The position numbers were made by a program, and so were the translations under genes. The notes beneath the pieces are model-generated. The model was given only the letters and a program-made list of their open reading frames with translations. It did not search any database and was not told where the DNA came from. Below, piece by piece: positions 1 through 32,550 of a stretch of DNA of 32,550 bases. Source of the DNA: an uncultured Clostridium sp. (GTDB lineage: Bacteria > Bacillota_I > Bacilli_A > RF39 > UBA660). Within the stretch, counting starts at the first letter, position 1; every line of letters begins with the position of its first letter. The stretch lies in the NCBI GenBank assembly GCA_946402315.1, contig CAMIWC010000012.1:1-32550 (forward strand), read 5' to 3'.

Positions 1-259
1 TATCTTTTCTACCAGTTAATATCTTATGAGTATAAGTTTGGTGTCCTACATCCCATATAATTTTATCTTTTGGGGCATTATAAACAGAATGAAGCGCTAT
101 AGTAAGTTCAATATCTCCTAGATTAGATGCCAAATGCCCTCCATTTTTACTAACTACATCTAAGATATATTCTCTAAGTTCTTCACTTAATTGTTCTTTT
201 TCTTTTATCGATAATTCTTTTAAATCTTTAGGACTCTCTACTCTTTCTAAAATATTCAT
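1..259 (-). CDS. dxs: 1-deoxy-D-xylulose-5-phosphate synthase, N-terminal part
   Basis: This gene starts at 259 and runs off the left edge, so only about the first 86 residues are present. It encodes the thiamine-diphosphate enzyme that condenses pyruvate and glyceraldehyde-3-phosphate, the entry step of the non-mevalonate isoprenoid pathway. The visible part carries family-typical segments: [18 protein letters not shown] and the [16 protein letters not shown] block near residues 69-84. The start follows an AGGAGG-type ribosome site. It lies 17 bases after the RNHCP gene and is probably the last gene seen of a miaB-ricA-RNHCP-dxs transcript. Identification rests on recalled family motifs. Confidence 0.93.
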
Positions 260-276
260 AAGCCCCTCCTATGATG

Positions 277-594
277 TTAACTATTTTCTTTCATTATTCT
301 TAATACTTCATCAAAATTATCATCAGTTGCCATCTTATTTCTTTTTATTTCTCCACATTTATTACATTTATATACTATTTTTAACTCATCTTTTTTACCT
401 TTTTCAATTGAAATAGGTTTAAGTATACCTAAACAAGTACATGCTCTATCTCCTGGATTAATATCTACATGTTTAGAACATAAACAATATGGACAATGAT
501 CTCTAGCTGTATAACCAAGAGGTTTAACTTCTTTACCACATACTTCACAAATAAAATCTTCATCAATCATTGTAAATTTTTTAGTATCACTCAT
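277..594 (-). CDS. RNHCP domain protein
   Basis: A 105-residue, cysteine-rich protein. An N-terminal CxxC pair (CEVCGK) is followed by RDHCPYCLCS and by NPGDRACTC, the pattern of the RNHCP domain, whose biochemical role is not established; a further CxxC (CNKCGE, near residue 78) completes what look like two zinc-binding knuckles. The likely role is a metal-binding or nucleic-acid-associated protein, but that is inference. The start is preceded by GAGG at a good distance. It lies 7 bases after ricA and 17 bases before dxs, so it is probably co-transcribed with both. Confidence 0.8.
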   Translation of the reverse strand: MSDTKKFTMIDEDFICEVCGKEVKPLGYTARDHCPYCLCSKHVDINPGDRACTCLGILKPISIEKGKKDELKIVYKCNKCGEIKRNKMATDDNFDEVLRIMKENS

Positions 595-601
595 ATTAAC
601 C

Positions 602-952
602 TCAATTTAACTTATCATTTAGATATTTCTCAATAACAGTTTTTATTTCTTGATAAGTATTATCTAATTCTTCTAATAATTCATTATATTCATTATAAAT
701 AGGATAACTATATAATTCTTCTTTTAAAGATTGATACTTATTATTTAAATCAGTTGTATCAAGATCCATCTCTTCTTTTTTAACAAGTTCTTTTTGAATA
801 GATTTAATCTCTTCAATTAATTTCATTAATTCTTCATTACTATTCATTTGTTCTTCTACTAAGATAAATCTCTTATAAGTATCTGATTCTTTTATATAGT
901 CCACTATTTCATCTATTTTAGCTAGAACTTTATTCTCCAACATATTCTCCAT
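602..952 (-). CDS. ricA: YlbF/YmcA family regulator RicA-like
   Basis: A 116-residue, almost entirely helical, charged protein of the YlbF/YmcA family. In Bacillus subtilis the family members RicA (YmcA) and RicF (YlbF) act with RicT in a complex needed for competence, sporulation, biofilm formation and processing of several mRNAs by RNase Y. The call is strengthened by synteny: the gene directly follows miaB, as ymcA does in Bacillus. I chose the ATG at 952 because a GGAG lies five bases upstream; it overlaps the end of miaB by 23 bases, suggesting translational coupling. An ATG at 943 is an alternative, and a further upstream start at 976 has weaker support. The stop is TGA. The partners ricF and ricT are not in the window. 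Confidence 0.75.
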   Translation of the reverse strand: MENMLENKVLAKIDEIVDYIKESDTYKRFILVEEQMNSNEELMKLIEEIKSIQKELVKKEEMDLDTTDLNNKYQSLKEELYSYPIYNEYNELLEELDNTYQEIKTVIEKYLNDKLN

Positions 953-2345
953 CCAAACTCCATGATTTTGCTTCAAGTACTTTTACATTTACTATTTTAC
1001 CTATTAATGATTTATCTCCAGTAAAATTAATTAATTTCTTAGTATCTGTATAACCAAATAAGACATTCTTTTTAGTACCAACACCTTCTACAAGTACTGG
1101 CACTACTTTATTTAACATTATCTTATTACTTTCAAGAGAATATTTATTAATTAAATCATTTAATTTATAAAGTCTTTGTTCTTTAATACTTTCAGGTACT
1201 TGTTCATTAAAAGCTGCGGCTGGAGTCTTTTCTCTAGGTGAATAAATAAATGTATATGCACTATCATATTTACAGTGTTTTACTAAATCTAGTGTTTCAT
1301 TAAAATCTTCTTCTGTTTCAGTAGGAAAACCTACAATTATATCTGTTGATATAACTACTCCAGGAATACGTTCTCTAATCTTATCAAAAAGAGTTATATA
1401 TTCTTCTTTAGTATAACGTCTTCCCATAAGTTTTAAGACTCTACTAGATCCACTTTGTACTGGTAAATGTACAAATGGCATAATATTAGAGTACTTTGCA
1501 ATTACATCTATCATACCATCAGTAAAATCCCATGGATGACTAGTCATAAAGAAGATTCTTGAAATATTAGTTTTTGCTACATCTTCTAGTAAGTTCTCCA
1601 TATTGTATTCATAATCAAAATCTTTTCCATAAGCATTTACATTTTGACCTAAAAGAGTTACTTCTTGATATCCATCCTTAACTAATTGTTCTACCTCCAT
1701 AATTATATCTTTAGGATTTCTACTTCTTTGTTTACCTCTAGTAAATGGTACGATGCAATAAGTACAGAATTTATCACATCCATAAATTATATTTACATAA
1801 GCTTTATATGGATTTTCTCTTTTTACTGGTATTCCTTCTACAATATTACCTTCTTTAGAGAATACCTCTATTTCTTGATGTTTCTCTGAAATGCTTCTAT
1901 TTAATACTTCCGGTAAATGATGTAAGTTATGAGTACCAATTACAAAATCTACGTACTTACGTTTATTAATTATTTCTTGAATTACTCCTTCTTCTTGAGC
2001 CATACATCCACATAACCCAATAACAAGATTAGGATTATCCTCTTTTAAATGTTTTAATCTACCTAACATACCAAAGGCTTTATTATGAGCGTTTTCTCTA
2101 ATTGAACAGGTATTTAAAACTACTAAGTCTGCTTCTTTATAATCTTTTGATTCAACATAACCCATCTTCTCTATCATAGCTTTAATATTTTCAGAATCAT
2201 GTTCATTCATTTGACAACCGTAAGTTTTAATAAAATACTTTTTACCTATACCTAAAGTACTTAAATTATCATTAAATACATATAATTCATCTAATTCTTT
2301 ATTATTAGTTCTTTGTTTAGCTTTTATATAATCAGGGAACTCCAT
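930..2345 (-). CDS. miaB: tRNA-2-methylthio-N6-dimethylallyladenosine synthase MiaB
   Basis: A 471-residue radical-SAM methylthiotransferase that adds a methylthio group to i6A37 in tRNAs reading UNN codons. From the chosen start, the N-terminal UPF0004 domain has the cluster cysteines in YGCQMNEHDS (C44), LNTCSIRENA (C80) and LCGCM (C114). The radical-SAM CxxxCxxC motif is in GCDKFCTYCIVP (C190, C194, C197), and a C-terminal TRAM domain ends in SWSLDGEYVGE. Length and order match MiaB of Bacillus. I preferred the ATG at 2345, seven bases after AGAAGG; an in-frame ATG at 2369 lies inside the probable promoter and lacks a ribosome site. It leads the transcript into ricA, the RNHCP gene and dxs. 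Confidence 0.96.
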   Translation of the reverse strand: MEFPDYIKAKQRTNNKELDELYVFNDNLSTLGIGKKYFIKTYGCQMNEHDSENIKAMIEKMGYVESKDYKEADLVVLNTCSIRENAHNKAFGMLGRLKHLKEDNPNLVIGLCGCMAQEEGVIQEIINKRKYVDFVIGTHNLHHLPEVLNRSISEKHQEIEVFSKEGNIVEGIPVKRENPYKAYVNIIYGCDKFCTYCIVPFTRGKQRSRNPKDIIMEVEQLVKDGYQEVTLLGQNVNAYGKDFDYEYNMENLLEDVAKTNISRIFFMTSHPWDFTDGMIDVIAKYSNIMPFVHLPVQSGSSRVLKLMGRRYTKEEYITLFDKIRERIPGVVISTDIIVGFPTETEEDFNETLDLVKHCKYDSAYTFIYSPREKTPAAAFNEQVPESIKEQRLYKLNDLINKYSLESNKIMLNKVVPVLVEGVGTKKNVLFGYTDTKKLINFTGDKSLIGKIVNVKVLEAKSWSLDGEYVGE

Positions 2346-2369
2346 AATAATACCTTCTTCCTCTTCCAT

Positions 2370-2398
2370 ATTATACTAAAATTAAGATAAATAAAAAA
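2370..2398 (-). promoter_or_regulatory. Possible miaB promoter
   Basis: A perfect TATAAT at 2370-2375 lies about 25 bases before the preferred miaB start. The -35 position at 17-bp spacing is only a T-run (the U-tract of the previous terminator), so this rests mainly on the -10 box. Confidence 0.4.
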
Positions 2399-2423
2399 GT
2401 AATAATTAATTAACTATTACTTT
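2393..2423 (-). terminator. Intrinsic terminator of the ankyrin gene
   Basis: A perfect 9-bp AT-rich stem (AAAGTAATA with TATTACTTT), a 10-base loop and a run of six T. The ankyrin gene's TAA stop (2410-2412) lies in the loop. Confidence 0.65.
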
Positions 2424-3105
2424 CTATTAGTACTGTTTTAATAATACCTTCTAATTTATTTGTTTTGTTCTTAGATAAAACTTCATCTTTGATATCAATA
2501 TAATCTCTTTTAAAGTAATGTACTAATTTTTTCATACGAGGTACTAATTCTTTACTCTCTAATGAATCCATTATAATTTCTAGATTAGCCATCTTTGTAT
2601 ATTTACCATATTTATTAGTTTTAATATAAGTATCATATAATCTTTTAAAAGAAGCGATATCAATATTATTAAATCTTTTATCTTCAAGTATCTTAATACT
2701 TGTATATATATAGTTATTATTAATTGAACGATCTAGAATAGTTTCTCCTAAATTATTCTTAATATTAGGAATAAACTTTTTATTTTTTGTCAATTCTTTC
2801 ATTATGTCCACTACATGAACATAATTAATAAGTACTAAGATATGCGCAAAGGTATTACCATCTTTATTTTGATGGTTAACATCCCAGTTTTTATCTTTCA
2901 TATGTTTTAGTACTAGTTGGTATTCACCTTTCATTAATAATCTTACTAAAATATCATTTCCATTATTGTCACAAACATTAATGTCTAACTTATGTTTGCT
3001 AAGCAATTTATCTACTGTATCAGAATAACCTTCTTTAATTAGTTCAAATACTAACGAGGGTTCATCAAGACAAGAGTTAATTGCTTGTTGTTCATCATAA
3101 AACAT
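2410..3105 (-). CDS. Ankyrin-repeat protein
   Basis: A 231-residue soluble protein. Residues of about 15-140 carry three or four degenerate ankyrin-type units, seen as recurring helix pairs followed by D-x-N-G or N-x-D/L-G turns (INVCDNNGNDIL, VNHQNKDGNTFAHIL, IPNIKNNLGETIL) spaced about 33 residues apart. The remaining C-terminal part is helical and lysine-rich with no motif I recognise. Ankyrin repeats mediate protein contacts, so a scaffold or inhibitor role is possible but unproven. The ATG at 3105 is eight bases after an AGAGG; an in-frame GTG at 3114 lies too close to it. It has its own strong promoter and terminator, so it is monocistronic. Confidence 0.75.
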   Translation of the reverse strand: MFYDEQQAINSCLDEPSLVFELIKEGYSDTVDKLLSKHKLDINVCDNNGNDILVRLLMKGEYQLVLKHMKDKNWDVNHQNKDGNTFAHILVLINYVHVVDIMKELTKNKKFIPNIKNNLGETILDRSINNNYIYTSIKILEDKRFNNIDIASFKRLYDTYIKTNKYGKYTKMANLEIIMDSLESKELVPRMKKLVHYFKRDYIDIKDEVLSKNKTNKLEGIIKTVLIESNS

Positions 3106-3123
3106 GTAATACACCTCTTTTTT

Positions 3124-3134
3124 AACGTGACGTT
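3124..3134. promoter_or_regulatory. Palindrome at the start of the ankyrin-gene transcript
   Basis: AACGTGACGTT is a perfect palindrome around a central G. It lies 4-14 bases downstream of the -10 box, that is over the expected transcription start, a usual place for a repressor operator. No binding protein can be named. Confidence 0.4.
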
Positions 3135-3138
3135 TTCT

Positions 3139-3167
3139 ATTCTAACAAATTGGTGTATTTTTGTCAA
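3139..3167 (-). promoter_or_regulatory. Promoter of the ankyrin-repeat gene
   Basis: TTGACA (3162-3167), a 17-base spacer and TAGAAT (3139-3144): a near-consensus housekeeping-type promoter on the minus strand. Confidence 0.85.
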
Positions 3168-3173
3168 ACAACT

Positions 3174-3195
3174 AAAAAAGAGTATTACTACTCTT
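3174..3195 (-). terminator. Intrinsic terminator of the 168-residue membrane protein gene
   Basis: A 7-bp stem (AAGAGTA with TACTCTT), a 4-base loop and a T-run. It contains that gene's TAG stop (3188-3190). Confidence 0.8.
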
Positions 3196-3694
3196 CTAAA
3201 ATATCAGGATTTACTGTTACACAGAAAGTATTATAATCTTCTGTTGAATAATGAATCTTAATTGTTTTAACTGCAACTTTTTTAGTTACTTCAACTTTAG
3301 TAACAAAGAATTTACCAACATTATTGTAATAATATGGTTCTTCAGAATCACAATAATATAGATCATATACTTCTGAATCATTTAATTCTTCATCAAAAAA
3401 TTCTCTTAAGAATTTAGTTTTACCTAAAGTCTTTAAAGTAATTACTCCATCTTTATCACTTACAAAATAAGTAAATCTAGGAATATTTATAGATATATGC
3501 GCAGGCCCTACTTTGTTTTCATATTTAGTATGAATAAATGTTTTATTACATAATACTAAGAAAGCTAATACTAGAACTACAAATAAAATAATTCCTTCTA
3601 TTACAAAGTTTCTTTTCTTATAAGTATTTAATTCTTTTTTAGATATTCTCTTAGTCTTATGAGTTACTTTTCTTTTTTCTTCTTTTTTCTCCAT
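3188..3694 (-). CDS. Small single-pass membrane protein, unknown function
   Basis: A 168-residue protein that I do not recognise. The first 28 residues are strongly basic (many Lys/Arg), followed by one hydrophobic segment of about 20 residues (FVIEGIILFVVLVLAFLVLC, near residues 30-49). The remaining 115 residues are probably outside the cell, with β-like alternation and an acidic, tyrosine-rich stretch (YYCDSEEPYYYNN) containing a cysteine. By the positive-inside rule the N-terminus is cytoplasmic. ATG 3694 follows GAGGG by eight bases; an upstream in-frame GTG at 3703 lies inside the ribosome-site region. It follows a 48-codon ORF and ends at its own terminator. Confidence 0.65.
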   Translation of the reverse strand: MEKKEEKRKVTHKTKRISKKELNTYKKRNFVIEGIILFVVLVLAFLVLCNKTFIHTKYENKVGPAHISINIPRFTYFVSDKDGVITLKTLGKTKFLREFFDEELNDSEVYDLYYCDSEEPYYYNNVGKFFVTKVEVTKKVAVKTIKIHYSTEDYNTFCVTVNPDILEE

Positions 3695-3724
3695 TTTTAG
3701 CACCCTCTATTCTTATTAAATTAT

Positions 3725-3742
3725 ATAATAGATATCTATTAT
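3725..3742. repeat. 18-bp perfect palindrome
   Basis: ATAATAGATATCTATTAT equals its own reverse complement. It sits between the stop of the 48-codon ORF and the next gene and touches a TATAAT-like box (3720-3725). It has no loop, so it is more likely a protein-binding site than an RNA hairpin; AT-richness makes chance possible. Confidence 0.45.
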
Positions 3743-3744
3743 TT

Positions 3745-3891
3745 TCAAGAATTATCAGCAGTTAGAACTGTATCATATAAATCTTTTGCTGATTGTAAAT
3801 CTATTTGTTTAGTATCGAACATTTTTTTATCTTGTTCTTCTGGTTCAAGTCCTTCAACTTCTTCCCAGTATTTTATCCAATCTTTATCCAT
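3745..3891 (-). CDS. Small acidic protein, 48 residues, unknown
   Basis: A short ORF with an ATG at 3891 behind AGAGG and a TGA stop at 3745. The product begins MDKDWIKYWEEVEG and is acidic and probably helical; I recognise no family. Support is the ribosome site, normal-looking composition and position in an otherwise empty interval. A TGn-extended -10-like box (TGATATCAT, 3909-3917) lies just upstream, so it may lead a transcript with the 168-residue membrane protein gene. Confidence 0.5.
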   Translation of the reverse strand: MDKDWIKYWEEVEGLEPEEQDKKMFDTKQIDLQSAKDLYDTVLTADNS

Positions 3892-3939
3892 AATATACCT
3901 CTATATATATGATATCACGAATAAATTAAAGTAGATGAT

Positions 3940-3971
3940 TAAATGTAAATTGTACAGTAAATAAATGTAAA
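3940..3971. repeat. Two direct copies of a 10-bp element
   Basis: TAAATGTAAA occurs at 3940-3949 and 3962-3971, 22 bp apart (about two helix turns), with TGTACA between them. It lies upstream of the 48-codon ORF and downstream of the tRNA terminator. It could be an operator but may be chance in such AT-rich DNA. Confidence 0.3.
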
Positions 3972-3973
3972 AT

Positions 3974-3998
3974 AAAAAACCTTATATAAATAAGGTTT
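3974..3998 (-). terminator. Terminator of the tRNA-Lys/tRNA-Ser transcript
   Basis: A perfect 9-bp stem (AAACCTTAT with ATAAGGTTT), a 4-base loop and a T-run, beginning nine bases after the tRNA-Ser CCA end. Confidence 0.85.
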
Positions 3999-4006
3999 CT
4001 TTCTAC

Positions 4007-4097
4007 TGGCGGAGACAGAGAGATTTGAACTCTCGCGACAGTTGCCCGTCCTACACCCTTAGCAGGGGCGCCTCTTCGACCACTTGAGTATGTCTCC
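4007..4097 (-). tRNA. tRNA-Ser(GCT)
   Basis: A 91-base cloverleaf including an encoded CCA. The acceptor stem is GGAGACA with TGTCTCC and discriminator G. The anticodon loop sits in CCCTGCTAAGGG, giving GCT, which reads AGY serine codons. A long variable arm (GGACGGGCAACTGTC region) fits a class II serine tRNA, and the T-arm is GAGAGTTCAAATCTCTC. It is co-transcribed with tRNA-Lys 34 bases upstream. Confidence 0.95.
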
Positions 4098-4131
4098 GTA
4101 TTTTGACAATATATATACAAATTTAAAAATA

Positions 4132-4207
4132 TGGTGGGCTGTTAGGGACTCGAACCCTAGACCCACTGATTAAGAGTCAGTTGCTCTACCAACTGAGCTA
4201 ACAGCCC
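4132..4207 (-). tRNA. tRNA-Lys(CTT)
   Basis: A 76-base cloverleaf with encoded CCA. The acceptor stem is GGGCTGT with ACAGCCC, the D-arm GCTCAGTTGGTAGAGC, the anticodon stem-loop ACTGACTCTTAATCAGT (anticodon CTT, reading AAG) and the T-arm TAGGGTTCGAGTCCCTA. Confidence 0.96.
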
Positions 4208-4229
4208 ATAAAATTCAACTTGCTAAATA

Positions 4230-4257
4230 AGTATAACATAAAAAACATAAAAAACAA
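4230..4257 (-). promoter_or_regulatory. Promoter of the tRNA pair
   Basis: TATACT at 4230-4235 and a TTGTTT -35-like box at 4252-4257 with 16-bp spacing, just ahead of tRNA-Lys. Confidence 0.55.
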
Positions 4258-4277
4258 ATACTTTTTCTCTATTTATA

Positions 4278-4306
4278 TATGATATTACTACATATTTTAG
4301 TATAAT
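4278..4306 (+). promoter_or_regulatory. Promoter of the phosphoesterase gene
   Basis: A perfect TATAAT at 4301-4306 on the plus strand, 17 bases before the start codon; the -35 region is poor. A GAGGTG ribosome site follows. The 4208-4323 gap holds only this and the divergent tRNA promoter. Confidence 0.5.
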
Positions 4307-4323
4307 TTAATTGAGGTGTTATT

Positions 4324-5430
4324 ATGAGTTTATTAGTTATTGGTGACGTTCATGGTAATTATTATGCTTTAGAAGCTATTATAAATGAAGCCTTAAAAGT
4401 CTTTCATCCAGAAACTGATGCAATAGTTTTTACTGGTGATTATGTAGGTGATTTCCCTGATGGATCTAAAGTAGTTGATTTAATACAAAAACTTAGTGAA
4501 CGTTATAAAGTATATGCAATTAAAGGTAATCGTGAAACCGGTCAAGTAAGACCTTATCTAGAAGCTAAAAGAAATGGTACTGAACCTAATTGGAATCTAG
4601 ATACTACTATGGGTTCTGCATTAGTATGTTGTAGAGAATTAAGAGATGATCAATTAGAGTATTTAGATAATCTTCCTGATACATTAATTATAAGAGAAGA
4701 AGGTACTCCTCCTCTATTTGTAAAACATAAGATGCCTTTAACTGCAGAGGAACTAGAATTAGTAAGAAGAGAACATATGGCAGTAGTTACTGCTCATACA
4801 CATGAATATCATACTGAAATAAAAGATGGTATAAGAATATTTAATAGTGGTTCTTGTGGTCTTACCGATCATGGATTAGTTGGTACTTGTTATGGATATT
4901 TAAATTATGATCAAAAAGATGGTTGGTATATGATTGGTGTAGAATTAGATTATGAATATGAAAAAACAATTGAATCATTAAAAGAGAATAAAGATTTATA
5001 CGAAAGATGCCAAGGATGGGGAAAAGCTTTAGAATTATCTGTACAAACTGGTATAAATTGTACTGCTTTATATTCATTTGAAGCTAATAGACTTGCGGTT
5101 CTAGCTGAAGAAGCACAAGAACAAGGAATTGAACCTAATCTAGAACCAACAGATGATTTACAAACTGTATTTAGTCAAGGTAGATATGCTAATGTTAACT
5201 ATGATGGATCGAGATTAGTAGATGTTTTAGATTTTGGTCATATTGATGACGTAAGAGATCATAAATATGTAGAATTACCTGTCTTAACATCAGAAGGAAC
5301 ATCTTATAAAAGAGCTAAAAATATTAGTCCTGAAATCTATGAAAAAGCACTTGAAAATATTACTCAGATAGCACTTAAAGCTACTCATGATGATGTTGTT
5401 ATAGGTAGACATGAAGCTAGAAAAAAATAA
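4324..5430 (+). CDS. Calcineurin-like metallophosphoesterase with extra C-terminal domain
   Basis: A 368-residue cytoplasmic protein. The first 200 residues form a calcineurin-like phosphoesterase of the YfcE/DUF4904-type fold: metal motifs GDVHGN (7-12), GD (38-39), GNRE (68-71), AHTH (157-160, normally GHTH) and NSGS (174-177). Such enzymes use two metal ions to cleave phosphomono- or diesters; the substrate cannot be predicted. Residues of about 205-368 form a second region rich in Glu and Tyr with no motif I know, longer than usual for small family members. The ribosome site GAGGTG gives a clear start. It is the only gene of its transcript and ends at an adjacent terminator. Confidence 0.85.
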   Translation: MSLLVIGDVHGNYYALEAIINEALKVFHPETDAIVFTGDYVGDFPDGSKVVDLIQKLSERYKVYAIKGNRETGQVRPYLEAKRNGTEPNWNLDTTMGSALVCCRELRDDQLEYLDNLPDTLIIREEGTPPLFVKHKMPLTAEELELVRREHMAVVTAHTHEYHTEIKDGIRIFNSGSCGLTDHGLVGTCYGYLNYDQKDGWYMIGVELDYEYEKTIESLKENKDLYERCQGWGKALELSVQTGINCTALYSFEANRLAVLAEEAQEQGIEPNLEPTDDLQTVFSQGRYANVNYDGSRLVDVLDFGHIDDVRDHKYVELPVLTSEGTSYKRAKNISPEIYEKALENITQIALKATHDDVVIGRHEARKK

Positions 5431-5455
5431 AAGCGATTAATAATTGCTTTTTTTA
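5431..5455 (+). terminator. Terminator of the phosphoesterase gene
   Basis: A 7-bp stem (AAGCGAT with ATTGCTT, one G-U pair), a 5-base loop and seven T, starting immediately after the TAA stop. Confidence 0.8.
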
Positions 5456-5462
5456 TTTGAAC

Positions 5463-5487
5463 AAAATAAAAAGCACTAATGTGCTTT
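5463..5487 (-). terminator. Terminator of the Flp pilin gene
   Basis: A 7-bp stem (AAAGCAC with GTGCTTT), a 4-base loop and a T-rich tail on the minus strand. It overlaps the pilin TAA stop by two bases and faces the plus-strand terminator of the phosphoesterase. Confidence 0.8.
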
Positions 5488-5680
5488 ATTTACAATATCC
5501 ATCTCCAGGATTTTTTCCTTCGACATATTCTTTATCAGAAATGCTACATGATGTTTTAGTAATACTATCTTTTATATAACCACCAAAAGTATTAATAATT
5601 GCTATTACAATTACTGATATTAATGCAATTATAAGTACATATTCTACTAATGCTTGACCTTTATTATTATTCTTTTTCAT
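5486..5680 (-). CDS. flp: Flp/Fap-type pilin subunit
   Basis: A 64-residue prepilin. After a short basic leader (MKKNNNKG) comes QALVEYVLIIALISVIVIAI: cleavage after the Gly and Glu at +5 followed by Tyr are hallmarks of Flp pilins built by Tad machines. The C-terminal 25 residues contain two Cys (CS and the penultimate C) that could pair. ATG 5680 is preferred because a longer reading frame to 5740 would run through the -10 and -35 boxes. The gene is monocistronic, with its own promoter and terminator, about 20 kb from the Tad assembly genes at 24.5-30.2 kb, which are the expected export machine. Confidence 0.85.
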   Translation of the reverse strand: MKKNNNKGQALVEYVLIIALISVIVIAIINTFGGYIKDSITKTSCSISDKEYVEGKNPGDGYCK

Positions 5681-5711
5681 CACTAAATCACCATACCCTT
5701 TAGATACTTTA

Positions 5712-5740
5712 ATTTTATAATGATTGGCATTTTTTGTCAA
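5712..5740 (-). promoter_or_regulatory. Promoter of the Flp pilin gene
   Basis: TTGACA (5735-5740), 17 bases, TAAAAT (5712-5717): a strong promoter, fitting a highly expressed structural subunit. The divergent DUF192 gene starts only 30 bp away, so the two promoters must overlap. Confidence 0.8.
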
Positions 5741-5769
5741 TAATATGATATAGTAAAAATGGTGATAAA

Positions 5770-6069
5770 ATGAACCAAATAAAAGTTATAGAAGCCAAAT
5801 CATTTAAAGATCGATTCTTTGGTCTTATGGGAAAGAATAATATAGATTACTGTCTATTATTTAATCATTGTAATAGTATTCATACGTTTTTTATGAAAGA
5901 AGCAATCGATGTAGTAATGACTGATGATAATGATAAAATTATATATATAAAAAAGAATCTGAAAAGAAATAGAATAATACTTCCTAAAAGAGGGGCAACT
6001 AAAACATATGAATTTCCTAACAATTATATAAAGAAACAAAAAAAAGGTGATATTTTAAAACTAAAATAA
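5770..6069 (+). CDS. DUF192 family protein
   Basis: A 99-residue protein of the DUF192 family, function unknown. Diagnostic features are the FKDRFFGLMGK segment near residue 12, the IHTFFMKEAIDVVMTD core (near 37-52) and the late basic segment ending in a short β-strand. Many DUF192 proteins are exported; this one has no signal peptide and is near the minimum length. It is divergent from the Flp pilin gene with 89 bp between starts, hinting at shared regulation. A GGTGAT ribosome site precedes the ATG. Membership is fairly sure, the role is not. Confidence 0.8.
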   Translation: MNQIKVIEAKSFKDRFFGLMGKNNIDYCLLFNHCNSIHTFFMKEAIDVVMTDDNDKIIYIKKNLKRNRIILPKRGATKTYEFPNNYIKKQKKGDILKLK

Positions 6070-6079
6070 CACCTTTTTT
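6038..6079. terminator. Bidirectional terminator between DUF192 and the 220-residue gene
   Basis: A long hairpin flanked by A-run and T-run: AAAAAAGGTG with CACCTTTTTT, one A-A mismatch, then TATTTTA with TAAAATA and a 4-base loop. It works in both directions for the two converging genes and contains the DUF192 stop codon. Confidence 0.85.
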
Positions 6080-6080
6080 A

Positions 6081-6743
6081 TTATAGAGTTTTTTGACGAT
6101 TTTTTTCTATGATGTTTTCTTTTCTTCTTCTATCGACCCAGCGTCTAGCACATCTACCAGCTTTTCTATATTTAACTGGATTCCTATCATGCTTAGATTC
6201 TCTTCTGATAGTTCTTCTAGAAATATCTCCAACTAAATTATCAAATTCTGGATCTAGAACGATACATTTAAAGTGATTAGCAAGATATGCAATAGCACTT
6301 AAATGACGTGAATCTCTTTTTGTTTTAACTTGACCACTCATTAAATCTTCGAATAATCCTGGCATATTCATTAAGAAGTATTCATACTCTACCTCATATT
6401 GTCCAATAGTTTCAGCTTGAACTGAACGATATTGTCCAGATAAATGAGTTGTTAAACCATCATAACTGTGAACTACTGCCTTTAAATATGTCTCCTTTAA
6501 TTCTAAGTTTTCATCTTCTAAAGCTGGTCCATTTTCTAATACCTTTTCTAATCCATCTCTACAAAAATCTAGAAAAAATTCATAACTTATTGGAGAAAAT
6601 ATAGAAGTTGCTCCATTCAAAAATTTCTCATACATTTCCTTTGATTCAGTATATTTTTCTACTAAAGAATCTGTACTTAATCTTAGTAAATCTGTTTGAA
6701 CATTAAGTGCATTTCTAACTTTTTTTACGTTTTCTTGATTCAT
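6081..6743 (-). CDS. Unknown protein overlapping lon
   Basis: A 220-residue soluble protein that I cannot assign. The first 150 residues look helical with few basic clusters. Residues of about 170-220 are strongly Arg/Lys-rich (RRTIRRESKHDR, CARRWVDRRRKE), suggesting contact with nucleic acid or ribosomes, which is inference. A very good ribosome site (GGGAGG) lies inside the end of lon, and the start overlaps lon by 29 bases, so the two are co-transcribed and probably translationally coupled. It ends at the bidirectional terminator. Confidence 0.8.
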   Translation of the reverse strand: MNQENVKKVRNALNVQTDLLRLSTDSLVEKYTESKEMYEKFLNGATSIFSPISYEFFLDFCRDGLEKVLENGPALEDENLELKETYLKAVVHSYDGLTTHLSGQYRSVQAETIGQYEVEYEYFLMNMPGLFEDLMSGQVKTKRDSRHLSAIAYLANHFKCIVLDPEFDNLVGDISRRTIRRESKHDRNPVKYRKAGRCARRWVDRRRKENIIEKNRQKTL

Positions 6744-9060
6744 TACCTTTACCTCCCTTTATTATTTTAAATATTTCATCATAATTACTTACTAGAATAA
6801 ATTCCAAATCATTTTTAATTTCATCTGGTATTTCAGACAAATCTCTTTCATTATCTTTTGGAATAAATACTTTCTTCATCATTGCTCTATGAGCACCTAT
6901 TACTTTTTCTTTTAAACCACCTATTGGAAGAACTTTACCTCTAATAGTAATTTCTCCAGTCATTGCAATTGTAGATGGTATCTTGGTATTAGTAAATAAA
7001 CTAATTAATGCTGTTGTTAATGCTATACCAGCACTAGGACCTTCTTTAGGTACTCCTCCTTCTGGTACATGGATATGAATATTACTATTTTCTAGTTTTT
7101 CAAAATCTATATTAAACTTATCAGCATTAGCCTTAATATAACTAAAAGCAATTTGAGCAGATTCTTGCATTACTTCTCCTAAAGATCCTGTAAGAATTAG
7201 TTCTCCTTTGCCTTTATACATAGTTGTTTCTACTGGTAATATATCTCCACCAAACTTAGTATAAGCAAGACCATTTACTACACCAATGTTACCTTCTTCT
7301 TCATTCTCGTGATAGAAATATTTTTCATTACCTAAATAATCTTTTATATTCTCCTCTGTAATAGTAAAATTATCTTTTACTTTATCAACTACTATTTCCT
7401 TAACTATCTTACGAATAATAGTAGCAATTAATCTTTCTAGTTCTCTGACTCCACTCTCTTTTGTATAATTTCTAATTATTGATAAAAGTGCTTCATCAGT
7501 AAAGGTAATTCTATTCTTTTTAACACCATGTTCATCCAATTGAATAGGTACTAAATAAATCTTAGCTATATCTAGTTTTTCATATTCTGTATAACTTGAT
7601 AATTCTATTATTTCTAAACGATCTCTAAGCTCATTAGGAATTTGATCAATGTAGTTAGCAGTTGCGATAAACATAACACTACTTAAATCATATTCTTCTT
7701 CAATATAGTGATCAGTAAATTTAGAATTTTGTTCCTTATCTAGAACTTCTAGAAGAGCACTAGCTGGGTCTCCTTTAATATCCTTAGTCATTTTATCTAT
7801 TTCATCGATAATAAATACAGGATTACTTGTACCAGCTTTTTTCATACCTTGAATAATAAGTCCAGGAGCTGCTCCAATATATGTTCTTCTATGACCAACT
7901 ATTTCTGCTTCATCATTTACTCCACCAACACTAATCTTTGTTGATTTACGATTTAAACTACTAGCAATACTTTGAGCAAGAGTAGTTTTACCTACTCCAG
8001 GAGGTCCAACCAAACACATAATAGGACTTCTTAAACTATCTTTATTTTGTTTTACTGCTAGATATTCAATAATTCTATCTTTAACTGAATCAAGTGCATA
8101 ATGTGATTTATCTAAATCAGCTTTTACTTTCTTCAGATCATTTTCATCTTTAGTATAAATATTCCAAGGAATACTAAGTAACCAATCTATATAAGTACTT
8201 AGTATACCTAATTCTGGTGAATTTGGATTACATGCTTCATATTTATTAATTTCATTTTCTAGTCTAGTCTTAATCTTTTGAGGACAATCTAGTTTACTAG
8301 CTTTTTCTCTTAGTTCATCTACTTCATAATCATGATCATGTAAGTCCCCTAATTCTTCTTTAATAACTTTTATTTTTTCTCTTAAAATATATTCTTTTTG
8401 ACTTTTTTCTAGTCCTTGACTAACTTCATCTTCTATTTCTTTTTCTAATTTTAATACTTCTACGTCTTTGTTTATGTCATCTAAAATCATTTTTACTCTT
8501 TTAGTAGCAGAAAACTCTGCAATATATTCTTGTTTTCTTTCAACGCTGATTGGTAAAAATAAAGCAACTACATCAGTTAATTGATTAATATCTGTAATAC
8601 CAGCTATCTGAGATAGAACTGTATTAGACATATATGGAACTTCTTTAACATACATCTCTATATGTTTAATTAAACTTCTAACGTATGCTAGTTCCTCTTT
8701 CATTTCTAATTGTTCTTCTTCTACTGTTGATACAATCGCATCACATATACCTTCTTCTTTAGTATAAGTATGAACAAAACCTCTATGTAGTCCAGAAATA
8801 ACTACTCTAGTTTTACCATTAGGCATATCTATTTTCATCTTAACAGAACCAACTACACCTACTTTAGGTAGTTCTGTAATATCAGGATCAACTTCTAGTT
8901 CATCTTTAGGATTAACTACTAGTAATTGATTATCATAATAGTCTTCTGCTAAAGCTATTATTTTTTTATCAATATCACTATCTAATTCAATCCTAATTTC
9001 ACTATTGGGAAATAAGACCATGTTACGAATAAGTAGTACTGGTAAATTTGTTTTCATCAT
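6715..9060 (-). CDS. lon: ATP-dependent protease Lon
   Basis: A 781-residue, full-length LonA protease that unfolds and degrades damaged and regulatory proteins in the cytoplasm. The N-terminal substrate-binding LON domain (about 1-200) and a coiled-coil segment precede the AAA+ module, with Walker A GPPGVGKT at 352-359 and Walker B FIIDEIDKM at about 416-424. The protease domain has EGPSAG with catalytic Ser676 and GGLKEK with Lys719, spaced as in E. coli Lon. The ATG at 9060 (or the next codon) follows GAGGTG. The promoter is housekeeping-like and I see no CIRCE or CtsR box. The downstream 220-residue gene overlaps its 3' end. Confidence 0.98.
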   Translation of the reverse strand: MMKTNLPVLLIRNMVLFPNSEIRIELDSDIDKKIIALAEDYYDNQLLVVNPKDELEVDPDITELPKVGVVGSVKMKIDMPNGKTRVVISGLHRGFVHTYTKEEGICDAIVSTVEEEQLEMKEELAYVRSLIKHIEMYVKEVPYMSNTVLSQIAGITDINQLTDVVALFLPISVERKQEYIAEFSATKRVKMILDDINKDVEVLKLEKEIEDEVSQGLEKSQKEYILREKIKVIKEELGDLHDHDYEVDELREKASKLDCPQKIKTRLENEINKYEACNPNSPELGILSTYIDWLLSIPWNIYTKDENDLKKVKADLDKSHYALDSVKDRIIEYLAVKQNKDSLRSPIMCLVGPPGVGKTTLAQSIASSLNRKSTKISVGGVNDEAEIVGHRRTYIGAAPGLIIQGMKKAGTSNPVFIIDEIDKMTKDIKGDPASALLEVLDKEQNSKFTDHYIEEEYDLSSVMFIATANYIDQIPNELRDRLEIIELSSYTEYEKLDIAKIYLVPIQLDEHGVKKNRITFTDEALLSIIRNYTKESGVRELERLIATIIRKIVKEIVVDKVKDNFTITEENIKDYLGNEKYFYHENEEEGNIGVVNGLAYTKFGGDILPVETTMYKGKGELILTGSLGEVMQESAQIAFSYIKANADKFNIDFEKLENSNIHIHVPEGGVPKEGPSAGIALTTALISLFTNTKIPSTIAMTGEITIRGKVLPIGGLKEKVIGAHRAMMKKVFIPKDNERDLSEIPDEIKNDLEFILVSNYDEIFKIIKGGKGNESRKRKKS

Positions 9061-9088
9061 AGTCCATCACCTCAAATAATTGCTTTTT

Positions 9089-9117
9089 ATTATAACTATA
9101 CAAAATATAAAAATCAA
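9089..9117 (-). promoter_or_regulatory. Promoter of lon
   Basis: TTGATT (9112-9117), 17 bases, TATAAT (9089-9094), placed between the pnp terminator and lon. Confidence 0.75.
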
Positions 9118-9129
9118 GGAAAAGACAAT

Positions 9130-9160
9130 AAAAAAAGATGCTTTTTACATAGCATCTTTT
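9130..9160 (-). terminator. Terminator of pnp
   Basis: A perfect 10-bp stem (AAAAGATGCT with AGCATCTTTT), an 8-base loop and a T-run. The pnp TAA stop (9145-9147) is in the loop. Confidence 0.88.
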
Positions 9161-11277
9161 CTTGAGAAATTAAGTTTACCTTTTTTATCAGTTCCAATAG
9201 CTTTTACAAGTATTTCATCTCCTACTTGAACTACATCTGAAACCTTATCAACTCGTTCTTTAGATAACTTAGAAATATGTACTAATCCTTCACATCCAGG
9301 CCATACTTCTACGAAACATCCAAAGTCTTCTATTTGTACTACTTTAGCATTGTATACTTTACCTTCTTCTACTTCTCTAACTACATCTTCAATCATTTGA
9401 CGAGTCTTTGCGATAATATTCTTATCACTATGATAGATTACTACTTTACCATAGTCATCAATTTCAACTTTAACAGCACGAGCATCTGTTACTAATTTAA
9501 CATCACTTGCTTCACAAATGATCTTAGTAATCATTTCTCCACCCTTACCAATAACATCTTTAATCTTTTCAGGTTTAATCATAAATGTTTCCATCTTAGG
9601 AGCATATTCAGATACTTCTTTACGAGGTTCTGGAATAGCACTTAACATTACATCTAATACTTCCATACGAGCTTTCTTAGCTTGAGCTAGTGCTTCTTGT
9701 AAGATTTTCTTAGTTATACCTTTAATCTTAATATCCATTTGTAGTGCACAAATACCATCTTTAGTACCAGCTACTTTAAAGTCCATATCTCCTAAATGGT
9801 CTTCCATACCTTGAATATCAGTAAGAACTGTATAATCATCTCCTGCTGTAATTAATCCCATAGCAATACCAGCTACTGGTGCTTTAATAGGTACTCCTGC
9901 AGCCATAAGTGACATACAACCAGCACAAATTGAAGCTTGAGAACTACTTCCATTACTTTCTAGAATTTCACTAACTACGCGAATAGTATATGGGAAATCA
10001 TCTTCTGAAGGAATTACTTGAGCAAGAGCTTTTTCACCTAATGCTCCATGACCAATTTCTCTTCTTCCAGGAGAACCATATCTTCCAGTTTCTCCAACTG
10101 AGAATTGTGGGAAATTATAATGAAGCATAAATCTCTTTTCTTCATCTAAACTAATTCCATCTAGTAATTGTCCTTCTCCAATAGCACCTAAAGTAGTTAC
10201 AGATAAACTTTGAGTTTGTCCACGAGTAAATAAAGCAGAACCATGTACTCTTGGTAAGATATCTACTGATGCACTAAGTGGTCTTATTTCATCCATCTTA
10301 CGTCCATCAATACGAGTATGTTCTTTTACTACGATATTTCTGAATATATCGTACTCTACATCTTCAAGTATTAACTTAACTTTTGTAATTAATTCAGCTA
10401 ATTCTTCTACTTTTAATTTATCTTCATTTTCAACAGTATATTTTTCAACTATTTCTTCTTTAATAGCATCAATAGTTTCATATTTAAGAATCTTATCTTC
10501 AATTCTTAAAGCAGCATCTAATCTATCTCTACTTAAAGCTGTGATTTCATCTCTTAAACTATCTTCTATTTCTAGTTTTTCATATTCCATTTTTTCTTCA
10601 CCAATAACTTTAATGATTTCTTCTTCAAATGAAATAAGTTCTTTTACAGCTTCATGTCCAAACATTAATGCTTCTAGCATATCATCTTCTGATACTTCCT
10701 TAGCGCTAGATTCAACCATGTTGATAGCGTCTTTTGTTCCAGCTACTGTTAAATCAATATCAGATTTTTCTAATTGTTCAGGAGTTGGGTTAATAATTAA
10801 TTCTCCATCTACACGTCCAACTTTAACACCAGCTATTGGTCCATCAAAAGGTATCTTACTTATACAAGTAGCTAAACTAGATCCAAATAAAGCAGTTATT
10901 TCTGGTGAACAATCTTGTTCAACTGAAAGTACTGTATTAACTATTTGTACTTCATTTCTAAATCCTTCTGGGAATAGTGGTCTCATAGGTCTATCAATCA
11001 TACGAGCAGCTAGTGTTGCATTATCAGTTGGTCTACCTTCTCTTTTTATAAATCCTCCAGGAATTTTACCTACAGAGTATAATTTTTCTTGATACAATAC
11101 CATTAATGGGAAGAAATCACTTAGGATATTAGCATTCTTAGATACTACTGCAGTTGATAAAATAACTGTATCTCCATATCTAACTAATACTGCACCATGT
11201 GCTTGTTTAGCTAATTCTCCATGTTCTACTACTAATTTTCTTCCTCTAAAATCAAATTCAAATACTTTCTTTTCCAT
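9145..11277 (-). CDS. pnp: Polyribonucleotide nucleotidyltransferase (PNPase)
   Basis: A 710-residue phosphorolytic 3'-5' exoribonuclease of the RNA degradosome. In order it shows a first RNase PH domain (about 10-145), a helical linker, a catalytic second RNase PH domain (about 310-530; [15 protein letters not shown] and [12 protein letters not shown]), a KH domain ([12 protein letters not shown], about 565) and a C-terminal S1 domain ([20 protein letters not shown], about 625-700). Length is normal. The start follows GGAGG. It is downstream of rpsO, the classical arrangement, but a terminator and an extended -10 box lie between them, so it has at least its own promoter here. Confidence 0.98.
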
Positions 11278-11295
11278 ATATCCTCCAACATAAAA

Positions 11296-11304
11296 ATTAT
11301 AACA
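11296..11304 (-). promoter_or_regulatory. Extended -10 promoter of pnp
   Basis: TGT followed directly by TATAAT on the minus strand (TGn-extended -10), about 20 bases before pnp; no good -35 box. Confidence 0.55.
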
Positions 11305-11312
11305 TATTTTTC

Positions 11313-11341
11313 TAAAATAAAAGACACTAAAAACAGTGTCT
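11313..11341 (-). terminator. Terminator of rpsO
   Basis: A 7-bp stem (AGACACT with AGTGTCT), a 6-base loop and a T-rich tail. Here the hairpin is 17 bases past the stop, unlike most terminators of this window. Confidence 0.8.
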
Positions 11342-11358
11342 ACTTTTATTTAATTATT

Positions 11359-11628
11359 TTATTTTCTTAATCCTAAATCTTTAATTAACTTACGATATCT
11401 ATTAATATCATTTTTAACTAAATAATTAAGAAGATTTTTTCTACGTCCAACTTTCTTTAAAAGTCCACGATTAGAATGATAATCATGTGGATGTTGTTTC
11501 ATATGTTCAGTTAAGTTATTAATTTCTTCTGTAAGAATAGCAACTTGAACTTCAATAGATCCACAATCTTTTTCATCTCTAGCATATTTCTTAATTAATT
11601 TTTGTTTTTCTTCTTTAGTTAATGCCAT
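11359..11628 (-). CDS. rpsO: 30S ribosomal protein S15
   Basis: An 89-residue ribosomal protein that binds the central domain of 16S rRNA early in 30S assembly. Length and sequence are canonical: [19 protein letters not shown] at the start, the [16 protein letters not shown] segment with conserved His and Asp, and [10 protein letters not shown] before a basic C-terminus. A strong AAAGGAGG ribosome site precedes the ATG. S15 commonly controls its own mRNA through the 5' leader, and a structured leader of about 75 bases is present here. Confidence 0.98.
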
Positions 11629-11703
11629 AATTATTCCTCCTTTATTAATATTCGCTTAATCTGAGTACATGACGGAATAAATCAAAGTACTAAGAAAAAG
11701 TAC
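11629..11703 (-). promoter_or_regulatory. rpsO leader with alternative hairpins
   Basis: A 5' leader of about 75 bases. GTACT occurs at 11699-11703 and 11664-11668, and AGTAC at 11687-11691 can pair with either, giving two mutually exclusive 5-bp helices. This could be an S15 autoregulatory element; no leader family could be matched by eye. Confidence 0.4.
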
Positions 11704-11709
11704 ATAGAT

Positions 11710-11738
11710 AATATATCTTATATTTATAAATAAATCAA
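11710..11738 (-). promoter_or_regulatory. Promoter of rpsO
   Basis: TTGATT (11733-11738), 17 bases, TATATT (11710-11715). The -35 box begins only a few bases after the stop codon of the upstream gene. Confidence 0.7.
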
Positions 11739-11741
11739 GTA

Positions 11742-12692
11742 CTAACCTATTGTTTCTAAAATATATTTATTTAATGTCTCATCATAATTAAAAATATAAT
11801 GATATTGTGAGAACATAGATGTGTCATTATTACAAGTATTAGTCTTCTCATTTAAATAATACTTGTTAGATATAATAATTAGTTTATTACCTTCTACTTT
11901 GATATCAGCTAACTCTTCTAGACATAATTTTTTTTCTTTTTCTAATATATGAAGATTTGTTTTATAGAATACTTTTAATTTTGAACTATATAAATTATTT
12001 ATTCCTACATACATATCTATTTCTGGTTCTTCATCAAATACAAGTTCTTCATTAAACATTTCTTTATATGTAGCTTTTACTTTATCTACTTTAGCATATT
12101 TTGTTTTAGTATCTAATGCAACTGCACATTCTGCTTGATAACCGCATCTAGTATTTGGATCAGCTTTGTAACAAGATGAACTACCTTGAGGTTTATTATC
12201 TTCATCTAAAGTTTCTAATTCTTCACAACTCTTTAAATCAGATTCATATGAATTCTCAATTGCATACATTAGTTTTAAATCATCATCAGAATTGGCACAT
12301 AATATTACAAGATCATCATCAGAATCACCACAATAATACAAATTACTATCTACTGCGGCAGCAAAAGATGCTCCATAATTATAAATACTATATTTGTTAA
12401 ATAATTGTTTTACTGTTTCACTATTCTTAGTAAGATCTGCCGGTTTTTCTACTGGAGTATTATCTTCTTTTTTAGACTCTTCTTTAGATTCTTCTTTTGT
12501 ATCTGATTCTTTTGTAGATTCTTTCTTATCCAATAAAGATGGTACAAAGAATGCAGCTACTAGACATAATACACCTAATAGAATTATTAGAATTACTACC
12601 TTAGATCCTTTTTTTGGTTTAGTAGTTGGTTCTACATTTTGATTAATAGTTTCAGTATTATTTTCTACTTTATTCTCTATATTATTATCCAT
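11742..12692 (-). CDS. Membrane-anchored extracytoplasmic protein, paralogue B
   Basis: A 316-residue protein of unknown function. A polar Asn/Glu-rich N-terminus ends in KPKKGSK, then a membrane segment (VVILIILLGVLCLVAAFFV, about 32-50) and VPSLL. A Lys/Glu/Ser linker (about 54-85) leads to an outside domain with at least eight Cys (YYCGD, LCAN, SCEE, SSCYK, RCGY, ECAV), probably disulphide-bonded. The plan (short inside tail, one helix, VPSLL, charged linker, then K-x-S-x-x-V-x-x-LF) is shared with the preceding gene, so they look like diverged paralogues. It starts one base after that gene's stop. No clear terminator follows before the rpsO promoter. Confidence 0.75.
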   Translation of the reverse strand: MDNNIENKVENNTETINQNVEPTTKPKKGSKVVILIILLGVLCLVAAFFVPSLLDKKESTKESDTKEESKEESKKEDNTPVEKPADLTKNSETVKQLFNKYSIYNYGASFAAAVDSNLYYCGDSDDDLVILCANSDDDLKLMYAIENSYESDLKSCEELETLDEDNKPQGSSSCYKADPNTRCGYQAECAVALDTKTKYAKVDKVKATYKEMFNEELVFDEEPEIDMYVGINNLYSSKLKVFYKTNLHILEKEKKLCLEELADIKVEGNKLIIISNKYYLNEKTNTCNNDTSMFSQYHYIFNYDETLNKYILETIG

Positions 12693-12693
12693 A

Positions 12694-13536
12694 TTATACT
12701 TCTTCTCTACTTACCCATATATAGTTTCCTGTTTGTTCTTCTTTTTCAAAAGTATAAGTAATAGTTAATGTAGGTTTATCATCAAAAGATGTTGTAGCTG
12801 TTGTAATTAGTTTTAATTCATTTCCATTTACTTCTATATCAGTTAATGTTTGTGATTTTAAAGTATCCCATATTTCTATTCCACCACCAAAAGTAAAATC
12901 TAAATAACTATCCATATTTTCATCATAATACCAATAAGTGAGTGGACTACTTGCAAATGATTCTTTCTTATAATTTGCTACTCCAAAATATTTAGTAAAT
13001 TGAGCTTTATAATCACTTTCTTTAAGTACTAATGTAGTATCTGTATCAGTAAATTCTTTTTTATATTCTTCTTGTGTTGGGAAATGTCCTGATTTCCAGT
13101 TACCTTCATTATCAATAAGATTATAGTATATGTTAGGATCTCCACAAGCTGCACTTAAATATTCACCACTAGTATCATTTGCAGTTAAAAATACAACATT
13201 TAAACTAGAACACTTCTTTGTTTCAAACTTATCATTAGAAATACTTTTCATAGTATAGTAGTTCTTATATAAATTACTCATGTCTTCTTCTGAAGCAATA
13301 ATATAATCAAAATCTTCTTTATCTTCTCTGAAGAATTCAAATAAATCTTGTACTACTTTACTATCTTTAGTAAGTGGTTCATCTTTTTTCTCTTCTTTCT
13401 TCTCAGGTTCAGTTGGTTTTTCTTCTTTCAATAAACTTGGAACAACTAAAGCAGCACATATTCCAATTACTGCAATAACAACTACTACTATAAAAGCTAT
13501 TTTCCATCCATTTTTCTTTAAATTTTCATTTTTCAT
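12694..13536 (-). CDS. Membrane-anchored extracytoplasmic protein, paralogue A
   Basis: A 280-residue protein of unknown function with the same plan as its downstream neighbour: a short basic tail, a membrane helix (IAFIVVVVIAVIGICAALVV), VPSLL, a Lys/Glu linker, DSKVVQDLF, then an outside domain with few Cys (KKCSS and AACGD). The ATG at 13536 is chosen because AAAGGAG lies eight bases upstream; an in-frame ATG pair at 13560 has no ribosome site and would overlap the previous gene. It is the middle gene of a three-gene set. A cell-surface sensor or adhesin-like role is possible but not shown by any motif. Confidence 0.75.
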   Translation of the reverse strand: MKNENLKKNGWKIAFIVVVVIAVIGICAALVVPSLLKEEKPTEPEKKEEKKDEPLTKDSKVVQDLFEFFREDKEDFDYIIASEEDMSNLYKNYYTMKSISNDKFETKKCSSLNVVFLTANDTSGEYLSAACGDPNIYYNLIDNEGNWKSGHFPTQEEYKKEFTDTDTTLVLKESDYKAQFTKYFGVANYKKESFASSPLTYWYYDENMDSYLDFTFGGGIEIWDTLKSQTLTDIEVNGNELKLITTATTSFDDKPTLTITYTFEKEEQTGNYIWVSREEV

Positions 13537-13549
13537 ATTTATTTCTCCT

Positions 13550-13777
13550 TTACTCATCATAAGAATCTTCTATTTCAATAGAATATTCTGTTTCATCAAT
13601 TCCTCCCATATCTTCTTCTGAAGGAATATCTTCTACATAATCATCTACTTGATCTTTCCAATCTATTTTCTTTTTAGATGGTTTATTAGTTCCGAAAGAT
13701 AAACATATTCCTAAAGCAAGAATAAATATTCCGATTAAAATAAATATTTTAGGTAAATCTTTTTTATCTACTTTCAT
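13550..13777 (-). CDS. Small single-pass membrane protein, acidic tail
   Basis: A 75-residue protein: a basic N-terminus (MKVDKKDLPK), one membrane helix (IFILIGIFILALGICLSFG), then a Lys patch and an extremely acidic tail (VDDYVEDIPSEEDMGG and more). It matches no family I know. An AGGAGG ribosome site gives a clear start. It is first in the set with the two larger anchored proteins (13 bases between its stop and the next start), suggesting a common membrane task. Confidence 0.7.
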   Translation of the reverse strand: MKVDKKDLPKIFILIGIFILALGICLSFGTNKPSKKKIDWKDQVDDYVEDIPSEEDMGGIDETEYSIEIEDSYDE

Positions 13778-13812
13778 ATATTCCTCCTATTATTAATAAT
13801 ATCATTAAATAG

Positions 13813-13844
13813 AAAAAAGAGACATTTTATATAGTCTCTTTTTT
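13813..13844 (-). terminator. Terminator of glyS
   Basis: A perfect 11-bp stem (AAAAAAGAGAC with GTCTCTTTTTT) with a 10-base loop; its 5' arm overlaps the glyS stop codon. Confidence 0.88.
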
Positions 13845-15216
13845 AAAAGTTTACTCTTTGTTTTACATAGTCTATTACATCATCTATAGGTAATGTAATT
13901 TGTTCCATAGTATCTCTATCTCTTACAGTAACAGTACCATTATTTAATGTATTATCATCTATTGTTACTGCGAAAGGTGTCCCTACTATATCTGATCTAT
14001 GATATCTCTTACCAATATTTCCAGCTTCATCATAATCACACATAAAATGTTTAGATAATTTTTCATATACTTCTTGAGCTTTTTCAGAATGGTATTTTTT
14101 AATTAATGGAAGTACAGTTACTTTGTAAGGTGCAAGGAATGGATGAAACTTCATATATTCTCGTGTACCTTCTTCAGTTTCTTCTTCAGTATAACTGTTA
14201 AATAGAACTGCTAAGCAAGTACGATCTAATCCATAAGTAGATTCAATTATAAATGGAATAAATTTTTCATTGGTTTCAGGATCTAAATACTCTTGTGATA
14301 CTCCACTATACTCTTGGTGTCTTGTTAAATCAAAATTAGTACGGTTATGAGTACCATTTACTTCTCCCCATCCAAATGGGAATTTATATTCAATATCACA
14401 TGCACTTTTAGCATAATGAGCTAGTTTTTCATGATCATGATATCTTAGATCTTCTTCGGGAATACCTAAATCCATATAAAACTTTTTACCATACTCTTTG
14501 AAGTAATCATATAGTTTCATATCTTCTCCTTCCTTACAGAAAGTTTGATATTCCATTTGTTCAAATTCAATAGTTCTAAAAGTAAAGTTTCCTGGAGTTA
14601 TTTCATTTCTAAAAGCTTTACCAATTTGTCCAATACTAAAAGGTAATTTAGTTCTCATACTACGAAGTACATTTAAGAAGTTAACATATTCACCTTGAGC
14701 ATTTTCTGGTCTTAAATAAACTACTGATTTAGCATCTTGTACTACTCCTCTATGAGTTTCAAACATTAATTTAAATTGTCTTATTGGAGTAAAATCACTT
14801 TTACCACAAACAGGACATGGTACATTGTTTTCTTTAATATATGCTTCTGCTTCTTCATTAGTTAACTTATCTCCTAGACTACTATTAGTATAATCATTTA
14901 ATAAATTATCTACTCTAAATCTATTCTTACAATGTTTACAATCCATTAATGGATCAGCAAAACTATCTACATGTCCACTAGCTTCCCATACTCTTGGATG
15001 CATTAATATATCAGCATCTAATTCATAAGCGTTTTTTCTTTCTTGAATAAATCTTTTTCTCCATGCATCTTTTACATTATTTTTAAGTCTACTTCCTAAT
15101 GGACCATAATCCCAAGTGTTAGCAAGTCCTCCATAGATTTCACTACCTTGAAAGATAAATCCATATTGCTTACAGAAATTAACCATTTTTTCCATATTCA
15201 TATTATTACTACTCAT
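13843..15216 (-). CDS. glyS: Glycyl-tRNA synthetase, single-chain dimeric type
   Basis: A 457-residue class II synthetase that charges tRNA-Gly; the homodimeric archaeal/eukaryotic/Gram-positive type, not the α2β2 enzyme. It begins with the signature YGFIFQGSEIYGG and DYGPLG. Four Cys in two CxxC pairs (93/96 and 134/137) probably bind zinc. Motif 2 is FRNEITPG (202-209) followed by RTIEFEQMEYQ; motif 3 is GLDRT (329-333). The C-terminal 100 residues are the anticodon-binding domain (VTVLPL to the end). The start follows AGGAGG. Expression is probably set by the T-box leader just upstream. Confidence 0.97.
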   Translation of the reverse strand: MSSNNMNMEKMVNFCKQYGFIFQGSEIYGGLANTWDYGPLGSRLKNNVKDAWRKRFIQERKNAYELDADILMHPRVWEASGHVDSFADPLMDCKHCKNRFRVDNLLNDYTNSSLGDKLTNEEAEAYIKENNVPCPVCGKSDFTPIRQFKLMFETHRGVVQDAKSVVYLRPENAQGEYVNFLNVLRSMRTKLPFSIGQIGKAFRNEITPGNFTFRTIEFEQMEYQTFCKEGEDMKLYDYFKEYGKKFYMDLGIPEEDLRYHDHEKLAHYAKSACDIEYKFPFGWGEVNGTHNRTNFDLTRHQEYSGVSQEYLDPETNEKFIPFIIESTYGLDRTCLAVLFNSYTEEETEEGTREYMKFHPFLAPYKVTVLPLIKKYHSEKAQEVYEKLSKHFMCDYDEAGNIGKRYHRSDIVGTPFAVTIDDNTLNNGTVTVRDRDTMEQITLPIDDVIDYVKQRVNF

Positions 15217-15230
15217 TATATCCTCCTAAA

Positions 15231-15345
15231 AATAAAAATCTTCTAGAACAATGTAAGGACGATTTATCGCGGTTCCACCTTACTTATTCTAGAAGAATCT
15301 CTCTAATTATATAGCTCTGGGATTCCACCCCGTCATCGCTTCAAT
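15231..15345 (-). promoter_or_regulatory. T-box leader of glyS, unusually short
   Basis: The T-box core AAGGTGGAACCGCG (15267-15280) sits in an antiterminator-like helix (GTAAGG with CCTTAC). A hairpin joining TCTTCTAGAA (15287-15296) and TTCTAGAAGA (15239-15248), followed by T-runs, would terminate. Upstream is one short hairpin (AGC/GCT outer, GGG/CCC inner, loop GTGGAAT; 15313-15340) in place of a full Stem I. With the promoter at 15352-15380 the RNA ahead of the start codon is only about 130 bases. T-boxes sense uncharged tRNA, here presumably tRNA-Gly, but I find no glycine specifier in the canonical place. Confidence 0.85.
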
Positions 15346-15351
15346 AAACTC

Positions 15352-15380
15352 ATTTTAATACTTTTTTCTTAATTTGTAAA
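15352..15380 (-). promoter_or_regulatory. Promoter of the glyS T-box transcript
   Basis: TTTACA (15375-15380), 17 bases, TAAAAT (15352-15357), beginning immediately after the stop of the upstream gene. Confidence 0.65.
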
Positions 15381-15381
15381 G

Positions 15382-17496
15382 TTATTCAGAAACTACTTGG
15401 ATACTTCCAGCTTGATGAGTAACTGTTCCAGTTTCAAAACTTTGTGGTTTTGTAGTTGAACTAGTAATTGCTCCCCAATCAAATGCTTTTCCGGTTTTAT
15501 TAATTATTTTAGTAAATTTAGCATTGTTTGTAGCCGCTTTACCTAAAGCACCATTTTTAATAGTAGTTACTGATGATGGTATAACAACTGTTGTAAAGCT
15601 TCTCCAAGTTAAATCTGCTTGAATATTCTTTAACGGACTTCCATCAGGACCTAAAGCTGGGAATGTTACTACTCCATTTACTCCGGCACTTGGTCCAGTA
15701 TAGTCTGTTACAACTGAATAATCTACTGTTCCTTTATTAACTTTATAAGCAAAACTATTCTTAATATATGAATTACTTGTAGTAGTTCCTGATCTATAGA
15801 AAGCTCCGGCTTCAATAGTAAGATTTGGAGTTTCTGATATATCCGGGAATGTTACTTCAGTAACTTTACTATCTAAGAAAGCATTACTTTTTATTGTTTT
15901 TAACGTTACTCCTTCTTTAGTAGCTGGAATAACTACTGTAGAATCGGATACTCCTCCACCATAACTTACAATTGTTGAATAATCCCATTTTCCTTTACCT
16001 GTTGTTCCATCAGCTACTCTTGCGTAGAATATACCATCTTGTCCTGTCATTTTATTAGTAACAAATGCTCCTGTTCCAATAGATGTTACAGAATCAGGAA
16101 TTGTAACTGACGTTAATTGATTTCCTCTAAAGGCACTACCACCTATTGTTTTTAACCCTTCTGGTAATTCAATAGATGTTAATTTATTTGATCTAAATGC
16201 TGTTCCTCCAACTGATACTAGATTAGCAGGAAGATGTACGCTTGTTATTGAATTATTATAGAAACAACTACTACCTAAAGTTGTAACACTATCAGGAATA
16301 TAAACACTACCTTTTAGTTTAGTACCACTAAAGGCACCAGAGGCAATTGTTTTTAATTGGTACCCATTTTTCCATTCAGGAATAACTAGATTTTGAGTAC
16401 CAGTTCCACCATAAGCAACTATAGTCGTATAATCTTTTGTTCCATCAGCATTTGTTTTATAAACAAACATATTATTATCAGGGAAATTATTATTAGCATA
16501 TACTCCATCTCCTAAAGTAGGATTACCATTTAATCCATCTTCAGTTAAACAGTTACTTTGGAAAGCATATGATCCAATCTTAGTTAAAGATGATGGAAGA
16601 TCAACATGACAAATATGGTTATTAGCAAAAGCATATGAACCTATTTCTTTAATACCTTCTGGCATAATTAATTCTTGTATTTTTGAATTATAGAAACTAT
16701 ATGAATCTACAGATACTATAGTTCTTGATAATTTTACATAACTTAAATTATTTCCTTGGAAAGCAGCATAACCAATAGTTCTTACTCCAGCATAAGAAAT
16801 AACTTTTTTAATACCTTTATTTCTAAATGCACCATCTCCAATAGCAGTTACTGTATAATCTCCTATCTTAGAAGGTATATCTACTTCTAATCCACAATTA
16901 ACATTATAATTAGTTATTGTTATAGTATTCTCTCCATTTAAAGCAAACTCATAACATTCTGAACCTTCATCTAAAGGTACATTAATAGCTGGTTCAGTAT
17001 GAGTAGTATTCCCACCATCATCAACTATTGTTACATTATCTCTTCCTCCTACAGGATAAGAATCATTTATATCAAAATCATCTGTTACATAAATCTTTCC
17101 TGGGGTTAAATTTTTTTCTTCAGTAATATCTATTCTATGACCAGTTTCATCTACACTAGTCCAGTAATAAACAAAAGAATTATCTTCTTTAATAGTTACT
17201 ATTACATATGCTTTAACCCATTTACCAAATGGACTTTGTTTAATAGTACCATCACCAGTTTCTAGATTGTTTATATCAAAATAATAAACTGTATCTTTAT
17301 CTCTAGCAATTAAATCATTTCTAGCTAACATATTAGCAGTTATTTGAATATATTCTCTAGCAATATCTATATACATTTTTCTTTTACTACGATCAATATA
17401 TCTAGAAATACCAGCAATACTTATCATAAGAACTAATCCTAGGATAACTGCTACTGCAAGCATCTCTATTAAAGTAAACCCTTTTTTATTTTTCAT
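15382..17496 (-). CDS. Type IV prepilin-like protein fused to BspA-type leucine-rich repeats
   Basis: A 704-residue surface protein. The N-terminus is a textbook type IV prepilin: KNKKG, cleavage site, FTLIEMLAVAVILGLV with Glu at +5, then a long α-helix and a small pseudopilin-like domain (INNLETGDG, SPFGKWVKAYVIVTI, to about residue 145). After a Gly/Asp/Thr linker (150-180) come BspA/LRR_5 repeats from about 205 to 650: units such as VTAIGDGAF, IKEIGSYAF, LTKIGSYAF, LKTIGGSAF, VTSIGTGAF. Three non-LRR inserts with DYxTIV-YGG patterns interrupt them. BspA-like repeats serve in adhesion. Start 17496 follows AGGTG; an in-frame GTG lies at 17505. A pilus-tip adhesin is my inference. Confidence 0.9.
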   Translation of the reverse strand: MKNKKGFTLIEMLAVAVILGLVLMISIAGISRYIDRSKRKMYIDIAREYIQITANMLARNDLIARDKDTVYYFDINNLETGDGTIKQSPFGKWVKAYVIVTIKEDNSFVYYWTSVDETGHRIDITEEKNLTPGKIYVTDDFDINDSYPVGGRDNVTIVDDGGNTTHTEPAINVPLDEGSECYEFALNGENTITITNYNVNCGLEVDIPSKIGDYTVTAIGDGAFRNKGIKKVISYAGVRTIGYAAFQGNNLSYVKLSRTIVSVDSYSFYNSKIQELIMPEGIKEIGSYAFANNHICHVDLPSSLTKIGSYAFQSNCLTEDGLNGNPTLGDGVYANNNFPDNNMFVYKTNADGTKDYTTIVAYGGTGTQNLVIPEWKNGYQLKTIASGAFSGTKLKGSVYIPDSVTTLGSSCFYNNSITSVHLPANLVSVGGTAFRSNKLTSIELPEGLKTIGGSAFRGNQLTSVTIPDSVTSIGTGAFVTNKMTGQDGIFYARVADGTTGKGKWDYSTIVSYGGGVSDSTVVIPATKEGVTLKTIKSNAFLDSKVTEVTFPDISETPNLTIEAGAFYRSGTTTSNSYIKNSFAYKVNKGTVDYSVVTDYTGPSAGVNGVVTFPALGPDGSPLKNIQADLTWRSFTTVVIPSSVTTIKNGALGKAATNNAKFTKIINKTGKAFDWGAITSSTTKPQSFETGTVTHQAGSIQVVSE

Positions 17497-17531
17497 ACTA
17501 TTCACCTACTATAATAATAACATTTATATAT

Positions 17532-17562
17532 AAAAAAAGAGAATTATTTTATATTCTCTTTT
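17532..17562 (-). terminator. Terminator of the prs-yitT transcript
   Basis: A perfect 10-bp stem (AAAAGAGAAT with ATTCTCTTTT), an 8-base loop and a T-run, 12 bases after the yitT stop. Confidence 0.88.
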
Positions 17563-17573
17563 ATATATTTTAC

Positions 17574-18473
17574 TTATTTATGTAAATTTTTTCCTTTTTT
17601 TATTTTTTTTCTAATCCTATCTTTTTCTTTATTAGATTTAATATGTTTACCAATTATTTCAGATATATCAGAAACAGTTACAAAAGCACTATAATCTTCA
17701 TCATTAATAATTCTTCTTAATTCAGGAATCTCTAATCTAGTTAGTACTACATATAGAATATCTTTTTTACCACTAATTAAACCAGAACCCTTCATAATAG
17801 TACAAGTTCTACCTAATCTTTCATATATTAAATCAGATATTTTATCAGAGTAATCTGTAATAATCATTACTTCTTTAGCTTGAGTTAATCCTTCACTAAC
17901 AAAGTCTATTACTTTGAAAGTAATTACATACGTAAGAAGTGAATATAAAGCTCTATCTATTCCAAAGAAAAATCCAGCAGTACCAAAAATAATCATATTA
18001 AATAGGAGTACTACTTGTCCTACTGAAAGAGATGTATTTTTACTAATTACAATAGCAACAGATTCAGTACCATCTATACATCCACCAGAACGTATTACAA
18101 GACCAACACCTATACCTAAAAGAGCTCCTCCGTAAACTAATCCTAGTAATGGATCTCCAGTTAATGCTGGACTAGTTGCAAACATTTCCAAAAGAATTGA
18201 AAACAATCCAATACTATAAAGAGCTTTAAGCAAGAATTGTCTACCTAAATTACGATATCCTACATAGATAAATGGAATATTAATAAAGAATACTAATAAA
18301 CCTAAATTAATATTAGATAATTTATGAATAATAATTGATATACCAGCAACTCCTCCATCTAAAATAGAATTAGGTATTAAAAATTCTTCTAGAGCAAATG
18401 CTGATAAAAAGGCACCAATAGTCATTCCTAAAAAATCTAGTAATACTTTTATTTCTTTATTATTGTGTTTCAT
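17574..18473 (-). CDS. YitT family membrane protein (DUF161/DUF2179)
   Basis: A 299-residue integral membrane protein of the YitT family. Five or six membrane segments lie in residues of about 10-195, with typical segments EEFLIPNSILDGGVAGIS and the IRSGGCIDGTESVA loop. A soluble DUF2179 domain follows (about 205-280: VMIITDYSDKISDLIYERLGRT, DILYVVLTRLEIPELRRII). The tail is Lys-rich. The transported substrate, if any, is unknown. It starts 31 bases after the PRPP synthetase gene with its own GGTGATG ribosome site, so the two are probably one transcript. Confidence 0.9.
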   Translation of the reverse strand: MKHNNKEIKVLLDFLGMTIGAFLSAFALEEFLIPNSILDGGVAGISIIIHKLSNINLGLLVFFINIPFIYVGYRNLGRQFLLKALYSIGLFSILLEMFATSPALTGDPLLGLVYGGALLGIGVGLVIRSGGCIDGTESVAIVISKNTSLSVGQVVLLFNMIIFGTAGFFFGIDRALYSLLTYVITFKVIDFVSEGLTQAKEVMIITDYSDKISDLIYERLGRTCTIMKGSGLISGKKDILYVVLTRLEIPELRRIINDEDYSAFVTVSDISEIIGKHIKSNKEKDRIRKKIKKGKNLHK

Positions 18474-18504
18474 ACCATCACCTATTATATATTATAACAT
18501 ATAA

Positions 18505-19650
18505 TTATTTTTTCTTAGCTTTTTTAAACTTTTCTTCTACCAGTTTTACAGGCAACGATTTATCTATTAAGATATTATGAATAGATAAATCATTATGAAT
18601 ATTATAAATTATTTCCGCTACTAATTCTGAACAATCAGCTACATGTAACCATCTAGCTTTTTTATAATCCTCTGGTATATAAGATAGATTTGTTGTATAT
18701 AGACCAGCAAACTTTTTATCTTTATAATACTCATTAAATTTATCTATTCCTCTAGTAAATAAAGTGAAAGTAGTAACTAAATAAACATATTTAACTCCTA
18801 GCTTATTTAACTCATCTATTACATCAAACATAGAACCACCAGAAGAAATCATATCATCTGAAACTATTGCGGTATATCCTTCTAGATTTTTCATACCACT
18901 ATAATCATGCGCTATGACTGGATACTTTCCATCTACTAAGTTATTATAATCCCTTTGTTTATAGAAACTTCCTGCTTCGCGATGAATGTTTTTAGAATTA
19001 AAAGAGTTTAGGTAGACATTACGTCTTCCAACTGCACCATTATCAGGTGCTACAAAAACTATTTTTTTTAGTCTATTTATACTTAAATCATTTATCATTT
19101 GTTTAAGTATTTGATTAGTTGGAAAGAAGTTATCAAATTCCATATTATGAATAGCATGTTCTACTCCTTGATCATGAGCATCAAAAGTAATAAAACTTTT
19201 TACTCTACTCATTGTATCTAATTCATGAAGCATCATTCCACAAGCTAAGTTTTCTCTAGTATTTCTTCTGTGTTGTCTTCCAGCAAATAATAGAGGCATA
19301 ACTATATTTATATTTTTGGCATGAAAATTACAAGCACCAATACCATCTTTTAATTGTTGCATTAAATCATTTGGACTTGTATGATTTATAAAACCATGCA
19401 TCTTATATTCAATAGAATAATTACCAATATCAGTAAGCATAAATACATCTTTACCACGCACAGTTTCATCTATTTCTACTTTGAAATGACCATCTTCAAA
19501 ATAATTTTGTTTTATTGGTATGATAAAAGTATTTTTCTTTTTATCTAGATTATACATTCTAAGTAAATGTTCATCTATTTTTTTACCTAAATCACTAGCA
19601 CTATCAAAAGCAATTAATCTTAAATTAATATCATTTATTTGTTTTTTCAT
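18505..19650 (-). CDS. prs: Ribose-phosphate pyrophosphokinase, long divergent form
   Basis: A 381-residue PRPP synthetase homologue; it makes PRPP from ribose-5-phosphate and ATP for purine, pyrimidine, NAD, His and Trp synthesis. Family landmarks are present in diverged form: FAGRQHRR (ATP loop, about 122-129; usually YARQDRK), FDAHDQ (156-161; usually DLHA.Q), APDNGAVGRR (201-210) and the PRPP loop SDDMISSGGS (264-273; usually DDMIDTGGT). It is about 60 residues longer than the usual 315, with extra N-terminal and C-terminal parts. The start follows AAAGGAG. A leader peptide with an overlapping terminator precedes it. A related non-canonical phosphoribosyl enzyme is the alternative. Confidence 0.85.
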   Translation of the reverse strand: MKKQINDINLRLIAFDSASDLGKKIDEHLLRMYNLDKKKNTFIIPIKQNYFEDGHFKVEIDETVRGKDVFMLTDIGNYSIEYKMHGFINHTSPNDLMQQLKDGIGACNFHAKNINIVMPLLFAGRQHRRNTRENLACGMMLHELDTMSRVKSFITFDAHDQGVEHAIHNMEFDNFFPTNQILKQMINDLSINRLKKIVFVAPDNGAVGRRNVYLNSFNSKNIHREAGSFYKQRDYNNLVDGKYPVIAHDYSGMKNLEGYTAIVSDDMISSGGSMFDVIDELNKLGVKYVYLVTTFTLFTRGIDKFNEYYKDKKFAGLYTTNLSYIPEDYKKARWLHVADCSELVAEIIYNIHNDLSIHNILIDKSLPVKLVEEKFKKAKKK

Positions 19651-19670
19651 TTTTTCATCTCCTTTTAAAC

Positions 19671-19696
19671 AAAAAAAGCAAGTTGCTAAAACTTAC
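19671..19696 (-). terminator. Attenuator-like terminator ahead of prs
   Basis: A 6-bp stem (GTAAGT with ACTTGC, one G-U pair), a 7-base loop and seven T, located between the leader peptide and the prs ribosome site. Its 5' arm (19691-19696) contains the leader's TAA stop, so a ribosome finishing the leader would cover it. Confidence 0.6.
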
Positions 19697-19743
19697 TCTT
19701 CAATCAAAAATAATAATTGTAGACAATGATATTTATTAGACAT
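19693..19743 (-). CDS. Putative 16-residue leader peptide of prs
   Basis: A 17-codon ORF: GGAGATGGTAATATG gives it a proper ribosome site and start, and the product is MSNKYHCLQLLFLIEE. It begins just after a TGn-extended -10 box, so it is the first thing translated on the prs mRNA. The second half of the RNA is U-rich (CAATTATTATTTTTGATTG) and is followed at once by a terminator whose 5' arm holds the stop codon. This layout resembles translation-dependent attenuators such as pyrBI; the regulating signal is unknown. Confidence 0.5.
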   Translation of the reverse strand: MSNKYHCLQLLFLIEE

Positions 19744-19761
19744 ATTACCATCTCCAATTTA

Positions 19762-19770
19762 AGTATAACA
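19762..19770 (-). promoter_or_regulatory. Extended -10 promoter of the prs leader transcript
   Basis: TGT directly followed by TATACT on the minus strand, with a weak -35 region, about 20 bases before the leader-peptide start. Confidence 0.55.
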
Positions 19771-19778
19771 ATAGTATT

Positions 19779-19814
19779 AAAAAAAAGAAATAATTATTAT
19801 TAATTAGTTCTTTT
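19779..19814 (-). terminator. Terminator of the flippase gene
   Basis: AAAAGAA with TTCTTTT and TAATTA with TAATTA, separated by one mismatch, a 4-base loop, then T. The flippase stop codon lies in the loop. Confidence 0.8.
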
Positions 19815-21338
19815 TCTTCTAAATATTTTACATAATATACTCTTAGTAAGATCTAAGAAATATTTAAATTCATCTGTTTTAAAGTAGATAAGTACAAATA
19901 TAATATTAGGTACTAATACACACATTAGACACTTAAAGATAAATATTAAGAACACTGGTCCGGTTAAAAGACTTAGTACATAATACATTCCATATGCTAA
20001 AGCAATCGTACCAATCATTCTAAAGATATATTCTAAATAATACTTAATAACATTAGATTTTAATCCTTCTTTATAAAGAATATATACTTCTACCCAGAAT
20101 GGTAAAGAGAAATAACTTATTAATGTCCCTAAGAATACTCCTAGAACTCCTAACTTAATAGATAGAATAATAGATATTCCAATATTAGTAATAGCTTCAT
20201 ATATAGTTATGTATCTATCTTTATAGAAAATTCCTCCAGCTTCTCTAAATGAGTTAACCACTTTTCTCATAACTGTGAAATAGAATACTGTAACTAATAC
20301 TAATACTATACCCATATTAAATACATATTCTTTACCAGCTATTATTTCAATGAAATCATTAAATAAAACCATTAAACATATTGAACAGAAGAAAGCTATC
20401 CAGAAAGTTGCTAGATTAGCTTTTTTAAATAATTCTATTCTTCTCTTTTCATCTTGATCTACCCAAAAATTTCCCACTCCAGGTGTAAGAGATGTATACA
20501 CTTGATTAATAATCATATATAAAGCATACATAACTAAGTAATAGTTAGAATAAAAACCTACTGCTTGTAAACTAACAAATTTAGATATTACTAAGTTGTC
20601 AGTAGAGTTAACTGCTACTCCACCAACTTTTTTAAGCATAAGTGCTTTAGTGTTTTTAATGATTTCTTTAGTATCTTTCTTATCTAATTTCTTAACATTC
20701 TTTTCTTTTAAGAATGGATACATCTTATCAGCTTTACGAGATAATGCCCAGTTAGAAATAATAGTAAGAATTACTTGAATTATTAAATATCCAAAATAAT
20801 CATGAGAGATAAATAAATAGATTATTTGTAGAATATTCATTAAGATATAGAAACTATATCTATAGATTGTTTCTATATGCCTATTTTGATCTGCTAATAT
20901 TAAGTTCCTTTTATATGAGAAGAAATAAGATACTGCAGTATTAGTTACAAATAACATATAGATTATTTCTAATCCTTCTATATCAGGCATTTCTTTTATA
21001 AATACTGATAAGAAAGGAGTTAAAGCAAATCCTATAGCAAATATAACTAATCCAATTATTGAATATACTTTCTTAAACAAAAGCATTAAAGACTTAATTT
21101 TCTCATTATCTTTTTTAGCAAGAGGTCTATACAATGAATAAGTAATCGCTGTACCTACTCCTAATTCTGTTAAAGATAAAATGGTAAGGATATTAGAAAA
21201 TAGTCCATTTAATCCTAAATAAGTACTGTTTAAGACATGAATAAAAACAATACGTACAATAAAACTAGCTATTATACCTAATGTTTGTCCTATAAGTGAC
21301 CAATATACATTTCTAACCATACTTTTTGTTCTAGACAT
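19800..21338 (-). CDS. Polysaccharide flippase, Wzx/MATE-like
   Basis: A 512-residue polytopic membrane protein with about 12-14 hydrophobic segments spread along its length. The N-terminus (NVYWSLIGQTLGIIASFIVRIVF, then STYLGLNGLF) and the TELGVGTAITYSLYRPLAKKD segment are typical of the polysaccharide-biosynthesis (PST/MOP) transporters that flip lipid-linked sugars across the membrane. A basic tail (CKIFRRKRTN) faces the cytoplasm. No glycosyltransferase genes are nearby, so the exported sugar cannot be named. GAGGTG precedes the start. The gene is monocistronic. Confidence 0.88.
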   Translation of the reverse strand: MSRTKSMVRNVYWSLIGQTLGIIASFIVRIVFIHVLNSTYLGLNGLFSNILTILSLTELGVGTAITYSLYRPLAKKDNEKIKSLMLLFKKVYSIIGLVIFAIGFALTPFLSVFIKEMPDIEGLEIIYMLFVTNTAVSYFFSYKRNLILADQNRHIETIYRYSFYILMNILQIIYLFISHDYFGYLIIQVILTIISNWALSRKADKMYPFLKEKNVKKLDKKDTKEIIKNTKALMLKKVGGVAVNSTDNLVISKFVSLQAVGFYSNYYLVMYALYMIINQVYTSLTPGVGNFWVDQDEKRRIELFKKANLATFWIAFFCSICLMVLFNDFIEIIAGKEYVFNMGIVLVLVTVFYFTVMRKVVNSFREAGGIFYKDRYITIYEAITNIGISIILSIKLGVLGVFLGTLISYFSLPFWVEVYILYKEGLKSNVIKYYLEYIFRMIGTIALAYGMYYVLSLLTGPVFLIFIFKCLMCVLVPNIIFVLIYFKTDEFKYFLDLTKSILCKIFRRKRTN

Positions 21339-21355
21339 GTCGACACCTCAAAAAA

Positions 21356-21384
21356 ATTATATCATTTACCTATTTTTTCTTCAA
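21356..21384 (-). promoter_or_regulatory. Promoter of the flippase gene
   Basis: TTGAAG (21379-21384), 17 bases, TATAAT (21356-21361) with a TGA extension directly before the -10 box. Confidence 0.75.
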
Positions 21385-21391
21385 TTAATAT

Positions 21392-21429
21392 AAAAAGAAT
21401 AGACATTTGTTAGACAAATGCCTATTCTT
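21392..21429 (-). terminator. Terminator of the acyl-CoA ligase gene
   Basis: A 16-bp stem (AAGAATAG and CATTTGT arms, one G-U pair) with a 3-base loop and a T-run, containing the ligase TAG stop. Confidence 0.9.
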
Positions 21430-23143
21430 CACTATTTCTTTTTTGTTTTTCTTCTTCTTCTAATTTAGTATAAGCTATTTTACCTATTAAAGTTTTAGGT
21501 AATTTATCTCTAAATTCATATTCATATGGCCATGAATAACGAGCTAGGTTCTTTTCACATAATTCTTTTATTGAAGATAGAACCTTTTCATTTTTAGGTA
21601 CCCCATCTTTTAAAACAATAAATGCTTTAGCAACTTGTACTTTATATGGATGAGGAATACCTATAACACAAGCTCTTAATACATCTGGATGAGATTCAAT
21701 AATACTTTCTATATATTGTGGATAAAGATTATATCCAGAAGACACTATCATTCTTTTTAATCTATTTTTAAAGTAAATAAATCCTTCATCATCCATTGAA
21801 CCCATATCTCCAGTATGTAACCAAATTCTTCCATCTTTATCTGGTTTTAATACTTTATTTGTTTGTTCTTCATCTTTTAGATATCCTTGCATGACAGAAG
21901 GACCACAAATAGCTATTTCTCCTTCTTTTCCATGCTTTACTTCTCTATTTGTTCCATGTTTAACTATTTTATATAGAGTTCCCGGATAAGGAATTCCAAT
22001 AGAACCAGCACGATAATCATAATATGGAGTTAAGCAACTAGCACCACTACTTTCTGTAAGTCCATATCCTTCTCTTACTTGAATATCTACAGCTCCATGA
22101 GAATGTAAGAAATCATCTACTTTTTTCTTTAAAGCAATAGATAAAGTATCTCCTCCAGAAATAAGTAATTTTAAGAAAGATAAATCCATTTGATTTATTT
22201 CTTCATTTTTTAAGAATGCTTCATATAAAGTTGGTACCCCAATAATAATATTAGGTTTATATTTCTTTAATAAATTATCAAATTCTTTAGCATCAAATTG
22301 TGGTATTAAAATACTAGTACCACCAAAATATTGAACTGTATGAATACATACTCCAAGTCCAAAAGCATGGAATATTGGAAGTATTGCTAAGCACTTATCT
22401 CCTGCTTCTAATTTTCCACAAGCATGGAATGATTGAATAGCGCCACTATTAAAATTATAATTTGATAACATAATTCCTTTAGGATCTCCAGTTGTACCAC
22501 CACTATAAAGAACTACAGCAGTTTCATCTCCATCAAAATCATCTTTAATATCACCCCAGTATCTTAAAGATAATCTCATGAATTTTCTCCATTTTATAAT
22601 ACATCTATTATATTCAACATTAGTTTTTCTTCCTCTAGTTAATTTATAACCTATCTTTAAAAAGAAAGGCATAGAATCAGCTGGACTTACTAAAATAACA
22701 TTCTTAACTCTAGTTTCATCAATAATATGATTAATTTTATTAAATGCAGAATCAAGTGCTACTACATAGTTACTTTCAGATACATTTAAATAATATTTAA
22801 TCTCATTTTCAGCAGAAAGTGGATGAATCATATTAGCAACTGCACCTATTTTATTTAATGCATAAAAACTAATAATAGCTTCAGGAGTATTAGGCATACA
22901 TATACTTACATAGTCTCCTTTTTGTACTCCTAATCTTTTAAATGATTTAGCACATTTATTTATTTGTTTTAAAAAAGCTTTAAAAGTCTTCTTTTTACCA
23001 AAATAATCATAACTAATATAATTTAAATGATCTTGAGCAGATTTTTCTAATAATTTATATATAGAACAGTTAGGATAATCAATATTTAGGCTTTCATCAT
23101 CATAAAACTTTTTCCATATTCTTTCATCTGTTTGTTTTTTCAA
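21422..23143 (-). CDS. AMP-forming acyl-CoA synthetase (FadD-like)
   Basis: A 573-residue adenylate-forming enzyme that activates a carboxylic acid, probably a long-chain fatty acid, with ATP and CoA. Landmarks are the phosphate loop LYSGGTTGDPKG (about 212-223), REGYGLTE, WLHTGDMGSMDDEGF and the hinge KNRLKRMIVSSGYNLYP, and near the C-terminus PKTLIGKIAY with the catalytic Lys. Length fits the family. The likely start is the TTG at 23143, seven bases after GGAG; an in-frame GTG at 23152 lies too close to that site. Substrate chain length cannot be read from sequence. It has its own promoter and terminator. Confidence 0.88.
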   Translation of the reverse strand: MKKQTDERIWKKFYDDESLNIDYPNCSIYKLLEKSAQDHLNYISYDYFGKKKTFKAFLKQINKCAKSFKRLGVQKGDYVSICMPNTPEAIISFYALNKIGAVANMIHPLSAENEIKYYLNVSESNYVVALDSAFNKINHIIDETRVKNVILVSPADSMPFFLKIGYKLTRGRKTNVEYNRCIIKWRKFMRLSLRYWGDIKDDFDGDETAVVLYSGGTTGDPKGIMLSNYNFNSGAIQSFHACGKLEAGDKCLAILPIFHAFGLGVCIHTVQYFGGTSILIPQFDAKEFDNLLKKYKPNIIIGVPTLYEAFLKNEEINQMDLSFLKLLISGGDTLSIALKKKVDDFLHSHGAVDIQVREGYGLTESSGASCLTPYYDYRAGSIGIPYPGTLYKIVKHGTNREVKHGKEGEIAICGPSVMQGYLKDEEQTNKVLKPDKDGRIWLHTGDMGSMDDEGFIYFKNRLKRMIVSSGYNLYPQYIESIIESHPDVLRACVIGIPHPYKVQVAKAFIVLKDGVPKNEKVLSSIKELCEKNLARYSWPYEYEFRDKLPKTLIGKIAYTKLEEEEKQKRNSEE

Positions 23144-23175
23144 AGTAATCACTCCAATAAAAAAATTCCTTAATC

Positions 23176-23204
23176 ATAATAACATAAAAATAGTAAAAAG
23201 TAAA
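23176..23204 (-). promoter_or_regulatory. Promoter of the acyl-CoA ligase gene
   Basis: TTTACT (23199-23204), 17 bases, TATTAT (23176-23181) with a TGT extension. The -35 box lies in the T-rich tail of the preceding terminator. Confidence 0.6.
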
Positions 23205-23225
23205 AGGAAACCTATTGGTTTCCTT
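23197..23225 (-). terminator. Terminator of the 410-residue unknown gene
   Basis: A perfect 9-bp stem (AAGGAAACC with GGTTTCCTT), a 4-base loop and a T-rich tail, overlapping that gene's TAA stop. Confidence 0.85.
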
Positions 23226-24456
23226 AAATGACTTCTATTGAATCTTCATAATTCTTTTTCATTAAATACAACATTATCGAAGATGCTGATATTTCTACTG
23301 GAGCATGTACTCCATTCTTCTTTATATATCTAAAATAGATATTTCGATATATTTCAATACTATCAGTATCTTCCATTTTTAAATTATAGAGAGACTTCAT
23401 CGCTACTATAGTTTCATGAACAACTCTTTCTTTCTTATTATTAATATTAAATGTCTTAGAAAAGTCCTTATTACTTTCAATTATCTTCTCTGCTTGTTTA
23501 TAAGTAACTCCATATATTAAACCAAAGAAAGCAATCTTTAAATATAGTAACTGATTATCATCATTCATAAGTGGGAAATCCTCTAATCTATTGAAATTAT
23601 TACTATTAATCTTTTTATATCCTAATACTCCGAACATCATAGTATTAATTAAGTCTTTATCAGCTTCATAGTCCTTAGTTAAACTATCAATACTATTTAA
23701 AATAGGAGGTATTTTATCAGAATAATATCTATTAATCATTAAATTAAAAGAATAATCTATTAACATCTTTAATTTTTGTTTATTAGTATCTCTTTTTCTT
23801 TTATAAATATACTCTTTATAATAATCCCATAATAATCGACGATAATTATTATAATTTAATAAAGTAAGTACTACATCAAATAATTCATTATCACTAGAAT
23901 ATTTTTCTAAAACATAATTATCCATTAATGAAACCATTTCAATAAATTTTTCATTCTTAGAACGAAGTAAAGCTTTTACTACTTTACCTTTATCATCACT
24001 TCTAAATACATATAGTAATAAATTACGATATGATTCTACATTAAATTTATATATTACATCTTTAGATAGGAAATCAGATACTTTAAACTTTCCAGACATA
24101 ATTAATTCATCAAATAATTTCTCTTTAGTTAAAAAGATATAGTCAATATATTCTTTTTCAGAATCATACATCATAAATAAATCTTTTAAATTACCTAAAT
24201 TATTCTTCTCTAAACTTAAATAAATATATTTATTCTTTCTAAAAGAAGAAGACATTACTATCTTATAAAACTTAGGATATTGATCCATACTTTTAATAGT
24301 TAATATTTTCTTTACTATTGAACTAGCAATAGATAAAGAATACTCTTCTGGGTAGTTATTTAAAGCTAAAAGATCTTCATCCATCATAGATACAAAATCA
24401 GTATCACTTAAGGATAATGTTTCATCTATTGTTAAAGATAAAATCCTTTTCTTCAT
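23224..24456 (-). CDS. Large helical protein, unknown function
   Basis: A 410-residue soluble protein that I cannot assign. It appears helical throughout, with many Lys, Tyr, Asn and Ser and no signal peptide or membrane segment. Patterns such as LFDVVLTLLNYNNYRRLL and YRNLLLYVFRSDDKGKVVKALL, about 60 residues apart, suggest an α-solenoid with poorly conserved units, which is inference. ATG 24456 follows GGGTGAAG; an upstream in-frame GTG at 24468 overlaps this site. It is monocistronic between the yebC terminator and its own. Confidence 0.75.
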   Translation of the reverse strand: MKKRILSLTIDETLSLSDTDFVSMMDEDLLALNNYPEEYSLSIASSIVKKILTIKSMDQYPKFYKIVMSSSFRKNKYIYLSLEKNNLGNLKDLFMMYDSEKEYIDYIFLTKEKLFDELIMSGKFKVSDFLSKDVIYKFNVESYRNLLLYVFRSDDKGKVVKALLRSKNEKFIEMVSLMDNYVLEKYSSDNELFDVVLTLLNYNNYRRLLWDYYKEYIYKRKRDTNKQKLKMLIDYSFNLMINRYYSDKIPPILNSIDSLTKDYEADKDLINTMMFGVLGYKKINSNNFNRLEDFPLMNDDNQLLYLKIAFFGLIYGVTYKQAEKIIESNKDFSKTFNINNKKERVVHETIVAMKSLYNLKMEDTDSIEIYRNIYFRYIKKNGVHAPVEISASSIMLYLMKKNYEDSIEVI

Positions 24457-24502
24457 AACTTCACCCACTTTCTTATTCTATATTAATTTTATCATACAAA
24501 AA

Positions 24503-24526
24503 TAAAAAAGAGTATTTCTACTCTTT
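24503..24526 (-). terminator. Terminator of the tad-yebC operon
   Basis: A perfect 8-bp stem (AAAGAGTA with TACTCTTT), a 4-base loop and a T-run, 21 bases after the yebC stop. Confidence 0.85.
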
Positions 24527-24547
24527 AATTATTTACTAGTTTACACT

Positions 24548-25267
24548 TTAAGCATCTAGATTATGATATACATTTTGTACATCTTCTATTTCATCTAGAG
24601 CATCTGCTAGTCCTAATACTTTTTCAGTTGTTTCTTCATCAAGTGAAACAGAATTTTGTGCAATATATGTTATTTCACTTGTAATAAATTCTTCTACTCC
24701 AATACCTTCTAGAGCAGTCTTTACAGCAATAAAGTCATCTGGTGCTGTATATATTTCATAACCATCTTCTGTTGATACTATATCTTGTGCTCCAGCTTCA
24801 AGAGAGACCATCATAACTTCATCTTCATCATATTTAGAATCAATCATAATGAATCCTTTACGATCAAACATATAAGATACAGATCCATCAGTTCCTAGAT
24901 TACCTCCACGCTTTGTGAATGTAGATCTTACAAGCATCGCAGTACGATTACGATTATCAGTTAAACAGTCAACCATGAATGCCACTCCTGATGGGCCATA
25001 TCCCTCGTATCTAATAGATTCATAGTTTTCACCATCATTTGACTTAACTGCTTTATCAATTGCTTTTTGGATATTATCTTTAGGCATATTGTTACTTTTA
25101 GCTTTTTCAACTACTAGTCTAAGATTTGGATTAGTAGAAGGATCACCATTAGTACCTTTAGCAGCTACATATAATTCTTTAGCTAACTTTTGGAAAATCT
25201 TTCCTCTTTCGGCATCTAATAATCCTTTTTTTCTGTGAATTGTTGCCCATTTAGAATGTCCACTCAT
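24548..25267 (-). CDS. yebC: YebC/PmpR family protein
   Basis: A 239-residue protein of the YebC/PmpR (TACO1-like) family. It opens with the signature MSGHSKWATIHRKKG and continues with IRYEGYGPSGVAFMVDCLTDN and TFTKRGGNLGTDGSVSYMF, all highly conserved. Family members were long listed as transcription regulators; more recent work links some to translation of difficult peptide stretches such as polyproline. It starts nine bases after the tadC stop, behind TTAGGAGG, so it is the last gene of the Tad operon here. Confidence 0.96.
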   Translation of the reverse strand: MSGHSKWATIHRKKGLLDAERGKIFQKLAKELYVAAKGTNGDPSTNPNLRLVVEKAKSNNMPKDNIQKAIDKAVKSNDGENYESIRYEGYGPSGVAFMVDCLTDNRNRTAMLVRSTFTKRGGNLGTDGSVSYMFDRKGFIMIDSKYDEDEVMMVSLEAGAQDIVSTEDGYEIYTAPDDFIAVKTALEGIGVEEFITSEITYIAQNSVSLDEETTEKVLGLADALDEIEDVQNVYHNLDA

Positions 25268-25276
25268 AATTTCCTC

Positions 25277-25972
25277 CTAATTTAATTTTAAATATTCTAT
25301 TATTACTGGTGTTAAAATCAGTAACATTATTAACGGTATATAGAATAATACCGATATAACAGATACCTTTATAGGAATCTTGTTAATGATTGCTTTAATC
25401 TTTAATACTTGTCTATCTCTAATATAATCTATTTGATTATATATATCTTCAATAATATCATTACCTAAAGTATTAGATTCACTTATATGAAGAATAATAC
25501 TATTTACTTCATCTGATGGAAGTCTTTCTCTTAATGAATCAAGCACTTCATTAAGACCTTTTCCATATTTCATTTCTTCTAAAGCTATTTTAAATTCATT
25601 AGATAAATCATTATTAACATTTTCTGTAGCTACTTCAATAGAACTTTTAATACTTTTTCCAGATTCTAAAGAAAGAGCCATAACTTCAAAGAATTCCATA
25701 GCATTATATTCTAACTCTTCTTCTCTTTTTTTAATAGGTACTTCTACTAAGAAATAGTATAATGCTTTGTAATAAATAAAAGTTAAGATAGGACTAATTA
25801 AAAATCCCCAATCGAAGATATATAATAACACTAAAAAGATAATTAGAGAAGAGATAATTCTAAAGTTTAAGAAGAATATACCAGAAACATCTGATTTTCC
25901 CATCTTTAATTTCTTATTTAGTTCTTCCACTTTTTTACGAGGATAAATATGATACCAAAAACTATTTCTCAT
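25277..25972 (-). CDS. tadC: Tad pilus assembly protein TadC
   Basis: A 231-residue inner-membrane platform protein of the T2SF (GspF) family. Two hydrophobic segments near residues 35-75 are followed by a cytoplasmic region with MEFFEVMALSLESGKSIKSSIEVA and ISESNTLGNDIIEDIYNQ, then a last hydrophobic hairpin (VSVISVLFYIPLIMLLILTPV). With TadB it should form the base on which the ATPase TadA drives pilin extraction. The ATG overlaps the tadB stop (ATGA), showing translational coupling. Confidence 0.88.
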   Translation of the reverse strand: MRNSFWYHIYPRKKVEELNKKLKMGKSDVSGIFFLNFRIISSLIIFLVLLYIFDWGFLISPILTFIYYKALYYFLVEVPIKKREEELEYNAMEFFEVMALSLESGKSIKSSIEVATENVNNDLSNEFKIALEEMKYGKGLNEVLDSLRERLPSDEVNSIILHISESNTLGNDIIEDIYNQIDYIRDRQVLKIKAIINKIPIKVSVISVLFYIPLIMLLILTPVIIEYLKLN

Positions 25973-26952
25973 AATCTCACCTCGATATATACAATTTTTC
26001 TAATAATAATTATATAGAATACATATAAAGTAATTATTAATAATAAAGCAATAAATCCAATAGTAGTTGTAAATAAAGTTACAAAGTACCCAGGAGAGAG
26101 TAATAATAATATCAATACTAAGAATGGTGGTATCGCTACTAAAATACGATATACAAATCTAGCTTGACTAGAATTACTATTTAGTTCATCTCTTAGTTTT
26201 TTACGAGCTAAAGCATTCTTTTCAATAGAATCAAATACAGATACTATATTTCCTCCTGTTTTACTTAGAACACTAATAGAACTAGTTAAATAAGTAGCTT
26301 CTACACTATTTACTCTACTACTAAATCTTCTAAATGCTTCTTCAATATCAAGACCAAACTTAATATCTTCACTAATTTTCTTAAATTCTAAAGCAATTGG
26401 TCCTTTTAATTCTTTTGATACTAAATCAATTGCTTGAATAATACTCTTTCCTGATTTAAAAGCATTATTCATAACTACAATTGCTTCAGATATATCATTA
26501 TCTAATCTTTTATCTTCATATTTACCTACTACATATAAATAAATGTCATATAAGAAGAATCCAGATAAGAATGATATCAATATATTTATTAAAGTAATAG
26601 TATTATCTTTAAAGAATGAATGAATTATTAATAATAATAAACACATTAAACCTATAATAATCTTTCTACTAATATAATTCATATTAATTAGCATTTTCTT
26701 ACTACCAGAATATTTAATATATTTTTTACTATAATCATCAAATATATGTATTTTCATTAATCTTTTAGATAAACTTTCTTCTAAATACTTATAACTACTT
26801 TCCAATATATCTACAATAGAAGGAGTATCATCATCAAATTCTAAAGTATAACTATTAAATCTTTTAGATAATTTATAACTTCTATAAGTTTTAATAAGTA
26901 ACCATAACAATAATAGAATTAAACATATTAAGAATAGTACTAATAATTCCAT
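25969..26952 (-). CDS. tadB: Tad pilus assembly protein TadB
   Basis: A 327-residue membrane protein of the T2SF family. One N-terminal membrane helix (LLVLFLICLILLLLWLLI), a cytoplasmic segment, two membrane helices near 95-130, the conserved core (DISEAIVVMNNAFKSGKSIIQAIDLV, RFSSRVNSVEATYLTSSISVLSKTGGNI) and two more helices at the C-terminus. Partner of TadC in the inner-membrane platform. It starts 13 bases after the ATPase gene with an AAAGGAG site; its TGA stop overlaps the tadC start. Confidence 0.9.
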   Translation of the reverse strand: MELLVLFLICLILLLLWLLIKTYRSYKLSKRFNSYTLEFDDDTPSIVDILESSYKYLEESLSKRLMKIHIFDDYSKKYIKYSGSKKMLINMNYISRKIIIGLMCLLLLIIHSFFKDNTITLINILISFLSGFFLYDIYLYVVGKYEDKRLDNDISEAIVVMNNAFKSGKSIIQAIDLVSKELKGPIALEFKKISEDIKFGLDIEEAFRRFSSRVNSVEATYLTSSISVLSKTGGNIVSVFDSIEKNALARKKLRDELNSNSSQARFVYRILVAIPPFLVLILLLLSPGYFVTLFTTTIGFIALLLIITLYVFYIIIIRKIVYIEVRL

Positions 26953-26965
26953 AAATTACTCCTTT

Positions 26966-28309
26966 CTATTTTTTTGTAGTCTTCTTTGTTCCCTTTTTAG
27001 TTTTAGGTTCAAACATATCTAAAACTATACCTTTATTTTTAATCTTTTCATATATTTGTGGAATATCTTCATATAAAATGAATTCTCCATTTACTTCATT
27101 ACTCTCTGTAACTCCATGTTTTAAGAATGCAAATATATCTTTAATAATTATATTTTCTCCGTCAAATCCAGTTATTTCTGATATATTAGTAACTTTTCTC
27201 TTACCATCACTTAATCTTTCTACAGAAATAACTATATCAATAGCACTTTCTATATAACCTCTAATAGCTTTAATAGGAAGTTCTACTTCACTCATAAGAA
27301 TCATTGTTTCAAGTCTATTTAAAGCATCTTTAACTCCATTAGCATGTAATGTAGTTAATGATCCATCATGACCAGTATTCATAGCTTGTAGCATATCAAA
27401 TGCTTCTTTACCACGAACTTCTCCAACAATAATTCGATCCGGTCTCATACGAAGAGAGTTTCTAACTAAATCTCTAATTGTAACTTCTCCTTCTTTTTCA
27501 TAGTTCTCTGTTTTAGTTTCAAGAGATATGACATGTTCTTGTTTAAGACGAAGTTCTACAGCATCTTCAATAGTAATAATTCTTTCATCATTTGGAATAG
27601 ATCCAGAAAGAACATTTAAAAGTGTTGTTTTACCAGAACCAGTACCACCACAAACTAAGATATTTAATCTTGCTTTAATACAAGCATCTAAGAATGTAGC
27701 CATATATGGTGTTAAAGTACCATTTCCAATTAAACTATCCATAGTTTCAATATCATCTTTAAACTTACGAATAGTAACAACTGGTCCTTTTACTGATAAA
27801 GGTGGTATAATCGCATTTATTCTTGATCCATCAGGAAGACGAGAGTCTACCATAGGGTTACTACTATCTATCGTTCTACCTAGAGGTTGAATAATACGAC
27901 TTACGGTTCTAATAATATGTTCATCATTTATAAATGATACTTCATAATCACGAGAAATTATACCATCTACTTCAATATATATTTCATCTGGAGCATTAAT
28001 CATAATTTCTGTAACATTTTTATCTTTTAATAGTTCTGTGATTGGTCCAAATCCAGTTAATTCATTATTAATTAAATTATTTAAATAAGCTCTTTGTTCA
28101 TTATCTAAATTATATTCTACACAGAATTTATCTACTACTTCTTCTATTCTATTTGGTTCAGTTTCATGAGAATCTATTAATTCTTGAATAATCTTAATAC
28201 GTAAATCATCTAATTCTTCTTTATTTTCAAATATATCATAATCTGTATTACTATAAGAATTAAGATTATTATCTTCTAAATTGAACTCTTCCATCCAACT
28301 ATTGTTCAT
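26966..28309 (-). CDS. tadA: Tad/CpaF-family secretion ATPase
   Basis: A 447-residue hexameric ATPase of the CpaF/TadA branch of the type II/IV secretion superfamily, which powers pilus assembly. The N-terminal helical part (1-90) and [20 protein letters not shown] precede the RecA-like core: Walker A GGTGSGKT (221-228), [11 protein letters not shown] (Asp box, 246-255), Walker [11 protein letters not shown] (291-300) and His box [12 protein letters not shown] (313-324). A Lys/Thr-rich tail ends the protein. The start sits inside the end of the upstream tadZ-like gene behind GAGGAGG. Family assignment is secure. Confidence 0.96.
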
Positions 28310-29060
28310 AATCTTCCTCCTCTACTAAATTAAATATATTTTTACTAAAAGAATCATATTCTTTTTTACTATCACCAGTATATATTTCTCCAAAATTAAT
28401 TATTTTTTCATTCATAACTAATTCATTATAATTCTTAAGATATAGGTTATTACTAAGTGTATAATCTAATTTCTTAAGCACTGTTTTAATAGCGTATACA
28501 TCAAAGTTATCCTTTATATTTCGATAAGATTTATTTATAAGAATAACTAAATTATCTACTTTCATATTCTTAGTAATAGATATAAAACTCTTATTAGTTT
28601 CTAAGTTATAAGCATCATCACCTACTATATCAATTATCTTAAAACTCTTATCAAAAAGTAACATATTAATTGGACTTAATGTATTATTTGTATCAATTAC
28701 AATATAATCATAAGAATACATTAATAGATCCAAGGCTTGATTAAGAATCTTAGTATTTATTTTAGATGCAAATCTCATATCTATAGGAGCAGGAATAAAA
28801 GATAAATTTTCACGTACATAATAAATATATGGAGTAGAACTTTCAAACTTTTGATGTTCTAAATCATCACACATATTATAGATAGTCTTTTTAGGTTTAA
28901 TTCCTAAACTAAAAGCTAGATTTCCTCCATATAAGTCTAAATCAATTAAAAGAGTACTTTTACTTTTACTCAATATATCTGCAACCATCATAGATACAGT
29001 AGTTTTACCTACTCCACCTTTCATAGATGTTACAGTTATTATTTTTGCTTTATTCTTCAT
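28299..29060 (-). CDS. tadZ: TadZ/CpaE-like ParA-type ATPase
   Basis: A 253-residue P-loop protein of the ParA/MinD family. The deviant Walker A is SMKGGVGKTT (12-21); TLLIDLDLYGGNLAFSLG and YDYIVIDTNNTL give the two aspartate motifs. CpaE/TadZ proteins place the Tad machine, often at a pole, and its position between pseudopilin and ATPase genes fits that role. Unlike many TadZ proteins it has no N-terminal receiver-like domain, so it is shorter than usual. It overlaps both neighbours slightly, indicating tight coupling. Confidence 0.85.
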   Translation of the reverse strand: MKNKAKIITVTSMKGGVGKTTVSMMVADILSKSKSTLLIDLDLYGGNLAFSLGIKPKKTIYNMCDDLEHQKFESSTPYIYYVRENLSFIPAPIDMRFASKINTKILNQALDLLMYSYDYIVIDTNNTLSPINMLLFDKSFKIIDIVGDDAYNLETNKSFISITKNMKVDNLVILINKSYRNIKDNFDVYAIKTVLKKLDYTLSNNLYLKNYNELVMNEKIINFGEIYTGDSKKEYDSFSKNIFNLVEEEDYEQ

Positions 29061-29829
29061 CTAACCAACTCCTATTTAAATTATTTATATTTCTTATTCT
29101 TCCATTTGTTAATAATTCATCATATACTTTTAAATATTTAATATTAGATATATCAATAGTAAAATCACCAGTCATAATACTAATATCTTTTATATACTTT
29201 TCATTTAAATAGACTTTATTCTCTACTATATGTAATATATTTCTATTTTTTAAGGATACTAGAAAAGTATCATTTAAATATAAATTATAAGTATATATAT
29301 AAAGTTTATTATTACCAATAGTTAATAAATCATTATCTTGATTAGTAAGACCTATTTCTAAAGTTTTAGAAGTAAGATCTATACTTGATAGATTAATCTT
29401 ATTATCTACAACAGTATAATTATTTCCATCGTAGGAAGTAATCTTATTATCATTATTTTCTAAATATATTAATAACTTACTATTATAATCAACTTTCTTT
29501 TCTGATTTAACAGTATACTTTTTAAAACCAATTATCTTACCAAATACAGGTTTTATATCTTTATGAGATTTTACTGTAATAGTTTTAGCATCCATTTCAA
29601 TAGAGTCTATTACTATATCATCATCATTTAAATTATAAAGAGTAATAATATCAGATTCTACTAAATCTTTTTTATTTTTTATACTATCTAAAACATCAGT
29701 ACTTATATTATCTATTTTATTCTTGTTATAAATCATTAAAGATGAATCTACTATAGAGGCAACTAAAAGGAATATTATTGGTAATAATAATAAGAAAAGT
29801 ACTAATACTTGACCTCTATTATTATTCAT
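29050..29829 (-). CDS. TadG-like pseudopilin/anchored protein
   Basis: A 259-residue protein. The N-terminus NNNRGQVLVLFLLLLPIIFLLVASIVD resembles the TadE/TadG anchor: a short basic leader, Gly-Gln, then a long hydrophobic stretch with Pro. The Glu at +5 of true pilins is absent (QVLVL), so processing is uncertain. The rest is a β-rich outside domain full of Asn, Lys and Tyr with no motif I know; the von Willebrand domain of longer TadG proteins is absent. It overlaps tadE by eight bases and tadZ by eleven. Confidence 0.75.
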   Translation of the reverse strand: MNNNRGQVLVLFLLLLPIIFLLVASIVDSSLMIYNKNKIDNISTDVLDSIKNKKDLVESDIITLYNLNDDDIVIDSIEMDAKTITVKSHKDIKPVFGKIIGFKKYTVKSEKKVDYNSKLLIYLENNDNKITSYDGNNYTVVDNKINLSSIDLTSKTLEIGLTNQDNDLLTIGNNKLYIYTYNLYLNDTFLVSLKNRNILHIVENKVYLNEKYIKDISIMTGDFTIDISNIKYLKVYDELLTNGRIRNINNLNRSWLDEE

Positions 29830-30172
29830 TATTAATAGTCCTTTCTACTTTAACTACATAAGGATCAGCTATTATTTTATCCATTCCTGGAGTAATTAAA
29901 TCTACATTTTTAGTAAGAGTTATAGTAGTAATATCTCCATTTTTATAAATATCTACTGTTATATTTTTATATCCCATATCAGCTAAATAATTCTCTATAT
30001 CATCATAATCTTTATCTTTTTGATATTCTTCTATAGCTATACTAGTGATTCCTTCTAGTTTATTATTTTCTAGTATTATTCTTCCTAAATCTATAAAAGA
30101 AAAGAATAGTAGTATTATTACAGGTAATATAATAACAAATTCAATTAAAGCTTGACCTTTATTATTCCTCAT
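29822..30172 (-). CDS. tadE: TadE-like minor pseudopilin
   Basis: A 116-residue prepilin-like protein: leader MRNNKG, then QALIEFVIILPVIILLFFSFIDLGR, with Glu at +5 and the Pro of TadE proteins. The small outside domain ends in a β-strand (KVERTINNE). TadE-type minor pilins help start or stabilise Flp pili. First gene of the Tad operon, with its own TGn-extended promoter and an AAGGTG ribosome site. Confidence 0.88.
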   Translation of the reverse strand: MRNNKGQALIEFVIILPVIILLFFSFIDLGRIILENNKLEGITSIAIEEYQKDKDYDDIENYLADMGYKNITVDIYKNGDITTITLTKNVDLITPGMDKIIADPYVVKVERTINNE

Positions 30173-30197
30173 AATAACACCTTCCCTATCTTACATA

Positions 30198-30206
30198 ATT
30201 ATAACA
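30198..30206 (-). promoter_or_regulatory. Extended -10 promoter of the tad operon
   Basis: TGT directly followed by TATAAT on the minus strand; the -35 position falls in the T-rich tail of the previous terminator. Confidence 0.6.
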
Positions 30207-30213
30207 AATAAAT

Positions 30214-30238
30214 AAAAAAAAGAGAATACTCTCTCTTT
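30214..30238 (-). terminator. Terminator of the ddl transcript
   Basis: A 7-bp stem (AAAGAGA with TCTCTTT), a 6-base loop and a T-run, overlapping the stop codon of the upstream gene by two bases. Confidence 0.8.
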
Positions 30239-31370
30239 AAATATCATGAATATTTATCGTTGATGATTCTTCATCGTCTTCTTTAAATAAATCCTCTTTT
30301 CTTAATTTATAATTACTTATTATTAACTGTTCTATATTACGGTCTAAAGTCATAAAATCTTCTTTATGAAGAGTTTTAATAATTAAATTTAATAGACTCT
30401 CTTCTTTGATCTTCTTAGTCTTTAAAGCTAAACTATAAATACCTAGAAGATCCATCTTAAAGATAGATTCTAATTCTTCTTTATCCTCTACTTTAATCTT
30501 TCTAAGTACATAATCATAAGTAGAATTAGTAAAGTATTCTAAACTTCCTAAATACTTATCATGACCACTTCTAGTATTTAATACTTGATATATATTTAAA
30601 GCAAAGAAATTGTAATTAATCTTTCTAAATGCTTCATTCTTATATAAAGACTTAGGAAGTGAATCACTAGCTGGATCAAAGAAATAGAAACCATCTATCT
30701 CATATTTAGTATCTTCTATATAAATCATTGAAACATATTCAATATCTTCTCTTTTAATAGGTACGATATAAACAGGAATATCCATTCTAGATAAGATCTC
30801 TTTGAAAAGATTATTAAATCCTAAATAATTAGTTTGTCTTGTTCTAATAATATCTGGAAGACGATCACTACTAGTAATACTTAAATCTAATAATTTAACA
30901 AAATCATATACTTCCTTTATCTTCTCTAAAGGAGATAAACTCTTACTAATAGATGATATAACTATTCCAATATATTCTTCCATCTTTCTATAATTAGGAA
31001 GAGATGTTATTTGATAAGCACCATCTTTAAAACTATATGATAATTCCCAAGAATCAGGATTTTCATATGGAAAAGATAGTAATTGTTTTACATCTTCAGG
31101 ACTGTTATTTCTTAAAATTAACTTTTCAACATTACAATCATTAATCATTGGAGATAATTCCAATATATGTTTAATGTTTTCTATATCATTTATTCCTACT
31201 TTATCCCTAAAAGTAACTTGAGCTAAAGTATTAAAAGATACTACCATCTTCTTAACTTCATCCAAAGCTTCAGATGTTAAAGGGGTGCTGAAGTCTAGAT
31301 TGGTTATTCCAACATACTTTAGTAGTTCTTCATCAATTGTACCTAAATCGGATTCAAAACCATTTTCCAA
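30237..31370 (-). CDS. Transglutaminase-fold-like protein, probably catalytically inactive
   Basis: A 377-residue soluble protein. Residues of about 140-235 recall a transglutaminase-like core: a helical lead-in (PLEKIKEVYDFVKLL), NYLGFNNLFKEILSRMDIPVYIVPI where the active Cys usually sits, a β-strand pair (YVSMIYIEDTKYE) and FFDPASD, matching the usual D-P-T. The Cys and His are not at their places, so enzyme activity is unlikely. The rest is helical and unrecognised. No ATG fits: an in-frame TAA lies just upstream, and the TTG at 31370, seven bases after GGGGTG, is the best start (TTG 31376 is the alternative). It follows ddl by about 30 bases and is probably co-transcribed with it. Confidence 0.6.
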   Translation of the reverse strand: MENGFESDLGTIDEELLKYVGITNLDFSTPLTSEALDEVKKMVVSFNTLAQVTFRDKVGINDIENIKHILELSPMINDCNVEKLILRNNSPEDVKQLLSFPYENPDSWELSYSFKDGAYQITSLPNYRKMEEYIGIVISSISKSLSPLEKIKEVYDFVKLLDLSITSSDRLPDIIRTRQTNYLGFNNLFKEILSRMDIPVYIVPIKREDIEYVSMIYIEDTKYEIDGFYFFDPASDSLPKSLYKNEAFRKINYNFFALNIYQVLNTRSGHDKYLGSLEYFTNSTYDYVLRKIKVEDKEELESIFKMDLLGIYSLALKTKKIKEESLLNLIIKTLHKEDFMTLDRNIEQLIISNYKLRKEDLFKEDDEESSTINIHDI

Positions 31371-31399
31371 CTCCAAACACCCCGTTTCTTGTTATAAAA

Positions 31400-32550
31400 C
31401 TATTTTAAAGATTTAACCCCTTTTACTCCTTTAACTCCTTTAGCACCTTTTATTCCACTAAATCCACTTAAGATATTAGTATCAAATGAATTTGTCTTAC
31501 CAGTTCTCTTCTTGAAATCTTTAACTCCAATATTAATTAATTCATCAAGAAGTTCTGTATAATTCTTTCCAGCTGGTTCCCACAAATAGAAAGCCAAACT
31601 TCCAGGAATTGTATTAACTTCATTTATATATACTTTTTTCTTCTTATCATCAATTAAGAAATCTATTCTTACATCACCACTTAAGTTAAGAGCTTTGCAT
31701 GCTTTAACAGCTATATCTCTAACTTCATTAGTAAGTTTTTCTGATATATCAGCAGGAATCTTACGAGTAGCAGAAAGCATTCCTTTACTTCCTCTACCTT
31801 TCTTACCACCAACATATTTATCTTCATAAGTAAGAATTTCATTAGCAGTTAATACTCTTTCAATTACACTTGTATCATATCCATCAGGATTTCCTACAAC
31901 ACTAATATTAACTTCGCATAGATTTTTAATAACTTCTTCTACTACAATCTTACTATCATATGTAATAGCTTCTTCGATAGCTTTTTGAAGTTCTTCTCTA
32001 TTATCAGCAATATTAATACCTACTGAACTACCTAAAGTAGCTGGTTTAACAATTACTGGGTATTTAATATGTTCAATCATCTTCATAACTTTTTCTGGAT
32101 TATCTTCATATTCAGAATCAAAGAACCAAACATATTCAGGAATTGGTAATCCTTCACTACCCCAAATTTGTTTTTGGAATACTTTATCTTGTCCAATTGC
32201 TGCTCCTGCAACATCACTTCCTACGTATGGTATACCAATAGTTTTTAAATATCCTTGTAGTACACCATCTTCTACATTAGTACCATGAACAATTGGGAAA
32301 GCAATATCAATTTCCTTAACAACTTTTTTAAGTCCTTTTTTACTTTGTAAAACAAATGATCCAAACTTATTACGATATAGTACTACATTCTTTCCATATT
32401 TTCTAAGAAGGCTCATGTCTTGGAATGTTTCTATTTCATTTAAGAAACTTCCTGTATACCATTCTCCATTCTTATCAATATAAATAGGTACTATTTCATA
32501 TTTTTCAGCATCCATCTTATTCATTGCTTGAATAGCTGAAATAATACTTA
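31400..32550 (-). CDS. ddl: D-alanine-D-alanine ligase, 5' end outside window
   Basis: The frame stays open to the right edge: upstream of the first internal ATG (32524) it reads SIISAIQA, the usual end of the family's HEVSIISA motif, so about 15-20 N-terminal residues lie outside. The enzyme joins two D-Ala using ATP for peptidoglycan precursors. ATP-grasp landmarks are PIVHGTNVEDG, YVGSDVAGAAIGQDK, VIVKPATLGSSVGI, VEEVI and INEVNTIPGS near the end. The last 30 residues are an unusual tail with repeated KGV units (GIKGAKGVKGVKGVK), coded by 9-bp DNA repeats. A terminal D-Lac or D-Ser specificity cannot be excluded. Confidence 0.95.
   Translation of the reverse strand, partial: SIISAIQAMNKMDAEKYEIVPIYIDKNGEWYTGSFLNEIETFQDMSLLRKYGKNVVLYRNKFGSFVLQSKKGLKKVVKEIDIAFPIVHGTNVEDGVLQGYLKTIGIPYVGSDVAGAAIGQDKVFQKQIWGSEGLPIPEYVWFFDSEYEDNPEKVMKMIEHIKYPVIVKPATLGSSVGINIADNREELQKAIEEAITYDSKIVVEEVIKNLCEVNISVVGNPDGYDTSVIERVLTANEILTYEDKYVGGKKGRGSKGMLSATRKIPADISEKLTNEVRDIAVKACKALNLSGDVRIDFLIDDKKKKVYINEVNTIPGSLAFYLWEPAGKNYTELLDELINIGVKDFKKRTGKTNSFDTNILSGFSGIKGAKGVKGVKGVKSLK

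Follow-up and report, generated by a model that had tools for sequence, protein, structure and literature searches.

A candidate modular type IV pilin with BspA-type leucine-rich repeats in an uncultured gut bacterium of the class Bacilli

How does a protein that begins as a type IV prepilin and continues as a long leucine-rich repeat (LRR) array reach the cell surface, and what might it do there? The question is raised by one gene of an uncultured Clostridium sp. (GTDB lineage Bacteria; Bacillota_I; Bacilli_A; RF39; UBA660), a gut bacterium of the class Bacilli with a small genome. The window, that is, the whole stretch of DNA analysed, comprises 32,550 nt (positions 1-32,550 of contig CAMIWC010000012.1 in the assembly GCA_946402315.1). 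The assembly is metagenome-derived, 0.96 Mb long and 74% complete. Here ‘G000’ refers to this source genome, and G001-G008 to other genomes of the same genus. An initial annotation of 15382-17496 had described a prepilin N-terminus (KKG, FTLIE) joined to about 450 residues of BspA repeats. Both parts are indeed present on the minus strand, with N_methyl, TIGR02532 and LRR_5 all above their cut-offs, and the repeats measure ~435 residues. The features of the gene and its flanks are as follows.

17525-17575, minus strand: terminator-like hairpin with a T run at the end of the YitT gene (fold z-score -3.9)
17502-17507, minus strand: Shine-Dalgarno sequence AGGTGA, preceding the ATG at 17496
15382-17496, minus strand: modular prepilin gene, 704 aa, ATG start (open reading frame, Pfam and Shine-Dalgarno)
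17479-17496, minus strand: class III signal peptide MKNKKG (N_methyl and TIGR02532 above cut-off), predicted cleavage before F7
17119-17478, minus strand: pilin module, residues 7-126 (AlphaFold2, small-pilin homology, structural match to PAK pilin)
16987-17118, minus strand: last stretch of the pilin part, with the linker, residues 127-170 (short pilins of five genus-mates stop here)
16885-16986, minus strand: LRR cap, residues 171-204, with two conserved cysteines, 181 and 201 (invariant in four orthologues)
15577-16884, minus strand: BspA-type LRR region, residues 205-640, with a 22-residue period (LRR_5; Foldseek 4gt6)
15385-15576, minus strand: conserved C-terminal cap INKTGK..FDW...TGT..H..G.I.V (orthologue alignment)
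15252-15446 (core ~15252-15345), minus strand: T-box leader of glyQS (Rfam T-box 40.2 bits, E 8e-8)

A single open reading frame runs from the ATG at 17496 to the stop at 15382. A plus-strand reading was ruled out, its frame being full of stops, and an alternative GTG start at 17505 overlaps the Shine-Dalgarno sequence. The N-terminus has the features of a prepilin, namely a leader ending in G (MKNKKG/FTLIE), a hydrophobic helix and E at +5. N_methyl matches residues 1-26 with an E-value of 2.9e-7, above the curated Pfam cut-off. C-terminal to the pilin module sits LRR_5 (PF13306; E 2e-56, 189.8 bits against a curated cut-off of 27.7), with landmarks 22 residues apart (241, 263, 285, 307; 407, 429, 451, 473).

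Structure prediction, which had been proposed as a check, gave a pilin helix and sheet followed by an LRR solenoid. In the AlphaFold2 model of the whole protein (mean pLDDT 86.8), E5 of the mature protein precedes a 50-residue helix (9-58) and a four-stranded beta sheet (69-126), and a linker leads to the solenoid, which starts at ~190. When the pilin module was modelled alone, pLDDT was 90.1 and the best structural matches were PAK pilin (top, Z 4.1), FimA and PilE, all at low Z (4.1 to 3.8); Foldseek with the lone module gave no significant match. In these models the pilin part takes a pilin fold, its long alpha1 lying against a beta sheet, with a low Z of 4.1 to PAK pilin. Its sequence shares 39% identity (E 4e-22) with another prepilin encoded by G000, 205 aa long. 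The LRR part is closest to structures of BspA-type surface proteins (4gt6, E 1.2e-10 with Foldseek), and Cys 181 and Cys 201 of its cap may form a disulfide. The protein ends with THQAGSIQVVSE, and its C-terminus has neither an LPXTG sortase motif nor a second hydrophobic segment, leaving the pilin helix as the sole hydrophobic segment and no other anchor. A sortase-anchored LRR adhesin was rejected, as the set of a C-terminal LPXTG, a hydrophobic tail and positive charges is not found.

The YitT gene lies upstream and glyQS downstream. Because a terminator-like hairpin follows YitT and a T-box precedes glyQS, the prepilin-LRR gene is probably transcribed alone, as its own unit. The T-box match overlaps the 3′ end of the gene and scores below the Rfam gathering score of 93, yet the GGUGGaACCGCG core is present. 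With this leader of its own, albeit one matched below the gathering score, glyQS is predicted to be regulated separately. A promoter scan near the gene found fewer sites than in shuffles. Elsewhere in the window, at 11742-13560 on the minus strand, two adjoining proteins (316 and 288 aa) both have an N-terminal hydrophobic segment and match no Pfam family.

The same locus was compared in the nine genomes G000-G008, which are metagenome assemblies with uncertain gene counts near repeats. A pilin gene stands at the same place, on the YitT side of glyQS, in all nine, with other genes at the YitT position in G002 and G004. The LRR-fused form occurs in four (G000, G001, G006 and G007), and a short pilin-only form of ~163-186 aa in the other five (G002-G005 and G008). 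The short pilins stop close to the point at which the fused form passes into the LRR linker, and no LRR gene was found next door to them. LRR genes of ~275-280 aa in G002, G003 and G005 were rejected as split partners; they lie at another locus and have a plain N-terminal membrane segment. Among the four fused forms, the linker and the C-terminal cap are conserved. The locus with and without LRR in close relatives thus offers a natural before/after view of module grafting onto a pilin.

In G007 (JAFSDH01, a goat rectum MAG), two LRR pilins apparently stand in tandem (C16:1-2354 and the end of C23; L059 and L060), the assembly breaking inside the second copy. Their pilin residues are identical at 71/73 and 56/56 positions and their pilin-module DNA is 96-98% identical, with LRR identity of only 60%. 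At the LRR junction, third-codon-position identity falls from 95% to ~65%. The pattern in these sequences fits a carrier that recombined or was converted, with an outer module that diverged.

In a glyQS+YitT tree, the LRR-bearing genomes do not form one clade, as G007 pairs with the short-form G004. One gain with several losses is therefore indistinguishable from transfer, and the tree does not support the view that the genus gained the fusion just once. G034, from another genus of the same family, has three open reading frames with a prepilin and LRR_5 (759, 919 and 1187 aa) on a different pilin module, so the fusion arose, or was passed on, more than once. One prepilin and LRR_5 gene of G034 (C2:26295-30000, L153), again with a different pilin module, also adjoins glyQS, on its opposite side.

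Assembly machinery was sought in the whole source genome by family profile searches. PilB is encoded at C3:18943-20826 (450 bits with the PilB model, 486 bits with the GspE model), and PilC (C7:12964-14382) adjoins PilD (C7:14400-15161), a full-length A24 peptidase (A24_N_bact 1.6e-33 and Peptidase_A24 1.2e-11). The genome thus encodes the cognate peptidase, motor and platform; the initial annotation's reservation that it might have no prepilin peptidase falls away. N_methyl matches eight FTLIE prepilins. Large prepilins number four: the prepilin-LRR protein of 704 aa, one of 1532 aa carrying nine InlB-type B repeats, one of 1216 aa, and one of 548 aa with a weak DUF6273 match. Small pilins lie in tandem at C2:32474 and C2:33139, the latter being the 205-aa prepilin compared above. 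Since contigs C2 (125492) and C5 (2-67) end inside prepilin N-termini, the count of eight is probably a minimum; the assembly probably broke at repeated prepilins there, and further copies probably exist. A second type IV system (PilB, PilC, PilD and at least eight FTLIE prepilins) therefore exists besides Tad, as the annotation had suggested in one half of its alternative, the other half being a promiscuous peptidase. On that half, G000 has one A24 peptidase, and no more than one was found per genome across the genus, while Tad ATPases are also present. One PilD-type peptidase hence probably processes all prepilins and serves both the Tad and PilB/PilC systems. In the genus-wide family search, A24 was not found in G001 or G006, although G006, the closest relative, has the fused prepilin-LRR gene.

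What is observed, then, is a protein that starts with a complete prepilin N-terminus and a pilin module and carries a BspA-type LRR part C-terminal to them, together with machinery for cleavage and assembly in the same genome. We consider it likely, from these sequences and by analogy, that the protein is a modular type IV pilin that is assembled by PilB/PilC/PilD and displays an adhesive LRR on a filament. The annotation had likewise read it as an adhesive pilus subunit, a reading that fits all the evidence. BspA LRRs are not adhesins in every case, which counts against an adhesin. Also weighing against the proposed reading are the low Z of the pilin module to known pilins, the failure to find PilT and the lack of a PilM match in G000, the 74% completeness of that genome, and the fused gene of G006 in a genome where no A24 peptidase was found. 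By the proposed course, the single PilD would cleave the prepilin after G6. The PilB/PilC motor would build the pilin module via its helix into a filament, most likely at its tip, and the small tandem pilins would be the main component of that filament. The LRR solenoid would face outward and bind ligands of host, mucus or neighbour cells. In this scheme the pilin part would act as a constant carrier, and the LRR as an effector that evolution could add, remove or vary. The placing at the tip, the adhesion and the ligand binding are proposed here by analogy with Streptococcus sanguinis. A protein of this kind suggests a way in which uncultured gut Bacilli with small genomes may attach themselves to hosts or neighbours.

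Alternatively, the prepilin helix could anchor the LRR in the cytoplasmic membrane without ever being polymerised. Apart from the helix the protein has no hydrophobic segment, a C-terminal graft of >500 aa is bulky, and type IV pilins do form unassembled pools in the membrane. However, a bare anchor would not need a whole pilin module, and it is the entire module, not the helix alone, that is conserved in the short orthologues and in the tandem copies of G007. Bulky grafts in filaments also have a precedent in PilB of S. sanguinis. We therefore regard a membrane-held adhesin as rather unlikely.

The modular pilin could instead belong to a Com-like pseudopilus, where PilB/PilC/PilD without PilT would capture DNA or secrete proteins and the LRR would bind DNA or the wall. 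A T2SSE search of G000 (74% complete) gave only PilB, one TadA and one divergent Tad-like ATPase, with no PilT, and none was evident in G001-G006 either. PilM had no match in G000 and weak matches in relatives, of which only that in G002 passes the cut-off, with pieces summed. With PilT not found and PilM doubtful, the G000 machine appears not to be a standard type IVa pilus, nor a textbook case of that pilus as defined for monoderms (PMC6916266), and it may be a short pseudopilus. Models of ComGC, ComGD and GspG also match weakly. On the other hand, the LRR_5 modules are similar to LRR proteins of the cell surface (4gt6 and PcpA, for example), and the family has many different outer modules, unlike a conserved DNA-uptake tip. 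A role in DNA capture or secretion thus seems improbable.

Assembly by the neighbouring Tad system is very unlikely. The Tad operon noted in the annotation is there, as a cluster at 25277-30172 (TadZ/A/B/C-like and TadE-like) ~8 kb from the gene, with a Flp-like pilin at 5486-5740, and only one prepilin peptidase was found. However, the protein was rejected as a Flp/Tad pilin: its motif is FTLIE, as the annotation had pointed out, not that of Flp/TadE, Flp_Fap gives no match, the pilin module has its matches among FTLIE pilins, and the cognate PilB/PilC are present. Separately, C2:16833-19382 (L022) of G000 holds a second, divergent Tad-like cluster, with a CpaB-like protein and then a TadA/VirB11-like ATPase. 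Finally, an assembly join between separate genes for a pilin and for an LRR protein, a concern of the annotation to which the short pilin-only versions at the same locus might lend colour, has a negligible chance, since those short-form loci hold pilin only and full fusions with the conserved linker and cap recur in G001, G006 and G007, four independent assemblies with a fused frame at the same locus excluding chance or misassembly.

The modular pilin has many counterparts in relatives. G004 (SVAL01) has 31 N_methyl matches. The 25 prepilins compared there, on many contigs (L158-L181), have a common pilin module with a median identity of 86%, and 22 extend into a longer outer part, several types of which occur. 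Upstream of 15 pilin-module genes, one of which reads a truncated pilin, TTGACA-AAAGACC-G(7-9)-TA(T/A)(G/A)AT lies exactly 28 nt 5′ of the ATG. Runs of seven or more G number 16 in the 90 kb examined, every one of them within a promoter spacer of this kind. The poly-G-spacer motif was found in 42/193 family genomes (reversed-pattern control, 0/193) and in 0/14 genomes of other families searched. Its loci (TTGACA..G7-14..TANNNT) are L158-L177 in G004 and L192-L221 in G003, G005, G008, G018, G019 and G020; outside G004 it precedes other secreted or membrane proteins. Tract lengths in G020 are 9 to 14, homopolymer lengths from metagenome assemblies being uncertain. A motif search of G000 found no such site, and the window has no run of 7 or more G, hence no poly-G switch at the prepilin-LRR gene.

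Slippage in a poly-G spacer controls porA in Neisseria meningitidis (PMC3899988). Given this precedent and the layout in G004, it is a fair inference that the poly-G promoters are slipped-strand phase switches, and in the family they look like a family-wide phase-variation system. A narrow literature search found no paper on phase variation in RF39. The G004 sequences do not demonstrate gene conversion of the carrier: within payload families, synonymous differences are ~0.32 in carrier and payload alike, and stronger purifying selection on the carrier may be all that sets it apart there. The sharp carrier/payload junction is seen only in the G007 pair, not within G004 payload families.

We conceived that modular pilins in the family could form a switchable, exchangeable surface repertoire, for which the case is evenly balanced. 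One pilin carrier would bear outer modules such as LRR, DUF285, lectin-like, DUF6273 and InlB B-repeats, the carriers being homogenised by recombination as the outer modules diverge. Some species would switch carriers by poly-G slippage, and the prepilin-LRR protein would be a switchless member. Many carriers, varied outer modules and poly-G promoters, for which the reversed pattern gave no match, make the idea of phase-variable pili in commensal Bacilli open to test.

Among known systems, porA is like the modular pilins of G004 in its promoter, with poly-G in the -35/-10 spacer; the likeness lies in the sequence and concerns the relatives' promoters, not the prepilin-LRR gene. BspA-type surface proteins (4gt6, 4h09, PcpA 4cp6; HupY/LrrG) have the same LRR_5 solenoid of 22-residue units. 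The matched entries, described as proteins of the cell surface, align with the LRR part and no further; the present protein has the FTLIE pilin module in addition. The HupY/LrrG model scores 111.7, far under its cut-off of 1250. More than 1,200 modular pilins in 264 architectures are reported by Raynaud et al. 2021 (PMC8179133), and IPR026906, the BspA-type LRR region (PMC7140858), is among their 15 commonest extra domains in Fig. 8 of that paper. The search for the same domain pair, which had been proposed, thus found it there as well as in the fused orthologues of G001, G006 and G007, and the prepilin and BspA-LRR design is, going by that figure, already catalogued. In the part of the paper that lists it, the pair is a catalogue entry with its function called unclear, and comes without analysis of synteny, gain and loss, or machinery. 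Another close likeness is to PilB (vWA) and PilC (lectin) of S. sanguinis, which are described as adhesins presented by type IV pili (PMC8179133, PMC9934059). There too, a monoderm has an N-terminal pilin module, a short linker and a bulky functional module, with several modular pilins in one genome, and the adhesive role has been demonstrated. Unlike them, the present protein carries an LRR instead of vWA or lectin, and its gene lies by itself, apart from the rest of the pil genes; the machine of S. sanguinis is of the PilMNO/PilT type, whereas PilT and PilM were not found in G000. As far as was searched, the comparison adds three things to these systems: a syntenic locus with and without the LRR, the near-identical carriers of G007, and the repertoire under poly-G promoters in relatives.
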